64,000 nt of DNA from Prescottella defluvii (GTDB lineage Bacteria > Actinomycetota > Actinomycetes > Mycobacteriales > Mycobacteriaceae): contig NZ_JPOC01000007.1 of the NCBI RefSeq assembly GCF_000738775.1, positions 124,001 through 188,000 of the forward strand, in the 5' to 3' direction. The notes beneath the pieces were generated by a model. It saw nothing but the letters and a program-made list of their open reading frames with translations, was not told where the DNA came from and searched no databases. A program made the translations under genes and the position numbers. Positions 1 through 64,000 of the stretch are shown piece by piece; position 1 is the stretch's first letter, and each line of letters starts with the position of its first letter.

Positions 1-142
1 CTGCGGTACGGCAGTTCTGCGTCGGGAAGGAGCCGACGATACCTGCGGTGCAGGCGGCCGTGACGAGTTCCGGGCCGGAGACCAGGAACATCGGTGCCGC
101 GACGACGGGCAACCGCAGGGCGGTCGGAAATGAGGCGGTCAT
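1..142 (-). CDS. Nitronate monooxygenase (2-nitropropane dioxygenase family), N-terminal part only
   Basis: The reading frame runs off the left window edge, so only about 47 N-terminal residues are seen. The protein starts at ATG 142 and contains LRLPVVAAPMFLVSGPELV followed by GSFPTQNCRT, the typical first beta-strand and FMN-binding loop of NAD(P)H-dependent flavin oxidoreductases that oxidise alkyl nitronates. A purine-rich ribosome site (AAAGAGGA) lies just upstream of the ATG. It is 44 bp downstream of the acyl-CoA ligase on the same strand, so the two probably share a transcript. The family also includes enoyl reductase-like flavoproteins, so the true substrate is uncertain. Confidence 0.8.
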   Translation of the reverse strand, partial: MTASFPTALRLPVVAAPMFLVSGPELVTAACTAGIVGSFPTQNCRTA

Positions 143-186
143 GGAGTCCTCTTTCGGGATGTATCGGTGTAAGTGTGTGTGGGAGT

Positions 187-1746
187 TCACGACGAGGCTC
201 GAACGAGACCGTCGAGCAACTCGGCTGCAGCAGCCCGATCGACCTTCCCCAGCGCCGTCAACGGAAGACGGTCGACGCGATGCGCAGCCTTGGGGCGCTT
301 GTAGTCGGGCAACCGCGTGCGACTCTCCGCCAGCACGACGGCGTCGGCGACGCCTGTGTCCGCAGCCGAGGTGTACGCGGCGACGATACGTTGCCCCCAT
401 ACCTCGTCGGGCAGTCCGACGACGACGACATCGTCGACACCGGGGATTGCAGAGATCGCCTCCTCCACCTCACGTGGATAGACGTTGTAACCGCCGGTGA
501 TGATCATGTCCTTGCTGCGACCGGTCAGGTGGATGTAGCCGTCGGGGTCCCGGTAGCCGAGGTCACCCGAGAACAAGTGGCCGTCCACGTGACTCTTACC
601 CAGATCTGTTCGCGTACAAGCATTGTGATAGCCAGGGCTGACCGCGGGACCGGTGATCACGAGTTCGCCGATCTCCCCCTCGGGAACGGCCTCACCGAGA
701 GCACGGAAACCGAAGGCCGCCTCCGGACAGACGCGCCCGACCGAGCCGAGCAGGTCGGCCTTCTCGAGCACACCACGGCGGTGGTCCGCCACGGTCAGCA
801 CGGTCAGAGGCGGGATCGCCTCGACCATTCCGTAGTACTGCACGAGGTTGGGCGTGATGCGGTGGTACGCCTGCCGGACATGCTCGACCGGCATCGGTGC
901 ACCCGCATACGCGAGCATGCGCATTCGCCGCATCACCGACAGTCGGGCGTCGTCGAAGTCGAGCAGTCGCGCGATGACCGTGGGCACCAGTGCCGTGTGG
1001 GTCACGGCGTGCGCCTCGACGGCGTCGACGAGACCCGCCGGGCCGATGTGTTCCAGCAGCACCTGCCGCCCGCCCGCCTCGAGAAAGGGCAGTACGAACA
1101 GGCCGCTGGTGTGAATGACTGGCCCGGCGTGCAGGAACACCGGCGGCTCGGCGCCGTCGAGAGTACCTGCGAGCACGTGGTCCCGCATCGCGCTCAGCGA
1201 GGCCAGCCGGTTCGCATGGGTTCGCTGGGCACCCTTCGGGACTCCCGTGGTACCGGACGAATAGTGCAGCGCGCACAGCGAATCCGGGTCGGGTGTGGGA
1301 ATTTCGGCGCCCCGCACGGTACCGGCCGCCAACTCGTCCACCGACGGACCGGTCGACGATGCCCCGCCGACGGCGACCACGGTCGGCATGCTGGTCGCAG
1401 TGGCGAACTCGGCTGCACCCGCGAGCCGTAGATCGACGATCAGTGCCGCCGGTTCACAGTCCTGAACGACACGCTCCCAGTCCATCCTGCCCACGCGCGG
1501 ATTGAGCGAGACCCGAACGAATCCGCCGATCGCGAGCCCGAGATCGACCTCGACCGCAGCGGTGGAATTGCCGAGCAGGACCACGACGCGACTCCCGGCC
1601 GCGACGCCGAGATCGCGCAGGCCACCGGCCAGCGCATGCACCCGATCGGACAGTTCCGTGAACGTTCGAGTCCCGCAGCTGTCCTCGAGTGCGATCGCCG
1701 ACCCGTATCGATCTGCCGCGGTGCGAACCACGTCGGCTATCGACAT
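187..1746 (-). CDS. AMP-forming acyl-CoA ligase (FadD-like), 519 aa
   Basis: This is a member of the ANL adenylating superfamily; it activates a carboxylic acid to its acyl-AMP and then to the CoA thioester. The phosphate-binding loop SSGTTGVPKG is at about 163-172, the YGMVEA motif is in mid-protein, and the hinge region GDLGYRDPDGYIHLTGRSKDM is followed by the catalytic lysine in LTALGKVDR (about K501). The start is the ATG at 1746, preceded by GGAGGGAG; the longer open frame up to 1869 lacks a ribosome site and would overlap the divergent thiolase. It heads a leftward transcript with the nitronate monooxygenase. The small N-terminal domain is short, as in medium-chain or aryl acid ligases; the substrate cannot be read from sequence. 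Confidence 0.88.
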   Translation of the reverse strand: MSIADVVRTAADRYGSAIALEDSCGTRTFTELSDRVHALAGGLRDLGVAAGSRVVVLLGNSTAAVEVDLGLAIGGFVRVSLNPRVGRMDWERVVQDCEPAALIVDLRLAGAAEFATATSMPTVVAVGGASSTGPSVDELAAGTVRGAEIPTPDPDSLCALHYSSGTTGVPKGAQRTHANRLASLSAMRDHVLAGTLDGAEPPVFLHAGPVIHTSGLFVLPFLEAGGRQVLLEHIGPAGLVDAVEAHAVTHTALVPTVIARLLDFDDARLSVMRRMRMLAYAGAPMPVEHVRQAYHRITPNLVQYYGMVEAIPPLTVLTVADHRRGVLEKADLLGSVGRVCPEAAFGFRALGEAVPEGEIGELVITGPAVSPGYHNACTRTDLGKSHVDGHLFSGDLGYRDPDGYIHLTGRSKDMIITGGYNVYPREVEEAISAIPGVDDVVVVGLPDEVWGQRIVAAYTSAADTGVADAVVLAESRTRLPDYKRPKAAHRVDRLPLTALGKVDRAAAAELLDGLVRASS

Positions 1747-1763
1747 GAGACTCCCTCCATTCG

Positions 1764-1779
1764 CTACAGTTATTGAAGT
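1764..1779 (-). promoter_or_regulatory. Shared 16-bp element upstream of the leftward ligase operon
   Basis: On the minus strand this reads ACTTCAATAACTGTAG and lies 18 bp upstream of the ligase ATG. The same sequence, with one difference in 16, occurs at 4091-4106 upstream of the PaaN-like gene in the corresponding orientation. Two copies in front of two functionally related transcription units suggest an operator or activator site of one regulon, perhaps bound by the HxlR-type protein encoded between them. It is inferred from repetition only. Confidence 0.5.
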
Positions 1780-1836
1780 AGACAACGGCGGGCGGATTTC
1801 CGCAAGGGACCGCACCCCGACGCACAGGAGGAGCCC

Positions 1837-3030
1837 ATGACCCGACGCCCGTCCCCACCCGAGGGCCACATCCCGTGGGTGATCGACGCGGTCCGGACCC
1901 CGTTCGGCGCGGCCCGGGGAGCTCTCTCACACGTCCGGGCGGACGACCTGGCCGCGATTCCGATCGCCGACCTGGTCGGTAGGCATCCCACGCTCGATCC
2001 CGGCCGAATCGACGACGTCGTATGGGGAAATGCCAACGGTGCGGGCGAGGACAACCGCAACGTGGCCCGGATGGCGTTGCTGCTCGCGGGGCTTCCGCAC
2101 ACGATTCCGGGTGTGTCGGTCAACCGGCTGTGCGGCTCCGGCGCCGAAGCGGTGCTGTCCGCGGCCAGGCGCGTCGCCGTGGGTGACGCCGAGATCGCGA
2201 TCGCCGGCGGCTCGGAGAGCATGAGCCGCGCCCCGTACGTGCTTCCGCCGGTGGACACCGCGTTTCCCCGGGCGATGGAGCTGCTTCCCACCACCGTCGG
2301 GTGGCGCATGGCGAATCCCAGATTCCCCGCAGCCTGGGTCGAGACGCTCGGCAGGTCGGCAGAGTTGGTAGCGCAGCAGCTGGGCGTCGGCCGGGCCGAG
2401 CAGGACGAATGGGCACTCCGGTCCCATGAACTGGCGGGCCGGGCGTGGGCGGACGGCATCCACGACGGCTTCGTCGTGCCGCACCCGGACCTCGACCGCG
2501 ACGAACCGATCCGCGAGACCGACATCGCGACACTGTCCGCGCTGCGGCCGGCCTTTTCCGGTGGTGGCAGTGTCACCGCAGGGAACTCGTCCCCGATCAG
2601 CGACGGGGCAGTCGCGGCGTTGGTGGGCACCGGGGCCGTCGCCGACGAACTCGGTGTCGAGCCGCTCGGCCGGGTACTGACCTCGGCGGTCGTCGGCACG
2701 GAGCCTGACCAGTTCGCGCTGGCACCCGTCGCGGCGATCACGAAGGCCCTCGACCGCGCGGGTCTCGGACTCGCAGATGTTCGAGTCCTCGAACTCAACG
2801 AGGCGTTCGCCGCGGTAGTCCTGTCCTGCCTGCGTGAACTTCCCGGGATCCCGATGGATCGGGTCAATCCCTTCGGCGGCGCCATCGCACTGGGTCACCC
2901 TCTCGGAGCATCAGCCGCCCGGATGGTGATCGACTGCCTGCGTCATCTCCGCCGACTCGGCGGGGGAATCGGGGTCGCGGCCGCATGCATCGGCGTGGGC
3001 CAGGGCATCGCTATTGTGTTGGAGGCCTGA
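1837..3030 (+). CDS. Thiolase (acetyl-CoA acyltransferase), 397 aa, complete active site
   Basis: This thiolase-fold enzyme cleaves 3-ketoacyl-CoA to acetyl-CoA and a shortened acyl-CoA, as in beta-oxidation or the PcaF step. It has the nucleophile cysteine in NRLCGSG (C99), the histidine in ALGHPLGAS (H354), the second cysteine in CIGVGQG (C384), and the NEAFA loop. Length is normal for the family. The ATG at 1837 follows GGAGGAG. It is divergent from the acyl-CoA ligase across a 90-bp gap, and the HxlR regulator follows 52 bp downstream. Of the three thiolase-like genes in this island it is the one with every catalytic residue in place, so it is the best candidate for the main degradative thiolase. 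Confidence 0.9.
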   Translation: MTRRPSPPEGHIPWVIDAVRTPFGAARGALSHVRADDLAAIPIADLVGRHPTLDPGRIDDVVWGNANGAGEDNRNVARMALLLAGLPHTIPGVSVNRLCGSGAEAVLSAARRVAVGDAEIAIAGGSESMSRAPYVLPPVDTAFPRAMELLPTTVGWRMANPRFPAAWVETLGRSAELVAQQLGVGRAEQDEWALRSHELAGRAWADGIHDGFVVPHPDLDRDEPIRETDIATLSALRPAFSGGGSVTAGNSSPISDGAVAALVGTGAVADELGVEPLGRVLTSAVVGTEPDQFALAPVAAITKALDRAGLGLADVRVLELNEAFAAVVLSCLRELPGIPMDRVNPFGGAIALGHPLGASAARMVIDCLRHLRRLGGGIGVAAACIGVGQGIAIVLEA

Positions 3031-3082
3031 CAAGCGATCCGCAGTATGTGATCGTCGCGGGCAGTGGCGGAAGGTGAGCGAC

Positions 3083-4024
3083 ATGGCCGAATCCGAGGCC
3101 ACTACAGCTCAGAGCCCCGTCGCCCAAACCATCGATCTGCTCGGCGACCGGCTGACCCTTGCCATCCTGCGCGAGTCCTTCGTCGATCACGTGCGCCGCT
3201 TCAGCCAGTGGATCGACCGCACAGGCGCCCCACCAGCCATGCTGACGGCACGACTGAACGCGCTGGTGGAGGCCGGCTTGATGGAACGCCGGCCACAGCA
3301 GCACGGTGGTGACCGCCACGACTATCTCCTGACCGAACTCGGCATCGCGACGTGGGAGATTCTGGCCAGCGTCTGGGCCTGGCAGCGCGAGTGGTCCCCG
3401 GAGGGGCTCCTTCAACCCGAGTTGGTGCACCTCGACTGCGGCCACCGGGGACCACCGGCGATGATGTGCCGGCATTGCGACTGCGTCGTCGGCCCACGCG
3501 ACACGCAACTCGAACTGGACCCCGAATCGCTGGTCCTCGCGGCACGGAGCGGGCGGCGGCGATCGACCCGCAACGCCCCGTCGGTGAACCGGGTCGATCT
3601 GCAGTTCACCGAGGTCATGGAGGCTATCGGCGACCGGTGGAGCGCCCTCGTCACCGGCCTGGCGCTGTCCGGGATACGACGGTTCGGCGAGTTCCAGTCC
3701 ATCCTGAAGATCTCACCTACGACCCTCACCGAGCGACTGGTTCGGCTGTCCGAGGTGCAGATACTCACCCGGAGCGACGACGGCGGCGGTCGCGACTACG
3801 TACTGACCCCGCGCGGCCGAGGCCTGTTCCCGATCTTCGCGTTCATGTTGTCGTGGACACAGGTCGCGCATCCCGACGCGCTCCCGCTCGGCCCGAAGCT
3901 CCGCCACCGCGGTTGTGACTCCTGGCTGCTTCCGGCGCTGCGCTGCCGCGGGTGCGAGGCCCGACTGGAACGCACGTCCGTGCACTTCGAACCCTTCCCG
4001 TTCGGCGCTCAGCTCCCGCGCTAG
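3083..4024 (+). CDS. Tandem HxlR-type winged-helix regulator with zinc-ribbon-like linkers, 313 aa
   Basis: Two HxlR/MarR-like winged-helix domains sit on one chain. The first spans about residues 12-95 (QTIDLLGDRLTLAILRE onward). The second spans about 175-260 (EAIGDRWSALVTG, then TTLTERLVRLSEVQIL and the wing GGGRDYVLTPRG). Each is followed by a short cysteine-rich stretch: LDCGHRGPPAMMCRHCDC in the middle and CDSWLLPALRCRGCEARL at the C-terminus, both resembling small zinc ribbons. Typical HxlR proteins are about 110-150 aa dimers, so this looks like a fused pseudo-dimer. The ATG at 3083 has GGAAGGTGAG upstream; the open frame extends further up without a ribosome site. Its position between the two transcription units suggests it regulates them. 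Confidence 0.82.
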   Translation: MAESEATTAQSPVAQTIDLLGDRLTLAILRESFVDHVRRFSQWIDRTGAPPAMLTARLNALVEAGLMERRPQQHGGDRHDYLLTELGIATWEILASVWAWQREWSPEGLLQPELVHLDCGHRGPPAMMCRHCDCVVGPRDTQLELDPESLVLAARSGRRRSTRNAPSVNRVDLQFTEVMEAIGDRWSALVTGLALSGIRRFGEFQSILKISPTTLTERLVRLSEVQILTRSDDGGGRDYVLTPRGRGLFPIFAFMLSWTQVAHPDALPLGPKLRHRGCDSWLLPALRCRGCEARLERTSVHFEPFPFGAQLPR

Positions 4025-4090
4025 ACGCCACCCTCTCGTCGAGCGATACGGCCCTCCCGACCGTTGACAATTCACTCTGTGTCCTGGTTC

Positions 4091-4106
4091 ACTTCAATAA
4101 CAGTAG
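4091..4106 (+). promoter_or_regulatory. Second copy of the shared 16-bp element, upstream of the PaaN operon
   Basis: ACTTCAATAACAGTAG lies about 95 bp upstream of the PaaN-like start codon in a 177-bp gap. It matches the element at 1764-1779 (minus strand) at 15 of 16 positions. A TTGACA hexamer at 4064-4069 lies just upstream, but I could not find a well-spaced -10 box, so the promoter itself is not placed with certainty. Confidence 0.5.
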
Positions 4107-4201
4107 TCATTTCGTCGAAGCAGGCGGTTGCCCTCGCCTGAACGCTCCACCCGATGACTGACTGATCTCGCGCAAAACTGTTGATACAGGAACGAGTGCC
4201 C

Positions 4202-5863
4202 ATGTTCTTCGAAACCCACCTCGCACTGCTGCAGGCCGCGACCGAGGCCAACCGAACCCGCAGCGCGTGGACCGGATATGCGCCCATCACCCCGCCCGAC
4301 GCAGCACAGTCCGACGCTCTCCTTGGCGCCTATGACGGTGCCACCCTGACGCTTTCGTCTCCCACCGACTCCGTGATCACCGCAGATGAGGTCTCGCCGT
4401 TCACCGGGAAGGCGCTCAACGTCAGCTACAGCGCGCCGTCCGTGGACGAGGCGCTCGTGGGCGCGGCCGCCGCCGCGACCGCCCTCCGCGACGCCGGGGT
4501 CGAGCTGAGGGTCGGCGTGTGCCTCGAAGCACTGCATCGAATTCACCTCCGCGGCCAAGAGTTCGCAGCCGTCACCTCCCACACCACCGGGCAGAGCCTC
4601 AACATGGCCTGCAGCGGCAGCGGCACCAACGCGCTCGATCGCGGGTTGGAGGCGGTGGCGATGGCCTGGTCCGCCATGACTCGGGTCCCCGAACACGTCA
4701 CGTGGCAGCAAAGATTCGGGAAATCCGACGTGACCCTGCGGAAGCGATACCGCACTCGTCCGCTCGGCACCGCACTCGTCGTCGCCTGCGCCTCGTTCCC
4801 TGCCTGGAACGCCTACCCGGCGATCCTCGCCAACCTCGCGACGGGAAATCCGGTTCTCGTCAAGCCACACCCCCGCTCGGTGCTGGCGACTGCGCTGGCG
4901 GTCGGCATCATGCGCGAGGTGCTGACCGAGGCACAACTGCCGGCCGACGCCGTTCAGCTCGTCGTCGACACCGTGGACGTCCCGATCGCAGGACAACTGG
5001 CCACCAGCCCCGAAGTACGCATCGTCGACTTCACCGGCAGCCCCAAGTTCGGGTCGTGGCTGGAACGAAACGTCCCGAACACCTTGGTGTTCACCGAAAC
5101 CGCGGGTGTCAACACCGTCATCCTCGACTCCGTCTCCGATCTATCGGCCGCGATGCGCACACTCGCCGGAGGTCTCGCTCTCTTCAGCGGCCAGATGTGC
5201 ACGACACCGCAGAACATCTACATCCCGGATGCGGGTGTGCGCACTGACGAGGGAGTGATCGCCCGAGACGATGTCATCGAGGCCCTCCTCGCGGCCATCG
5301 ACGATCTCGCCGACGCGCCTCGCCGCGCCGGGGCGGTCTGCGGCGCACTGCAGTCCGATACGACCCTGCAATCGATCACGGCACTCGCCGACAACGCCGA
5401 GGCGAGCGGCACCCTGCTCCGCAGGCCGATTTCGTACAACCATCCGGACTACCCCCAGGCCCGATCGGTGACCCCGCTCGTCATCCGGGTCGATCCGCGG
5501 CAGGACGCGACACTTCCCGACGGCGAACAGTTCGGTCCGGTCGCGTTCCTGATCGATTGCGCCGACACCGCCTCGGCAGTGGAGCACGCGACCGCGAGTG
5601 TCCGCCGCCACGGTGCGATCAGCTCCTACCTCTACTGCACCGACGACGCCGTCGTCGACGCGGTGGCCGACGCCTACGCCGATGCCGGAGCCTCCCTGTC
5701 GGCGAATTTGGTGTCCTCGATGCCCATGCAGTTCGCGGCCGCCTACAGCGACTATCACGTCACCGGCCTCAACCCCGCCGGCAACGCGACCCTCACCGAC
5801 GAATCCTTCATCTCCGGGCGATTCCGCATCGTCCAGGACCGTCGCCAGATCGAAGGGCAGTGA
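4202..5863 (+). CDS. paaN: PaaN-like aldehyde dehydrogenase, 553 aa
   Basis: This belongs to the aldehyde dehydrogenase superfamily and resembles the PaaN group annotated in phenylacetate-type catabolic clusters. The Rossmann-type core carries VACASFPAWNAYPAILANL and a nucleotide-binding TGSPKFGSW segment (about 278-286). The catalytic cysteine is in FSGQMCTTPQN (about C333) and the general base glutamate in VFTETAGVN (about E299). It lacks the hydratase domain of PaaZ. The start is ATG 4202 with AGGAACGAG upstream; the TTG at 4181 is in frame but lacks a site. It leads a rightward operon: its stop is separated by two bases (TGA CC ATG) from the next thiolase. The aldehyde substrate is unknown; an aldehyde released by the dioxygenase downstream is a reasonable guess. 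Confidence 0.8.
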   Translation: MFFETHLALLQAATEANRTRSAWTGYAPITPPDAAQSDALLGAYDGATLTLSSPTDSVITADEVSPFTGKALNVSYSAPSVDEALVGAAAAATALRDAGVELRVGVCLEALHRIHLRGQEFAAVTSHTTGQSLNMACSGSGTNALDRGLEAVAMAWSAMTRVPEHVTWQQRFGKSDVTLRKRYRTRPLGTALVVACASFPAWNAYPAILANLATGNPVLVKPHPRSVLATALAVGIMREVLTEAQLPADAVQLVVDTVDVPIAGQLATSPEVRIVDFTGSPKFGSWLERNVPNTLVFTETAGVNTVILDSVSDLSAAMRTLAGGLALFSGQMCTTPQNIYIPDAGVRTDEGVIARDDVIEALLAAIDDLADAPRRAGAVCGALQSDTTLQSITALADNAEASGTLLRRPISYNHPDYPQARSVTPLVIRVDPRQDATLPDGEQFGPVAFLIDCADTASAVEHATASVRRHGAISSYLYCTDDAVVDAVADAYADAGASLSANLVSSMPMQFAAAYSDYHVTGLNPAGNATLTDESFISGRFRIVQDRRQIEGQ

Positions 5864-5865
5864 CC

Positions 5866-7062
5866 ATGTCCCAGTTCGCATCCGGCGTCTACGTCTACGA
5901 CGCGGTCCGCACCCCGAAGGGCCGCGTCCGGCGACAGGGCGGCACGCTAGCCGACGTACCCCCGCACGAACTTCTCGCGCAGTTGCTCTCGGCGCTGCAG
6001 GAACGCGGACTCTCCGCCGACGCGGTCGACGACGTCGTCGTCGGCACCAGCACGGCCGTCGGCGAACAGGGTGGCAACGTCGCCCGCGCCGGCGTGCTCT
6101 GGGCGGGCTGGCCGGACCGGGTCGGGGCCGGGGTCGTCTCGCGACTGTGCTGCTCCGGCCTGGACGCGATCGAGTCCGCCGCGGCCAAGGTCGCTTCCGG
6201 CATCGCCGACGTGGTCGTCGCCGGTGGCGTCGAGTCGATGTCGCGGGTACCGATGCTCTCGGACCGACCGGCCTTCGCCGTCGACGACGAGCTCGGCGAC
6301 CGCACGGGCTACGTCACCATCGGGGTGTCCGCGGATCTCACTGCGGCCGAATACGGGCTGACGCGAACGGATCTCGACACCTATGCGGTGACCTCACATC
6401 AGCGTGCCGCTGCGGCCCCACCGTCCGGGTCGGTGATCCCGGTCCGATCGGGTGCCACCACGATCCTCGCGTCGGACGAGGGGGCGCGGCCGGGCGTCAC
6501 CGTCGAGTCACTCGCCGAACTCGCCCCCCTCTTCGGGGAGGATCCGTCGTGGAGCAGGGTGGCGACACGTCTGCCCGCGGTCGGGCGTCCGGATGGCGGG
6601 CTGCACACCGCCGCCACCGCCCCGCAGATGGCGGACGGTGCCGCGCTGGCGGTGTTCGGATCCTCCGTCGTACGCGATCGGCTCGGTCGCGAGCCGATCG
6701 CGGAGGTGGTGGGCGTCGCGCAGGCGGCTGTGCGCTCGCCCCTGCTGACGGCATCCGTCGTCGCGGCGCGGCGTGCCCTTGCGAACGCGGGCATCACCGC
6801 CGCGCAACTCGACGTGATCGAGGCGAACGAGTCCTTCGCCGCGTCCGCCCTGGTGATGACCCGGGAACTGGGACTCGATCCGAACAAGGTCAATCCACTC
6901 GGCGGGTCACTCGCCACCGGCCACCCGCTGGGCGCCAGCGGTGGCGCCCTCCTCGTCAACGCCCTCGATCAACTCGCCCGCGTCGACGGCGAGTACGCCC
7001 TGGTGACCATCCCGGCCGCGCTCGGGCTCGGCGCCGCCGTCGTCGTCCGCAGACTCCGCTGA
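5866..7062 (+). CDS. Thiolase family protein with altered third active-site motif, 398 aa
   Basis: The thiolase fold is intact over its full length: YDAVRTPKG at the N-terminus, nucleophile loop SRLCCSGLD (C95), glycine-rich VVAGGVESMSR, NESFA loop, and the histidine in ATGHPLGAS (H353). The third motif, normally CIGGGxG with the proton-transferring cysteine, reads PAALGLG, so a proline sits where the cysteine should be (about residue 383). Classical thiolysis would be impaired. The protein may have a modified Claisen or decarbonylating role, or partner another subunit. It lies two bases after the PaaN-like gene and 33 bp before the second acyl-CoA ligase, clearly in one operon. Confidence 0.85.
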   Translation: MSQFASGVYVYDAVRTPKGRVRRQGGTLADVPPHELLAQLLSALQERGLSADAVDDVVVGTSTAVGEQGGNVARAGVLWAGWPDRVGAGVVSRLCCSGLDAIESAAAKVASGIADVVVAGGVESMSRVPMLSDRPAFAVDDELGDRTGYVTIGVSADLTAAEYGLTRTDLDTYAVTSHQRAAAAPPSGSVIPVRSGATTILASDEGARPGVTVESLAELAPLFGEDPSWSRVATRLPAVGRPDGGLHTAATAPQMADGAALAVFGSSVVRDRLGREPIAEVVGVAQAAVRSPLLTASVVAARRALANAGITAAQLDVIEANESFAASALVMTRELGLDPNKVNPLGGSLATGHPLGASGGALLVNALDQLARVDGEYALVTIPAALGLGAAVVVRRLR

Positions 7063-7095
7063 TCCCCCTTCCAGACCACTGCACGAAAGGACGCC

Positions 7096-8835
7096 ATGAC
7101 CGCCATCTCGGAAGGCAACGTCGCCAACCGTTTACGCCCGTGCCATCCCGACAGTCGTGTCGCCGACTACCTCGAAAATCGTTGGTGGTCGCCGCGCACC
7201 GTACTTGACCTCCTGGACGAGCAGATCCGGAGCCGCGGCGACGCCCCGGCAGTGACCGATCCGACCAACCTGCCCGCGCTGTGCGGAATCGAACCGGAGA
7301 CACTGACCTGGCAGGAACTCGGTGCACGCGTGGACGACCTCGCCGCCAAGCTGCACGAGTCCGGTATCGGTCCCGGCGATGTCGTCGCCGTGCTGATGCC
7401 CAACTCCGTCGCCCTGACGGCGACCTACTTCGCCCTGTGGCGTCTCGGAGCGATCGCGGCACCGATGCCGGCCTCGTACCGACGATTCGAACTGACCCGG
7501 ATCGTCGAATCCGCCTCGGCCGTAGCTGTTGTCACCGTCAACAGCTTCGGCGACCGGACGCCGTCCGACGAGGCACTCGGCCTGATCGGCGAGGCGCCCT
7601 CGCTGCGCACCGTGTTCACCTTCGGGCCCCCGGCGACAAATCGCGGCCGGCCCCTGGACGCGGCCCCCGCCACCGACGAATCGCTCGATGCCGTGCGGCG
7701 CGCGTACACGGCCCTGCCCCGGTCGGTGAACGACTGCATCACGATCTGCTGGACCAGTGGGACCGAGGCTGCACCCAAGGGCGTACCCCGTTGTCACGGT
7801 GACTGGATCGCGATCGGGCAGGCTGTTCAGGACGGTCTGGAGACCGACCCGGAGTCCGTCATGCTCAATCCGTTCCCGATGGTCAACATGGCCGGGTTCG
7901 CGACCTCGCTGCTGCCGTGGCTGCTCGGCGGCGGTCACGTGGTCCACCACCACCCACTGGACCTGGCGGTCTATCTCGATCAACTCCAGCGCTACCGCGT
8001 CACCCACACGAGCATGCCGCCCGCGATTCTCACGATGCTGTTGCAGCGCGAGGATCTTCGGGCCGCACACGACCTGTCCGCGCTCCGACGGGTGGGGTCG
8101 GGCGGCGCCCCGCTACCCCCCGGCGTGGTGCGTGACTGGCAGTACTCGCTCGGTGTCGAGGTGCTCAACTTCTTCGGTTCGAACGAGGGTGTGTGCCTGC
8201 TCGGCGCCCCGTCGGACACACCCGACCCGTTGATCCGTGCCGAATACCTGCCGAACTACGGCTCACCGGCGAAGTCGTGGGCCACCGAGGTGGCAGCGCG
8301 CACGTCGGCACGCCTCGTCGATCTGGCGACGGGCGAAGAGGTCACGACGGTCGGCGGACGCGGCGAACTCCGCCTGAAGGGACCGACGATCTTCGCCGGC
8401 TACCTCGAGGGAACCGCCCCGACGAGCCCGTTCGATGAGGACGGATACCTCTGCAGCGGAGACATATTCGAGCTTTGTGGCGACAACGGCGAGTACCTCA
8501 GGTTCGTCGACCGGAGCAAGGAGATCATCATCCGCGGCGGGATGAACATCGCTCCGGCCGAGATCGAGGGGATTCTCATCGACCACCCCGCGGTCGCCGA
8601 TGTGGCCATCGTCGGGTATCCCGACGACATTCTCGGTGAGAAGTGCTGTGCGGTCGTGGTGCCCAATGCCGGAGACGACGTCACACTCGAGGATCTCGTC
8701 GAGTTCCTGAGGGCCAAGGACGTCGCGTCGTTCAAGCTGCCGGAGCGGCTCGTGACGGTCGAACTACTCCCCCGGAACCCGGTCGGAAAGCTGCAGCGTC
8801 GCGACATTCGCGGCGAGGTCGCGAAGGTCGGCTGA
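7096..8835 (+). CDS. AMP-forming acyl-CoA ligase, 579 aa
   Basis: This is the second ANL-family ligase of the island. It has the phosphate loop WTSGTEAAPKG, the A5 motif NFFGSNEGV, the GDIFEL...FVDRSKEIIIRGGMN hinge region and the catalytic lysine in NPVGKLQRRD (about K565). It is longer at the N-terminus than the ligase at the left end and is not a recent duplicate of it. ATG 7096 follows GAAAGGA. Its stop is two bases before the thioesterase ATG. Two distinct ligases in one cluster suggest that two different acids are activated, for instance the starting acid and an acid formed after aldehyde oxidation. Confidence 0.88.
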   Translation: MTAISEGNVANRLRPCHPDSRVADYLENRWWSPRTVLDLLDEQIRSRGDAPAVTDPTNLPALCGIEPETLTWQELGARVDDLAAKLHESGIGPGDVVAVLMPNSVALTATYFALWRLGAIAAPMPASYRRFELTRIVESASAVAVVTVNSFGDRTPSDEALGLIGEAPSLRTVFTFGPPATNRGRPLDAAPATDESLDAVRRAYTALPRSVNDCITICWTSGTEAAPKGVPRCHGDWIAIGQAVQDGLETDPESVMLNPFPMVNMAGFATSLLPWLLGGGHVVHHHPLDLAVYLDQLQRYRVTHTSMPPAILTMLLQREDLRAAHDLSALRRVGSGGAPLPPGVVRDWQYSLGVEVLNFFGSNEGVCLLGAPSDTPDPLIRAEYLPNYGSPAKSWATEVAARTSARLVDLATGEEVTTVGGRGELRLKGPTIFAGYLEGTAPTSPFDEDGYLCSGDIFELCGDNGEYLRFVDRSKEIIIRGGMNIAPAEIEGILIDHPAVADVAIVGYPDDILGEKCCAVVVPNAGDDVTLEDLVEFLRAKDVASFKLPERLVTVELLPRNPVGKLQRRDIRGEVAKVG

Positions 8836-8837
8836 CC

Positions 8838-9365
8838 ATGGGATCGCCACATGTCGACAGCGCACCGGCCGGCACGCCACGGGAGACGCCGACCGGGTCC
8901 GCGGGACCCATCGCGGACAAGATGACCGCGATGCTCGAAGGGCGTTTTCCCGGCCTGGTCGGCATGCGAATCCTCGACGCATCGGCTACGGCGGCCACGG
9001 GCGAACTGACCGTTCGCGAAGAGTTGCTGGCGCCGAACGGCTACCTGCACGCGGCCACCGTCGTAGCCCTGGCCGACACGGTGTGCGGTGTCGGCGCACG
9101 GTTGGCGCTGCCCGCCGAGGCATCCGGATTCACCACACTCGAACTCAAGACCAACTACCTCGGCACCGCGCGGTCCGGGACGGTCACCGTGGTGGCGGCA
9201 CTCGTCCACCTCGGACGGCGCACCCAGGTGTGGGACGCCACGGTCCGTGACGACACCGGGCGGGCGATCGCCCTCTTCCGCTGCACTCAGATGGTGCTGT
9301 ACCAAACAGCACCGCAACAGCATTCATCGAAACGATCCGATCTCGACACCACCGAAGCGGAGTAG
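8838..9365 (+). CDS. Hotdog-fold thioesterase (PaaI/YbgC-like), 175 aa
   Basis: A single hotdog domain (about 35-160) has the helix segment NGYLHAATVVALADTVCGVGA and the strands LELKTNYLGTARSGTVTVVA, typical of PaaI-type acyl-CoA thioesterases that release CoA from stalled intermediates. The first 25 residues are low-complexity. The start at 8838 is set by tight coupling to the ligase (TGA CC ATG) and by the position of the domain; no stop codon blocks a longer frame, but that would overlap the ligase by 195 bases. It is followed after two bases by the dioxygenase gene. In PAA-type pathways such enzymes protect the CoA pool. Confidence 0.82.
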   Translation: MGSPHVDSAPAGTPRETPTGSAGPIADKMTAMLEGRFPGLVGMRILDASATAATGELTVREELLAPNGYLHAATVVALADTVCGVGARLALPAEASGFTTLELKTNYLGTARSGTVTVVAALVHLGRRTQVWDATVRDDTGRAIALFRCTQMVLYQTAPQQHSSKRSDLDTTEAE

Positions 9366-9367
9366 CC

Positions 9368-10849
9368 ATGACTACCACCCAGCCCGGTGCCGACGGCGGC
9401 CTCGTCGCCGTCGCGCGCCCGGTCGACACCACCGACGACAACCCGTACACCCTCGGAGTGTTCGCGCCGATCGCCGACGAACTGACCCTGGACGACCTCA
9501 CCGTCATCGGTGAGATCCCCAAGGATCTCAACGGCGTGTATCTCCGTAACGGCCCGAACCGCCAGTTCGAGGCTCCGGGCCGCTACCACATGTTCGACGG
9601 TGACGGCATGATCCATGCGGCCCACTTCGAGAACGGGAAGGTGCGCTACACCAACCGGTACGTCCGGACCAAGGCCTTCCAGGAGGAGTCCGAGGCCGGC
9701 CGCGCCCTGTGGACCGGACTCATGGAAAACCCGAAGGACAATCCGTGGGGCAACGGCCACGGCCTGGGAATCAAGGATTCCGGGAACACCGACGTCATCT
9801 ACCATCGCGGTGAGATCCTCGCGACCTGGTACCTGTGCGGCACGCCGTACAGCATCGACCCGTTGTCACTGGAAACGCTGGGCGCGCAGGACTTCCTGGG
9901 TACCTTCGCCGGTGACATGATGGCCCACCCGAAGGTCGACGAGGCCACCGGCGAACTGATCTGGTTCGACTACGGCCCCGACCAGGACTACCTGGGCTAC
10001 GGCATCATCGGCGCCGACGGCACGCAGACGCACCGCACGCAGATCGACCTGCCGGGTCCCCGACTCCCGCACGACATCGGGATCACCGAGAACTACTCCA
10101 TCCTGATGGACCTGCCGCTGGTGCAGGACCACGACGCACGCCGGGCCGGCAAGTACCGGATCTTCTACGACCAGGAGCTCCCCGCTCGGTTCGCCGTCGT
10201 CCCCCGCCACGGCAACGGCAGCGACGTGCGGTGGTTCGAGGTGAAGCCCTGCTACATCTACCACGTCGTCAACTCGTGGGAAGAGGGCGACGAGATCGTC
10301 ATGGACGTGTGCCGGGTCAAGAACCCCCAGCACCAGACGACGTTCGCCTCGCCGCTGTCGAACATGCTCGCGTACATGCGACTCGACGCACAGCTCTACC
10401 GGTACCGCCTCAACCTGCGCACCGGGGCGGCCGTCGAGTCCGCGCTCGACGACGCCAACATCGAGTTCCCGAGCGTGGATTCGCGGATCATGGGTCGCTC
10501 GCACCGGTACTCGTACAACATGAGCCTCGCCAACGAGCCGACACTGCTCTTCGACGGCATCGTGCGGTTCGACTCGCAGACCGGCGCCAAGGAGGAGCAC
10601 AAGTTCGGTTCCGGGCGTTGGGGTTCGGAGGCACCGTTCGCACCCCGCGACGGATCGACGGGCGAGACCGACGGCTACCTGGTGTGCTTCGTCAACGACG
10701 AAGCCGAGGACAAGGGCGAGATCAACATCTTCGACGCCGCGGATGTCGCCGCCGGACCCGTCGCCCGGGTCCTGCTGCCGCGCCGGGTGCCGTCCGGTTT
10801 CCACGCCACGTGGGTGCGCGCCGAGCAGCTGGCCGCGGCCGGCGCGTAG
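9368..10849 (+). CDS. Carotenoid oxygenase / lignostilbene dioxygenase family protein, 493 aa
   Basis: This is a seven-bladed beta-propeller non-haem Fe(II) dioxygenase of the RPE65/CCD family, which cleaves a conjugated C=C bond to two carbonyls. The N-terminal LNGVYLRNGPNRQFE and HMFDGDGMIHAAHF motifs are typical. The four iron-ligand histidines can be placed at about H187 (MAHPK), H235 (LPHDIG), H299 (YIYHVVN) and H479 (GFHATW). Bacterial members act on lignostilbenes, resveratrol, isoeugenol-like compounds or apocarotenoids. Here it sits in one operon with an aldehyde dehydrogenase, ligase and thiolases, so its aldehyde product is probably oxidised and shortened through CoA chemistry. Length is normal. 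Confidence 0.88.
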   Translation: MTTTQPGADGGLVAVARPVDTTDDNPYTLGVFAPIADELTLDDLTVIGEIPKDLNGVYLRNGPNRQFEAPGRYHMFDGDGMIHAAHFENGKVRYTNRYVRTKAFQEESEAGRALWTGLMENPKDNPWGNGHGLGIKDSGNTDVIYHRGEILATWYLCGTPYSIDPLSLETLGAQDFLGTFAGDMMAHPKVDEATGELIWFDYGPDQDYLGYGIIGADGTQTHRTQIDLPGPRLPHDIGITENYSILMDLPLVQDHDARRAGKYRIFYDQELPARFAVVPRHGNGSDVRWFEVKPCYIYHVVNSWEEGDEIVMDVCRVKNPQHQTTFASPLSNMLAYMRLDAQLYRYRLNLRTGAAVESALDDANIEFPSVDSRIMGRSHRYSYNMSLANEPTLLFDGIVRFDSQTGAKEEHKFGSGRWGSEAPFAPRDGSTGETDGYLVCFVNDEAEDKGEINIFDAADVAAGPVARVLLPRRVPSGFHATWVRAEQLAAAGA

Positions 10850-10858
10850 CGAGAGTGT

Positions 10859-10889
10859 GCCCTCGGCCCGCGCCGGACGGGCCGAGGGC
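10859..10889 (+). terminator. GC-rich hairpin inside the operon (partial terminator or processing site)
   Basis: A perfect 12-bp inverted repeat (GCCCTCGGCCCG and its complement) with a 7-base loop begins 10 bases after the dioxygenase stop. There is no clear T-run. It lies within a 74-bp gap before the third thiolase-like gene, so it could lower expression of that last gene or protect the upstream mRNA. Confidence 0.6.
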
Positions 10890-10923
10890 GCTACCCCTGC
10901 CAGACGACCACAAGGAGAAACAC

Positions 10924-12162
10924 ATGACCAATCCCGTCTACGTGCTGGGAGGCGCCCAGACCGACTTCGCCCGGAACTGGTCGAAGGAGGGGCTCGGCCT
11001 GGTCGACATGTTCGCCGAGACCGTGCCCGCAGCGTTGGCGGACGCGCGCGTCGACGACCTCGACGTCGGTGTCGTGCACGTGAGCAACCTGGCGGGAGAA
11101 CTCTTCGCCGGACAGGCCCAACTCGGTGGCATGGTGGTTGCGGCTGTACCGGGACTCGACGGGCTACCGAGCACGCGACACGAGGCGGCGTGCGCCTCCG
11201 GTAGCACTGCGGTGCTCGCCGCATGCGCGGATATCGAATCCGGTCGATACGACGTGGCACTGGTGGTCGGTGTCGAGCTGATGCGCAACGTGTCCGCCCA
11301 GACGGCCGCGGAGTACCTGGGTACCGCAGCATGGGCCGGGCGGGAGGCGCTGGGGGTGAAGTATCCGTGGCCCGCGCTCTTCGCCGACATCGCGCGGGAG
11401 TACGACCGGCGCTACGGCCTCGATCATGCGCATCTCGGGCGTTTCGCAGAGATTGCATTCGGCAACGGATCCCGCAACAGTCTTGCGCAGACACGGGATT
11501 GGGAGTTCCCGGCCGGCTCCTTCGACGTGAACGACGAAGTGAACCCCATCGTGGAGGGGATGCTGCGCAAGACCGACTGTGGACGTATCACCGACGGTGC
11601 CGCGGCCGTAGTGCTGGCGGGGCCGAACTTTGCACAGGCATGGGCACAGCGGACGGGAGCCGATCTCGACGGAGAAGCGACCATTGCAGGGTTCGGCCAC
11701 CGCACCGCGACCCTGCTGCTCGCGGACAAGATCGCCCAGAGCGCCGACCAGGACTACCTCTTCCCACACCTACGCGGAGCCGTCGAAGACGCCTACCGAC
11801 GCGCCGGGATAGCGGGCGTATCCGACCTGGACGTCGCCGAGATCCACGACTGCTTCACCATCAACGGTCTGGTCACCCTCGAGCACATCGGACTGGCAGA
11901 CCCGGGCAAGGGCGGCGAGGCGGTGATGGACGGCTCCATCGAACGCGGCGGACGACTACCGGTGAACCCCAGCGGCGGACTGCTGTCCCACGGGCACCCG
12001 GTCGGCGCCACCGGGATCCGGATGGTGCTCGACGCCGCACGGCAAGTCACCGGCCGAGCAGGAGACCATCAGGTCGACGACGCCCGACGCGCCCTCACCG
12101 TGAACATCGGTGGATCCTTCACGACGGCGGTGTCCACAGTCGTCATCCGAGGCACCCGGTGA
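10924..12162 (+). CDS. Thiolase-like protein of the SCP2/lipid-transfer type, 412 aa
   Basis: The thiolase fold is of the SCPx-like group. Visible motifs are the nucleophile loop EAACASGSTAV (C90), EIHDCFTINGL (H308-D309-C310), the histidine in SHGHPVGATG (H358), and a C-terminal NIGGSF in place of the usual CxG. In this subfamily the HDCF cysteine is thought to replace the missing C-terminal cysteine, so activity is possible; many relatives are annotated acetyl-CoA acetyltransferase. AAGGAG lies 6 bases upstream of ATG 10924. It is the last gene of the rightward operon and ends 24 bp before a strong terminator. It could act on bulky aromatic or branched 3-ketoacyl-CoA. Confidence 0.85.
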   Translation: MTNPVYVLGGAQTDFARNWSKEGLGLVDMFAETVPAALADARVDDLDVGVVHVSNLAGELFAGQAQLGGMVVAAVPGLDGLPSTRHEAACASGSTAVLAACADIESGRYDVALVVGVELMRNVSAQTAAEYLGTAAWAGREALGVKYPWPALFADIAREYDRRYGLDHAHLGRFAEIAFGNGSRNSLAQTRDWEFPAGSFDVNDEVNPIVEGMLRKTDCGRITDGAAAVVLAGPNFAQAWAQRTGADLDGEATIAGFGHRTATLLLADKIAQSADQDYLFPHLRGAVEDAYRRAGIAGVSDLDVAEIHDCFTINGLVTLEHIGLADPGKGGEAVMDGSIERGGRLPVNPSGGLLSHGHPVGATGIRMVLDAARQVTGRAGDHQVDDARRALTVNIGGSFTTAVSTVVIRGTR

Positions 12163-12186
12163 CCACCGTCAGGGCGACGTACATGT

Positions 12187-12237
12187 AGCTGAAGGGTCCC
12201 TTCGTGCGCTGTCAGCGCACGAAGGGACCCTTCAGCT
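12187..12237. terminator. Strong bidirectional terminator, nested palindrome
   Basis: A perfect 25-bp inverted repeat with one unpaired central base lies between two converging genes (thiolase, plus; UvrA-like, minus). Each arm itself contains the palindrome GAAGGGTCCCTTC, so alternative small hairpins are possible in addition to the full stem. Confidence 0.88.
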
Positions 12238-12304
12238 GATGCTGGCGACGATCCTGAGAAGCGAGGACGGGGTCGCCGAACTTCGAATTGTCCGTACGCC
12301 GCAG

Positions 12305-14695
<2,391 letters not shown>

Positions 14696-15124
14696 CGTTG
14701 CTCCCTCTGCGTCGGGTCGGGCCGCCGTTGCGGCACGTCAGTTCGTCTCGTTGATGCGGAGCAGAAGTCCATGCCAGTCACGCTAAGTGCGGTGCGCGGG
14801 TCGGCGCTTCTCGATTCCTGACCGGTCGGGTGACGCACGACGACATCTCCTCCGCCGGCCGGGCCCGGTCCCGGTACACGCTCGGCGAGACAACGGACCT
14901 CGGTGACGCTGAGGTCGCCGCGGCGCAGCAGCGCGAGGTCACGCAGCCGCTGCGCTGCGTCGGGTCTGCTGGTCACCTGCGCGATCGTTCCCCGTCCGAC
15001 CGGAGTTGTCCACCGTGGCCGGGGTCGAACGGCTCGCGGATCCACGGATGTCGGGCCCCGATGTCACATACGGGCCGTGGCCGGTGTCTTCATGCCGAGG
15101 GCAATCGAGCGCAAGGAGGAAGTC
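14696..15124. other. 429-bp divergent intergenic region
   Basis: No convincing gene is seen. It separates the leftward UvrA-like gene from the rightward ECF41 operon and holds the ECF41-type promoter at 15062-15088 and the ribosome site AAGGAGGAAG just before 15125. The remaining bases show no repeat or hairpin that I can support. Confidence 0.6.
15062..15088 (+). promoter_or_regulatory. ECF41-type promoter of the CMD-sigJ operon
   Basis: TGTCACA (15062-15068), 16 bases, then TGTC (15085-15088). Group ECF41 sigma factors are known to autoregulate from a promoter of the form TGTCACA-N16-CGTC, so both elements and spacing agree apart from one base of the -10. The predicted transcript would start about 30 bases before the ATG, leaving room for the ribosome site. 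The sigma factor is the second gene of this operon. Confidence 0.75.
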
Positions 15125-15697
15125 ATGACAACCCGGATCCCGAAAGCACAGCTGACCGGCGTCTACGGCGCGATGATCAAGCGGATGTCCCGCCGGATGC
15201 TCGGCGATGTCGCCGAACCGGTCGAGGTGACGTGGCACAACCGGAAGGTGCTGAACTTCAGCTTCACCGTCGGTCGGAAGACACAGAAATGGGACAAGTG
15301 TGACGAGAATCTGAAGTCGTTCGCGCACATGGCGGTGGCGAGCCTCGTCGGCTGCAGCTTCTGCCTGGACTTCGGCTACTTCCACGCCCACAACGAGGGA
15401 CTCGACCTGACCAAGGCCCGCGAGGTGCCGCGCTGGCGCGAATCCGACGTCTTCACCCCGCTCGAGCGGGACGTCATGGAGTACGCCGAGGCGATGACCG
15501 TGACCCCGCCGACGGTGACCGACGAGATGTCGGCGCGGCTGCTCGAGCAGCTCGGTGCGCCCGCGCTGGTGGAACTGACCGCGTTCGTCGCGGTGGCGAA
15601 TCTGATGACCCGGACCAACACCGCGTTCGGCATCGAATCGCAGGGCTTCTCGACCGCGTGTGGCCTGGCACCGCTCGCCGTACGCTCGACGACATGA
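15125..15697 (+). CDS. Carboxymuconolactone decarboxylase-like CxxC protein (ECF41 partner), 190 aa
   Basis: An all-helical AhpD/CMD-fold protein with the redox-type motif VGCSFCLDFGYFHAH (C77, C80). The AhpD histidine four residues after the second cysteine is replaced by glycine; the next histidines are H87 and H89. Genes for such proteins are the standard neighbours of ECF41 sigma factors and are their main known targets. ATG 15125 has AAGGAGGAAG upstream, and the open frame above it has no site. The stop overlaps the sigma-factor start (ATGA), implying translational coupling. A role in peroxide or lactone chemistry is possible, but the biological substrate is unknown for the family. Confidence 0.88.
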   Translation: MTTRIPKAQLTGVYGAMIKRMSRRMLGDVAEPVEVTWHNRKVLNFSFTVGRKTQKWDKCDENLKSFAHMAVASLVGCSFCLDFGYFHAHNEGLDLTKAREVPRWRESDVFTPLERDVMEYAEAMTVTPPTVTDEMSARLLEQLGAPALVELTAFVAVANLMTRTNTAFGIESQGFSTACGLAPLAVRSTT

Positions 15698-16557
15698 CCG
15701 ACGACCCGTTCGTCACCCACCGCAGCCTGCTCTTCACCGTCGCCTACGAGATGCTCGGCTCCGCGGCCGACGCCGAGGACGTGGTGCAGGAGACGTGGCT
15801 GCGGTGGGCCGAGGTCGACCGGGCCGACGTACACGACCCGCGGGCCTATCTGGTCCGGATCGTCACCCGGCAGGCGTTGAACCGGCTCCGCACGGTGACG
15901 CGGCGCCGGGAGGACTACGTCGGCGAATGGCTACCCGAACCACTGCTCACCACCCCCGACGTGGCCGACGACGTCGAGTTGGCCGAGAACGTCTCCATCG
16001 CGATGCTCACCGTGCTGGAGACTCTTGGACCCGTCGAACGAGCGGTGTTCGTGCTGCACGAGGTGTTCGAGACGCCGTACCCGGAGATCGCCGAGGTGGT
16101 GGGCAAGACCCAGGCCGCGGTCCGGCAGATCGAGCACCGCGCCCGCGAACACGTCGCCGCGCGGCGCCCGCGGATGCAGGTCGACCGCGACCAACAGCAG
16201 GCGGCGGTCGACCGATTCCTGACCGCCGTCTCCACCGGCGACGTCCAGGGACTGATGGAGGTCCTCGCCCCCGACGTGGTGGTGATCGCCGACGGCGGCG
16301 GCATCGCGACGGCCGCCCGGAGGCCGATACTCGGGGCCCGGCGAGTGGCGGCGTTCCTGGCCCGCGCCGCGAAGATCCCGGACTTCACGACCACACCGAC
16401 GTACTACAACGGCATGCCGGGCCTTCGGATCGATGTCGGCGGCGAGGCGACCGCCGTGAGTATCGCCGTCGAGGACGGCCGGATCACCCGGGTCTATGCA
16501 ATCCGCAACCCGCACAAGCTGGAACGGCTCGACCAGACGTCGGAACTGCGGCGGTGA
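15694..16557 (+). CDS. sigJ: ECF41-family RNA polymerase sigma factor (SigJ-like), 287 aa
   Basis: Sigma region 2 (about 8-75, with AEDVVQETWLRWAEV) and region 4 (about 105-160, LGPVERAVFVLHEVFETPYPE and the HTH around VVGKTQAAVRQIEHR) are followed by a SnoaL-like C-terminal domain (about 175-285). That domain carries the two marks of ECF41: ADGGG in its first half and NPHKLERL near the end, equivalent to the conserved DGGG and NPDKL motifs. In this group the extension replaces an anti-sigma factor and tunes activity in cis. The ATG overlaps the upstream stop by four bases. The gene convergent with it begins 29 bases away. Confidence 0.92.
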   Translation: MTDDPFVTHRSLLFTVAYEMLGSAADAEDVVQETWLRWAEVDRADVHDPRAYLVRIVTRQALNRLRTVTRRREDYVGEWLPEPLLTTPDVADDVELAENVSIAMLTVLETLGPVERAVFVLHEVFETPYPEIAEVVGKTQAAVRQIEHRAREHVAARRPRMQVDRDQQQAAVDRFLTAVSTGDVQGLMEVLAPDVVVIADGGGIATAARRPILGARRVAAFLARAAKIPDFTTTPTYYNGMPGLRIDVGGEATAVSIAVEDGRITRVYAIRNPHKLERLDQTSELRR

Positions 16558-16586
16558 GCGGCGGCCGCGTCGCACCGCACGACGGT

Positions 16587-17294
16587 TCAGGCGCGGTCGG
16601 GCACCGGAGAGGGAATCCTGTCGGCGCGGTAGGAGTCACCGCTCCGGGTGGGGCGCCAGAGACGCCAGTGCTTCGCGGACAGCCGGAACGGGAGATGGTC
16701 CTGCACATGACGAGCACCGGGGGACAGTCGTTCGTCGGCAGGGAAGTTGAGCCACAAGGACATCGAGGATTCTGCCGTGCCGAGGGTTGCCCGTAGACCC
16801 GAGGCGCCGAGAAGCCGGCCGTACCCGTCCACGACGAAGCGACCGAACGCGTCGGGGGTGATGTCGGGGTAGGCGGCGCTGCCAGCCGGATCGACGAGAC
16901 GCACCTGCGCGCTGCAGGTCAGTGCAGCCAGTGAATGCCCGTGGGTCGTGACCGCGCCGGGACCGGTGGTGACGAGAACAGCGACCGCGCGGTCCACGGC
17001 CGCCGGTGGCACGTTCCACTCCGTGTGGGTTCGTGCACGGTGACGGGGCCCGCCGAAACACTCGGTGGCCACCGCCACCAACTGCTCGGTCGACGCGGGC
17101 GGCCCGCCGGCCGCGATCCGGAACGACCACGACACCGACGACACCGGTTCCGCGCAGGTCTCGAGAAAGCCCTGCACACGCCGAAATGCCTGGTCGGGGC
17201 GCTTGGTGCGGAGCGAGTGCGCGCCGCCCGCCGACGCCGGCAACCCGTCGTAGGTCACCACCTGTGGCGATGTCGTGACCGGTGTCCGCGTCAT
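16587..17294 (-). CDS. Hypothetical protein, 235 aa, coupled to a methyltransferase
   Basis: I do not recognise the family. The sequence is soluble, with no signal peptide or membrane span. Features are a central SSVSWSFRIAAGGPP strand region, FVVDGYGRLLGASGLRATLG, and a basic C-terminus (RLSAKHWRLWRPTRSGDSYR). The ATG at 17294 overlaps the methyltransferase stop (ATGA), so the two are translated together; an upstream extension in the same frame would bury itself in the methyltransferase gene. It could be a small enzyme or a binding partner of the methyltransferase, but nothing in the sequence decides this. Confidence 0.7.
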   Translation of the reverse strand: MTRTPVTTSPQVVTYDGLPASAGGAHSLRTKRPDQAFRRVQGFLETCAEPVSSVSWSFRIAAGGPPASTEQLVAVATECFGGPRHRARTHTEWNVPPAAVDRAVAVLVTTGPGAVTTHGHSLAALTCSAQVRLVDPAGSAAYPDITPDAFGRFVVDGYGRLLGASGLRATLGTAESSMSLWLNFPADERLSPGARHVQDHLPFRLSAKHWRLWRPTRSGDSYRADRIPSPVPDRA

Positions 17295-17920
17295 CCGCTC
17301 ATGGTAGGGGCGCGGGCGACGAGCGCGCCGTGCGGTCTGGGACCGAGGGTCGTCCGGGTATGTGTCTCGATCACCTCGAAGCCGGCCGCGACCAACTCCC
17401 GACCGAGTTCGGCCACCGGCCACCGATAGGCAGTGGTGGCGGCATGGTCGAAGGCCTCGACGGCGACTCCTTCGAAGAAGCCCACCAACAGTCCGCCGCC
17501 CGGCCGAATCACCCGCGCGAACTCGGCGAGCGGAACCCGGATGTCCTGCGGATCATGGTGAATGAGCGAATACCAGGACAGCACACCGCCCAGGGAGTCC
17601 GTCGCGGCGTCCAGAGCCTCGAAGCTGCCGACGTCGAACGAGAGGCCCGGATACTGCGTGCGGGCCCGTTCGACAAACTCCGGAACCAGATCGATCCCGC
17701 GCACATCCAGCCCGAGCTCGGCGAGGAAATCCGTCCACTGCCCCGGACCGCAGCCCGCGTCGAGCACGGGACCGGTCAGGGTGTCGGCCCAGCTGCACAC
17801 CAGTGCCCGATCGGACGGGTGTGCCGACGTCACGGAGCCGAATAGGTCCGTGTACTCCCGAGATTTGGCCGAGTACGACTCGCGGACGATGTCGCGTCGC
17901 CGGGCGCTCGTGATCTCCAT
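17291..17920 (-). CDS. Class I SAM-dependent methyltransferase, 209 aa
   Basis: A Rossmann-fold methyltransferase with motif I VLDAGCGPGQWTDFL (about 52-66), the acidic end of beta-2 in RGIDLVPEF, motif II-like LSWYSLIHH and motif III RVIRPGGGLLVGFFEG. It resembles the ubiE/Methyltransf_11 group and is at the short end of the usual length. The acceptor substrate is unknown. It lies 15 bp downstream of the NYN-domain gene and overlaps the next gene by four bases, so the three probably form one leftward operon. Confidence 0.85.
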   Translation of the reverse strand: MEITSARRRDIVRESYSAKSREYTDLFGSVTSAHPSDRALVCSWADTLTGPVLDAGCGPGQWTDFLAELGLDVRGIDLVPEFVERARTQYPGLSFDVGSFEALDAATDSLGGVLSWYSLIHHDPQDIRVPLAEFARVIRPGGGLLVGFFEGVAVEAFDHAATTAYRWPVAELGRELVAAGFEVIETHTRTTLGPRPHGALVARAPTMSG

Positions 17921-17935
17921 GCCGTCGATGATCGC

Positions 17936-18937
17936 TCAGTCCTCGCCGTACTTCTCCCAGAAGCGTGCACGCAACCGATACCGGATCCCCTCGTCCAAGT
18001 CGTACTTCTGCATCACGTCGGACGCGTCGAGCAGAAGTGCCCGGTCGATGTCGCGGGGGATCGACGGCCTCGCACGCTGAAGTTCCAGCTTGGCGTCCGA
18101 CGTCGCACTCTCCTGGAACGACGCGATGACCCGCATCACGACCTCGTCGACCAGCCGATCCTGCTCGTGGTGTTCGTCGTCGCCGTACCCCGCAAGCCCG
18201 CGTCCCGGGGACCCCGTCGAGACGCTGTAGGCGAGCACGCTCGTCGGGCGCGGGGCCGCCGGACCATGCGGCATGGACGCCAGGTCGAGCGGAGTCCGGA
18301 CGCTCGGCCGCGGTCGCGGTCCCGGGACCGCCGCCGGAGTCGGGGGCGCAGTCGTCGGCGCCGGTGCGGCCGTCTCGGGCACCGGCTGACGATCGACCTT
18401 CATCACCGCGGCATCGATGGCCGCGCCGTCGATACTGTCGAGTTCGTCGGCGGCCCGGATCAGGTGCCGGCTCACCCCGTGCGGCTTGCCGCCGACGGTG
18501 GGCACTGCGAGCACCACCACCTGAACCCCGTGCACCTGAGCATCTTCCACCGCTTCGGCTAGATCGTCGTCGCCCGAGACGAGGAAGAACACGTCGGATG
18601 CCCCGTTGCGGGCGTGCGCCACGAGGTCCAGCCCGATCCGGAGATCCACACCCTTCTGCTCGCCGTTCACACCGAACCGTCCGAGCCGCAGTTTGACCTT
18701 CGAGAGCTCGCCGATGCGCTCCTGCTGCGCATCCGGGACGCCGTTGCGGGCCGAGTCGTACCAGTGGACCCGCAACACGGGCAGTCCCGACCGGGCTTCG
18801 GCGACGTCCACCAGTGAGTTGATCATCGTGGAGTAGTCGACATGGATCCCTGCCCGCAGTGAGGTACCGGTGACGCGAGTCGCGGCGGAGGCAAGCAGAT
18901 ACCCGGCATCTACGTAGAGGGAGCAAGTCGACCGCAT
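17936..18937 (-). CDS. NYN/PIN-like domain protein, putative RNase, 333 aa
   Basis: The N-terminal half (about 1-175) is a NYN (LabA-like) domain: YVDAGYLLASAA at the start, KGVDLRIGLDLVAHA and LVSGDDDLAEAVEDA carry the acidic residues that bind metal in PIN-like nucleases. A proline/alanine-rich linker (about 190-235) joins a charged C-terminal region (about 255-333, MRVIASFQESATSDAKLEL...). The start is ATG 18937, just before the domain; the open frame continues upstream without support. These proteins are thought to cleave structured RNA, but the target here is unknown. It is probably the first gene of the operon with the methyltransferase. Confidence 0.82.
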   Translation of the reverse strand: MRSTCSLYVDAGYLLASAATRVTGTSLRAGIHVDYSTMINSLVDVAEARSGLPVLRVHWYDSARNGVPDAQQERIGELSKVKLRLGRFGVNGEQKGVDLRIGLDLVAHARNGASDVFFLVSGDDDLAEAVEDAQVHGVQVVVLAVPTVGGKPHGVSRHLIRAADELDSIDGAAIDAAVMKVDRQPVPETAAPAPTTAPPTPAAVPGPRPRPSVRTPLDLASMPHGPAAPRPTSVLAYSVSTGSPGRGLAGYGDDEHHEQDRLVDEVVMRVIASFQESATSDAKLELQRARPSIPRDIDRALLLDASDVMQKYDLDEGIRYRLRARFWEKYGED

Positions 18938-19130
18938 GCGCACACTATGACACGCACGACCGTCACCTACGGCGAACTTCCCGACCTTCACGATCTACCG
19001 ACCGAGCCCAGCGAGCCCAGCAAGCCGCGGCGGCGGACCACAGGACCGCGAATCCGATTCCTTCACTGCCGGATTGCCGAATCACCACTCGCACGGGAAC
19101 CGGCCACCGCCAGCGGGATTCCCACGCGTG

Positions 19131-19451
19131 TCAGGCCTTCCCGGTGGTACCCCGCTGCGCCGCCTCCACCAGTTCCCGGAGAATCGCCAGTTCCGCTTCG
19201 AGTGCCGACCGACCCCGCTTGGTGATCGACACCCATGTCCGCGCCCTCCCTGCGGACCCCTTCTTGTCGATCGCGACGAGTCGCGCGTCGGACAGCACCG
19301 TGAGGTGACGCGAAAGGTTACCGGCGGTGAGTCCGAGGGCCTGACGGATGAAGACGAAATCGACGGAGTCGGCTTCCGCGAGAACGGCGAGAATCCCCAG
19401 CCGGTTTCGTTGGTGCACAACATCATCGAGCCCATTGGTGGGATGTGACAT
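19131..19451 (-). CDS. Winged-helix transcriptional regulator, 106 aa
   Basis: A compact ArsR/MarR-like winged helix: NRLGILAVLAEADSVDFVFI (helices 1-2), LGLTAGNLSRHLTVLSDARLV (recognition helix) and a wing with GRARTWVSITKRGRSALEAE, matching the HTH_27 type of short DNA-binding proteins. The ATG at 19451 shares one base with the stop of the membrane-protein gene before it (TGATG), so the two are co-translated. This regulator-with-membrane-protein pair recurs in Actinobacteria and is probably autoregulated through the inverted repeat at 20161-20199. Confidence 0.88.
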   Translation of the reverse strand: MSHPTNGLDDVVHQRNRLGILAVLAEADSVDFVFIRQALGLTAGNLSRHLTVLSDARLVAIDKKGSAGRARTWVSITKRGRSALEAELAILRELVEAAQRGTTGKA

Positions 19452-20137
19452 CACCGCGCCCGATCCCGCACCGCCACGAACACTGCACCGATCGACAGAA
19501 TCAGGGCCGGCAACGCCAGGTTGAGCAGCAGACTGTACCGGTAGTCGAAGTCGACACCCTGCGCCAGGATCGTGTTCTCCAGGTTGTACAGGTTCGCCAC
19601 CAGGCTTCCCGCCAGTGCGAGAGCCCCGACAACGCCGACCGTGAGGTCCCGGTCCAGCACACCCCACACGAGAACCCCCACCGCAATCGCCAACAGTGGG
19701 GTGAGTCCGCGGATCGTGAGGTTTCCGAGCAGGAGCGGCGACTGCGGTGCGGCCACCAGCGCTGCCACCAGCGCGCCGAACAAGACCGACCCGCAGACGG
19801 TGACGTGCGACGCCCGTACCCGGACCCCGGAACGCACCCCCCGCCGGACCACGTAGGTGGCAATCAGGCCGTAGACCACGGGAAGCGCGACCAGCCAGTA
19901 GATCGCGGCCGCGGTAGGATGTTGCAGCTGCCCGAGACCCGAAAGTCTTTCCAACGGTGTGGAAGCCGATTGCCACTCGCCGAACGGACGCTGGATGTAC
20001 AGCGGCATTGCGGCTACGACCACCACAGCCAAACCGGCCAGTGGAACCCATCTGCGTGGTCGAGCCGCCCGCGCTCGGCGTCGAGCAGCCACGACCACCG
20101 CCAGTAACTCGTTCGACCTGTCAGCCGAGGCGTCCAT
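19451..20137 (-). CDS. Multi-pass membrane protein paired with a regulator, 228 aa
   Basis: About six membrane segments are visible, among them WVPLAGLAVVVVAAMPLYI, IYWLVALPVVYGLIATYVV, VLFGALVAALVAAP, LLAIAVGVLVWGVL, VGALALAGSLVANLY and LLNLALPALILSIGAVFVAV. The cytoplasmic N-terminus is arginine-rich. I do not recognise a named family. The ATG at 20137 is preceded by GGGGGATCGCC and, 24 bp further up, by a near-perfect inverted repeat. The following regulator overlaps its stop codon. Confidence 0.8.
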   Translation of the reverse strand: MDASADRSNELLAVVVAARRRARAARPRRWVPLAGLAVVVVAAMPLYIQRPFGEWQSASTPLERLSGLGQLQHPTAAAIYWLVALPVVYGLIATYVVRRGVRSGVRVRASHVTVCGSVLFGALVAALVAAPQSPLLLGNLTIRGLTPLLAIAVGVLVWGVLDRDLTVGVVGALALAGSLVANLYNLENTILAQGVDFDYRYSLLLNLALPALILSIGAVFVAVRDRAR

Positions 20138-20160
20138 GGCGATCCCCCCATACCTTGTCG

Positions 20161-20199
20161 TTTGTGATGCAAACCCCCAATGCAGGTTTGCATCGCAAA
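20161..20199. promoter_or_regulatory. Inverted-repeat operator of the membrane-protein/regulator operon
   Basis: Two 15-base arms, TTTGTGATGCAAACC and GGTTTGCATCGCAAA, are complementary except at one position and are separated by nine bases. The site ends 24 bp upstream of the first start codon of the operon, which is where a repressor would act. The internal ATGCAAA/TTTGCAT sequences are AT-rich against the local GC content. Confidence 0.65.
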
Positions 20200-20375
20200 C
20201 CATGGAAGTCAATGGCGACGGGACGCTAAGGCGCCTGCTACGACACTGGACGGAACCGGTCCGTCCGGCTTCTGACGACAGCCTTTGCAGCACAACACGA
20301 CCCGGACCTCCTCATCTCCTGGCTCGCCTCGGACGACGGCGAGTCGGTCGTGGGCCGCCGCCCCGGTCACCGGCC

Positions 20376-20879
20376 TCAACTCTCGTGGTGCACGGTGACG
20401 GTGCCGTTCCGATCCCACACGGCGACGAGCAGCTGATCGGTGGGTTTGTCAGCGCCGATCGCGAAGTCGAGTGCGAGGACACGGTCCGCCGCCGCAGGAC
20501 TGACCGCGATGCCGACGAGGACCAGGTGGTCGAGGAAGACCTCGTCGGTGACAGCCGCTCGGGTCTGCACCCCGAACAAGTCGCACACCATCTCTTCCGG
20601 AATCTCCTCGAGATGGAACTCGCGAAACGACGAAGTTGTCGACCGGGGATCGGTCATCTCGTTAGCGAAAGCGGCGCGAGCCGCAGCGACCAGAGTCCGC
20701 ACGTCACCGAGAGCAGCTTCCGCCGTGTCGAGTTCGCCTTGGTTCAGGCTCCCATCGCCGTGAATCCAGTACCAGGCGCCCGTCCCGACTCCGTCAATGC
20801 CGGCGGGCAGCACGGCACCGGCCACCGGATCGCCGCCGAAATCGAGGCGCCCCGCGAACCTGCTGGTCAGTTGAGTCAT
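20376..20879 (-). CDS. Hypothetical protein, 167 aa
   Basis: A small acidic cytosolic protein without signal peptide or membrane segment. It starts MTQLTSRFAGRLDFGGDPV and ends with strands LDFAIGADKPTDQLLVAVW and GTVTVHHES. The pattern recalls short DUF2004-type proteins found near toxin-immunity loci, but I cannot confirm this. It is divergent from the next gene pair, with 91 bp between start codons. Confidence 0.6.
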   Translation of the reverse strand: MTQLTSRFAGRLDFGGDPVAGAVLPAGIDGVGTGAWYWIHGDGSLNQGELDTAEAALGDVRTLVAAARAAFANEMTDPRSTTSSFREFHLEEIPEEMVCDLFGVQTRAAVTDEVFLDHLVLVGIAVSPAAADRVLALDFAIGADKPTDQLLVAVWDRNGTVTVHHES

Positions 20880-20970
20880 GGTCCGATCGTGTCATCCAGG
20901 GCGCGCCCTGGGCCTTTCGCGGCTCCCGGTTCCCCTACACTGCGCTGGTTATGAATCGGCAGGACGACAA

Positions 20971-21507
20971 ATGATGACTTGCTATGAGGACGTCGAGAAC
21001 TCCGTTCGCCAGTGCGCAACCCGCGCCACGGCCGAGGCGCGAGTCGCGTTCGGGGTCGCGGTCACGCGGGAGTTCCTCGCTGCCAACAGCGTGGAAGCGG
21101 CAGCGGCAGTGGAGCTGACGCAGTCCGGAGCACGCGCCGTCAGCGCGGCCGCCGACGGGGTGGGTGCGGCGTCGGCCGGGCAGCTTCGGGCATGGATCGT
21201 GGAGATCGACGAAGGCGATCTGTCCGACGGCGACATGGATCCTGATCTCCTGCGCGCCATCATCGCGCTGGAGACGTGGGTCGCCTATCTGGAGCAGGGA
21301 TCGGCGGAGCAGATCGCCGCACTCGGCATCGCGCTGCTCGAGCAGGCGGACTTCGAGGCCGGTGGGGCACCGTTGGATGACTTCCTCGCCCCGACGGAGA
21401 CACGTCAGGCGTTCGAGCGCATTCGCGGCGCCCTGACCGAGCCGACGATGCGCGGAAGCGAACCGCAAGTCAGTCGAGGAGCACGATCGGACAAGGACCG
21501 CAGATGA
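20971..21507 (+). CDS. Hypothetical protein, 178 aa, coupled to a HEAT-like protein
   Basis: A mostly helical, acidic protein: ENSVRQCATRATAEARVAFG, EAAAAVELTQSGARAVSAAAD, and DPDLLRAIIALETWVAYLEQG. No known family is recognised. Either of two adjacent ATG codons (20971, 20974) could start it, after GCAGGACG. Its stop overlaps the start of the next gene by four bases (ATGA), so the two are made together. Confidence 0.68.
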   Translation: MMTCYEDVENSVRQCATRATAEARVAFGVAVTREFLAANSVEAAAAVELTQSGARAVSAAADGVGAASAGQLRAWIVEIDEGDLSDGDMDPDLLRAIIALETWVAYLEQGSAEQIAALGIALLEQADFEAGGAPLDDFLAPTETRQAFERIRGALTEPTMRGSEPQVSRGARSDKDRR

Positions 21508-22685
21508 GTGACTGGGCCCGACTCTTCCACGCGTACGCGGTGGCAACGGACACGCCGGCACATCTGGCGGCGCTGGTCGGCGCCGACGAGACGGCCTTCT
21601 CGACGGCGATGGAGCATCTGTACAGCGCGGTGCTGCATCAGGGCACCATCTACCCGGCAACGGTACCCGCCGTTGCCGCTGCCGCGCAGGCTGTCTCGTT
21701 CTGGAGTGGCGATGCGGATCCGAGGACCGCATCGGTGCGTCTGCCTGCGCTGGTGGATTTCCTCGAGGCCGCGGGCGAAAGCCTGACCCTGGCCGGGGAG
21801 TTGTTCGAGGACGGGGTCGTACCGCCGTCCGCGGAGGAGGAACGCGAGTTCTTCGAGGCGCTGGCATCCGACGACGAAGAAGAATCGGCGGAGGCGTGGG
21901 AGTCGCCTGTGGCCGGTGTGCTCATGGCCCTCGCCGTCCCGGCGCTGCGGGAGCAGACGGACCCGGTCCTGGAGGCGTTGCTTCGGTTCATGCGATCGGG
22001 GGTCGACGCCCACAAGGCCGGTGCGGTGGGCGCGCTGGCGCGGTGGAACAGCACCGCGACATCTCCGTATCAGCGGCGGGTCGCCGCGGCGCTGTCCGTC
22101 TTCGCGGACAGCGCGACGGAGCGTGACGACCGCGCCGCAACGGTTCTCGCTCTCGGCATCGTCGGAGCCGATGTCAGCGGCTGGCTCACCGACGCAGATC
22201 CTGCGATCCGGGCATGTGCCGCCCTGCATCTGCCGTCGTCCGGACAGGCGGCCGAGGAACTCGTCCGTGCGCTGACTCGGCCGCAGGAGGCCGACGAGTG
22301 GTTCGAGCGCAAGCCGAGCAGCTTTCCCATGCACGTCCGGTTCACCCTGCTGCACTCGCTCCTGCAACGCGATACGCCCTTCGCCGCAATCGTGCCGGCA
22401 GCCGTTGCGATAGTGCAGCTTTCGACGCCGTATACGGCCGACAACGACTGGGGACCGTTGCTTCGTGCCGCCTTCCCGGAGGTCGAATTCGTTCCGGGCG
22501 AGTACCCGCCCGCACCGGCGGACATCGATGCGCCGCAGCGACAGTTCCTCACGGCTCTGGTGGAGAACGAGAAGCTGTGGGGAACGAACATCGGCAACGC
22601 AGGTCTGGCACTCATGCGCGTCGGCCTGCCGTACGACCGAGACGCAATCACGCTGCTGCTCAACGACAAGGCCGTGGACGAGTGA
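21504..22685 (+). CDS. HEAT-repeat-like protein, 393 aa
   Basis: An all-helical repeat protein with a run of amphipathic pairs in the middle (about 120-260): GVLMALAVPALREQTDPVLEALLRFMRS, VGALARWNS, RDDRAATVLALGIVGADVSG and DPAIRACAALHLPS resemble degenerate HEAT repeats. The N-terminus, MSDWARLFHAYAVATDTPAHLAALVG, matches a type of actinomycete protein that I know only as hypothetical. Such solenoid proteins often bind other proteins, and in this setting (small acidic neighbours, translational coupling) an immunity or adaptor role is possible but unproven. Confidence 0.7.
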   Translation: MSDWARLFHAYAVATDTPAHLAALVGADETAFSTAMEHLYSAVLHQGTIYPATVPAVAAAAQAVSFWSGDADPRTASVRLPALVDFLEAAGESLTLAGELFEDGVVPPSAEEEREFFEALASDDEEESAEAWESPVAGVLMALAVPALREQTDPVLEALLRFMRSGVDAHKAGAVGALARWNSTATSPYQRRVAAALSVFADSATERDDRAATVLALGIVGADVSGWLTDADPAIRACAALHLPSSGQAAEELVRALTRPQEADEWFERKPSSFPMHVRFTLLHSLLQRDTPFAAIVPAAVAIVQLSTPYTADNDWGPLLRAAFPEVEFVPGEYPPAPADIDAPQRQFLTALVENEKLWGTNIGNAGLALMRVGLPYDRDAITLLLNDKAVDE

Positions 22686-22790
22686 CGCCGGCCGAGACCA
22701 CCGCCTCGGCGTCGATCGGGGCACCGAGGCCTTCGGCGACCTCACGCACGCCACCAACCTGTTTCGGATGACTCGACCGTCGGAGGTGTC

Positions 22791-23462
22791 TCAGCCGATC
22801 TCGTCCCGACGTAGATACGCCAGCACGGCCAGCACCCGACGATTCGTGTCGTCGGTCGGCGGCAGCACCAGTTTGTTGAAGATGTTGCCGACATGCTTAC
22901 CCACAGCCGATTCGGTGATGAACAACTGCGCGGCGATCGCCGCATTCGAATGTCCCTCCGCGATCGAGGCGAGCACCTCGCGTTCTCGTGGCGACAACTG
23001 CGCCAACGGATCCCGCCGGCGCCGAAACAACTGCTGTATGACCATCGGGTCGATGACGGTGCCGCCGGCAACCACTTGACGCAGAGTGGAGACGAACTCC
23101 TCGACATCGACGATGCGATCCTTCAGCAGATACCCGACCCGCCCACCCTCCGCACCCATGAGTTCGTCGGCGTAGCTCAATTCGACATACTGGCTCAGCG
23201 CAACCACGGCAAGCCCCGGATAGGTTCGTCGCAGCGCCACCGCTGCGCGCAATCCCTCGTCGGTGAAACCTGGCGGCATCCGCACGTCGGTCACAACCAG
23301 GTCCGGACGGTGCTCGGCGACAGCAGATTCCAGTTCCACGGCATCGGGGACCGCGGCCACGACCTCGAACCCGAATCGTTCGAGCATCGCGGCGAGGCTT
23401 TCGCGCAGCAGTGCACCATCCTCGGCGAGGACCACTCGCACGGCAGTCAGTTCTCGATCCAC
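22791..23462 (-). CDS. NarL/LuxR-type response regulator, 223 aa
   Basis: The receiver domain (about 8-125) has the acidic pair in VLAEDGALLRESL, phospho-acceptor D59 in DLVVTDVRMPP, and K in YLLKDRI. The LuxR-type HTH (about 155-215) contains LSPREREVLASIAEGHSNAAIAA and ITESAVGKHVGNIFNKL. It is transcribed after the histidine kinase; the GTG start at 23462 overlaps the kinase stop by 16 bases. It probably regulates the ABC exporter operon on the other side of the kinase. Confidence 0.92.
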   Translation of the reverse strand: MDRELTAVRVVLAEDGALLRESLAAMLERFGFEVVAAVPDAVELESAVAEHRPDLVVTDVRMPPGFTDEGLRAAVALRRTYPGLAVVALSQYVELSYADELMGAEGGRVGYLLKDRIVDVEEFVSTLRQVVAGGTVIDPMVIQQLFRRRRDPLAQLSPREREVLASIAEGHSNAAIAAQLFITESAVGKHVGNIFNKLVLPPTDDTNRRVLAVLAYLRRDEIG

Positions 23463-24781
23463 GGCAACTCCACACGGACGACGGTGGGCCCGCCAGGCGG
23501 GCTGGACAGGAGCATTCTGCCGTCGACCGCCGCGACCCGGTCGGCCAGACCTGTCAGACCGCTCCCGCGTTCCGGATCCGCACCGCCGCAGCCGTCGTCC
23601 ACGACCTCGACGACCAGCAGGTCCCCGGCTCGTCGGACAGCCACGTCGACGGCCGTCGCATCTGCATGCTTGGCGACGTTGTTGAGCGCCTCGACCACCA
23701 CGAAGTACGCGGCGACCTCGACGTCCGGGGCGGGGCGGGATGGCAGGTCCGCGGTGACGCCGACCGGGGCCACGAAGTCCTCGGTCAGCGCCCGCAACGC
23801 GTCGGGCAGGCCGCGGTCGGTGAGGACCCTGGGGTGGATTCCCCGGATGAGTTGCCGCAGTTCCGCCATCAGTTCCTTGGCCTGATCATGCGCCTGCGAC
23901 ACGCTTTTCGCGGCTGCAGAATCCGGTGGGAGGTCAAGTTTGGCCATACCCAAATGCAAGGTGAGGTTGACGAGCAGCGACTGCGCGCCGTCGTGCAGGT
24001 CCCGCTCGATCCTGCGCCGCTCCGCCTCGAAAGAATCGACCAGCCGGGCCCGGGAGCGGGACACCTCCACAAGTCGTGCGCGAAGCGCGTCCGGGTCGTC
24101 GCCGCACAACAACGACCGGGCGAACGCACCGTGCAGTCCCGCGACCAGAGCACTCACGTACGGGATCGCCGGGAGCAGGAGCAGACCTGCGATCGAGTAC
24201 GGAACGGCCTGGTCGACCGACGTGATCTGGCTGAAGCCGAGCGCCACTGCCTCGCCGCCGTCACCCACCACCAGGGGACTCACCACCATCACCACGATGA
24301 GCCCGACGATCACCGCACCCGAGATCCACAAGGCGGGCACCACGGTGAGCAGCAGGAACGTGTAGCCGAGTTCCCGCCATGTCGCGGCCTCGGTGTAGCG
24401 GGTGCGCACCCACGCCCACAGGCCCGCTGCCGGAGGGTCACGGTGAGCCGAGGGCGCCCGGTCGCGGCTCACCAGGCGCAGGCGCGTGCGTTCCAGGGCT
24501 GCCAGCGGTATCGCCACCAACGGGCCGAGCCCGAACACCAGCACTGCGCCGAGGACGCCGAGGAACAGCACTCTGCCGAGCGGTTGCGGATACATGCCGC
24601 CGTCGGCCCATACGGCCAGCACGAGCCACGGGACGCAGAACGCTGCGAAGGGCAACGCCACCACACACACCACCGGGACGGTGGTCAGCACATACGCCAG
24701 CGACCGCCACGGCCATCCGGTCAGCAGGAAGCGCCGCCGTGTGATCGCGGTGAGCACCGTGGTCGGTTCATCGGAGGACAC
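23447..24781 (-). CDS. Sensor histidine kinase, HisKA_3 / NarL partner type, 444 aa
   Basis: At least five hydrophobic segments occupy residues 25-215 (a membrane-embedded sensor without a large external domain). The dimerisation helix with the phospho-histidine follows in RRRIERDLHDGAQSLLVNL (H263), then an HATPase domain with ALNNVAKHADAT, VVDDGCGG and GSGLTGLADRV. The GTG start at 24781 has no ATG alternative nearby. It is divergent from the ABC exporter genes over a 132-bp gap, the usual arrangement for systems that sense envelope stress or antibiotics and induce their own exporter. Confidence 0.9.
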   Translation of the reverse strand: MSSDEPTTVLTAITRRRFLLTGWPWRSLAYVLTTVPVVCVVALPFAAFCVPWLVLAVWADGGMYPQPLGRVLFLGVLGAVLVFGLGPLVAIPLAALERTRLRLVSRDRAPSAHRDPPAAGLWAWVRTRYTEAATWRELGYTFLLLTVVPALWISGAVIVGLIVVMVVSPLVVGDGGEAVALGFSQITSVDQAVPYSIAGLLLLPAIPYVSALVAGLHGAFARSLLCGDDPDALRARLVEVSRSRARLVDSFEAERRRIERDLHDGAQSLLVNLTLHLGMAKLDLPPDSAAAKSVSQAHDQAKELMAELRQLIRGIHPRVLTDRGLPDALRALTEDFVAPVGVTADLPSRPAPDVEVAAYFVVVEALNNVAKHADATAVDVAVRRAGDLLVVEVVDDGCGGADPERGSGLTGLADRVAAVDGRMLLSSPPGGPTVVRVELPWIEN

Positions 24782-24913
24782 CGAGTGAGCCTATCGACGC
24801 GGCCAGGGCTTCAGGATGAGGCGGAATGCAGCCGAAAGGTGGTGCTGGCACCACCTTCGATCCGCCACGTGGACCCAGTGCCCGCACCACCGGTCGAGTG
24901 GTCAGCTGAAGTC

Positions 24914-25801
24914 ATGCAACTGGAGCTGACCAACGTCACCAAAACCTATCGGGGTAAACAGGCCGTCGCCGACGTCAGCCTACGGATCGGGCCCGGGGTT
25001 CTCGGCCTCCTCGGCCCCAACGGAGCCGGCAAGTCGTCGCTGATGCGCATTCTCGCCACGATCACCCGCCCGACCACCGGTACGGTCATGTGGAACGGTA
25101 CCGACATCGTCGCCCGGTCGGAGCCGCTCCGACGCGTCCTCGGCTACCTCCCGCAGGATTTCGGCGTCTACCCGAATCTCAGTGCCGGGGAGTTTCTTCG
25201 GTATCTCGCCGCCGTCAAAGGTCTGACTGCGCGGTCAGCCAGGGAGCGTGTCGACGAACTGCTCGAACTCGTCAACCTGACGGACACGGGATCGCGGCGG
25301 GTGGGTACGTTCTCCGGCGGAATGCGCCAGCGTGTCGGTATCGCGCAGGCACTCCTGGGCAACCCCGAGCTTCTCATCGTCGACGAACCGACGGTCGGAC
25401 TGGATCCCGAGGAACGCATGCGGTTCCGCAACCTGCTCGGGGAGCTGGCGAACGACCGGATCGTCATCCTGTCCACTCACGTCGTGTCGGACATCGAAGC
25501 GATCGCCGACGACATCGCGATCCTCACCGCCGGCGAACTACGTCGGCGTGGCACCCCCGAGGAGCTTCTCCGTTCCGCGGAGGGTCTGGTGTGGGAGGCG
25601 ATGGTGCCCGTCGATCTGGTGGCCGAGATCCGGCAACGAGCGACGATAACCCGCACGGTCCGAACAGCACAGGGCGTGCGTGTCCGTGCGGTCGCCCATA
25701 CACCTCCGATGCCGGGGGCTCGTCCTGTCGAACCCGATCTCGAAGACGCGTACGTCAACGCGGTTCACAGCCCGATGGCGCCGGCCGGGGTGACCCGATG
25801 A
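24914..25801 (+). CDS. ABC transporter ATP-binding protein, 295 aa
   Basis: A complete ABC ATPase: Walker A GLLGPNGAGKSSL, Q-loop YLPQDFG, signature FSGGMRQRVGIA, Walker B LLIVDEPTVGLDPEE and switch ILSTHVV. The length and C-terminal extension fit the antibiotic/bacitracin-type (BcrA-like, DrrA-like) exporters. The ATG at 24914 is chosen because the domain starts right there (MQLELTNVTKTY); upstream sequence in frame is not coding-like. The stop overlaps the permease start (ATGA). Confidence 0.92.
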   Translation: MQLELTNVTKTYRGKQAVADVSLRIGPGVLGLLGPNGAGKSSLMRILATITRPTTGTVMWNGTDIVARSEPLRRVLGYLPQDFGVYPNLSAGEFLRYLAAVKGLTARSARERVDELLELVNLTDTGSRRVGTFSGGMRQRVGIAQALLGNPELLIVDEPTVGLDPEERMRFRNLLGELANDRIVILSTHVVSDIEAIADDIAILTAGELRRRGTPEELLRSAEGLVWEAMVPVDLVAEIRQRATITRTVRTAQGVRVRAVAHTPPMPGARPVEPDLEDAYVNAVHSPMAPAGVTR

Positions 25802-27336
25802 CCGGCACCGTCGCTGCCGTCGCGACGGCAGACTTCCGGGATCGTTCGCGGCGTCCCGCGTTCCTGGTGACGGTGCTCGGCGCTGTCGCACTCGGCTATG
25901 TGGCCGTCCCGCCTGTCTCTGCGACGTACGCGATGGTCAAGGTCGGATCGTTCCGGGGACTGTACGACAGCGCGTACATCGGCATGTTGCTCGCCATGAT
26001 CGGCAGCCTGTGGTTGCCGCTGTTCGGGTTCTACGTCGTCCGCAGCAGCATCGCGCGCGACATTTCCACCGGCGTAGGCGAAATGCTGTCGGCCTCCCCG
26101 TTGCGCACGCCGATGTATCTGCTGGGCAAGTATCTGAGCAACCTGACGGTGCTCGCGGCGATGGCCGCCGCACTCGCCCTGATCGCACCCGTGATGCAGC
26201 TCCTCCGCGGGGAATCCACGAGCCTCGACATGACGGGACTCTGGCTTCCGCTCGTGGTGTTCTGCCTTCCTGTCCTGACCGTGGCCGCAGCGGCCGCCGT
26301 CGTCTTCGAAACGGTCCCGTTCTTGCGGGGTGGTGCGGGAAACATACTGTGGTTCTTCGTGTATCCGTCGATGTTCCTCGCCGGGATTCCACTGGTCTAC
26401 GGATCGGCTACCGCAAGTTTCCAGGCCGACCTGGCGGCGCAGCACCCCGGCATGGATGACGAGATCTCGATCGGACTCACCGCGGAACCGGGTGCGCTCG
26501 GGCGGTTCACGTGGTCCGGGATGGACATCGACGCGACTCTCGTCGCGGCGAGTGCGGGGCTGATCGCGGCCTCGACGCTCGTCGCCATCCTTCCCGCCCT
26601 CTGGTTCGGCCGGTTCGATCCCTCACGGCAGCAACGCTCTCCCGCGACCACGTCTGCCGTACCCGCAACCGAGGCACCCGCTGCACCGGCGTTCTCACAG
26701 GATCCGCGAACACTGCCGTCGGCCGAGCGTGGACAGGCGTTCCCGGGTTTGCTGCTCGGCGAGGTGCGCATCCATCTCGGAAGCGTGTCGCGGTGGTGGT
26801 GGCTCACACTCGCAATCGTGACGACCGCAGCCCTGGTCGTTCCCGCTGATCGCGTCGGCACCGCACTGCTCTTCGCGTGGTTGTTGCCGGTGCTGTTGTG
26901 GTCCCGTCTCGGGACACTCACCTACGAACAAGGCGTCGCTCCCCTTGTAGAGTGCGGTATCTCGTCTCGCATCAGGCTCGCCGCCGAGTGGGGTGCAGGC
27001 GTGCTCATCGCGGTCATCGCAGGTGTCGGCCCGCTGGTGCAGATGCTCCTCGCAGCGGACGCGACCGGAGTCGCCGCCTGGGTTGCGGGTGCGACGGCGA
27101 TTCCTGCCCTTGCGCTGCTGATCGGGTCGATCGGCCGGGGCGCACGCGTGTTCCAGGCTGTCTACCTGGTGATCTGGTACGCCGTGCTCAACGGGGTCGC
27201 AGCGGTCGACGTCATCGGCGCGCTCCGCACCGATGGGTCGCTCAACGGCCCGTCCCCACTGTTGTCCCTCGTCGTCAGCGCCGTGCTGATCGCCGCCACC
27301 GTACTCGTTCAGGAGATTCGCCATGCCCGTCGTTGA
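25798..27336 (+). CDS. ABC transporter permease, 512 aa
   Basis: An integral membrane protein with about twelve hydrophobic segments in two halves separated by a hydrophilic stretch around 280-320 (SRQQRSPATTSAVPATEAPA). It begins MTGTVAAVATADFRDRSRRP, a cytoplasmic amphipathic start typical of ABC-2 type permeases. It partners the ATPase encoded directly upstream (4-base overlap) and overlaps the lipoprotein gene by 14 bases. The substrate is not evident. Confidence 0.88.
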   Translation: MTGTVAAVATADFRDRSRRPAFLVTVLGAVALGYVAVPPVSATYAMVKVGSFRGLYDSAYIGMLLAMIGSLWLPLFGFYVVRSSIARDISTGVGEMLSASPLRTPMYLLGKYLSNLTVLAAMAAALALIAPVMQLLRGESTSLDMTGLWLPLVVFCLPVLTVAAAAAVVFETVPFLRGGAGNILWFFVYPSMFLAGIPLVYGSATASFQADLAAQHPGMDDEISIGLTAEPGALGRFTWSGMDIDATLVAASAGLIAASTLVAILPALWFGRFDPSRQQRSPATTSAVPATEAPAAPAFSQDPRTLPSAERGQAFPGLLLGEVRIHLGSVSRWWWLTLAIVTTAALVVPADRVGTALLFAWLLPVLLWSRLGTLTYEQGVAPLVECGISSRIRLAAEWGAGVLIAVIAGVGPLVQMLLAADATGVAAWVAGATAIPALALLIGSIGRGARVFQAVYLVIWYAVLNGVAAVDVIGALRTDGSLNGPSPLLSLVVSAVLIAATVLVQEIRHARR

Positions 27337-27964
27337 AACCGCACGCCGGAAGATCCGCCTCGCCGTCGGTGTTGCGGCACTGGCACTCTCGTCCGTGACA
27401 CTCGCCGGCTGCACTACCGATTCGACGAGTCACGAACAGCGGAAGGACCGCTACGGCGGCGCCCCGTCCGTCACAATCGATTTCGATGATGCGGGTGCAA
27501 AACAGATCGGTGTCACCACCGCGGCCCTGAGCGCCCGGGTGATCGGCTCCGACCGCGACGACATCGAGATCCGGCGCTCCTTCGAGTTCACCGACGGCGA
27601 CAAGCCCGAGGAACGCATCGCCAGCGACGGGTCCGATCTGATGATCAGCGCGAGTTGCCCCGACAGATTCGCCGTCGGCAGCCCCACCTGCATCGCCCGC
27701 TACGAGATCGCCGTCCCCTACGGGACTGCCGTCCAAGGAAATTCGATATCCGGCGAACTGACGGTGACCGATACCCGTGCCGCCGTCGATCTCAATTCCC
27801 GCCACGGTGACGTTACGCTGGTCGCGGGCCCGGGCGGATACGCGGTGGACGCCGCGTCGGCGACGGGGACAAGTACCATCGAGGTACCGCAAGATCCCGC
27901 GGGGATCCCGGTGCGCCTACGGTCCGGAGATGGCGCCGTCTCCGCAACGACGGCCCCTCGCTGA
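27323..27964 (+). CDS. Secreted lipoprotein, 213 aa, in the ABC exporter operon
   Basis: The N-terminus is a lipoprotein signal: basic ETARRKIR, hydrophobic core, and lipobox LAGC with C30 as the lipidated residue. The mature part is rich in short beta-strands (RYEIAVPYGTAVQGNSISGELTV, AVDLNSRHGDVTLVAG, GTSTIEVPQDPAGIPVRLRSGDGAVSA), the pattern of DUF4097-like beta-helix proteins. The start overlaps the permease end by 14 bases. It may act outside the membrane as an accessory or sensor protein for the exporter and two-component system. Confidence 0.82.
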   Translation: MPVVETARRKIRLAVGVAALALSSVTLAGCTTDSTSHEQRKDRYGGAPSVTIDFDDAGAKQIGVTTAALSARVIGSDRDDIEIRRSFEFTDGDKPEERIASDGSDLMISASCPDRFAVGSPTCIARYEIAVPYGTAVQGNSISGELTVTDTRAAVDLNSRHGDVTLVAGPGGYAVDAASATGTSTIEVPQDPAGIPVRLRSGDGAVSATTAPR

Positions 27965-28211
27965 GACGAGTTCCATTGCGCGCCTCGAGCAACTCAGCAA
28001 CCTCGAACCGGCGTCCGTAGGGCACCTTCGCCGCCTGCGCGACGTAGGCGCGGCCTGAGCGTCGCGCTTCGCTTGTCTTCGCTGCGAATCGACACCTGTT
28101 TCGCGATCCCCATCGTCACCCCTGCGCGACCGCACGCGACACCATCACGGACGCCGACGCGATCGCGGAGCCGTCGGCCGGCGTAGGTCGTGTGGCCGAC
28201 CGACGCGCTGG

Positions 28212-29252
28212 TCACCATGCCGCCGGTCGAGGCGCAGGACCGTCGAGCGCGGGGAAGTGGGGGGCGACCTCCTCGATGAGCTGTTGCACCACCTCCGCGG
28301 CGGGACGGGCGCCGTGCTGGACGCCGAGTGCCATGTGGTTGACTCCGACTCCGCGATATCGGTCGATAATGTCGACCAGCGCTTCCGATCCTGTCCGCAG
28401 GACGAACCCGCCACGTAGTGGCGTCGGTGGTGTCCGCGGGTCCTCCGCGAGGTCGATCCACTCGTTCGTCGCGACCGGTTTGAACACACCGTCGGGAATG
28501 AGGCCCCGCCACGCGGCCAGCTTCCGGCCGAGTTCGTCCGCACCTGCCGTCTCGTACGTCTTCCCGGGGTAGACGAGCCACCCGTCACCGTTCGCGGCGA
28601 TCCACTCCGGATCCTGTTGCGACGATCCCGTGACGAGCAGGGGAATCCGCATGCCGACCGGTTTCGGCAACAGATCAACGCCACCATCGAACGTCCCCAG
28701 CCGGCCGACGATTCGCGGTGCGGTGTGCTCGGTGAGCGTTCGAAACCACTCGACGACCTCGCGGTAGCGCTCTCCTCGCGTCGCACGGTCGAGCCCGTAG
28801 GCGGGGAACTCCGACGCGCGGTCACCCGACGCCGCCCCCAGCACCAGCCGTCCCCCCGAGAGTTGGTCGACCGAGGTCGCCATCTTGGCGAGGTCGATCG
28901 GGTGCCGTAGGGAGAAGACGGCACTTCCCGCTGCCAACGACAGTCTCCGCGTCCGCGACGCAAGCCATGCCAGGTAGGTCCACGGATCGAACACCTGCCC
29001 CACGTCACCGAACCCAGGATCCGCCAACGGCACATCGCGAACCCACAGCCCCGCGAAGTCCGAGGCATCGACCCGCTCGATGATCTCGCCCTGTCCCTGC
29101 ATCGCCGTCATCTCACCCCGATACGGCCACAGCGGCAGGAACAATCCCACGGTCAGCGCATCCTGGGCGAACATTCGCGCGTACCCAGGATGTCCCGCGA
29201 AGGACGGCTGACCTGTCCGGGCACCCTGCTCCAGACCCACGCGTTCGTCCAC
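28212..29252 (-). CDS. Luciferase-like (LLM) flavin oxidoreductase, BA3436-like family, 346 aa
   Basis: A TIM-barrel bacterial-luciferase-type oxidoreductase dependent on FMN or F420. It has HPGYARMFAQDALTVGLFLPL at the N-terminus, typical of the BA3436-type subgroup, SLAAGSAVFSLRHPIDLAKM and SGGRLVLGAASGDR in the core, and TGSSQQDPEWIAANGDGWLVY near the cofactor site. GTG 29252 follows GGAGGTGTC. It is transcribed away from a TetR-family gene across a gap with two matching palindromes, so it is very likely the target of that regulator. The substrate is unknown. Confidence 0.88.
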   Translation of the reverse strand: MDERVGLEQGARTGQPSFAGHPGYARMFAQDALTVGLFLPLWPYRGEMTAMQGQGEIIERVDASDFAGLWVRDVPLADPGFGDVGQVFDPWTYLAWLASRTRRLSLAAGSAVFSLRHPIDLAKMATSVDQLSGGRLVLGAASGDRASEFPAYGLDRATRGERYREVVEWFRTLTEHTAPRIVGRLGTFDGGVDLLPKPVGMRIPLLVTGSSQQDPEWIAANGDGWLVYPGKTYETAGADELGRKLAAWRGLIPDGVFKPVATNEWIDLAEDPRTPPTPLRGGFVLRTGSEALVDIIDRYRGVGVNHMALGVQHGARPAAEVVQQLIEEVAPHFPALDGPAPRPAAW

Positions 29253-29260
29253 GACACCTC

Positions 29261-29282
29261 CACTAGATCGATCGTTCTAGTG
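29261..29282. promoter_or_regulatory. TetR operator 1
   Basis: The palindrome CACTAGA-N8-TCTAGTG lies directly next to the ribosome site of the oxidoreductase gene. It shares the half-site CGTTCTAG with the second palindrome 35 bp away (centre to centre). Confidence 0.72.
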
Positions 29283-29297
29283 GACCGTAACAGATCT

Positions 29298-29315
29298 CTA
29301 GAACGCTCGTTCTAG
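29298..29315. promoter_or_regulatory. TetR operator 2
   Basis: A perfect palindrome, CTAGAACG-CT-CGTTCTAG, 20 bp upstream of the TetR start codon. With operator 1 it gives one site for each divergent promoter. Confidence 0.75.
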
Positions 29316-29335
29316 CGGCGCGGTAGTCTGTCGAT

Positions 29336-29956
29336 ATGGCGACCGACGACAGCAAACCGAGCCGAGTGGAGGATCCCGCGGTCGGCACGCGCACCCGACT
29401 CGTGAGCGCGACCGCGGCACTGCTTCAACGTCAGGGCTACGAGGCGACGAGCATCAAACGGATCACGGCGGAAGCAGGGGCGACCTACGGGTCGCTCTAT
29501 CACTTCTTCCCCGCGGGGAAGGAAGAACTGGCCGCCGAGGCACTCCGCCACGGCGCCGACGATTTCGCCGACCTGCTGCGCCGCGGCCTCGACAGCGCAC
29601 CCCACCCCGCCGACGCCGTCGCCGAGTGCGCCCACCGTCTTGCGGACACCCTCCTCGAATCCGATTGGACGGATGGCTGTCCCGTCGCCGCAACGGCACT
29701 GGAGATAATCGGCCGGTCACCGCTCATCCAACAGGCCTCCGACGAAGCACTCCGCAGCTGGCAGAAACTCATCGCCGACAAGCTCGTACATGCCGGACTC
29801 GCAGTCGAAGCGGCAGACGACCTCGCCTGCACCGTCCTGTCCACTCTCGAGGGGGCCGAACTTCTCGCCCGCGTCTCAGGCGACGATGCACCGCTGCGCG
29901 CCGCAGCACGACATCTGCACATCCTGGTCCACGCAGTCCTACAAGGCGACACATAG
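29336..29956 (+). CDS. TetR/AcrR-family transcriptional regulator (LmrA/YxaF-like), 206 aa
   Basis: The N-terminal HTH (about 18-65) reads TRLVSATAALLQRQGYEATSI then ITAEAGATYGSLYHFFPAGKEEL, the classical TetR recognition helix. The C-terminal ligand domain begins with EALRHGADDFADLLRRGL and contains DGCPVAATALEIIG, typical of the LmrA/YxaF group. It is divergent from the flavin oxidoreductase and probably represses it and itself through the two palindromes in between. The inducer may be the substrate of the oxidoreductase. Confidence 0.92.
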   Translation: MATDDSKPSRVEDPAVGTRTRLVSATAALLQRQGYEATSIKRITAEAGATYGSLYHFFPAGKEELAAEALRHGADDFADLLRRGLDSAPHPADAVAECAHRLADTLLESDWTDGCPVAATALEIIGRSPLIQQASDEALRSWQKLIADKLVHAGLAVEAADDLACTVLSTLEGAELLARVSGDDAPLRAAARHLHILVHAVLQGDT

Positions 29957-30414
29957 TCTCGGTCGAAGTCCGTGGGCGGTGCGCGGGAGTGACGCCAGCT
30001 TCCGCGCAACGTCCCCAGAAAGCACACGCCGACAACGGATCTCCAGTCGACGTGGTCTGATCAACCCGTCCGGGCCCGCGCCGCGCCAGGAGTCCGCGAC
30101 GGGACGTTTCGAGTCCCACCGTAAATCCCGCACCATGCACCAATCGGGTGGGCGATCCGGACATCACGGCGTTGTCGGATGAGTCGGATGCGGTGTCGGA
30201 TGGTCAGCGATGGCGACCTGCGCGCTGACTGTCAGCCGTTCTCGTCGCAGGGTCACCACAACCGCGTTGCCGCGGTGACGGATCCGGTCGACCGCGAGCA
30301 GCCCTGCTACCCGCGTTACCAGAACCGCCAGAAATGCACCCACAGGCGGATTCGTCAGCTAGCTGAGGCTACCGCCACACGGAGGAGGGCCAGGAGGAGG
30401 AGGAGAAGACGCGC
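29957..30414. other. 458-bp gap between tetR and the dnaB end
   Basis: No gene is supported here: open frames are short, lack ribosome sites and have no family resemblance. Three copies of GTCGGATG occur at 30174-30181, 30183-30190 and 30195-30202. A purine-rich run (AGGAGGAGGAGGAG) lies near 30391 next to the end of dnaB. Nothing else is seen. Confidence 0.55.
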
Positions 30415-33054
30415 CTACCCCCGTGCCATATCCACGAAGCGCGACAGGTGCAGCTGGTGGGCAACGGTGATGGTCGCGGTCGGACCGCCACGGTGCTTGC
30501 CGAGGATGATGTCGGCCTCGCCGCCACGCGGGTCGTCGCGCTCGAAGGCGTCGGGACGGTGCAGCAGCATCACCATGTCGGCGTCCTGCTCGAGCGATCC
30601 GGACTCACGAAGGTCGGAAACCTGCGGACGCTTGTCGGTTCGCTGTTCGGGACCACGGTTGAGCTGACAGATCGCGACGACGGGCAGCTCCAGTTCCTTC
30701 GCGAGCAGCTTCAGGCTTCGCGAGAACTCGGAGACCTCCTGCTGGCGGGACTCGACCTTCTTGCCCGACGACATCAGCTGCAGGTAGTCGATGACAATCA
30801 GCTTGATGTCGTGCTTCTGCTTGAGCCGGCGCGCCTTGGCCCGGATCTCCATCATCGTCAGGTTGGGGGAGTCGTCGATGTACAGCGGGGCCTCGCTGAT
30901 CTCGCTCATCCGCCGTGCCAACCGCGTCCAGTCGTCGTCGGTCATCTTGCCCGAACGCATGTCCGAGAGCTTGATCTTCGCCTCCGCCGACAGCAGACGC
31001 ATCACGATCTCGGTCTTGCTCATCTCCAGAGAGAAGATGACGCTGGGCATGCCGTGCTTGATCGAGCACGACCGCATGAAATCCATGCCGATCGTGGAAT
31101 TGTGTGTCGGCACCATTGACCGGCCGGCCAGGTACAGGTGGTCTGGGTTGTCGACCTCGACGCACCGCACCGGAACCGAATCGATCCTTCGGACGTCGAC
31201 GATGTAACGCGAGCTGGACCGTGCCGTGCTGTGACTGGCGCGACGCTCCTTGTGCAGCAAGGCCTTCCGGGGCAGGCCGAACACTTCGTCGTCCGTGGCG
31301 AAGGTCAACGTGAATGCGGTCGAGGACGCCTCGGTCCGCCCGTTCACCCGCTTGGTGCTCAGCTGGCAGCGGTAGCCGAGGCTGACGATCAACTCCTCGA
31401 CGTCACGCACCAACCGTTCGCTGGTCACGCTGAACTGCACCGACCCGCCGTTCGTGACGGTGCCGTCGGTGTCGAGCAGTCCGGCGAGCACGGCCCGCCG
31501 CTGCGTCTCCGAAGCACGCAGGTACTGCACCGGAATGTGCTTGTCGCCCAACACTCCGAGGGTGCGCAGCCGTGCCTGCACGGTCCCGACCTCGTTACGG
31601 CAGGACTGGCACATCCGCAGCCCGATCGACTTCCCGCCGCAGCGCGAGCAGGTGGGAGCCGGGACCGGCTCGGACACGAAACGTGCCTTGCCGCCACAAG
31701 ACTGGCCGCACGTGCGGACCTCCGAGGTGAACGGCACAAAACTCTTGCCGCACACCACGCAATCGCGGGGCTCGACGGGATCTTCGGGCTGCAGCTTGAG
31801 GCTGTAGCGCATCTTCGCCGACGTCGACGGCACGGCAACCAGGCCCTCCGCCTCGATCAACATGATGATCTCGGGGTCGGCCGTCGTGAACTGTGCGGCG
31901 GCGGACGTGCCGTCGCCCAGCCAGGCGCCGAGCGTGTACGGCGGGATGAGCAGATCCTGCGCCGGCAGTTGGAGCGGCTCGGTATTCGTCACCGAGTGGT
32001 TGATCCGACGATCGGCCGTCTGGCAGTGCAGCGTCTCGGCGATCTGCGCGGTTGTACGAACCTCCGCGAAGGTCCGCTGATTCTTGTACCGGTTGTACCC
32101 GGTGGCCGCCTGCTGCGCCGACCGCCGGGACGCCCTCGTCTCCGTCAGCCACTGGTGCTGCTCGTCGGCGACCAGGATGGTGCCGTCGGAGAATTCCACC
32201 TCGTAGCAGGGGCGGTCGGTCATCACGTCGGTCGCGGCGACGACTGTGGTCGGCTTGCCGTGCGCGTCGATCAGCTGGTCGCCGACCGCCACCTCACCCA
32301 TCGTCGTCCAGCCGGTGGGCGTCGCGAGGGGAGTGTCGAGGGCGAGAGCCTTGCCCACGCCAGGTCGGGCCGCGACGATGATCATCTGCCCCGGGTGCAG
32401 GCCGTTGGTGACCTCGTCGAGTTCGGCGAAGCCGGTGGGCACACCGAGGGACAGGCCGCCGCGGCTGGCGATGGAGTCGATCTCGTCCATCGTGGGCTGC
32501 AGCAACTCCTCGAGCGGCATGAAGTCCTCGGTGGTGCGACGCTCGGTGACCTCGAAGATCTCCGCCTGCGCGCGGTCCACCACCTCGGCGACGTCCTGGC
32601 CGTCGGAGCCCGCGTAGCCGTACTGCACGATGCGGGTGCCGGCGTCGACCAGGCGGCGCAGCACCGACTTCTCGGCCACGATCTCCGCGTAGAAGGCGGC
32701 GTTGGCCGCGGTGGGCACCGTCTGGGTGAGCGTCACCAGGTAGGGGGCGCCACCGATGCGGCGCAGCTCGCCACGACGATCCAGTTCCGCGGAAACGGTC
32801 ACCGGGTCGGCCGGCTCGCCGCGGCTGTACAGATCGAGGATCGCGTCGTACACCGACTGGTGCGCGGGACGGTAGAAGTCGCCCGGCCGCAGGACCTCGA
32901 GGACGTCGGCGATCGCATCCTTGCTCAGCAGCATGCCGCCGAGCACCGACTGCTCCGCGACCATGTCCTGCGGAGGCTGCCGACCGAACTCCTCGCTCGG
33001 CTCCTCCGGGGGTCCCGGGTACTCGGAATGACCACGATCATCTACAACCGCCAA
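30415..33054 (-). CDS. dnaB: Replicative DNA helicase DnaB with an in-frame intein, 879 aa precursor
   Basis: The N-terminal extein (residues 1-235) has the DnaB N-domain (MVAEQSVLGGMLLSKDAI onward) and linker, ending at the Walker A sequence ARPGVGK. A 417-residue intein (236-652) follows, then the C-terminal extein resumes at STIGMDFMRSC with Walker B LIVIDYLQLM, QEVSEFSRSLK and the arginine-finger region. Removal of the intein gives a 462-aa helicase of normal size that unwinds DNA at the replication fork. The start is taken as TTG 33054, which has GGGGAAGG eight bases upstream; a GTG at 33072 is in frame without a site. Gene order rpsF-ssb-rpsR-rplI-dnaB is the standard actinobacterial one. 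Confidence 0.93.
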   Translation of the reverse strand: MAVVDDRGHSEYPGPPEEPSEEFGRQPPQDMVAEQSVLGGMLLSKDAIADVLEVLRPGDFYRPAHQSVYDAILDLYSRGEPADPVTVSAELDRRGELRRIGGAPYLVTLTQTVPTAANAAFYAEIVAEKSVLRRLVDAGTRIVQYGYAGSDGQDVAEVVDRAQAEIFEVTERRTTEDFMPLEELLQPTMDEIDSIASRGGLSLGVPTGFAELDEVTNGLHPGQMIIVAARPGVGKALALDTPLATPTGWTTMGEVAVGDQLIDAHGKPTTVVAATDVMTDRPCYEVEFSDGTILVADEQHQWLTETRASRRSAQQAATGYNRYKNQRTFAEVRTTAQIAETLHCQTADRRINHSVTNTEPLQLPAQDLLIPPYTLGAWLGDGTSAAAQFTTADPEIIMLIEAEGLVAVPSTSAKMRYSLKLQPEDPVEPRDCVVCGKSFVPFTSEVRTCGQSCGGKARFVSEPVPAPTCSRCGGKSIGLRMCQSCRNEVGTVQARLRTLGVLGDKHIPVQYLRASETQRRAVLAGLLDTDGTVTNGGSVQFSVTSERLVRDVEELIVSLGYRCQLSTKRVNGRTEASSTAFTLTFATDDEVFGLPRKALLHKERRASHSTARSSSRYIVDVRRIDSVPVRCVEVDNPDHLYLAGRSMVPTHNSTIGMDFMRSCSIKHGMPSVIFSLEMSKTEIVMRLLSAEAKIKLSDMRSGKMTDDDWTRLARRMSEISEAPLYIDDSPNLTMMEIRAKARRLKQKHDIKLIVIDYLQLMSSGKKVESRQQEVSEFSRSLKLLAKELELPVVAICQLNRGPEQRTDKRPQVSDLRESGSLEQDADMVMLLHRPDAFERDDPRGGEADIILGKHRGGPTATITVAHQLHLSRFVDMARG
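31099..32349 (-). other. Class 3 (WCT-type) intein with LAGLIDADG homing endonuclease, in the DnaB Walker A motif
   Basis: The intein covers 417 residues, inserted after the lysine of GVGK and before Ser. Its first residue is Ala (ALALDTPLATPTGW), not Cys or Ser. It shows the three marks of class 3 inteins: Trp in block B (DEQHQWLT, residue 302 of the precursor), Cys in block F (VRCVEVDN, 631) and Thr in block G (VPTHN, 650), with C-terminal His-Asn before Ser+1. Between the splicing halves lie the endonuclease motifs LGAWLGDG (375-382) and LAGLLDTDG (523-531). An insert has paired cysteines (432/435, 449/453, 469/472, 482/485) that look like two zinc ribbons. Both endonuclease motifs keep their aspartates, so it may be active. 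Confidence 0.9.
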
Positions 33055-33574
33055 CGCGACCGCCTTCCCCACACGAGGCCACCGATGTCACCCGAACGAC
33101 TCGCCGGACGGCATCTTGCACACTCTTTGTACCCGCATCCTCCGACAATCCGATGCCACCCCGCGGGTGGCTCGAGAAGACGCGCTCGGGACGACGGTAG
33201 GGGCCGCAAGTGCCCCACATCAAACCGAGCTGTGGACAAGTCTGTGGATGAATTGGGGACGCGGAACCCTCGAGTGTTAACCGGCTGGGGAAAACTGGGG
33301 ACAACCTGGGGATCGATGAATATCACATTCGACAATCCGCAGGTAGGAGGGTGTTTTTCTTTTCACAACCCTGTTGATGAAAGGAAGTTCGGCGTGTCGC
33401 CTAGGTTGACAAGTCGGGCGTGTTCGGTAAACGACCACCCAACAGCGGCATGTGGCAGGTCACAGCTTTGGCACCGAGTAGCGAATCTATCCACAGCCCG
33501 TCCCCAGCCGACGCGAAGGGCCCCGCGGACCGAGTCTGAGCTGGTCCGCGGGGCCCTTCGGGAGAACGGGTCGA
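33055..33574. other. 520-bp rplI-dnaB gap with DnaA-box-like sites
   Basis: No gene is seen. On the minus strand TTGTCCACA (33231-33239) and TCATCCACA (33243-33251) lie side by side, and CTATCCACA (33487-33495) is on the plus strand; TTGTCCACA is the form of DnaA box known from high-GC Actinobacteria. The part around 33236-33330 is also unusually rich in TGGGGA-type repeats and AT compared with the neighbouring genes. It is upstream of dnaB, so DnaA control of the dnaB promoter is possible. The rplI terminator occupies 33514-33560. Confidence 0.55.
33514..33560 (-). terminator. Terminator of the rpsF-ssb-rpsR-rplI operon
   Basis: A perfect 18-bp GC-rich inverted repeat (arm CGAAGGGCCCCGCGGACC) with an 11-base loop begins 14 bases after the rplI stop on the minus strand. 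It separates the ribosomal operon from dnaB. Confidence 0.85.
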
Positions 33575-34030
33575 CTACGCGCCGACGACGTTCAGGTGGA
33601 ACTTGGCAGCAACCTCGGGGTGCAGGTTGACCACGATCTGGTGCTTGCCGGTGCTCTTGATGTGAGCCTTCGGCAGCTCCAGGCTGCGCTTGTCGACGAC
33701 CGGGCCGCCGGCAGCCTTGATGGCGCCTGCAACGTCGGCCGCGGTGACGGAACCGAACAGCTTGCCCGAGTCACCGGCGGTCTTCACCGACAGCGACACA
33801 CCCTCGAGAGCCTCGATGGCAGCCTTGAGCTCCTTGGCGTGGTCGAGACCACGGACCGCGCGCGCTTCCTGCGCACGACGGATGCCCTCGACCTGCTTCT
33901 GGGCGCCACGGGTGGCAACGATCGCCAGGCCGCGGGGGAGCAGGTAGTTACGGCCGTAGCCGTCCTTGACCTCAACGGTGTCGCCGGGCGCACCGAGGTT
34001 GTCCACGTCAGCAGTGAGAATCAGCTTCAT
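33575..34030 (-). CDS. rplI: 50S ribosomal protein L9, 151 aa
   Basis: This full-length L9 binds domain V of 23S rRNA. It begins [20 protein letters not shown] and continues with [16 protein letters not shown], the family signature of the N-terminal domain. The long connecting helix ([22 protein letters not shown]) and the C-terminal domain ending [16 protein letters not shown] are complete. It is last in the operon, 17 bp after rpsR, and is followed by a strong terminator. Confidence 0.98.
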
Positions 34031-34047
34031 GTCGTCCCTCCCTTTCC

Positions 34048-34290
34048 TTAGCGAGCCGTCGAGACGTAAGGCAGCAGCGCCACCTCACGCGAGTTCTTCA
34101 CGGCAACGGCCACGTCGCGCTGGTGCTGGACGCAGTTGCCGGTGACACGGCGGGCGCGGATCTTGCCGCGGTCGCTGACGTACTTACGCAGCAGCGTCGT
34201 GTCCTTGTAGTCGATCTGCGTGTTCTTTTCCTTGCAGAACGTGCAGACCTTCTTCTTCATAACCTTGTCGCGCAGCGGCGGCTTCGGCAT
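34048..34290 (-). CDS. rpsR: 30S ribosomal protein S18, zinc-binding form, 80 aa
   Basis: S18 of the small-subunit platform, which pairs with S6. It retains the cysteines CTFC and a later Cys (GNCVQHQR), as in C+ versions that bind zinc; many actinobacteria carry a second zinc-free copy elsewhere under Zur control. The signature [19 protein letters not shown] is present. It lies between ssb (39 bp gap) and rplI. Confidence 0.97.
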
Positions 34291-34329
34291 GTCTTTCTCC
34301 GTTTTCTGGATGTTCCGATCGGGTACGGA

Positions 34330-34863
34330 TCAGAACGGCGGTTCGTCGTCTCCACCGCGGGGACCCCCGAAGGAGCCCGCCTGCGGCGCACTGCCCCACG
34401 GATCTTCTCCGCCCGGGCTGTTGTTGTAGTTGGACGCCGGACGTCCGCCGCCGGACCCGCCGGAGGAGCCACCGAAGCCGCCCCCGCCGCCGCCACCACG
34501 GTTGGCCTTGTTGACCTTGGCCGTGGCGTACTTCAGCGAGGGGCCGATCTCGTCGACCTCGAGCTCTACGACAGTGCGCTTCTCACCTTCACGAGTCTCG
34601 TAGGAGCGCTGCTTGAGCCGGCCGCTCACGATCACTCGCGAGCCGCGGGTCAAGCTCTCCGCCACGTTCTCCGCTGCCTCGCGCCAGATGTTGCAGCGCA
34701 AGAACAGGGCCTCGCCGTCTTTCCATTCATTGGTCTGACGGTCGAAGGTGCGGGGCGTGGACGCGACGGTGAAGTTCGCGACCGCGGCACCCGCGGGGGT
34801 GAAACGAAGCTCGGGATCAGCCGTCAGGTTTCCGATGACGGTGATTACGGTGTCGCCTGCCAT
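34330..34863 (-). CDS. ssb: Single-stranded DNA-binding protein, 177 aa
   Basis: The N-terminal OB-fold (about 1-115) reads [21 protein letters not shown], with the aromatic DNA-contact residues in [10 protein letters not shown] and conserved [20 protein letters not shown]. It is followed by a Gly/Ser/Asn-rich linker (about 122-160) and the acidic tail GGDDEPPF that recruits replication and repair partners. This tail identifies the housekeeping SSB rather than a phage copy. It is in the standard rpsF-ssb-rpsR order. Confidence 0.98.
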
Positions 34864-34951
34864 GTGGTTCCTCCTGCTGTTGTGGCGTTCCTGTTGGTCC
34901 AGAGCCTAGGCGTCGATACCGACGAATTCCCGGGCCCGGATCAGACGGGAA

Positions 34952-35239
34952 TCACTTGCCGTGGCGCAGGACCTTCGTGCGAAGCACCGACTCGTTCAGA
35001 CCCAGCTGACGGTCGAGCTCCTTGACGGTGGCCGGCTCGGCGGTGATGTCGATGACCGCGTAGATGCCTTCGGCGTTCTTGGCGATCTCGAACGCGAGAC
35101 GGCGCTTGCCCCAGACATCGACCTTGTCGACACTGCCGCCGTCCTTACGGACGACATTGAGGAACGTATCCAGCGACGGGGCGACGGTGCGCTCGTCCAG
35201 GCTGGGGTCGAGGATGACCATCAATTCGTAATGACGCAT
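34952..35239 (-). CDS. rpsF: 30S ribosomal protein S6, 95 aa
   Basis: The first gene of the operon: [19 protein letters not shown] at the start and [20 protein letters not shown] as the S6 core, ending at KVLRHGK without a glutamate tail. The upstream region carries a very strong ribosome site, AGGAGGTGATGAGG, which matches the full anti-Shine-Dalgarno sequence with a second GAGG closer to the ATG. It is divergent from the GT87 gene. Confidence 0.97.
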
Positions 35240-35425
35240 AAGACCTCATCACCTCCTATGGACTGTGAAACGGCCACGGACTGTCCGTGGCAGGAGGGTC
35301 GTTGCGTCAGCAACCTTTGCAGGGTACACGAGTACCGTTTGACCTGCGAAATTGACCCCGGAGTCGGTTCCCGGCCGGCCCTCGCCGATCCCACGGGTCC
35401 GCATGATCGCCCTACGCTGGATTCC

Positions 35426-36769
35426 ATGCGGGCGGCGGCGAACATCCGGGCCGGAACGACGGTCACCGTCCTCACCGCCTGCCTGCTGACGCTGATGTTC
35501 GGCTACCTGGACAAGGCCCGCTGCATCGGGCCACCGTTCGGCGCCGACGGCCGCAGCCTGATCTTCGACAGGATCAAGGACCGCGACGTCTGCTACTCCG
35601 ACATCCAACTCCTGTGGCTGGGCCGCGGCATCGACCAGCACCTGTTCCCGTACGCCGGTGGCATCACCCCGGACGGCACCCTCACCGGCAGCACCGTCGA
35701 GTACCCGGTGCTCAGTGGACTGCTGATGTGGATCGGCGGGATCGGCGCCCACACCGACGCCGCGTTCCTGCAGCATTCGGCGTTGCTGCTGGCCCCGTTC
35801 GGGCTGCTCACCGCGTGGCTGCTCGGACGGCTCGCGGGGCGTGCCGCGCTGCTGTGGGCGGCCGGTCCACCGCTGCTGCTGTACGCGTTCCACAACTGGG
35901 AACTGCCCGTCGTCGCCACGTCGGTCGGGGCGATCGCGGTGATGGCGTCGCAGCGGTGGTCGCTGCGCACCCGCGCGGTGCTCGCCGCCGTCCTGCTCGG
36001 GGTCGGGTTCTGCCTCAAGCTCTATCCGGGGCTGTTCGTGGTGCCGCTGGCGCTGTACGTCCTGACCGCGGGCCGGGACCGGAACCGTCTCGACGTCCGG
36101 GGTGCCGCCGCGGTCGTCGGGGCAGCGGCGGCGACGGTGATCGCGATCAATGTGCCGTTCGCGCTGGCCAACTACGAGGGGTGGCGCGCCTCGTTCACGT
36201 TCCAGCAGCTGCGCACGGCCGACCTGACCAGCAACAGCATCTGGTTCTGGGGCCTGCGACCGCTGATGGGTGTCGACCGGCACGGCTCCGACACCTACGA
36301 CCACATCGTCGGCGTCGTGTCGCCCCTCGCGCTGTGTGCCGGGCTCGCCCTCGCGGTGTGGCTGGGCTGGAAGCATTTCGAACGCCACGGCAGCTATCCG
36401 TGGATCGGCGTGAGCGCCGCCATGCTGTGTGCGTTCCTGCTGCTGCACAAGGTGCACTCGCCGCAGTACACGCTGTGGCTGCTCCCGTTCCTGGTGCTGC
36501 TGCGGGTGCCGTGGTCACTGGTCGCGGCCTTCCTGGTCGCCGACCTGACACTGGGCATCGGGGTGTTCCGCTGGTTCGACGCCCTTGCCACCCGGTCCGA
36601 CAGCACCGTCACCGAATTCGTCGTCAACGTCGGCGTGTGGGGGCAGGCCGGCCTGCTCGTCGTGTTGTTCTTCGTCTTCGTCGGCGCCCCACTGCGACGG
36701 ACGGACACCGGCGACCCCGATCCGGTGAGGCCACCGGCCCCGGTCTCGACCGGGGGTGTCCGCTCCTGA
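35426..36769 (+). CDS. GT87-family (DUF2029) membrane glycosyltransferase, 447 aa
   Basis: An integral membrane protein with about ten hydrophobic segments, the first being TTVTVLTACLLTLMFGYL. It resembles polyprenyl-phosphate-mannose-dependent mannosyltransferases (GT-C fold, GT87), with an external loop containing acidic residues after the first segment (FDRIKDRDVCYSD) and a late KVHSPQYTLWLLPFLVLL motif. It shares YPVLSGL and the K(V)xSPQYxLWL motif with the gene at 39900-41486, so the two are paralogues. The start at 35426 fits the first membrane segment; earlier sequence in frame overlaps rpsF on the other strand. Probably acts in lipoglycan or arabinogalactan-type envelope synthesis. 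Confidence 0.8.
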   Translation: MRAAANIRAGTTVTVLTACLLTLMFGYLDKARCIGPPFGADGRSLIFDRIKDRDVCYSDIQLLWLGRGIDQHLFPYAGGITPDGTLTGSTVEYPVLSGLLMWIGGIGAHTDAAFLQHSALLLAPFGLLTAWLLGRLAGRAALLWAAGPPLLLYAFHNWELPVVATSVGAIAVMASQRWSLRTRAVLAAVLLGVGFCLKLYPGLFVVPLALYVLTAGRDRNRLDVRGAAAVVGAAAATVIAINVPFALANYEGWRASFTFQQLRTADLTSNSIWFWGLRPLMGVDRHGSDTYDHIVGVVSPLALCAGLALAVWLGWKHFERHGSYPWIGVSAAMLCAFLLLHKVHSPQYTLWLLPFLVLLRVPWSLVAAFLVADLTLGIGVFRWFDALATRSDSTVTEFVVNVGVWGQAGLLVVLFFVFVGAPLRRTDTGDPDPVRPPAPVSTGGVRS

Positions 36770-36851
36770 GCGCGTTGCGGGACGGACTGACCACCATCGG
36801 CGAATGGTGACCGCTCCGTAGCGGCCTGCCGCGTTGTAGCGTCTCGAACGT

Positions 36852-37277
36852 ATGGAATCCGCACCGATGCACCCGCAGTCCCGCGTCGCCGCGCCGGCAG
36901 CGGTGGCGGCGGCCGCGGTCGCCGCGTGCGGGTTCGTGCTCTGGGCCGATCCGACGTCACCGGGCGGCGTCATCCCGGTGTGCCCGACGAAGTCCCTGCT
37001 GGGCATCGACTGCCCGCTCTGCGGCGGAACCCGCATGCTGTACGCGCTGCTCCACCTCGACGTCGCGGGCGCGCTGCGGTACAACGCGGTGGGCGTGGTC
37101 GCCGTGGTCCTGCTGATCGTCGCATTCGGCGTGTGGACCTGGGGCCGGCTACGGGGCCGTCGGGTGCTGCAGGCGCGGTATCTCCGACAGGTGCCGGCGA
37201 TCGTGCTCGCGGTGGCCGCACTCTGGTTCGTGGTGAGGAACCTTCCGATCCCACCGTTCACCGGCCTGCGACTCTGA
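36852..37277 (+). CDS. DUF2752 membrane protein, 141 aa
   Basis: A small integral membrane protein with three hydrophobic segments and the DUF2752 signature GIDCPLCGGTRMLYALLHLD followed by ALRYN. The CPxCGxTR cysteines are conserved in the family, but its function is unknown. It lies 82 bp after the GT87 gene and 200 bp before the beta-propeller-like protein. Among Actinobacteria it often neighbours envelope genes. Confidence 0.85.
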   Translation: MESAPMHPQSRVAAPAAVAAAAVAACGFVLWADPTSPGGVIPVCPTKSLLGIDCPLCGGTRMLYALLHLDVAGALRYNAVGVVAVVLLIVAFGVWTWGRLRGRRVLQARYLRQVPAIVLAVAALWFVVRNLPIPPFTGLRL

Positions 37278-37477
37278 ACCGGACATCCTCCGTTCGAACG
37301 GCCCCCGGATCCGGTCCGGCACCGGTAATCTCATCCGTTCCACGCGTGTCCGGCAGCTCGAGATCGTAGTGAAGAAACCCATTCGGTGACCGAATCACTC
37401 TCTCCACCAACGGAAACATCCGCAGCCTCCTGAGCAGGGAAGAACGCCCGGGACGACCGACCCGACGGAGACAGTCC

Positions 37478-39895
37478 ATGACTCGTGACGATCCGTGGAA
37501 CACCCAACCGCCCGTGGACGGGTACCCCCGGTACGGCGGCCACCCGCCGCAGTTCCAGCAGGCACCTCCGCCGTTCCAGCAGGCACCGCCGCCGTTTCAG
37601 CAGGCACCGCCGCCGCCCCCGAACTATCTGCCCCCGGCGGGGTTCGGGCCACCGGACCCTCCGCGACGACGCGGCCCGATCCTGCTCGTGAGCGCGCTCG
37701 TCCTCGTCGTCGCCCTCGCCGCCGGTGGCGCGTTCTGGTACCTGACGTCGAAGGACGACTCGAACAGCACGGTGGCGGCTGACAGCCTGCTGCGCTACAC
37801 CTTCCCCACCGCACCGCAGGCGGCATGGAGCGTCACACCCGGCGATGTCGGCGGACGGCCGGGGGACGCCTTCTACACCCCCGAGGGGGCCATGGGGATG
37901 GGGAATTCGCCCGGCTACTTCGATGCGGGCGGGACGCTGGTCACGATGATGGGGGGCGTTTCACCGGACGTCGAATTCACCCTGATCGGACTCGATTCGT
38001 CCTCGGGGGAACCGCGGTGGAGCAGGGAGGCGGCCACCACGACGTGCCTGATGACCGTCGTGGACAACGCGATGCCCTGCATCGTCCGGTCGGACGGCAC
38101 GGCGAACACCGTCGAATTCGTCGACGTCGACTCGGGCGCGACCCGCAACTCGTTCGCTCCGGATTTCGTGGTGTCCGATGCGGCAACCGACGGATCGACG
38201 ATCTTCCTCGCGGGATACACGGACTCGGCGCAGTTCTACACGAGCGGGACCGTCGACGACCCGACCGGCAACTGGTCGTCGGGCCCACTCGAACCCGACC
38301 TGTGCCCGGGTGGCGCCGACGGCGCGCTCTTCCGCTACGCGCAGGGAAATCTGTTCCACACCAGCGGAATCAGTTCCTGGGTCGTCGACGCGGCGACGGG
38401 GACACTCGCGAGCTCGGGGGCCTTCCGCAGCAGCCTGCCGATGGGTGACGGCTACGCGCAGCAGAGTTGCATGGAGTTCCAGGGATCGCGCCGCTCGGCG
38501 TCTCCGACGGTGACCGTCGTCGACGGTTCCGGCGACACCCTGTTCGAGAAGGACGGCTCCTTCCGCACACCGTCCCCGACCGTCACGGCGCGTACTCGGG
38601 TCCCCCTGTTCATCGGCGACAGCGCCTACGAGCCGGACACCGGTGACCTCATGTGGGAGTCGAGTGCGCTTTCCCCCGAAGGAGACTGGGCGAGCCTGTC
38701 AGTGGTGGGCGATGTGGTTCTCACCGTCGCGGACGGATCGATGACGGCGGTGGATCTCGACGACGGGACGACCCGCTGGACGGTTCCGATCGGAGACGGC
38801 CTGCAGTTCGGACCGACCGACGGTGAGCGGATTCTCGTCGCCGACGACTCCGGTGTCGACGCCTACGACCTCGTCGACGGCGCCCGGGCGTGGTCGATTC
38901 CCGCGTCGACGTCCCGGATCGACACGGCCGGTGACCTGTTCGCGGTGACCGACGGGACGTCGATCACCGCGTACGCGCCCACCGGCGGGCCCGCGACGAT
39001 CCCCGGATCGGATCCCTCCACATCCGGAAGTGACTCCGCGGCAAGCGGATCCGGAGGAGGGGAGCTGGTCACCAAGTGCGGTAGCCGGCCCCGGCTGGAA
39101 CCGGTGTCGTTCCGCACGGACGCGGGCGGGCTGGTCGTCGAGATGCGGGTGCGGGCCACCTGCCCCGGCGGCGACATCCTGTCGACGGACGCTCTGCGAG
39201 TGACGATCTCGGACAACGGTGTTCCGGTGGCCTCGTCCACGTTCGACTTCTCGGACGAGCCGTTGGTGTTGCCGTCGGGCCGAACCGGCGGAGCGGACTA
39301 CGCCGCGGCACAGCTGCGGTATCCGCTGGGCTCGTTCTGGCGGCTACCGAACTCGCTGGGCGACGGCAAGGGCGGCGTCGGGGACACCGTGGTGGACTGC
39401 GAGGACGAGGGGTCCTCGACCGGGCCCACCTCGGCACCGGTGCCGTCGGGCACGTCGTCGCCGCCCGCGTTCGACTCCAAGGCGTCCGCCGTCTCGCGGG
39501 TCGACACCGAGTCCGCGAGCCGCGACGCGCTGCGTGAGCAGGCCGACGCCGACGCGCCGTTCGTGCGGTCGGACCTCGCCGACCGCTGGGTTCCGCTGCT
39601 CAGTTCCAAGCAACCGGGGCTGGTCGCCGACGGGATCACCTGGAACAACGCCGAGATCCTTCGGGAGCACCTGGACCTGCGGTTGCGTTTCCCGGAGGTG
39701 CGCCTGATGTGGAGCGGCGACTGGAGCACCTTCACCGAACGGGACTGGTGGGTGACGGCGGCCGGGGTCACGTTCCCGACGCCGGAGGGTGCCAACGGGT
39801 GGTGCGACAGCAAGGGTTTCGACGCCGACCACTGCTTCGCGAAGCTGATCAGCACCACGCACTCGGTGGACGGGAGCACGCTCTACCGGAAGTAG
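37478..39895 (+). CDS. Membrane-anchored PQQ-like beta-propeller protein with proline-rich N-terminus, 805 aa
   Basis: The cytoplasmic N-terminus (1-65) is proline- and glutamine-rich with three FQQAPPP repeats. One membrane segment (about 68-90, ILLVSALVLVVALAAGGAFWYL) leads to a long extracytoplasmic part. Residues about 130-515 show repeated SSGEPRW, DLDDGTTRWTVPI and DLVDGARAWSIP strands typical of PQQ-type beta-propellers that bind proteins rather than cofactor. A Ser/Gly linker (about 515-528) follows, then a beta-sandwich-like and a helical C-terminal domain (about 695-805). This topology suggests a surface scaffold or sensor; the exact role is unknown. Confidence 0.78.
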   Translation: MTRDDPWNTQPPVDGYPRYGGHPPQFQQAPPPFQQAPPPFQQAPPPPPNYLPPAGFGPPDPPRRRGPILLVSALVLVVALAAGGAFWYLTSKDDSNSTVAADSLLRYTFPTAPQAAWSVTPGDVGGRPGDAFYTPEGAMGMGNSPGYFDAGGTLVTMMGGVSPDVEFTLIGLDSSSGEPRWSREAATTTCLMTVVDNAMPCIVRSDGTANTVEFVDVDSGATRNSFAPDFVVSDAATDGSTIFLAGYTDSAQFYTSGTVDDPTGNWSSGPLEPDLCPGGADGALFRYAQGNLFHTSGISSWVVDAATGTLASSGAFRSSLPMGDGYAQQSCMEFQGSRRSASPTVTVVDGSGDTLFEKDGSFRTPSPTVTARTRVPLFIGDSAYEPDTGDLMWESSALSPEGDWASLSVVGDVVLTVADGSMTAVDLDDGTTRWTVPIGDGLQFGPTDGERILVADDSGVDAYDLVDGARAWSIPASTSRIDTAGDLFAVTDGTSITAYAPTGGPATIPGSDPSTSGSDSAASGSGGGELVTKCGSRPRLEPVSFRTDAGGLVVEMRVRATCPGGDILSTDALRVTISDNGVPVASSTFDFSDEPLVLPSGRTGGADYAAAQLRYPLGSFWRLPNSLGDGKGGVGDTVVDCEDEGSSTGPTSAPVPSGTSSPPAFDSKASAVSRVDTESASRDALREQADADAPFVRSDLADRWVPLLSSKQPGLVADGITWNNAEILREHLDLRLRFPEVRLMWSGDWSTFTERDWWVTAAGVTFPTPEGANGWCDSKGFDADHCFAKLISTTHSVDGSTLYRK
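37553..37615 (+). repeat. Three 21-bp coding repeats (FQQAPPP)
   Basis: Three consecutive near-identical 21-bp units encode FQQAPPP in the cytoplasmic tail of the beta-propeller protein. Such units can change in number by slippage. Similar 21-bp GGQRPPQ units occur in the N-terminus of ponA1. Confidence 0.85.
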
Positions 39896-39899
39896 GCAC

Positions 39900-41486
39900 T
39901 CACTCGGCGCGCACCGGGACCCGGGGGCGCAACCACGTCGGCAACCACTTCGGTGGGGCGTCCTCCGCCTGGTCGAGGACGCCGCCGACGGGGTCGTCGA
40001 CGAAACCGAACCGCACCAGGTCCTCCGACGGCCGGTAGATCTGACGCAGGACCAGCGCGCAGAGCACCAGTACGGCGATGTCACGCAGCACCACGGTCCC
40101 GGTGAACCACTGCTCGGGCAGGCCCTTGTTGGACACGCCGAGGTAGTACATCATCCGCGGCACCCAGACGAGCGCGTCGATCGTCATCCACGCCAGCAGG
40201 ATCCGACGATGGGGGAGGGCGAGGACCGCGAGCGGTACCAGCCACAGCGAGTACTGCGGACTCCACACCTTGTTGGTGAGCAGGAACCCGGCGACCAGCA
40301 GGAAGCACAGTTGCGCCACTCGGGGGCGACGCGACGCGGTCAACGCCACCCAGGCCACACCGGCGCAGACCGCGACGAACGCCAGCAGCGACACCGCGTT
40401 CAGCACGCTGGGCGCCTCACCGGCGGCGAGGGGGCCGTCGAACCCGGTCCACCCGGTGAACGAGGCGATCACGTTGTAGATGGAGTCGGGGTCGGCGCCG
40501 CGCTCGGAGTTGAGCCGGAAGAACTCCGCCCACCCACGCGGAAACAACACCGCGATGGGCAGATTCACCACGAGCCAGGCGCCGGCCGCCGCCGCGGTCG
40601 CCTGCCACCACGGGCGCATCCGTCCCGCGCGCAGGCACAGCACCAGCAGCACACCGAGCAGGAACAGCGGATAGAGCTTGGCGGCGCCACCGAGACCCAG
40701 GAGGACGCCGGCGAGCACCGGACGTTTTCGCGACCAGGCGAGCAGACCGGTGGCCGCGAAGGCCGTCGCCAGCAGATCGAAGTTGGTGAAGGCGTGCACG
40801 ATCACCAGCGGTGAGCACGCGACGAGCGCCGCATCCCACACGCGGCGGCCGGCCAACAGTGCACTGGCCCATACCGTCACCAGCCACGCCACGGCCAGCC
40901 CGAACGCCACCACGTTGAAGTAGATCGCGACCTGCAGACCACCCGGCAGCCACGGCGTCGCATCCCAGGCCTTCGCGACCACCATCGACGCGTACTGGTA
41001 CAGCCCGGACAGCACCGGGTACTCCATGTAGCGACGCTGCACGGAGCCGTCCGCGGCCGGTTCCTCCCACCACTTCTTGTAGGGGAAGGCGCCCTCGTCG
41101 AGATGCTCGGCGCCGTACAGCGGAACGGTGTCGGAGTAACACATCGCCACGTACTGACGGCTACCGCTCCAGTCCAGTCCCAGCGCGCCGTCGGCACCGA
41201 CCGGTCCCTGCTGGATGCAGCCGGCCTTGGTGAACCAGCCGAGGCTCAGGAACACCACGGCCAGCAGCAGGATCACCCGCATCGGGGTGAAGAAGCGGGT
41301 CCGCCCGATCAGCGCGTGCCGGCCGACCGGGCCACCGATCGTCGACGACAGTTGTGCCGTCAGCGGATCGGTGTGCCCCGGCACGTCCCGCCAGTCCGCG
41401 GAGCGCCGATCCGCCGCGAGCGGCGCCGGCGACACCAGCTCGACGCCGGTGTCGGTCTCGGTGCTGCCCGGTGCGTTGTCGGCCAC
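39900..41486 (-). CDS. GT87-family membrane glycosyltransferase (Rv0051-like), 528 aa
   Basis: A multi-pass membrane protein with a soluble N-terminus of about 65 residues and about ten hydrophobic segments starting with VILLLAVVFLSLGWF. External loop residues after the first segment (GLDWSGSRQYVAMCYSD) and the late KVWSPQYSLWLVPLAVLAL motif match the GT87/GT-C mannosyltransferase type. The position next to ponA1 equals that of Rv0051 in M. tuberculosis. It starts at GTG 41486, 23 bp after the ponA1 stop, so it is likely co-transcribed with it. The gene end is only four bases from the convergent beta-propeller gene. Confidence 0.85.
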   Translation of the reverse strand: MADNAPGSTETDTGVELVSPAPLAADRRSADWRDVPGHTDPLTAQLSSTIGGPVGRHALIGRTRFFTPMRVILLLAVVFLSLGWFTKAGCIQQGPVGADGALGLDWSGSRQYVAMCYSDTVPLYGAEHLDEGAFPYKKWWEEPAADGSVQRRYMEYPVLSGLYQYASMVVAKAWDATPWLPGGLQVAIYFNVVAFGLAVAWLVTVWASALLAGRRVWDAALVACSPLVIVHAFTNFDLLATAFAATGLLAWSRKRPVLAGVLLGLGGAAKLYPLFLLGVLLVLCLRAGRMRPWWQATAAAAGAWLVVNLPIAVLFPRGWAEFFRLNSERGADPDSIYNVIASFTGWTGFDGPLAAGEAPSVLNAVSLLAFVAVCAGVAWVALTASRRPRVAQLCFLLVAGFLLTNKVWSPQYSLWLVPLAVLALPHRRILLAWMTIDALVWVPRMMYYLGVSNKGLPEQWFTGTVVLRDIAVLVLCALVLRQIYRPSEDLVRFGFVDDPVGGVLDQAEDAPPKWLPTWLRPRVPVRAE

Positions 41487-41509
41487 CCCGCGAGGCTACC
41501 GGGAAACGG

Positions 41510-44059
41510 CTACCCGACGGGGACCGGCTGCGGGACCGGTCGCTGTTGTCCCTCCGGGTCCGTCCCGCCCGGCGACTCCTGCTCCGACGTCGAATCCTCC
41601 GTCGACGGCGAGGTGGTCGTGTCGGTGGGCCTGCCCGGCTTGATGCCCGGGATCGGGATCGTCACGCCCGGCAGGATCTCCACATTGCTCGTGGTGATCT
41701 CGGGCAGCAGCGGAGTCGTCGTCGTGGTCGTGGTCGGGGGAACGGTGGTCGTCTTCGGCGGCGCGGGCGCCGTGAACTGCGGGATGCCCGCCTGGCCGCC
41801 GACGGGTGCCGGCGTGGGGAACTTCTCGACACTGGTGCCCTCGAGGGCGCCGTCCATCGTGGCCTTCCAGATGTCCGACGGCAGACCCGATCCGTAGATC
41901 ATTCCGCCGTAGCTGTTCTTGATCGGCAGGCCCTGTTCGGTGCCGACCCACACCGCCGTCGACAGCGACGGGGTGTATCCGACCATCCACGCGTCCTTGT
42001 TGGCGCCGGTGTCGCCGAGCTGTGCGGTACCGGTCTTGGACGCCGACGGACGGCCACCGGACAGCCCGTGTCCGCGCGAGTACGCGGCGATCGGGGTCAT
42101 CGCGGCGGTGGTGTTGTCCGCGACCGCGGCGTCGATGACCTCCTGGCCGGTCGGCGTGCCGCGGTCGAGCAGCACGGTGCCGTCGGACGTGACGACCTTC
42201 TGCACGAAGAACGGCTCGTGGAAGACACCGGACGCCGCGAGCGTCGCGTATGCGGACGCCATGTCGAGGGGCCGGGACTGGTACTGGCCCAGCACGATGC
42301 CGTTGTTGGGGCCGACGCCGCCGGGCTCGGTGAGCGAGGGGCCCACACCCGGGATGTCCTCGGGGATGCCCGCCTTGTGGGCGATGTCCGCGATGTCCTG
42401 CGGGCCGTTCTCCAGCGTCAGCATCTGCCGGTAGAAGCTGGTGTTGAGCGAACGCTTGAGGGCCTCGGCGATGGTGCACGTGCCGCAGGACTCGCCCTCG
42501 ACGTTGCCGATCGAGATGCCGTTGACGGTGAGCGGGCCGCTGTCGTACATCTGCGACAGCGGAATGCCCTGATCCAGGGCGGCCGCCAGGCCGAATACCT
42601 TGAACGACGAACCGGTCTGGAGTCCGGCCTGCGCGAAGTCGTAGCCGCTGCCGTCGTCGCCACCGTAGTAGGCGCGCACGGCACCCGAACGCGGGTCGAC
42701 GGACACGACCGCGGTCCGCAGCTCGGACGGCTCACCTTCCATGTACGTCTCGACGGCGTCGATCGCGGCCGCCTGTGCCTGCGGATCGATCGTCGAGGTG
42801 ATCTGCAGGCCCTCGGTGTTGAGGTCCTGTTCGCTGATGCCGGCCGCCGACAGCTCCTTCAGCACCTGCTGCTTGATCAGGCCCTCCGGCCCGTTGCCGC
42901 CGGAGCCGTTGTCGACCTCGGCGAGAGGAATGACCTGCGGGAACTGGGTGGCGGCACGGTCGGCGGCGCTGAGGGTGCCGCTGTCCACCATGCCGTCGAG
43001 GACGTAGTTCCAACGTGACTGGGCACCGGTGGGATTGGTCTCGGGATCCAGCAGTGACGGCAGCTGGATGGCCGCGGCGAGCACGCCGCCCTCGGCCACC
43101 GTCAACTGTTCGACAGGCTTGCCGAAGTACGCCTCGGACGCCGCCGCGATGCCGTACGCACCGCGACCGAAGTAGATGGTGTTCAGGTACGCCGCGAGGA
43201 TGTCGTCCTTGGACCACTCGCGGGCCATCTTCGAGGAGATGACCAGTTCCTTCATCTTTCGGGTGAGCGAGCGCTCCGACCCCACGAGAGCGTTCTTCAC
43301 GTACTGCTGCGTGATGGTCGAGCCACCGCCGGCGCTGTCCTTGCCGAGCACGTTGTCACGGGCCGCGCGCGCGAACCCGGTCACCGAGAAACCGGGGTTG
43401 GTGTAGAAGTCCCGGTCCTCGGCCGAGAGCACCGCGTTCCGCACGTGCTCCGGAATCTGGTCGATCGTGACCTCGGTGCGGTTGCCCTCCGGTGGCACGA
43501 CGCGGGCGATCTCCGTCGTCCCGTCCGACGCGAGGATCGTCGCGACCTGGTTGGTCTTCATGTCGCCGGGCCGCGGCACGTCCTGGACGATGTACGCGAC
43601 CATGAACGTCAGCATCGGCACGATCAGTCCGACCGCGATCGCGGCGTACGCGACGCGGCGGGCGATCTTCCACTTACTGGACTTGGTCTTCTTCGGCCCC
43701 TTCGGCGGCTGACCTCCCGATCCGCCACCGGACTTGCGTGCGGTCGGCGGCGGGCCGGCCGGCGGACGTCCACCGGGACCGCGACCCCCACCCTGTGCCG
43801 GACGTGGTCCACCCTGCGGCGGTCGCTGGCCGCCCTGCGGCGGTCGCTGGCCACCCTGCGGCGGTCGACCGCCCTGCTGCGGCTGGCGCGGAGCCGGGCG
43901 ACCACCCTGCGGCGGGCCCGGGTTGCGGCGCGGCGCAGGGCCCCCGGGGCCGCTCACGGGACGGCCGGGCTGCTGCCCGGCCGGTCGTCCACTCTGCTGC
44001 GGGCCGTTCGGACGCCGCGGTCCAGTAGGTCGACCCTGCGGGTTGTTGGGGGAACTCAC
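41510..44059 (-). CDS. ponA1: Class A penicillin-binding protein PonA1, 849 aa
   Basis: A bifunctional peptidoglycan synthase. The cytoplasmic N-terminus (1-130) is rich in Pro, Gly, Gln and Arg with PPQGGQR repeats. One membrane segment (about 136-157) precedes the GT51 glycosyltransferase domain (catalytic E214 in LSAEDRDFY) and the transpeptidase domain (SSFK with S484, SLN at 537-539, KTG at 675-677). The tail is Thr/Pro-rich. GTG 44059 is preceded by GGAGATTCGTAC; the longer frame above it is not coding-like. The position between the DUF5318 protein and the GT87 gene equals Rv0050 (ponA1). Parts of its DNA are nearly identical to the PBP gene at 55.5-57.7 kb. Confidence 0.92.
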   Translation of the reverse strand: MSSPNNPQGRPTGPRRPNGPQQSGRPAGQQPGRPVSGPGGPAPRRNPGPPQGGRPAPRQPQQGGRPPQGGQRPPQGGQRPPQGGPRPAQGGGRGPGGRPPAGPPPTARKSGGGSGGQPPKGPKKTKSSKWKIARRVAYAAIAVGLIVPMLTFMVAYIVQDVPRPGDMKTNQVATILASDGTTEIARVVPPEGNRTEVTIDQIPEHVRNAVLSAEDRDFYTNPGFSVTGFARAARDNVLGKDSAGGGSTITQQYVKNALVGSERSLTRKMKELVISSKMAREWSKDDILAAYLNTIYFGRGAYGIAAASEAYFGKPVEQLTVAEGGVLAAAIQLPSLLDPETNPTGAQSRWNYVLDGMVDSGTLSAADRAATQFPQVIPLAEVDNGSGGNGPEGLIKQQVLKELSAAGISEQDLNTEGLQITSTIDPQAQAAAIDAVETYMEGEPSELRTAVVSVDPRSGAVRAYYGGDDGSGYDFAQAGLQTGSSFKVFGLAAALDQGIPLSQMYDSGPLTVNGISIGNVEGESCGTCTIAEALKRSLNTSFYRQMLTLENGPQDIADIAHKAGIPEDIPGVGPSLTEPGGVGPNNGIVLGQYQSRPLDMASAYATLAASGVFHEPFFVQKVVTSDGTVLLDRGTPTGQEVIDAAVADNTTAAMTPIAAYSRGHGLSGGRPSASKTGTAQLGDTGANKDAWMVGYTPSLSTAVWVGTEQGLPIKNSYGGMIYGSGLPSDIWKATMDGALEGTSVEKFPTPAPVGGQAGIPQFTAPAPPKTTTVPPTTTTTTTPLLPEITTSNVEILPGVTIPIPGIKPGRPTDTTTSPSTEDSTSEQESPGGTDPEGQQRPVPQPVPVG

Positions 44060-44154
44060 GTACGAATCTCCAGTAATCGGGTGACTGGGGGCAGTCCTCG
44101 GTTGCGTCGGTCGGTGGGCACAGCTGTCGGCTTTCCTACGCTGTCTGTTCTCTA

Positions 44155-44574
44155 CTACTCGCTGGCGGTGCGGCGGCGCGGCGAGGACGTCCGTCTCGGC
44201 CGCTTGGGTGCCGGTACCGCACCGAGAACGTAGGACTGGACCAAGTGGTTCCAGCTGCACGTGCGGCACACCTCGACCACATGGACCGAGAACTCCTCCT
44301 CGGTCGCGGCCAGCCGGACCAGTTCTTCGGGTGTCCGCGCCGAGCCCGACACCGGACCCAGCTTGTCGCCGAACACCCAAGATACGAGGGTCAGCTCTTC
44401 CTTACGACAGATCGGGCACATCACCTCGCTGCTTCGGCCGTGGAACTTGGCCGCACGCAGCAGATAGGGGCTCGCATCGCAGACTTCGGTCACGCCGGTC
44501 CGCCCCGAGTAGACCTCGGAGAGCAGGGACCGGCGCTGCAGCGCGTAGTCCACGACCTGCCGCTGTATCCGCAC
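44155..44574 (-). CDS. DUF5318 zinc-binding protein (Rv0049-like), 139 aa
   Basis: A small soluble protein with a conserved N-terminus (RIQRQVVDYALQRRSLLSEV) and two cysteine pairs, CPICRKEEL and CRTCSWNHL, that should bind zinc. It is conserved across mycolate actinomycetes next to ponA1, but its function is unknown. GTG 44574 is chosen by family length; upstream sequence in frame is not conserved. It is in the same direction as ponA1 with a 95-bp gap and divergent from the DUF1707 gene. Confidence 0.85.
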   Translation of the reverse strand: MRIQRQVVDYALQRRSLLSEVYSGRTGVTEVCDASPYLLRAAKFHGRSSEVMCPICRKEELTLVSWVFGDKLGPVSGSARTPEELVRLAATEEEFSVHVVEVCRTCSWNHLVQSYVLGAVPAPKRPRRTSSPRRRTASE

Positions 44575-44782
44575 GGTGACCAGAGTACGTGCGTCCACCG
44601 ACGGCAGGGTGGGGCGGAGTGACCGCACGTGGGGACGACCACAAGGCCTTGACAGGCTACGGACGCAAGGACAGGGGTGAGCGGCGTTCTGGCCGTCGGT
44701 TTCGACGGAGAGCTCCGCAGGGTTCGCAGCGCCGATCAGTAGAACCCGCAGACGCCCGCGCACAACAACCCGACCGGTTTCC

Positions 44783-44788
44783 TATTAT
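44783..44788 (+). promoter_or_regulatory. -10 box for a leaderless transcript of the DUF1707 gene
   Basis: TATTAT ends eight bases before the GTG at 44796, the correct distance for transcription to begin at or next to the start codon. There is no ribosome site before the GTG. Leaderless mRNAs of this kind are common in mycobacteria and relatives. No good -35 hexamer was found. Confidence 0.55.
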
Positions 44789-44795
44789 CTCGGAC

Positions 44796-45647
44796 GTGGC
44801 CGCCAGGTTCTCCACCAAAACCCGCGCCCGGGACATCGACCGGGCGCAGACGTGTGCACTCCTCGACGCCGGCTACAGCGACGGGCAGCTCGATCCGACC
44901 GAGTATCAGTCGCGCACCGCGCGCGCGATGAAGGCCAAGACGCTCGCCGAATTGGACTCACTCGTCTCGGATCTGCAGATTCCCGTGCATCTCGTCGAAG
45001 CGGTGCAGGCACCGCAGCCGGCGCCGCGCAGGCGTGTTCCGGGTCGCGCCGTCGCGGCGGTCGTCGTCGCGGTCCTCGCGGTCTGCGGAACCGTCGTCTA
45101 CGTGTCTCGGGTAGACGCGGCACAGGAGGTGGCCGTCGCAGCCGAACCGGCGCCGGCGCCGCGCCCCGTGGCTGAACCTCAGCCGATTGTGATCGAGTCG
45201 CACGACCCCCTCTCTCCCGACGGGATCCGCGAGTTCGTGCGTCAACTCGGGGTGAAGTTCGGCGATCTGCGGGTCGACCAGGTGACCTTCTACGCGACGT
45301 ACGTGTTCCTCACCCGGATGCTGCCGGACCAACCGCATCGCGAACAGGACTGGAGCTTTCAAGGTGGGTTCGAGCCGACGAGTGCCCCGGATTCGCGCAC
45401 CCCGGACACCGCCACGGTCGACCTCGCGCTCCTCGACGTCGACCGCCTCACCGAGGTGATCACGGACGGACCGCGCCGTGTCGGACTCCTGTCGGCCGAG
45501 GTGTCGCACATCTTCGTGCGCCCGGATCGAACGGCCGACGAACCGCTGATCTCCGTCCTGTTCGAGGATTCCGAGAAGCAAACGGGATCGGTGGATACCC
45601 GCCTCGACGGCACGATCGTCGACGTCTTTCCGGCCGGAGGGCGGTGA
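44796..45647 (+). CDS. DUF1707 membrane-anchored protein (Rv0048c-like), 283 aa
   Basis: An N-terminal DUF1707 motif (about 10-60: RARDIDRAQTCALLDAGYSDGQL, DPTEYQSRTARAMKAKTLAEL) is followed by one membrane segment (about 82-102, AVAAVVVAVLAVCGTVVYV). An extracytoplasmic domain of about 180 residues with no known family ends with RLDGTIVDVFPAGGR. DUF1707 segments are thought to mediate membrane-proximal protein contacts. The start is GTG 44796, probably leaderless. The next gene overlaps its stop (GTGA), so the two are coupled. It is equivalent in position to Rv0048c. Confidence 0.8.
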   Translation: MAARFSTKTRARDIDRAQTCALLDAGYSDGQLDPTEYQSRTARAMKAKTLAELDSLVSDLQIPVHLVEAVQAPQPAPRRRVPGRAVAAVVVAVLAVCGTVVYVSRVDAAQEVAVAAEPAPAPRPVAEPQPIVIESHDPLSPDGIREFVRQLGVKFGDLRVDQVTFYATYVFLTRMLPDQPHREQDWSFQGGFEPTSAPDSRTPDTATVDLALLDVDRLTEVITDGPRRVGLLSAEVSHIFVRPDRTADEPLISVLFEDSEKQTGSVDTRLDGTIVDVFPAGGR

Positions 45648-46225
45648 CCGTGTCACCCACGCCGGGTACTCGCTGGGTCGTCGGGCTGTCGACGGCCGTC
45701 GTCGCGGCGTGCGGATTCGTCGTCGTGGCCACCTCGACCCGCGACCACTACGAACCCGTATCGCCCAGGGCGGGCACCGACTTGATCACCGCGGCGGGAC
45801 TCGGACGGATGCTCGACGACATCGACCTGCAGTTGGGCAGCTCGGAGGTCGACAGCATGACGATCCATCCCGACTACGCGTCGATCTCGCGATCGGTGCC
45901 CGGTGTACCCGGCAGCGAGCAGTCGTTTCGCTACGAGGACGGACAGCTCACCGACACCGGAAGGTCGCCGGGCCGCACCGCCGGTGTGCCCGTCGACCTG
46001 GCGGTTCTGCGTGCGAACGTTCCCCGGCTCATCGGGCTCGTCTACGGCGCCGACCGCACTCTCGGCGTCGACAACCCGACCAGCGCCTATCTGATCGTGG
46101 ATCGCGACGACGACACCGGGGCTGTCGTGGGCATCTACCTGTCGAACGAGGACACCGGCACGGACGGCTTCATGACGGTCGGTTTCGACGGCGAGGTGCG
46201 CTCCGTCCACCGGGCCGACCGGTAA
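45644..46225 (+). CDS. Membrane-anchored or secreted hypothetical protein, 193 aa
   Basis: One N-terminal hydrophobic segment (about 11-28, VVGLSTAVVAACGFVVVA) and a soluble outer domain with alternating strands (SMTIHPDYASISRSVPG, SAYLIVDRDDDTGAVVGIYLS, DGFMTVGFDGEVRSVHR). The outer part resembles the C-terminal domain of the preceding protein in style, which suggests they form a surface pair. No family is recognised. The GTG start overlaps the previous stop. Confidence 0.7.
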   Translation: MTVSPTPGTRWVVGLSTAVVAACGFVVVATSTRDHYEPVSPRAGTDLITAAGLGRMLDDIDLQLGSSEVDSMTIHPDYASISRSVPGVPGSEQSFRYEDGQLTDTGRSPGRTAGVPVDLAVLRANVPRLIGLVYGADRTLGVDNPTSAYLIVDRDDDTGAVVGIYLSNEDTGTDGFMTVGFDGEVRSVHRADR

Positions 46226-46264
46226 GTATCCGACCGGAGCACTCCGGTCGACGGTGTACCCGAA

Positions 46265-46281
46265 TATATCGGTGCGATATA
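46265..46281. promoter_or_regulatory. PadR operator upstream of padR-ino1
   Basis: The palindrome TATATCG-GTG-CGATATA (7-base arms) lies about 50 bp upstream of the padR start. PadR-family proteins typically bind such TATCG/CGATA inverted repeats in their own promoter. A TATAGT hexamer at 46278-46283 overlaps the right arm, so binding would block transcription. Confidence 0.72.
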
Positions 46282-46332
46282 GTTGGCAATCGCATCTATC
46301 GGTTATGTTCGGGACACTCAGGGGGTGTGATC

Positions 46333-46893
46333 TTGCTCGAGCTTGCAATTCTCGGGCTGCTCCTCGAGTCACCCATGCACGGATACGAGCTGCGCAAGCG
46401 GCTGACCGGCCTGCTCGGCGCGTTCCGCGCCTTCTCCTACGGCTCGCTCTACCCGACCCTTCGGCGCATGCAGGCCGACGGGTTGATCGTCGAGGACGTC
46501 GGCGCAGAAGGCACCGTCAAGCGCCGGGCGCGTCGCGTGTACGAGCTCACCCCCGCCGGTCGGAAGCGTTTCTCCGAACTGGTGGCGGACACGGGGCCCC
46601 AGAACTACACCGACGACGGGTTCGGCGTGCACCTTGCCTTCTTCAGCCGCACCCCCGCCGAGGCGCGGATGCGAATCCTGGAAGGCAGGCGACGTCAGGT
46701 CGAGGAGCGCCGCGAAGGCCTCCGAGACGCCGTCGGGCGGGCCACCGGGTCACTCGACCGCTACACCCGCCAGCTCCACCAGCTCGGTCTCGAGTCGAGC
46801 GAACGGGAAGTGCGGTGGCTGAACGAGTTGATCGCCGCCGAACAATCATCAACAGCACCCAAGAAAAACGAAGGAGAACCCGACCATGGGTGA
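46333..46893 (+). CDS. PadR-family transcriptional regulator (Rv0047c-like), 186 aa
   Basis: The N-terminal winged helix ([61 protein letters not shown]) is diagnostic of PadR. A coiled-coil C-terminus (about 115-180, [19 protein letters not shown]) is for dimerisation, as in the PadR-s2 / Vir_act_alpha_C group. TTG 46333 is preferred because GGGGG lies seven bases upstream and the sequence then begins LELAIL as in relatives; GTG 46327 is the alternative. It overlaps ino1 by eight bases, so it probably controls inositol synthesis. Confidence 0.9.
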
Positions 46894-47980
46894 GAACAGC
46901 ACCGCGGTGCGCGTAGCCATTGTGGGCGTGGGTAACTGTGCCTCGTCCCTGGTCCAGGGCGTGCAGTACTACAAGGACGCCGACGAGAGCTCGACCGTCC
47001 CCGGCCTGATGCACGTCAAGTTCGGCCAGTACCACGTGCGCGACGTCCAGTTCGTCGCCGCCTTCGACGTCGACGCCAAGAAGGTCGGGTTCGACCTGTC
47101 CGAGGCGATCAACGCCAGCGAGAACAACACCATCAAGATCGCCGACGTCCCGCCGCTGGACGTTCCCGTGCAGCGTGGCCCGACGCTCGACGGCATCGGC
47201 AAGTACTACGCGCAGACCATCGAGGTCTCCGACGCCGAGCCCGTCGACGTCGTGCAGGCACTGAAGGACGCCAAGGTCGACGTCCTGGTGTCGTACCTTC
47301 CGGTCGGCTCGGAAGAGGCCGACAAGTTCTACGCACAGTGCTGCATCGATGCCGATGTCGCGTTCGTCAACGCGCTGCCTGTCTTCATCGCCTCCGACCC
47401 GGTGTGGGCCGAGAAGTTCCGCGCGGCCGGTGTCCCGATCGTCGGTGACGACATCAAGAGCCAGGTCGGCGCGACCATCACCCACCGCGTGATGGCGAAG
47501 CTGTTCGAGGACCGCGGCGTGGTGCTCGACCGCACGTACCAGCTGAACGTCGGCGGCAACATGGACTTCAAGAACATGCTCGAGCGTGAGCGTCTGGAGT
47601 CGAAGAAGGTCTCCAAGACGCAGGCCGTCACCTCGAACCTCGAGGGCCCGCTGGCCGGCAAGGTCCACGACCGCAATGTCCACATCGGCCCGTCGGACTA
47701 TGTCGAGTGGCTCGACGACCGCAAGTGGGCGTACGTCCGCCTCGAGGGTCGCGCCTTCGGTGACGCGCCGCTGAACCTGGAGTACAAGCTCGAGGTGTGG
47801 GACTCCCCGAACTCGGCCGGCATCATCATCGACGCCGTCCGCGCCGCGAAGATCGCCAAGGACCGCGGCCTCGGTGGCCCGATCCTGCCGGCTTCGGCGT
47901 ACCTGATGAAGTCCCCGCCGGTCCAGATGGCCGACGACAAGGCTCGCGCCGAGCTCGAGGCCTTCATCATCGAGGCCTGA
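46886..47980 (+). CDS. ino1: myo-Inositol-1-phosphate synthase, 364 aa
   Basis: NAD-dependent conversion of glucose-6-phosphate to inositol-1-phosphate, the first step for phosphatidylinositol, PIMs and mycothiol in Actinobacteria. The Rossmann motif is [13 protein letters not shown] near the N-terminus; the synthase motifs [31 protein letters not shown] and [14 protein letters not shown] are present. The length fits the short bacterial type (M. tuberculosis Ino1, Rv0046c). ATG 46886 follows AAGGAG and overlaps the PadR gene. A strong hairpin with a T-run follows the stop. Confidence 0.97.
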
Positions 47981-47996
47981 GTCTCCGCGTAAACCC

Positions 47997-48040
47997 CCTG
48001 TGGCGGTGAGTGAGTCTGCGGACTCACTCACCGCCACAGG
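47997..48040. terminator. Bidirectional terminator between ino1 and the M23 peptidase
   Basis: A perfect 20-bp inverted repeat (arm CCTGTGGCGGTGAGTGAGTC) with a 4-base loop TGCG lies 16 bases after the ino1 stop and is followed by TGTTTT on the plus strand. It serves both convergent genes. Confidence 0.92.
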
Positions 48041-48066
48041 TGTTTTCGCCTACCGGACCGGTGCCG

Positions 48067-48666
48067 TCACCAGGTGGGGCTGACGCCGTTGCTCCGCAGC
48101 CAGGCCTGCGGATCGACCTGCCGGCCGCTGGGATCCCAGACCTCGAAGTGCAGGTGCGGACCCGACGACTGTCCACGGTTGCCGACCGTCGCGATCTGCT
48201 GGCCCGCGGCGACGCGTTGGCCGACGCTCACCAGGTAGGTGTCGACGTGGCCGTACACCGTGATCGTGCCGTCGTTGTGCTGCACACGGACCCACTGCCC
48301 GAAACCGGAGGCGGCGCCGGCGGAGATCACGGATCCGGACGCTGCCGAGTAGATCGGTGTACCGATGCTCGCGCCGATGTCGATGCCGTCGTGGTGGCTG
48401 CCGCCACGCGGGCCGTAGCTGGACGTCAGGGTTCCGGAAACCGGCTGCACCACGGCGGAGCTCGAGCCCACACTGTGGACGAATCCGGTGGTCTGGGCCG
48501 CCGGGGCAGCTGACGCGGTGGCGGCGCCGAGCTGCGCCCCTCCGACGAGGAGGGTTCCGGCGAGGGCGACGATTGCCGCCGTCGTGCGGGATCGCCGGCG
48601 AACGCCGGACTTCGAAGAATTGGTGTTGCGAACGAAACGATGCGCTGACTGGTGGTGTTGGGCCAC
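48067..48666 (-). CDS. Secreted M23-family peptidoglycan endopeptidase, 199 aa
   Basis: A signal peptide (about 20-53: basic GVRRRSRTT, hydrophobic AAIVALAGTLLVGGAQLG, cleavage near ASAAPA) is followed by a single LytM/M23 domain. The zinc ligands are in HHDGIDIG (HxxxD) and HLHFEVW (HxH), with the catalytic histidine in VYGHVDTY. It cleaves cross-links in cell-wall peptidoglycan during growth or division. GTG 48666 follows GAGG. A candidate MtrA site lies over its promoter, which fits known control of such hydrolases. Confidence 0.92.
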   Translation of the reverse strand: MAQHHQSAHRFVRNTNSSKSGVRRRSRTTAAIVALAGTLLVGGAQLGAATASAAPAAQTTGFVHSVGSSSAVVQPVSGTLTSSYGPRGGSHHDGIDIGASIGTPIYSAASGSVISAGAASGFGQWVRVQHNDGTITVYGHVDTYLVSVGQRVAAGQQIATVGNRGQSSGPHLHFEVWDPSGRQVDPQAWLRSNGVSPTW

Positions 48667-48728
48667 GGGTGTTACCTCATTTGTGTCCTATCGAGTGGCC
48701 CGGGGAAGCGGTGCTCTCATCCAGACCC

Positions 48729-48753
48729 GTCACAAAAGGGTAACGAAACTATA
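48729..48753 (-). promoter_or_regulatory. Promoter with candidate MtrA box
   Basis: GTCAC-N6-GTAAC occupies 48729-48744; direct GTnAC repeats six bases apart are the form bound by the response regulator MtrA in Actinobacteria. A -10 box TATAGT (minus strand, 48748-48753) places the transcription start inside the box, the expected layout for repression. The peptidase start codon is 63 bases downstream. Confidence 0.6.
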
Positions 48754-48853
48754 TCGATCCGTCGAGTGTTATCGGATCTTTATCTTTCATGGTTATAAAC
48801 CGACCGGTTTCGCAAAACGTGCAGGTCGGGGCGGTGACAGCCCCCGATGAGCA

Positions 48854-49612
48854 CTACGCCATCCTCGACACCAGGGACAACGGCAGCACCTTCATGGCCA
48901 TCGACACCGGCAGCCACGGCCGGCGCGGGACGTAGGCCTTGTTCGGTTCCTTCTCGATCGCCGCGGCCAGCGCACGGCAACCGGTCTCGGTGTCGACGAT
49001 GAACGGCACCTTCTTCACCTTCTCGTTGATCTCCGAGCGGATGAACCCGGGGAAGATGGTGGAGACGTCGATGCCGGTCTTCGCCAGATCTGCTCGCATG
49101 CCCTCACCGAGCGCCGCGACCCCCGCCTTCGACGCCGCGTACGTGGTGAGGTTGCGCGGCATGCCCCGCATCGCGCTCACCGACGAGATCAGCACCACGT
49201 GGCCGGCATTCCGCGGCCGGAACAGCTCGAGTGCCGCCTCGCTCTGCGCGAGGGCACCCAGGAAATTGGTCTGCGCCGTCGCCGCGTTGGCACGAAAGTA
49301 GCCGGTGCCCAACGGTTGTCCCTTGCCGAGTCCGGCGTTGACGATCACCCGGTCCAGGCCGCCGAGTTCCTCGTCGAACTCCCGGAACACGCTGAACACC
49401 TCGTCGTGGACGTCCACGTCGAGCTTGCGGATCGCGACCGTGATCTGCGGGTGTGCGGCGAGCAGTTCGTCGCGCAACTCGTCGAGCCGCTCGGTGCGCC
49501 GGGCCGCGAGCGCGAGATTACGCCCGCGCGCGGCGAATTCGCGGGCCATGCCGCGGCCGAGGCCCGAGCTGGCGCCCGTGATGAGAATGTTCCTGCGCGT
49601 CGTGCGGCTCAC
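48854..49612 (-). CDS. Short-chain dehydrogenase/reductase, 252 aa
   Basis: A classical SDR: TGASSGLGRGMA (NADP-binding TGxxxGxG), arginines in ALAARRTERL that favour NADP, VNAGLGKG, the serine in LISSVSAMRG, and YAASK with catalytic Tyr and Lys. The C-terminal end is hydrophobic (SMAMKVLPLSLVS), which may bind membrane or lipid. GTG 49612 overlaps the stop of the kinase-like gene (GTGA). It is the last gene of a three-gene operon and may reduce or oxidise an acyl intermediate made by the other two. Confidence 0.9.
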   Translation of the reverse strand: MSRTTRRNILITGASSGLGRGMAREFAARGRNLALAARRTERLDELRDELLAAHPQITVAIRKLDVDVHDEVFSVFREFDEELGGLDRVIVNAGLGKGQPLGTGYFRANAATAQTNFLGALAQSEAALELFRPRNAGHVVLISSVSAMRGMPRNLTTYAASKAGVAALGEGMRADLAKTGIDVSTIFPGFIRSEINEKVKKVPFIVDTETGCRALAAAIEKEPNKAYVPRRPWLPVSMAMKVLPLSLVSRMA

Positions 49613-50685
49613 TGGTTGCCCTCCGTGTCGATCAGTTCGTTGCAGCGGGTGTCCAGATATCCCACGGCAATCCAGAAATGCTCGAACGCCGGGTTGGTGG
49701 TCTGCCCGTGGTGGAAGCGGTAGTAGATCTGCTGCGCGATCACGGCCAGCCGGAACAATCCGAACACCTCGTAGAAGCGCCAGTTGTCGATCGGCAGACC
49801 CGTTCGCTCGCCGTAGTATTCGACGATCTCGCGGCGGGTGAGCATGCCCGGCAGATCCGACGGCTGCCGCTTGGTGGCCTGCATCATCGGATGGTCGTCG
49901 GCCTGCACCCAGTACGCCAGGCTCGACCCGAGATCCATGAGCGGGTCGCCGATCGTGGCGAGTTCCCAGTCGAGGACCGCACGCGGCCGCAGGTCGTCGC
50001 CGAGCACGACGTTGTCGAGCCGGAAGTCGCCGTGGATGACGCGCGCGGCGACGTCCGCGGGCTGATTGGCGTCGAGCCACTTCGTGACCCGGCCGAAGTC
50101 GGGGACGTTGTCGGTGCGGGCCGCCGCGTAGCGCTTGGTCCATCCCGCGACCTGCCGGGCGACGTAGCCTGCGCCGCGGCCGAATTCGTCGAGGCCCGAG
50201 CTTGCGGGATCGACCCCGTGCAGTTCGATCAGCAGGTCGATCACCCGCAGGCACAGCTCCCGGGTGTTCTCCGGAGTGAGCCCGAGTTCGGCCGGGGGAG
50301 CGGACCGCAGGATGGTGCCCTCGACGCGTTCCATGACGTAGAAGTCGCTGCCGAGCACCGACGGATCGGTGCACAGCCCCACCATGGCCGGCACGTGCGG
50401 ATACACCGGTGCGAGCAGCGACTGGATGCGGTACTCGCGGGCCATGTCGTGCCCCGACGACGGCTTGGCCCCGGCCGGTGGGCGCCGCAGCACCAGGTCG
50501 CGGTCCGGGTAGCGCAGCAGATACGTCAGGTTCGACGCACCGCCGGCGAACTGGCGCACCTCGGGCCTGCCGCTCTCGGGCACACCGTTCGCTCGGAGCC
50601 ACCCCGCCACCGCGTCGACGTCGAACGCGTCCTCGTCGCGGACGGTGCGCGCGTTGTCGGGAAGCTCCGACGGACTGGCCGTCAC
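49609..50685 (-). CDS. APH/LvaA/ACAD10-type phosphotransferase, 358 aa
   Basis: A protein-kinase-like fold of the aminoglycoside phosphotransferase family. It has a glycine-rich loop FAGGASNLTYLL, catalytic loop VIHGDFRLDNVVL and metal-binding VLDWELATIGDPLMDLG. It is of the group found as the kinase half of mammalian ACAD10/ACAD11 and in LvaA of levulinate degraders, which phosphorylates the 4-hydroxyl of 4-hydroxyacyl-CoA, rather than an antibiotic resistance enzyme. GTG 50685 overlaps the acyl-CoA dehydrogenase stop (4 bases) and the SDR start overlaps its stop, so the three are translationally coupled. Confidence 0.88.
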   Translation of the reverse strand: MTASPSELPDNARTVRDEDAFDVDAVAGWLRANGVPESGRPEVRQFAGGASNLTYLLRYPDRDLVLRRPPAGAKPSSGHDMAREYRIQSLLAPVYPHVPAMVGLCTDPSVLGSDFYVMERVEGTILRSAPPAELGLTPENTRELCLRVIDLLIELHGVDPASSGLDEFGRGAGYVARQVAGWTKRYAAARTDNVPDFGRVTKWLDANQPADVAARVIHGDFRLDNVVLGDDLRPRAVLDWELATIGDPLMDLGSSLAYWVQADDHPMMQATKRQPSDLPGMLTRREIVEYYGERTGLPIDNWRFYEVFGLFRLAVIAQQIYYRFHHGQTTNPAFEHFWIAVGYLDTRCNELIDTEGNQ

Positions 50686-51914
50686 TGATACTTGCCCAAC
50701 TCGAAGCGGGCCACGAGGCCCTGGTGCACCTCGTCGGGGCCGTCGGCCAGCCGCAGGGCACGCGCGGCCGTCCATGCGCCGGCGAGCGGGAAGTCGTCGG
50801 ACAGTCCACCGCCGCCGTGGATCTGGATCGCGAAGTCGATCACCTGCTGCGCCACCCGGGGTGCGGCGACCTTGATCTCCGACACCGCGGACCGGGCGCC
50901 CGCGATGCCCTGGGTGTCGAGCAGCCAGGCGGTGTGGAGCACGAGCAGTCGTAGCTGGTTGATCGCGATGCGGGCGTCGGCGACGCGTTCGCGGTTGCCA
51001 CCCAGGTTGAGCAGCGGCTTGCCGAACGCGACGCGCTCGGTGCCGCGGCGGATCGCGAGCTCGAGCGCAGCCTCGGCGAGACCCACCAGGCGCATGCAGT
51101 GGTGCACCCGGCCCGGGCCGAGTCGGCCCTGCGCGATCTCGAACCCGCGTCCGGGACCGGCGATGATCGCGTCCAACGGCAGTCGCACGTTCGTGAACGA
51201 CACCTCGCCGTGGCCGCCCGGCTCGTCGTAGAACCCCATCGTCGACAGCATCCGCTCGACCTTCACCCCCGGGGTGTCGATCGGCACCAGCACCATCGAA
51301 TGACGTTGGTACCGGTGCGCTTCCGGGTCGCTGAGGCCCATGAAGATGAGTACCTTGCAGTCCGGGCTGCCGATGCCGGTACTCCACCACTTGCGGCCGT
51401 CGAGCACCACCTCGTCGCCGTCGACGACGGCGGTGGCGGCCATGTTGGTGGCGTCGGACGACGCGACGTCCGGCTCGGTCATGCAGAAGGCGGATCGAAT
51501 CTCACCGTCCAGCAACGGCTTCAGCCAACGCTCCTTCTGGGCGGGGCTGCCGTAGTGGTAGAGCACCTCCATGTTGCCGGTGTCCGGGGCATCGCAGTTG
51601 AAGACCGCGGAGACGAACTGCGAGCGGCCCATCTCCTCGGCGAGCGGCGCGTACTCGACATTGGTCAGACCGGCGCCCAGTTCGGCGTCGGGCAGGAAGA
51701 GGTTCCACAGCCCCAGCGCGCGGGCCTTCGCCTGCAGGGCACGGAACTCGTCGGACACCTGCCACCTCGCGGTGCCCGGGACGTCGGCGCGCTGCGCGAG
51801 GGGCGCCACCCGCTCCGCGCGAAGTCGCGCCTCGACGGGCGCGACCTCGGTCGCGATGAACGTCCGCAGACGATCGAGGTACTCCCTCGACCGTGCGCTC
51901 GGTGCGAAATCCAT
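50682..51914 (-). CDS. Acyl-CoA dehydrogenase (ACAD10/11, LvaC-like), 410 aa
   Basis: An FAD-dependent acyl-CoA dehydrogenase of normal length with MTEPDVASSDATNMA and KWWSTGIGSPDCKV (flavin/substrate-binding strands) and LGPGRVHHCMRLVGLAEAAL plus IQIHGGGGLSDDFPLA in the C-terminal helical domain. ATG 51914 follows GGAGGC, whereas the longer frame begins at a TTG without a site. Next to an APH-type kinase this subgroup probably removes the phosphate from 4-phosphoacyl-CoA, rather than carrying out plain alpha-beta desaturation. It leads the operon and lies behind a palindromic operator. Confidence 0.9.
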   Translation of the reverse strand: MDFAPSARSREYLDRLRTFIATEVAPVEARLRAERVAPLAQRADVPGTARWQVSDEFRALQAKARALGLWNLFLPDAELGAGLTNVEYAPLAEEMGRSQFVSAVFNCDAPDTGNMEVLYHYGSPAQKERWLKPLLDGEIRSAFCMTEPDVASSDATNMAATAVVDGDEVVLDGRKWWSTGIGSPDCKVLIFMGLSDPEAHRYQRHSMVLVPIDTPGVKVERMLSTMGFYDEPGGHGEVSFTNVRLPLDAIIAGPGRGFEIAQGRLGPGRVHHCMRLVGLAEAALELAIRRGTERVAFGKPLLNLGGNRERVADARIAINQLRLLVLHTAWLLDTQGIAGARSAVSEIKVAAPRVAQQVIDFAIQIHGGGGLSDDFPLAGAWTAARALRLADGPDEVHQGLVARFELGKYQ

Positions 51915-51937
51915 GCCAGCCTCCGTGCCGTCGACCA

Positions 51938-51954
51938 ACTGAGCATTGCTCAGT
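51938..51954. promoter_or_regulatory. Palindromic operator of the acyl-CoA dehydrogenase operon
   Basis: ACTGAGCA-T-TGCTCAGT is a perfect 8-base inverted repeat around one base, 24 bp upstream of the ATG. Its size and symmetry fit a TetR-family repressor of fatty-acid catabolism; no such gene lies next to it, so the regulator would be encoded elsewhere. Confidence 0.65.
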
Positions 51955-52008
51955 CAACCTAGCCGTAGGCGGAGGAACGCAGGCGGCAACTCGTCGAAGG
52001 ATCTGTTG

Positions 52009-53670
52009 CTAGCGCACCACCAGATCGGTGTCGGTGGCACTGAGGCTGATCGGCGCGATCCGCTTACCCCGCATCCAGTCCCGCACGAAGGCGTCCAATG
52101 CGGGATCCGCGGCGCGGGCGTCGAACGCGGACTGCGGGATCTCGATCGCACCGACCAGGTGCCGCGGCTGCGCGTCCAGTCCGGCGCCGCGAGGCGCGAA
52201 GCGGAGCCCGTCCGCGGTGTGCACGATGACCGGGAGGGTCTTGCCGTCCGGGGAGGTCACCCGGGCCTGGCGGGTGGTCGCGACCGGATCGAAGTGGTCG
52301 ATCGAGATCCGGTAGCCGGACGGACCGGCGTGCAGGCCCACCTGGTCGAGCAGGCGCGGGTCCAGGATCGAGTACGGCAGCACGCTGTCCACCAGCACCT
52401 GACCGTCCACCCAGGCGTCACGGGAGGGCAGCGTGGTGGACAGATTCCACGGCGCCGGCGGCGCCAGCGTGTCCGCGGACCGGTCCCGCTGCGAGTTCTC
52501 GATCGGGGTACCGGGCAGGTCGGCCCCGGTCGCGGTGAACTCCCACGTCGGCGCGTTCAGATGCTTGTGCCAGAAGCCGGAGGTACCGCCCGACCGCCCG
52601 GCCACCCGCAGTTCCCGGGCGTCGGGCCCGACACCGGTGGAGCGCACGGTGATCGCCGAGGTGATCTCGCCGGGGATCTTGGGCTGGTGCCGCCACTCCT
52701 GTGCGGGCAACTGAATCGCGGCGTATCCCTTGAACCACGACTCGAACGCCGAGTTGGGCGCCGTCGGCTTCCCGGTCTGGTCGTCCCAGCTGTAGCGGAA
52801 GAAGATCGAATCCGAGCCCGAGCCGTCGAAATCGAAGTTGCGCGTGTACATGTCGCCGTACTTGTTCATCACGAACGTCGTCGACGCCGAGGACGACAGC
52901 GCGACGGACTTGAACCGGCCGCCGACCGGTCCACCGATCTCGTAGCTGTCGTCGTTCGGCAGCCAGGGGTCGGCGTACGTGATGCGACTGCCGTCGCCGG
53001 TGAGGGACGGCACCATCGTCATCTTCGCGAGCCCGTAGTAGTGCAGACGGCCCGCGGCATCGGCGTACGTCTGGTTGTCCCACGGCGACGCGACGCTCAG
53101 CGCCCACTGCCCGGATTCCCCGCCGAGCAGACGCTTCCCGCCGCCGGTCCAGATCGGGGCACCGAACGCCGACGTCCAGTTCCACGTCAACGGCGTTTGT
53201 GACGCGTTGTCCATGGTGTAGATCCAGCCGTCGGCGTCGATTGCGGCCAACTCGTCGTCGTCGGCGGAGATGCCGACGAGGCGATTACGCAGGCACTCCG
53301 GCAGCGGGGCGTACCGCCACTCCTCCGGGTTCGATCCGGTCCAGACCCGCGGACGGGTCAGCAGCGCGCCGTCCACCAGGGAGAAGTCCCAGAACTTGTT
53401 GAACTGTGTTGTCTGCGTGCGCAACTCGACCGACAACGGCGCATGGTTGCCGGTGAACACCGGCAGCGTCTCGAGCCCTGCCCGCCAACCCGCCGAGGGC
53501 AGCCCCGGCGGCAACTGCGCGGTGCCGAACGGCACGCACGACGCGGGTCCGGACGGCGCCGCGGCTGCCGTCGGCGCCGCGGACAGCAGCCCGGTCATCA
53601 CCGCCACGCACACGAGGGGTGCGGTGAGGCGAAACGGGAGTCGCTTGCGGCAGAGGGCAGGATCGGTCAC
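52009..53670 (-). CDS. Secreted protein of unknown function, paralogue A, 553 aa
   Basis: A signal peptide (about 1-38: KRLPFRLTAPLVCVAVMTGLLSAAP, cleavage near TAAAAPS) leads to a large extracellular protein with no recognised family. It has CVPFGTAQLPPG at the mature start, later ELRTQTTQFNKFWDF, DGWIYTMDNASQ, GDGSRITYADPWLPND and a C-terminal block IAPISLSATDTDLVV. The many short strands with WDF, WNW and YADPW suggest a beta-propeller. It is a close tandem paralogue of the next protein upstream. GTG 53670 is chosen by alignment of the two signal peptides. There are no obvious enzymatic motifs. Confidence 0.78.
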   Translation of the reverse strand: MTDPALCRKRLPFRLTAPLVCVAVMTGLLSAAPTAAAAPSGPASCVPFGTAQLPPGLPSAGWRAGLETLPVFTGNHAPLSVELRTQTTQFNKFWDFSLVDGALLTRPRVWTGSNPEEWRYAPLPECLRNRLVGISADDDELAAIDADGWIYTMDNASQTPLTWNWTSAFGAPIWTGGGKRLLGGESGQWALSVASPWDNQTYADAAGRLHYYGLAKMTMVPSLTGDGSRITYADPWLPNDDSYEIGGPVGGRFKSVALSSSASTTFVMNKYGDMYTRNFDFDGSGSDSIFFRYSWDDQTGKPTAPNSAFESWFKGYAAIQLPAQEWRHQPKIPGEITSAITVRSTGVGPDARELRVAGRSGGTSGFWHKHLNAPTWEFTATGADLPGTPIENSQRDRSADTLAPPAPWNLSTTLPSRDAWVDGQVLVDSVLPYSILDPRLLDQVGLHAGPSGYRISIDHFDPVATTRQARVTSPDGKTLPVIVHTADGLRFAPRGAGLDAQPRHLVGAIEIPQSAFDARAADPALDAFVRDWMRGKRIAPISLSATDTDLVVR

Positions 53671-53746
53671 ACCCCCCGTATCCCACAATCCGGACCAGTC
53701 GTTACATTTCGGACAAAAGTGTGACGCGGACCATGCGGCGGGTCGG

Positions 53747-55396
53747 CTACCGCACGACGAGATCGGTGTCGGTGGCACTCAGCGTGATCGGCGCAATCTG
53801 CTTGCCGCGCATCCACTCCCGGACGAAGGCGTCCAGCGCGGGGTCCGCGGACCGCGCCTCGAACGCGGACTGCGGGATCTCGATCGCGCCGACCAGATGC
53901 CGCGGCTGCTCGTCGAGCCCCGGTCCGCGCGCCTCGAAGCGCAGGCCGTCGGCGGTGTGCAGCAGCACCGGCATCACGGCACCGTCAGGCGCCGTCACCG
54001 TGGCCTCGCGGGTGGTCGCGGCAGGATCGAAGTGCGACACCGCAATCCGGTACCCGGACGGGTCCGCCTGCCCGCCGACGGCGTCGAGCAGGCGCGGATC
54101 GACCACCGAGTACGGCAGTCCGACATCGATGAGGAACTGCCCGTCGACGAGAGTGTCGCGGGAGGGCAGGGAGGCCGACAGGTTCCACGGCGCGGGCGGG
54201 GCGAGCGTCTCCGACGAGCGGTCGAACGGTGAGTTCTCCAGCGGCACACCGGGAAGTTCCGCACCCGTCGCGGTGAACTGCCACGCGTCCGCGTTCAGAT
54301 CCTTGTGCCAGAAACCGGATTCACCGTCCTGCCGCCCCGCGACCCGCAGTTCGCGGGCGTCGGATCCGACGCCGGTGGAGTGCACGCTGATCGCCGACGT
54401 GATCTCGCCGGGAATCTTGGGCTGGCGCGCCCAGTCCTGCGCCGGCAACTGGATCGCCGCGGTACTGCGGTCCAGCATCCCGGCGAGCATGTTCGGCGCG
54501 GTGGCCCTGTCGGACTGGTCGTCCCAGCTGTAGCGGAAGAACACCGAGTCCGAACCGGACGAGTCGAAGTCGAAGTGACGGGTGAACATGTCGCCGTACT
54601 CGTTCACCACGAACGTCGTCGACCCGGCCGACGACAGCGCGATCGACTGGAAGCGGCCGCCGAGCGGGCCGCCGATCTCGTAGCTCTGGTCGTTGGGCAG
54701 CCACGGGTCCGCATAGGTGATCCGGCTGCCGTCACCGGTGAGGGCGGGCACCATCGTCATCTTCGCGAGCCCGACATGCTGCACGCGACCCGCGGCGTCG
54801 ATGTAGGTCTGGTTGTCCCACGGCGACGAGACGCTGAGCGCCCACGTGCCCGGTGCGCTGCCGGGTAGGCGCTGACCCGACCCGGTCCACAGCGGCGCAC
54901 CGAAGGCCGACGTCCAGTTCCAGAACAGCGGCGACTGGGAGGCGTTGTCCATCGTGTAGATCCACCCGGCGTCGTCGACGGCGATCAACTCGTCGTCGTC
55001 CACCGAGATTCCGACCAGGCTGTCCCGCAGGCACTCGGGCAGCGGCGCATACCGCCACGGCTCGGCGTCGGATCCGCCTCGCGGTCGCGCCAGCAGGGCG
55101 GAGTCGACCAGCGCGAAGTCCCAGAACCGATTGAACTGCGTCGTCTGTGTGCGCAGTTCGACCGAGGACGGCGCGTTGTCCCCGACGAACTCCGGCAGAC
55201 GCTCGAATCCGATGTCGCCGCCCTGGGACGGAACTCCGGGCGGCAACTGGGCCGTGCCGAACGGCACGCACGCCGCGGGACGCGTGGTCTCCGCGGCGGC
55301 CACCGGCACCCCAGCCAGCAGTCCGGCCACGACCGCGGCACCGGCCAGTGGCGCGCGGAGACGGAAGATGGGCGAGGTCCGGGTGAGTGCAGTCAC
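53747..55396 (-). CDS. Secreted protein of unknown function, paralogue B, 549 aa
   Basis: The tandem partner of the preceding gene, with the same architecture: signal peptide (about 1-35, PIFRLRAPLAGAAVVAGLLAG), CVPFGTAQLPPG, ELRTQTTQFNRFWDF, GWIYTMDNASQ, GDGSRITYADPWLPND, and the identical end ATDTDLVVR. The two proteins align along their full length without large gaps, so this is a gene duplication. GTG 55396 is preferred by comparison with the paralogue; TTG 55432 is the only longer alternative and has no ribosome site. A gap of 76 bp separates them, so one transcript is likely. Confidence 0.78.
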   Translation of the reverse strand: MTALTRTSPIFRLRAPLAGAAVVAGLLAGVPVAAAETTRPAACVPFGTAQLPPGVPSQGGDIGFERLPEFVGDNAPSSVELRTQTTQFNRFWDFALVDSALLARPRGGSDAEPWRYAPLPECLRDSLVGISVDDDELIAVDDAGWIYTMDNASQSPLFWNWTSAFGAPLWTGSGQRLPGSAPGTWALSVSSPWDNQTYIDAAGRVQHVGLAKMTMVPALTGDGSRITYADPWLPNDQSYEIGGPLGGRFQSIALSSAGSTTFVVNEYGDMFTRHFDFDSSGSDSVFFRYSWDDQSDRATAPNMLAGMLDRSTAAIQLPAQDWARQPKIPGEITSAISVHSTGVGSDARELRVAGRQDGESGFWHKDLNADAWQFTATGAELPGVPLENSPFDRSSETLAPPAPWNLSASLPSRDTLVDGQFLIDVGLPYSVVDPRLLDAVGGQADPSGYRIAVSHFDPAATTREATVTAPDGAVMPVLLHTADGLRFEARGPGLDEQPRHLVGAIEIPQSAFEARSADPALDAFVREWMRGKQIAPITLSATDTDLVVR

Positions 55397-55524
55397 GACA
55401 TCGAGTAGACCCGGAACAGCTTGAATCTTCAATCACAGATGGGACACGTCGGCGCACGATCGACGACTGCACCACGAATGCGCCCCGCCTTGACCTGCGT
55501 CACTCCCGACGGCCGGTCCCCGGC

Positions 55525-57666
55525 TCAGCCCGGCAACGTGATCCTGACGCCGGGCAGGATCTCGATGACGCGGGGACCCGGGGGCGGCGGTAGCTGCGGG
55601 GCGGGCGCCGGTTCGGGTGCCGGAGCAGGCGCGGCGGCCGCGCTCTGATCGGACGACGCGCCCGACCCCGCACCGGTGAACGCCGGGACACCGGCCTGAC
55701 CACCGATCGGATCCGGCCAGGGGAACTTCTCGACAGCGGTGCCGTCGAGCGCGCCGTCCATCGTCCCCTTCCAGATGTCCGACGGCAGACCCGAGCCGTA
55801 TACGGAGCCACCCCAGGTGTTCTCGATGGCCTTCGCGTCGGCCGTCCCGACCCACACCGCGGTGGACAGCTGCGGGGTGTACCCGACCATCCAGGCATCC
55901 TTGTTCCGACCCGTGTCACCGAGCTGCGCGGTGCCCGTCTTCGACGCCGACGGACGCCCACCGGCGAGTCCGTGACCGCGCGAGTACGCCGCGATCGGCA
56001 GCATCGCCTGCGTGACGTTGTCCGCGACCGCGGCATCGAACCGGCGCTCGCCCTCGGGCGCGGGCCGGTCCAGCAGCACGACGCCGTCCGCCGTCACGAC
56101 CTTCTGCACGAAGTACGGCTGGTGGTAGATGCCCGACGCCGCCAGCGTCGCGTATGCGGACGCCATGTCGAGGGGCCGGGACAGGTACTGGCCCAGCACG
56201 ATGCCGTTCTCCGGCGACCCACCCTCCTGGGTGAGCGTCGGGTACTGCCACCCGGGCACCGTCTCCGGGATGCCGGCGGCGTGCGCCGCATCCGCGATCT
56301 TCTGCGCACCGTCGTCCATCCCCAGGGTGAGACGGTAGAAGCTGGTGTTGAGGGACCGCTTGAGCGCCTCGGCGATGGTGCACTTGCCGCAGGACTCGCC
56401 CTCGACGTTGGTGATGGTCACGCCGTAGATGCTGAGCGGGCCGCTGTCGTACATCTGCGACAGCGGAATGCCCTGGTCCAGGGCGGCAACCAGGCCGAAC
56501 ACCTTGAACGACGAACCGGTCTGGAGTCCGGCCTGCGCGAAGTCGAAGCCCTTGCCGTCGTCGCCGCCGTAGTAGGCACGTACCGCACCCGAACGCGGGT
56601 CGACCGACACCACGGCGGTGCGGAGGTTCTCGGGTTCACCGTCGAGGGTCTCGGCGACCGAATCCAGGGCGGCCTGCTGCGCCTGGGGATCGATCGTCGT
56701 GGTGATCTGCAGTCCCTCGGTGTTCAGATCCTGCTCGCTGATTCCGGATTCGGCGAGCTCACGCAGCACCTGCGCGCGGATGAGGCCTTCCGGCCCCGGT
56801 GCCGCACCCGCATCCACGAGCGGTGCCGTCGGGAGCGCGTCCGGGAACTGCATCGACTCGCGGTCGACGGAGGACAGTTCCGACATCGTGACCATGCCGT
56901 CGAGCACGTAGTCCCAACGCGCCTTCAGCGCATCCGGATTGGTGACGGGATCGAGGCTCGACGGGCTCTGGATCACCGAGGCCAGCACGGCCCCCTCGGC
57001 CACCGTCAGCTCACCGAGCGGCTTACCGAAGTACGCCTCGGACGCCGCCGCGATGCCGTACGCACCGCGACCGAAGTAGATGGTGTTCAGGTACGCCGCG
57101 AGGATGTCGTCCTTGGACCACTCGCGGGCCATCTTCGAGGAGATGACCAGTTCCTTCATCTTTCGGGTGAGCGAGCGCTCCGACCCCACCAACGTGTTCT
57201 TCACGTACTGCTGCGTGATGGTCGAGCCACCGCCGGCGCTGTCCTTGCCGAGCACGTTGTCGCGGGCCGCGCGCGCGAAGCCGGTCACCGAGAAACCGGG
57301 GTTGGTGTAGAAGTTCCGGTCCTCGGCCGAGAGCACCGCGTTCCGCACGTGCTCCGGAATCTGGTCGATCGTGACCTCGGTGCGGTTGCCCTCCGGCGGC
57401 ACGACGCGGGCGATCTCCGTCGTCCCGTCCGACGCCAGGATCGTCGACACCTGATTGGTCCTCATGTCACCCGGTCGCGGCACATCCGCGTCCTTGTAGG
57501 CGACGCCGAAGGCGATCAGCGGGGTGGCGATCATCGCGACGAGCACGCACAACGTCACATACAGGGCGATCCGACGGCCACGCCGGCGTCGCTTGGGTCG
57601 CCGAGCCTTCCCGGCGGGTGGGCCCGATTCAGGACTACCCGCGGCTTCCGTATTTGTTGAATTCAC
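55525..57666 (-). CDS. Class A penicillin-binding protein, ponA1 paralogue, 713 aa
   Basis: A bifunctional peptidoglycan synthase with a short basic N-terminus (KARRPKRRRRGRR), one membrane segment (about 33-56), a GT51 domain (catalytic E115 in LSAEDRNFY) and a transpeptidase domain (SSFK about S385, SLN about 438-440, KTG about 576-578). It lacks the long Pro/Gly-rich head of PonA1 and has an Ala/Pro-rich tail. Within the GT51 domain, 164 bp are identical to ponA1 at the DNA level. GTG 57666 follows GGAAG with the sequence MNSTNT. It is divergent from the GntR regulator, whose operator lies in the shared gap. Confidence 0.92.
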   Translation of the reverse strand: MNSTNTEAAGSPESGPPAGKARRPKRRRRGRRIALYVTLCVLVAMIATPLIAFGVAYKDADVPRPGDMRTNQVSTILASDGTTEIARVVPPEGNRTEVTIDQIPEHVRNAVLSAEDRNFYTNPGFSVTGFARAARDNVLGKDSAGGGSTITQQYVKNTLVGSERSLTRKMKELVISSKMAREWSKDDILAAYLNTIYFGRGAYGIAAASEAYFGKPLGELTVAEGAVLASVIQSPSSLDPVTNPDALKARWDYVLDGMVTMSELSSVDRESMQFPDALPTAPLVDAGAAPGPEGLIRAQVLRELAESGISEQDLNTEGLQITTTIDPQAQQAALDSVAETLDGEPENLRTAVVSVDPRSGAVRAYYGGDDGKGFDFAQAGLQTGSSFKVFGLVAALDQGIPLSQMYDSGPLSIYGVTITNVEGESCGKCTIAEALKRSLNTSFYRLTLGMDDGAQKIADAAHAAGIPETVPGWQYPTLTQEGGSPENGIVLGQYLSRPLDMASAYATLAASGIYHQPYFVQKVVTADGVVLLDRPAPEGERRFDAAVADNVTQAMLPIAAYSRGHGLAGGRPSASKTGTAQLGDTGRNKDAWMVGYTPQLSTAVWVGTADAKAIENTWGGSVYGSGLPSDIWKGTMDGALDGTAVEKFPWPDPIGGQAGVPAFTGAGSGASSDQSAAAAPAPAPEPAPAPQLPPPPGPRVIEILPGVRITLPG

Positions 57667-57808
57667 AATCGAACTTCCGTCTCAATCAGTACACTCGCCC
57701 GAATTTTCGCACTGCACAGTGTCATCGAGCCGCATTTGCCGCGACACGCAGCAACTCCCGCAAACCTCTCGAACAGGTTGACATCGGACCGGAAGCCGTG
57801 CAACCTCT

Positions 57809-57832
57809 ATTTCACTATTGTTGTAGTGAAAT
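57809..57832. promoter_or_regulatory. GntR (YtrA-type) operator
   Basis: A perfect 9-base inverted repeat, ATTTCACTA-TTGTTG-TAGTGAAAT, ends one base before the GGAG ribosome site of the GntR gene. It is AT-rich in a GC-rich background. Its place between divergent start codons would allow it to control both the GntR-ABC operon and the PBP gene. Confidence 0.82.
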
Positions 57833-57841
57833 GGAGATTCG

Positions 57842-58243
57842 ATGGTGGAGTTCCACATCAACCGTCGATCCGGGATCCCCGCGTACGTCCAGCTGGTGCT
57901 CCAGGTGAAGCAGGCCCTCCGACTGGGCGATCTGAAACCGGGCGACCGGCTTCCCACTGCGAAGGAGGTGGTCGCCGCCGTGACCATCAACCCCAACACC
58001 GTGCTCAAGGCCTACCGGGAACTCGAGAACGACGGACTCGTCGAGGCCCGGCCCGGGCTCGGCACATTCGTGACCCAGTCGCTGCTCAAACCCGGCATGG
58101 CGGAACGCCAGGCACTGCAGGCCGAACTGGCTACATGGGCGCGCGCCGCCGCGACGGCCGGGCTCGAACGATCGGACCTCGAGGCACTGGTGACAGCGGC
58201 ATTGGACGGCGAATTCGGTGAGGACACAGGAGAGTTCACATGA
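57842..58243 (+). CDS. GntR-family regulator, YtrA subfamily, 133 aa
   Basis: A winged-helix domain (about 5-75) reads INRRSGIPAYVQLVLQVKQAL, LKPGDRLPTAKEVVAAVTIN and PNTVLKAYRELENDGLVEARPGLGTFV. The short helical tail without a ligand domain is the mark of the YtrA subfamily. These repressors control ABC transporters induced by cell-wall antibiotics. ATG 57842 follows GGAG. The stop overlaps the ABC ATPase start (ATGA). Confidence 0.92.
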   Translation: MVEFHINRRSGIPAYVQLVLQVKQALRLGDLKPGDRLPTAKEVVAAVTINPNTVLKAYRELENDGLVEARPGLGTFVTQSLLKPGMAERQALQAELATWARAAATAGLERSDLEALVTAALDGEFGEDTGEFT

Positions 58244-59097
58244 GCGAGGAAGCGTGCGCGCTGACGGTGCGCGACGTTCACAAGAAGTTCCGCAGCACGG
58301 AGGCACTCCGGGGCTGCTCGTTCGACGTCGAGCGCGGCAGTATCACCGCGCTCGTCGGCGCCAACGGGGCCGGCAAGTCCACCCTGATGTCCATCGCCGT
58401 CGGACTGCTCGAGCCCGACTCCGGAGACGTGACGGTTCTGGGGCATCGACCCGGCCGGAACGGGATCGTTCCCGGTCTCGCCTACGTCGCGCAGCACAAA
58501 CCGCTGTACCGGGGCTTCACGGTCGCCGACATCCTCCTGTTCGGTGAGAAGTCGAACACCCAGTGGGACAACGACTATGCGACCCGTCTCGTGGCCGAAG
58601 CGCAGATCCCCCTGTCGGCGCGGGTGAAGACACTGACGCCCGGGCACCGCACCCGCGTCGCGCTGGCCCTGGCCCTGGGCCGCCGACCCGACGTACTGCT
58701 GCTCGACGAACCGCTGGCCGAACTCGACCCCCTTGCACGACGATCCGTCGTCCGCACCCTCATGGAGGATGCCGCCGAACGCGGCACCACCGTCGTGCTG
58801 TCGTCGCACGTCCTGTCGGAGGTCGCCGAGATCGCCGACCAACTGGTGATCCTCGGCTCCGGACGCACCCGGCTGACCGGGGCACTCGACGACCTCCTCA
58901 CCGAGCACTACCTGCTGACCGGCGCGACGGACCCCACCGGCGTCATCGGCACCGGCCGGATCGTCGAATCACGGCTGCGCACCCACCTCGTGCGCGGCAC
59001 CCGCCCCACCCTCGGCGCCGGCTGGCGCGTCGAACCCGCGGACCTCGACGACGTCGTCCTCGCCTACCTGACCACCGACGACGAGGAGGCAGCATGA
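58240..59097 (+). CDS. ABC transporter ATP-binding protein, 285 aa
   Basis: A complete ABC ATPase: Walker A ALVGANGAGKSTL, Walker B VLLLDEPLAELDPL, switch VLSSHVL. The signature motif, normally LSGGQ, is strongly altered and reads LTPGHRTRVALALALG, which may lower or retune ATP turnover. The C-terminal domain (about 215-285) is longer than in simple importers, as in YtrB/BcrA-type exporters. It lies between the GntR and permease genes with 4-base overlaps on both sides. Confidence 0.88.
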   Translation: MSEEACALTVRDVHKKFRSTEALRGCSFDVERGSITALVGANGAGKSTLMSIAVGLLEPDSGDVTVLGHRPGRNGIVPGLAYVAQHKPLYRGFTVADILLFGEKSNTQWDNDYATRLVAEAQIPLSARVKTLTPGHRTRVALALALGRRPDVLLLDEPLAELDPLARRSVVRTLMEDAAERGTTVVLSSHVLSEVAEIADQLVILGSGRTRLTGALDDLLTEHYLLTGATDPTGVIGTGRIVESRLRTHLVRGTRPTLGAGWRVEPADLDDVVLAYLTTDDEEAA

Positions 59098-60161
59098 TCT
59101 GGGCTACGTGGAGGCAGCATCGGACGACGATCCTCGCCACCGTCGGCGGGATCCTCCTGCTCGCGGCCGTCGCGGCGGTCTGCGGCCTCGAGGTTCGGAA
59201 CGCGACCAGCCCGGAGCCGTTCGGCAGCTTCTTCGGCTGCGCGCCCGGCGGCGGTGCCGCGGAGTGCTGGGCCGAGTCGACACTGACATTGATCACCCTC
59301 GTCACCGTCGTTCTGCCCGTCCTGCTCGGCGTACTGGTCGGCGTCACCGTCTTCTCCCGGGACATCGAGCACGGCACCCACGTCCTGGGGTTCTCCCAGT
59401 CGGTGAGCCGCGCCCGGTGGTACTGGACGCGGGTCCTGGTCGTGTTCGTGCCGGCGGTCCTCGCCATGGTCGTCCTCGGGTCCGTGCTCGAGTGGACCCG
59501 CGACGTGGCCGTCGGACCGGACTATGCCTTCGTCTCGTACAGCTGGGTCGGGTACTCGCATCTGACCTTCCCCCTGTTCCAGTCGACCGGTTTGATCGCG
59601 GGCGCCTACACGTTGCTCGCGCTGATCCTCGGAAGCCTCCTCGGCATGCTGCTCCGGAACACGCTCGGCGCCATGACCGTGACCCTGGTCGCGATGACGG
59701 CACTGCTGGTGGGATTCCAGGTCGAGGCCCGGCCGCAGTACGCGACGCCGGTGGTCGAGACTCGCCCGCTCGACAACCTCGGCCACCCCTCCTATTCGAC
59801 GCCGGACATCGAGTCCGGAGGACCCGTGTGGATACTGAGCGCCGGCTACGTCGATGCGGCGGGCCGCAGCATCGACCTGGACCACGCCGTGTGCAACGAG
59901 GCCGCAGCCGGGAACGACTGGGGGCAACGCCCCGACGAGACCCTCGCCGCGTACGAGGCTCGCCAGGACTCCATCGCCGCCGATCAGGACCGCGTGTTCA
60001 CCGAATGCCGGCGCGTCCAGGGCGTCGACCGTTTCGAGATGCGCTACCACCCCGACACCCTGTTTCGTCGCTTCCAGCTGACGGAAGCGGCTCTGGCCCT
60101 GGCGCTCTCGGCCCTGTTGCTGATTCCGTCGATGTGGGTGCTGCGCCGACTGCGTCCGTGA
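59094..60161 (+). CDS. ABC-2 type permease with large extracytoplasmic loop, 355 aa
   Basis: About six membrane segments: TTILATVGGILLLAAVAAVC, LITLVTVVLPVLLGVLVGV, VLVVFVPAVLAMVVLG, LIAGAYTLLALILGSLLGM, MTVTLVAMTALLVGF and ALALALSALLLIPSM. Between the fifth and sixth lies an outer loop of about 110 residues containing Cys and many charged residues (about 220-330), unusual for simple exporters and possibly a sensing domain. ATG 59094 overlaps the ATPase stop. The PBP on the other strand ends 25 bases downstream. Confidence 0.86.
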   Translation: MIWATWRQHRTTILATVGGILLLAAVAAVCGLEVRNATSPEPFGSFFGCAPGGGAAECWAESTLTLITLVTVVLPVLLGVLVGVTVFSRDIEHGTHVLGFSQSVSRARWYWTRVLVVFVPAVLAMVVLGSVLEWTRDVAVGPDYAFVSYSWVGYSHLTFPLFQSTGLIAGAYTLLALILGSLLGMLLRNTLGAMTVTLVAMTALLVGFQVEARPQYATPVVETRPLDNLGHPSYSTPDIESGGPVWILSAGYVDAAGRSIDLDHAVCNEAAAGNDWGQRPDETLAAYEARQDSIAADQDRVFTECRRVQGVDRFEMRYHPDTLFRRFQLTEAALALALSALLLIPSMWVLRRLRP

Positions 60162-60186
60162 CTCGCGTGCGCGTCGCCGGTTCGCC

Positions 60187-62463
60187 CTAACCCGGCAGCG
60201 GGATGGTGACACCCGGGAGGATCTGGATTCCCGGCGGCGGCGCGGGAGCCGGCGCCGGGGGAGGGGGAGCCGGAGCAGGCGCAGGCGCCTGCGGAACGGG
60301 GGCCGGGGCCTGTTGCTGCTGCAACTGTTGTTGCGGTGCAGGAGAATTCCACTGCTGTTGCGGCTCACTCTGCTGCACGGGCGCCTGCGGGGCGGTCTGA
60401 GCGGGAGGCGTCCACGCGGGCGCCTCCTGCTGCGTCTGCGCCGACCGCTGCCGCGTCGGGGCGGATTCGGTGTACTGCTGCTCGGCGGTGGTGGACGACC
60501 CGGCCGGTGCGTTCCCCTGCTGCCCACCGGACTGCGGTGCCTGCTGGGCCGACTGGAACTGTTCGTTCGTCGTCCCGGCGAGCGCACCGTCCATCGTCTC
60601 CTTCCAGATGTCCGACGGCAGCCCGGCCCCGTACACGGCACCACCCCCACTCGTCTCGATGGGTTTGCTGTCCGCCGTCCCCACCCAGACCGCCGTCGAC
60701 AGCGACGGCGTGAACCCCACCATCCACGCGTCCTTGTTCGAACCGGTCTCACCCAACTGCGCGGTTCCGGTCTTGGCGGCCGACGCACGCCCGCCCGCCA
60801 GACCGTGGTTCCGCGAGTACGCCGCGATCGGCACCATCGCCTGGGTGACGGTGTCCGCGATGGGCGGATCGATCCGCTGCTCGCCGTCGGACGGGGGACG
60901 GTCCAGCAGCACCTGGCCGTCGGCATCGACCACCTTCTGCACGAAGTACGGTTCGTGGAACCGGCCCGACGCCGCGAGCGTCGCGTACGCGGACGCCATG
61001 TCGATCGGCCGGGTCTGATACTGGCCCAGCACGATTCCCGTCTCGGGTGGGCCGCCGAACTGCGTCAGCGTCTCGTGGTCGATACCGGGGACCTGCCGGG
61101 GGATACCGGCGGCGTGTGCGGCGTCGGCGATCTTCTGCGCCCCGTTCTCCATCGACAGCGTCAGCCGGTAGTAGCTGGTGTTGAGCGACCGCTTGAGAGC
61201 CTCGGCCAGACTGCACGTCCCGCACGTCTCGCCCTCGACGTTCTTGATCGTGAGGTCACCGACGGTGAGCGGCGCACTGCTGAACTGCGCCGTGAGCGGC
61301 ACCTTGTCCTCGAGCGCCGCGAGCGCGCCGAACACCTTGAACGACGAGCCCGTCTGCAACCCGGCCTGCGCGAAGTCGAAGCCGGCGCCCTCCTCGCCGC
61401 CGTAGTAGGCCCGCACCGCCCCCGACCGCGGATCGATCGACACCACCGCCGCCCGGAGTTGGTCGGGCTGCCGGTCCAGCGCACGGTTCACCGCGTCCAC
61501 CGCCGCCTGCTGCGCCTTCGCGTCGATCGTCGTGGTGATCTGCAGCCCGCCGGTATCGATGTCGCGTTGGCTGATCCCGGCGGCCGCGAGCTCGCGCGCC
61601 ACCTGCGTCCGGATCAGGCCCTCCGGTCCGGGCGCGACATCGCCCGCGGCGAGCGACGCCACCGGCAGGACCTCCGGGAACTGGGTGCTCGCGCGCTCGG
61701 CGGCAGCGAGCACCCCCATGTCGACCATGCCGTCGAGGACGTAGTTCCACCGCGCCTGCAGACCGTCGAGGCCGGTGGAGGGGTCGAGCGCGGACGGACT
61801 CTGGATCACCGAGGCCAGCACCGCACCCTCCGCGAGCGTCAACTGCTCCACCGGTTTGCCGAAGAATGCGTGGGACGCCTCCGCGATGCCGTACGCGTTG
61901 CGTCCGAAGTAGATGGTGTTGAGATACGCGCCGAGGATCTCGTCCTTGGACCACTGCCGGGCCATCTTCGCCGACACCACCAGTTCGCGGGCCTTCCGGA
62001 TCACGTTCCGATCGGTGCCGACCAGCGCATTCTTGACGTACTGCTGCGTGATCGTCGAGCCGCCGCCGGCGCTCTCACGGCCCAGCAGGTTGTCCCGGCC
62101 CGCCCGCAGGAACCCCGAGATCGAGTAGCCGGGATTGGAGTAGAAGTCGCGGTCCTCCGCCGACAGCACCGCGTTGCGGACATAGCCGGGTACCGCGTCG
62201 AGCGGCACCTCGGTCCGGTTGCCCTCGGGCGGCACGACCTTCGCGACGACACTGGTGCCGTCGGACGCGAGGATCGTGGCCACCTGTTTGGTACGCATCT
62301 GCCCCGGACTCGGCACATCCGCCAACACATACGCCACGCCGAACAGGACGATCGGGATGATCACGACGGCCGCGAGGAGCCGCACGATCGTGCGTCCGCG
62401 GGATCGTGGCCTGCGTTCTGGCTGCTCTGGTTTCTCGGGTTTCGTGCTGCTCGTGGAATTCAC
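60187..62463 (-). CDS. Class A penicillin-binding protein with Gln/Pro-rich tail, 758 aa
   Basis: The third PonA-type synthase in the window. It has a basic N-terminus, membrane segment (about 26-48), GT51 domain with E103 in LSAEDRDFYSNPG, and transpeptidase motifs SSFK, SLN and KTG (in AAKTGTAQLG). The C-terminal tail of about 120 residues is rich in Gln, Pro and Ala, with QQQLQQQQ and long Pro-Ala runs. The start at GTG 62463 (MNSTSST) is chosen because it aligns with MNSTNT of the neighbouring PBP and has GGAAG upstream; GTG 62469 is the alternative. DNA identity to the other two PBPs is clearly lower. Confidence 0.9.
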   Translation of the reverse strand: MNSTSSTKPEKPEQPERRPRSRGRTIVRLLAAVVIIPIVLFGVAYVLADVPSPGQMRTKQVATILASDGTSVVAKVVPPEGNRTEVPLDAVPGYVRNAVLSAEDRDFYSNPGYSISGFLRAGRDNLLGRESAGGGSTITQQYVKNALVGTDRNVIRKARELVVSAKMARQWSKDEILGAYLNTIYFGRNAYGIAEASHAFFGKPVEQLTLAEGAVLASVIQSPSALDPSTGLDGLQARWNYVLDGMVDMGVLAAAERASTQFPEVLPVASLAAGDVAPGPEGLIRTQVARELAAAGISQRDIDTGGLQITTTIDAKAQQAAVDAVNRALDRQPDQLRAAVVSIDPRSGAVRAYYGGEEGAGFDFAQAGLQTGSSFKVFGALAALEDKVPLTAQFSSAPLTVGDLTIKNVEGETCGTCSLAEALKRSLNTSYYRLTLSMENGAQKIADAAHAAGIPRQVPGIDHETLTQFGGPPETGIVLGQYQTRPIDMASAYATLAASGRFHEPYFVQKVVDADGQVLLDRPPSDGEQRIDPPIADTVTQAMVPIAAYSRNHGLAGGRASAAKTGTAQLGETGSNKDAWMVGFTPSLSTAVWVGTADSKPIETSGGGAVYGAGLPSDIWKETMDGALAGTTNEQFQSAQQAPQSGGQQGNAPAGSSTTAEQQYTESAPTRQRSAQTQQEAPAWTPPAQTAPQAPVQQSEPQQQWNSPAPQQQLQQQQAPAPVPQAPAPAPAPPPPAPAPAPPPGIQILPGVTIPLPG

Positions 62464-62604
62464 GCGCACAACTTCCGGTCCGCAATCGGCGATCCGGCCA
62501 GACCCCCAACCGGGGTCGGTCGAATCCGGTCGTCCTCCGATGGTCGCATCTCACGGCGCGGACGGCACGCGAACGTCGATCCGGCGAGGACATACCCGGC
62601 ACTT

Positions 62605-62671
62605 CCCGCGTTTCGCGCACTTGTCGCGAGAAGTCGGCCCCGGAACGCGCGACAAGTGCGCAAAACGCGGG
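62605..62671 (-). terminator. Terminator of the sugar transporter operon
   Basis: Two 24-base arms complementary except at one position, with a 19-base loop, begin two bases after the stop of the small membrane protein. The arm core is GCGCACTTGTCGCG. It separates the transporter operon from the PBP gene. Confidence 0.82.
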
Positions 62672-62672
62672 G

Positions 62673-62864
62673 TCAGGTTCGGCGATGCAGCACGATCACG
62701 CCCCCGAGCAGCACGACACAGACGAGGAGTATCAGCGACGCCGTCACCGACGGCTCGCCGCGGACGATCGGGACGACCGCGGCGAGGAACGCCATGAACG
62801 TGAAGAAGCCGAGGATGCCGATGAGCATCTCCAGCGGCTGGCGGCCCCGCGGCGGCCTAGCCAT
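62673..62864 (-). CDS. Small two-span membrane protein, 63 aa
   Basis: Two hydrophobic segments (LIGILGFFTFMAFLAAVVPIV and ASLILLVCVVLLGGVIVL) are joined by a short polar loop, with a basic head and tail. I do not recognise the family. It lies 14 bases after the sugar permease gene and just before a terminator, so it is the last gene of the transporter operon. It could be an accessory subunit or an unrelated passenger. Confidence 0.68.
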   Translation of the reverse strand: MARPPRGRQPLEMLIGILGFFTFMAFLAAVVPIVRGEPSVTASLILLVCVVLLGGVIVLHRRT

Positions 62865-62878
62865 GTCGGGCGGTCATG

Positions 62879-63850
62879 TCAGCTCTTCACGCCGCCCGCG
62901 GTGAGACCGGAGACGATGCGACGCTGGAACAGCAGCACCATGATCACCAGTGGGATCGTGACGAGCGTGCCGGCCGCCATGATCGCCGCATACGGCTGCT
63001 CCCACGAGTTGGCGCCGGCGAACCGGGCGATCGCGACGGTGACCGGTTCGGTCTTCTCCGTCGACAGCAGGCTCGCGAGCATGAACTCGTTCCACGTCGC
63101 GATGAACGCGAGGATCGCCGTCGTGAACAGTGCCGGCGCGGCCAACGGCAGGATCACCAGCCGGAACGCCTGGAACCGGGAGGCGCCGTCGATCCGGGCG
63201 GCCTCCTCGAGCTCCCACGGCAGATCCGACAGGAACGACGTGAGCGTGTAGATCGTCAGCGGCAGCACGAACGAGATGTTCGGGATGATCAACGCCTGGT
63301 ACTGGCCGATCCAGCCGAAGTCGCCGAACAGCTGGAACAGCGGCGTCATCAGCGCGACGGTCGGGAACATCGACGCGCCGAGGATGATGCCGGTGACGAT
63401 GTACTTGCCGCGGAACTCGATCCGGGCGAGCGCGTACGACGCGAACACACCCAGCAGCAGGCCGACGGCCGTCGTCACCACGCCGATTACGAGGCTGTTG
63501 ACGATCGCGCCGAGGAAGTCGTTGCCCTTGTCCGTGGACAGCGCGGCACGGAAGTTGTCGAGCGTGAGGTACGTGGGCCACGGTGTGGTGTCGAAGGTGT
63601 GGTCGACCTGCCGGAACGCGGTGACGACCATCCAGTAGAACGGCGCCAGACCCCAGATCAGGATGATCGCGACACCCAGGTAGGTGCGGGCCGTCTTGCC
63701 GCGGTCGGTGCGCCGGCGCGGCTTGGTGACAGCCGTCGAGGTCTCGGCTTCGGGTGGGGGAGCGACGGCGGTGGCGACCGTCGTGGGCACCGACGCGGTG
63801 GATTCCACCGAGTCCTCGTCGAGGTCCTCGGGCTTGCTGTGGCGTCCCAT
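62879..63850 (-). CDS. sugB: Carbohydrate ABC transporter permease (SugB-like), 323 aa
   Basis: A MalG/SugB-type inner-membrane permease. After an unusual cytoplasmic N-terminus of about 55 residues rich in Thr, Pro and Glu come six membrane segments and the EAA loop ELEEAARIDGASRFQAFRLVILPLAAP that docks with the ATPase. It is most similar in style to SugB of the LpqY-SugABC trehalose importer, though other sugars are possible. ATG 63850 shares its A with the stop of the upstream permease (TGATG). No ATPase gene follows within the operon here, so it may lie on the other side or be shared. Confidence 0.87.
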   Translation of the reverse strand: MGRHSKPEDLDEDSVESTASVPTTVATAVAPPPEAETSTAVTKPRRRTDRGKTARTYLGVAIILIWGLAPFYWMVVTAFRQVDHTFDTTPWPTYLTLDNFRAALSTDKGNDFLGAIVNSLVIGVVTTAVGLLLGVFASYALARIEFRGKYIVTGIILGASMFPTVALMTPLFQLFGDFGWIGQYQALIIPNISFVLPLTIYTLTSFLSDLPWELEEAARIDGASRFQAFRLVILPLAAPALFTTAILAFIATWNEFMLASLLSTEKTEPVTVAIARFAGANSWEQPYAAIMAAGTLVTIPLVIMVLLFQRRIVSGLTAGGVKS

Positions 63851-64000
63851 CAACGATCCGCCCCCTTCCGCTGCTCGTCCTGGGTGCGCACCGCATTGGC
63901 GCCGAGGAACTTCACCATCACGAACGCGACGGCGAAGATCAGCAGGAAGATCAATGTCGACAGCGCCGACGCGCTCTGGAAGTTGCCCTGCCGGATGTCG
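63850..64000 (-). CDS. sugA: Carbohydrate ABC transporter permease (SugA-like), C-terminal part
   Basis: Only the last 49 residues are inside the window. They contain NFQSASALSTLIFLLIFAVA followed by FVMVKFLGANAVR, the end of the last membrane segment of a MalF/SugA-type permease. The stop codon overlaps the start of the next permease, as expected for the paired subunits of one importer. Confidence 0.85.
   Translation of the reverse strand, partial: DIRQGNFQSASALSTLIFLLIFAVAFVMVKFLGANAVRTQDEQRKGADR

What the first reader, a model, noticed from the sequence alone, without database searches (positions are those of the whole stretch)
1..12162. Uncharacterised catabolic island joining a CCD-type dioxygenase to CoA-dependent chain shortening
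Two divergent operons combine a carotenoid-oxygenase-family dioxygenase, PaaN-like aldehyde dehydrogenase, two unlike acyl-CoA ligases, three thiolase-fold proteins, a hotdog thioesterase and a flavin oxidoreductase around one regulator. Seen: tight TGACCATG junctions, intact iron-ligand histidines, intact ALDH and ligase residues. Inference: oxidative cleavage of a stilbene, phenylpropenoid or apocarotenoid gives an aldehyde, which is oxidised, CoA-activated and thiolysed. No acyl-CoA dehydrogenase or hydratase is in view, so the route is incomplete or unusual. I know of no described pathway with this set.
Basis: partly seen in the sequence, partly recalled or inferred. Interest (0 to 1): 0.78.

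Follow-up and report, generated by a model that had tools for sequence, protein, structure and literature searches.

The report
Mobile dioxygenase–thiolase catabolic gene island
A movable block of ten bacterial genes, shared across actinobacteria and in looser form on proteobacterial plasmids, seems to cut a carbon-carbon double bond with an unusual iron enzyme and turn the pieces into fuel, but its food molecule is still unknown.

Summary
Window 187-12162 carries two divergent operons around a tandem HxlR regulator; the flavoenzyme gene is only entered at 1-142. The nine genes NMO-ACL1-THL1-HxlR-PaaN-like-THL2-ACL2-hotdog-CCD recur in 19 of 21 other genomes found with a CCD at least 80% identical. 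The set recurs rearranged in other Actinobacteria and reduced on Cupriavidus and Sphingopyxis plasmids. A 20-bp operator-like site lies before ACL1 and before PaaN and nowhere else in the genome; in a reshuffled relative both sites moved with those promoters. The block fills a gap that two congeners leave free of it. This loss marks one clade of 75 CCDs (SH-aLRT 99). The LSD lysine is gone too, so phenolic stilbenes are unlikely. PaaA/C is absent; a known abscisic-acid degrader has no CCD of this clade. I favour alkene cleavage of an unsaturated acid, then aldehyde oxidation, CoA activation and thiolysis, usually without dedicated acyl-CoA dehydrogenase or hydratase. Substrate and order of steps are inferred. 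One thiolase lacks its second cysteine. Ten searches of an open-licence library gave no paper on this set.

The parts
1..142 (-). N-terminal 47 residues of the FabK/nitronate-monooxygenase-like FMN enzyme (NMO); the rest lies left of the window (L004 17175-18143)
187..1746 (-). ACL1, AMP-forming acyl-CoA ligase, 519 aa
1764..1783 (+). operator-like site 1, CTACAGTTATTGAAGTAGAC
1837..3030 (+). THL1, thiolase nearest to 3-oxoadipyl-CoA thiolases (under their cut-offs), catalytic motifs intact
3083..4024 (+). tandem HxlR regulator, 313 aa
4087..4106 (-). operator-like site 2, CTACTGTTATTGAAGTGAAC
4202..5863 (+). PaaN-like aldehyde dehydrogenase, 553 aa; next best match in the genome is 30% over part of its length
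5866..7062 (+). THL2, thiolase-fold protein without the second cysteine
7096..8835 (+). ACL2, AMP-forming acyl-CoA ligase, 579 aa
8838..9365 (+). hotdog (4HBT) thioesterase-like protein
9368..10849 (+). CCD: carotenoid-oxygenase-family protein, four His intact, second-sphere Glu place is Tyr155
10924..12162 (+). THL3, SCP2/SCPx-type thiolase-like protein
12186..12238 (.). hairpin of 25 pairs (24 Watson-Crick, one G-U) with a 3-base loop at the right end of the island; -53.2 kcal/mol and z -9.9 for 12180-12250; no run of T follows, so terminator function is only a guess
1..12268 (.). part of the block inside the window; it runs from about 909 bases left of the window to about 12268, where homology to module-free sites resumes

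Best explanation
The locus is a moving, probably HxlR-controlled catabolic island built around a distinct subfamily of CCD. Most likely the CCD cuts an internal C=C of a soluble, unsaturated (probably carboxylated, non-phenolic) compound with O2 into two carbonyl fragments. The PaaN-like ALDH oxidises the aldehyde fragment to an acid. The two ligases make CoA thioesters. A fragment that already carries a beta-carbonyl is thiolysed by THL1/THL3, so the cut supplies the keto group that beta-oxidation would otherwise make. The FabK-like flavoenzyme handles a left-over double bond, and the hotdog protein frees stalled CoA. HxlR switches both operons through the two conserved sites. Shown here by computation: gene identities, co-conservation, shared sites, a block absent from the same site in congeners, the Glu-less CCD clade, the Cys-less THL2. 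Inferred: substrate class, order of steps, direction of movement, and the roles of THL2, the flavoenzyme and the regulator.
For: Nine genes in 12 of 12 relatives of the family sample with CCD 80% or more identical, five genera, 19 of 21 with the named genomes; rearranged sets in Actinomadura, Arthrobacter, Agromyces, Microtetraspora. Within 10 kb in 71 Glu-less loci: any thiolase 64, ligase 51, HxlR 63. Two operator-like sites, the only ones in 5.13 Mb at up to 3 mismatches, reversed-pattern control 1; 17 of 18 near relatives scanned have both, and in reshuffled L059 both lie between ACL1 and PaaN. Between YCII and UvrA genes the block is absent in G130 and G142. Plasmid records annotate a porin, MFS and tripartite-tricarboxylate binding proteins beside the Cupriavidus versions; the MFS is nearest to metabolite/H+ symporters, under cut-off. 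LSD Lys-134 is absent.
Against: No substrate, no expression data, no structure (the prediction service was full). 7 of 71 loci have no thiolase and 20 no ligase within 10 kb by my cut-offs, though some contigs end early. One place (L151) has no module gene, and L085 (83% over 215 residues, left out of the table for length) has none either. Acyl-CoA dehydrogenase or hydratase relatives lie near in 14 of 71, and others elsewhere in the genome were not counted. The four best PDB matches are carotenoid 9,10-dioxygenase (three) and 9-cis-epoxycarotenoid dioxygenase, which would fit an apocarotenoid as well. Four distant rearranged loci show no convincing operator-like site. The transporter argument rests on proteobacterial plasmids, not on this genome.
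Confidence: 0.5

Rival explanations
1. Phenolic stilbene or phenylpropenoid catabolism: the CCD is a lignostilbene-type dioxygenase and the aromatic aldehyde goes to an acid and CoA ester.
For: CCD family match and lignostilbene equivalog hits under cut-off; LsdA 4.9e-57; an aldehyde and an alcohol dehydrogenase gene lie about 6-9 kb beyond NMO in this genome (L004 8620-11247).
Against: LSD Lys-134 and Glu-135 (PMC8191317, passages) align to Trp154 and Tyr155; at these places the 75 readable subfamily places have Trp/Phe/Met and Tyr/Trp/Ser, never Lys or Glu. The two lignostilbene models score 263.6 and 232 against cut-offs of 800 and 650. The two upstream dehydrogenases have no close relative in the 19 kb beyond NMO in 9 of 9 near relatives fetched (only 35% and 38% paralogues in two).
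Confidence: 0.12
2. Apocarotenoid or isoprenoid catabolism: the CCD cuts an exogenous apocarotenoid, ionone-like or polyprenyl compound, and the thiolases shorten the rest.
For: Nearest PDB sequences are carotenoid 9,10-dioxygenase (1.7e-89) and 9-cis-epoxycarotenoid dioxygenase 1 (4e-66); the best NCBIfam hit is the 13,14-cleaving apocarotenoid enzyme, 303.3 of 675 bits needed.
Against: Under the equivalog cut-off. G298, which by its contig length of 5,868,661 bp is the abscisic-acid degrader Rhodococcus sp. P1Y, shows one CCD, of the Glu type, so abscisic acid in particular is not supported. Porin and carrier genes in the Cupriavidus versions suit a soluble acid better.
Confidence: 0.22
3. 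Turnover of the cell's own carotenoid pigment.
For: The genome has one phytoene/squalene-synthase family gene.
Against: That gene is on contig C9, 28 kb from the other, Glu-type CCD of the genome, not near the island. The island is patchy: CCD 80% or more identical in 6 of 14 genomes of the genus, this one included, and it carries its own regulator and ligases.
Confidence: 0.05
4. A phenylacetate-type CoA pathway for which the CCD is incidental.
For: PaaN-like ALDH, PcaF-like THL1 and PaaI-like hotdog, all under cut-off for those names.
Against: No PaaA/PaaC gene (PF05138) found in the genome, while the control search rang in 4 of 14 genomes; PaaN_2 under cut-off; the CCD is the best conserved member in L066, L067, L069 and L074, e.g. 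76% against 45-62% in L067.
Confidence: 0.03

Closest known systems
Carotenoid cleavage dioxygenase family (RPE65, PF03055)
   Same: Whole-length match, four His ligands, the Thr that aligns with LSD4 Thr-121 (T141) invariant in alignment A2
   Different: Second-sphere Glu-135 (LSD4 numbering) is Tyr; in 75 readable places of the subfamily Tyr 60, Trp 10, Ser 5
Lignostilbene dioxygenases (LSD4, LsdA)
   Same: 196.6 bits to LsdA, same iron ligands
   Different: No Lys-134, no Glu-135; equivalog scores under cut-off
M. tuberculosis Rv0913c, the second CCD named in a review (PMC5133782, passages)
   Same: By recall it sits beside the SCPx-like Rv0914c, as CCD-THL3 pairs do in L132/L133; its sequence was not seen here
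   Different: The passages seen give no activity for it; L132/L133 show no PaaN, ACL1, THL1 or hotdog genes
Phenylacetate (Paa) lower pathway
   Same: PaaN-like ALDH, PcaF-like thiolase, PaaI-like hotdog, all under the named cut-offs
   Different: No PaaA/C found; ALDH under the PaaN_2 cut-off

Membership tests
CCD family (PF03055) | full-length profile match over the curated cut-off | tested here: met
   454.7 bits, cut-off 27
CCD family (PF03055) | four iron-ligand His | tested here: met
   H187, H235, H299, H479
CCD family (PF03055) | three second-sphere Glu/Asp (as stated in PMC12051055 and PMC8191317, passages) | tested here: not met
   two of three kept (E366, E421); the Glu-135 place is Tyr155
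CCD family (PF03055) | family fold | not tested
   structure service full
Lignostilbene dioxygenase | Lys-134 that binds the 4-hydroxyl group | tested here: not met
   Trp154 at that place
Lignostilbene dioxygenase | NCBIfam equivalog score | tested here: not met
   263.6 of 800; 232 of 650
8'-apo-carotenoid 13,14-cleaving dioxygenase | NCBIfam equivalog score | tested here: not met
   303.3 of 675
Phenylacetate pathway | PaaA/PaaC epoxidase subunits in the genome | tested here: not met
   0 matches
Phenylacetate pathway | PaaN_2 equivalog score | tested here: not met
   534.4 of 578.75
Thiolase (THL2) | nucleophile Cys, His, and second Cys (roles recalled) | tested here: not met
   Cys and His kept, second Cys lost (TIPAALGLG against TLCIGGGMG of 3svk)
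Abscisic-acid catabolism | module CCD present in a reported degrader | tested here: not met
   G298, P1Y by length, has one CCD match, Glu type
Carotenoid or stilbene cleavage | enzyme activity | not testable with these tools
   -

The most novel reading that the evidence does not exclude
A whole CCD clade without the Glu-135 carboxylate has left carotenoids and stilbenes and works as the entry enzyme of an alkene-cleavage route for small unsaturated acids: the oxygenase makes the beta-carbonyl directly, so ligase and thiolase finish chain shortening without the three middle steps of beta-oxidation, while THL2, without its second cysteine, does a new acyl-transfer or retro-Claisen step. The route spread across two phyla, on islands and plasmids.
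Probability: 0.2. Interest if true: 0.82.

Novelty: new variant of a known kind. Interest (0 to 1): 0.6.

Why it matters
It gives a genetic address, a regulator, two operator-like sites and a mobile unit for a catabolic route that ten paper searches did not find described. It exposes a CCD clade that lacks one of three acids said to be conserved in the family, which makes the role of that acid testable with natural variants. The second CCD of M. tuberculosis may belong to the same clade (recalled neighbourhood, not tested).

Tried and rejected
Abscisic acid was my favoured substrate for a time (abscisic acid to dehydrovomifoliol would need a C2=C3 cut); dropped because the degrader P1Y, recognised by its length, has one CCD match and that is Glu-type. 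Standard phenylacetate pathway: rejected. Phenolic stilbenes: disfavoured. Own pigment turnover: disfavoured. The aldehyde/alcohol dehydrogenase pair upstream (L004 8620-11247) as module members: rejected; the first fetch reached only about 4 kb beyond NMO, so I fetched 19 kb beyond it in 9 of the 12 near relatives and found no close relative. A first CCD alignment was worthless because minus-strand loci were not turned; it was replaced. Papers: ten searches seen as listings; PMC4263727 passages (a mycobacterial island, no link seen), PMC7996341 outline, passages and discussion, PMC5133782, PMC12051055, PMC6060882 and PMC8191317 passages, PMC6460035 whole text. The library holds open-licence papers only.

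Limits: the CCD table is not a random sample. It holds all loci that pass, plus 17 window-type or 53% loci, 20 loci of 43-47% and 20 loci of 32-38% that I picked from the capped list, and six plasmid loci. The Fisher values treat related loci as independent, and the tree shows the Glu-less state as one side of one branch, so they measure consistency, not repeated events. 29 of 76 Glu-less and 24 of 56 Glu places have under 8 kb on a side; with 8 kb or more on both sides 43 of 47 Glu-less places have two or more module genes, and 1 of 32 Glu places has one. Rows dropped before the table: eight loci that repeat a genome already fetched (L053, L054, L056, L059, L061, L062, L082, L083), L052, and CCD hits of 280 aligned residues or fewer (among them L085, L116 and a second hit in L066). 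Classes were set by identity (40% or more) and checked by motif: one disagreement (L163, an alignment gap; it has Glu), and L046 has no readable motif. In L150, L151 and L153 a Glu stands a few residues further on, so Ser there depends on the alignment. The tree left out L046, rows under 380 residues and identical rows (130 rows); it is a quick tree with long branches.
Full report
What is there. The window is G000:C7:124001-188000 of a 5.13-Mb genome in 265 contigs. Gene calls and family scans give, from left to right: a FabK/nitronate-monooxygenase-like FMN enzyme (NMO, only 1-142 in the window), ACL1, then on the + strand THL1, tandem HxlR, PaaN-like ALDH, THL2, ACL2, hotdog protein, CCD and SCPx-type THL3.

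It is a module. A CCD search of 301 genomes of the family, this one included, found CCDs 80% or more identical in 12 other genomes of five genera. All 12 carry all nine genes from NMO to CCD; one copy (L046) is broken into many frames, and two (L041, L044) are rearranged, with an HxlR of 50%. THL3 lies next to the CCD in 4 of the 12 within the stretch fetched. In genome contigs, 64 loci were found. Counting both searches and each genome once, 21 other genomes have a CCD (or piece) at least 80% identical and 19 have all nine genes; Actinomadura L066 has LLM in place of NMO, and MAG L085 has a 215-residue CCD stretch and no module gene in its 20.6-kb locus. Distant carriers (Actinomadura, Arthrobacter, Agromyces, Microtetraspora; CCD 64-81%) keep ACL1, ACL2, THL1, THL2 or its 40% relative, THL3, hotdog, PaaN-like and HxlR in new orders. 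Four of six Amycolatopsis loci have HxlR, CCD, ACL2 and THL3; the other two only HxlR and LLM.

Other phylum. On plasmids, Cupriavidus L150 and L153 carry NMO, ligase, thiolase and HxlR relatives with the CCD; Cupriavidus L149 and L154 carry two CCDs with a ligase and THL3 and no NMO hit; Sphingopyxis L152 carries ligase, NMO, thiolase and CCD. L150, L152 and L153 also have, as annotated, MFS, SDR, another ALDH and alpha/beta hydrolases, and L150/L153 a porin and tripartite-tricarboxylate binding proteins. In one search the L150 MFS is nearest to metabolite/H+ symporters, the ALDHs to HpaE and the L150 hydrolase to PcaD types, all under cut-off. Polaromonas L151 has none of the searched module genes within 10 kb.

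A marker of the subfamily. [quoted passage not shown] PMC12051055 and PMC6060882 (passages) speak of three conserved or highly conserved second-sphere acids. In the window CCD the Glu-135 place is Tyr155 and the LSD Lys-134 place is Trp154 (alignment to LsdA). In a table of 132 CCD places, 76 are Glu-less (75 readable: Tyr 60, Trp 10, Ser 5) and 56 keep Glu or Asp. Of the 76, 75 have at least one module gene within 10 kb and 72 at least two; of the 56, one and none. A tree of 130 rows puts the 75 Glu-less rows on one side of a branch with SH-aLRT 99. So this is one clade with a fixed change and a habit of sitting in such loci; it is one origin, not many independent ones.

Parts that vary. Among 71 Glu-less loci: HxlR 63, ligase 51, any thiolase 64, NMO 31, luciferase-like TIM barrel (LLM, named by eye) 20, both flavoenzymes 0, neither 20. 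NMO and LLM share no locus here, which suggests that one can stand in for the other (inference; p 6e-7 without correction for kinship). THL2 lacks the second cysteine in every copy of over 350 aligned residues and 56% or more identity (IPAALG, IPGGLG or a close variant), as does its 38-42% relative (VSGAAG), while 3svk has LCIGGG. Relatives of one hydratase and three acyl-CoA dehydrogenase queries lie within 10 kb in 14 of 71 loci, so these enzymes are not part of the usual module.

Regulation. CTACWGTTATTGAAGTRVAC occurs before ACL1 (1764-1783) and before PaaN (4087-4106), and nowhere else in the genome at up to 3 mismatches; the reversed control pattern has one hit. I scanned 18 near relatives at up to 4 mismatches: 17 have both sites and one (L061) has only one. 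In L059 the genes are reshuffled so that ACL1 and PaaN face each other, and both sites lie between them, having moved with those promoters. Four distant rearranged loci (L066, L067, L069, L080) show no convincing site. That HxlR binds the site is inferred.

Mobility. YCII and UvrA genes flank the block. In G130 and G142 these genes are near each other without the block between them, though the gap in G142 holds about 4.4 kb of other DNA and UvrA is inverted in G130; homology to this genome stops at about window -909 and resumes at about 12268. G142 carries its own module about 21 kb beyond UvrA, and three other congeners carry it beside rimP/nusA-like genes (labels by eye). A 25-pair hairpin ends the block. 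Gain here rather than loss there is inferred from this scatter.

Function. I read the set as alkene cleavage followed by aldehyde oxidation, CoA ligation and thiolysis. The attractive point is that a C=C cut can create the beta-carbonyl that a thiolase needs, which would explain thiolases without dehydrogenase and hydratase. The substrate is open. Phenolic stilbenes are disfavoured by the lost Lys; abscisic acid by its absence in P1Y; phenylacetate by the missing PaaA/C; pigment turnover by the other CCD near a phytoene/squalene-synthase family gene. The porin and carrier genes of the Cupriavidus versions point to a soluble acid. No structure could be predicted.

Noticed in passing
L004 8620-10083 and 10138-11247 (about 6-9 kb beyond NMO): An aldehyde dehydrogenase and a zinc-type alcohol dehydrogenase, by eye like aryl aldehyde/alcohol enzymes; not scanned against families; no close relative within 19 kb beyond NMO in 9 of 9 relatives fetched.
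   Followed up: partly
window 5866-7062 and relatives: A thiolase-fold family (THL2) without the second Cys in every long copy compared; its chemistry is unknown.
   Followed up: partly
L117-L136 and L063 12584-14136: A second architecture: a 43-46% CCD with, in most, THL3 and HxlR, often THL2 and ACL2; in L063 it sits directly beside the window-type module.
   Followed up: partly
L047-L051, L066, L073, L075, L080 and others: Luciferase-like TIM-barrel protein in 20 loci, none of which has the FabK-like gene within 10 kb.
   Followed up: partly
L069 15764-18842, also L067 and L074: Phosphotransferase-like, acyl-CoA-dehydrogenase-like and short-chain-dehydrogenase-sized genes follow the module in Agromyces and Arthrobacter, reminiscent of ACAD10/11 sets (recalled).
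   Followed up: no
L046 / L082 (Prescottella defluvii CP121458): The module is broken into many frames; the assembly is rated 79% complete, so sequencing errors are likely.
   Followed up: no
window 3083-4024: Each HxlR half is followed by a CxxC-rich stretch (CRHC, CRGC), which may bind metal.
   Followed up: no
G000 C9 7654-9105 and 36819-37607: A Glu-type CCD on the same contig as a phytoene/squalene-synthase family gene, a better candidate for pigment turnover.
   Followed up: partly
window 12305-14695: UvrA-like protein; the DNA is 88-91% identical in G130 and G142; unrelated to the island.
   Followed up: partly
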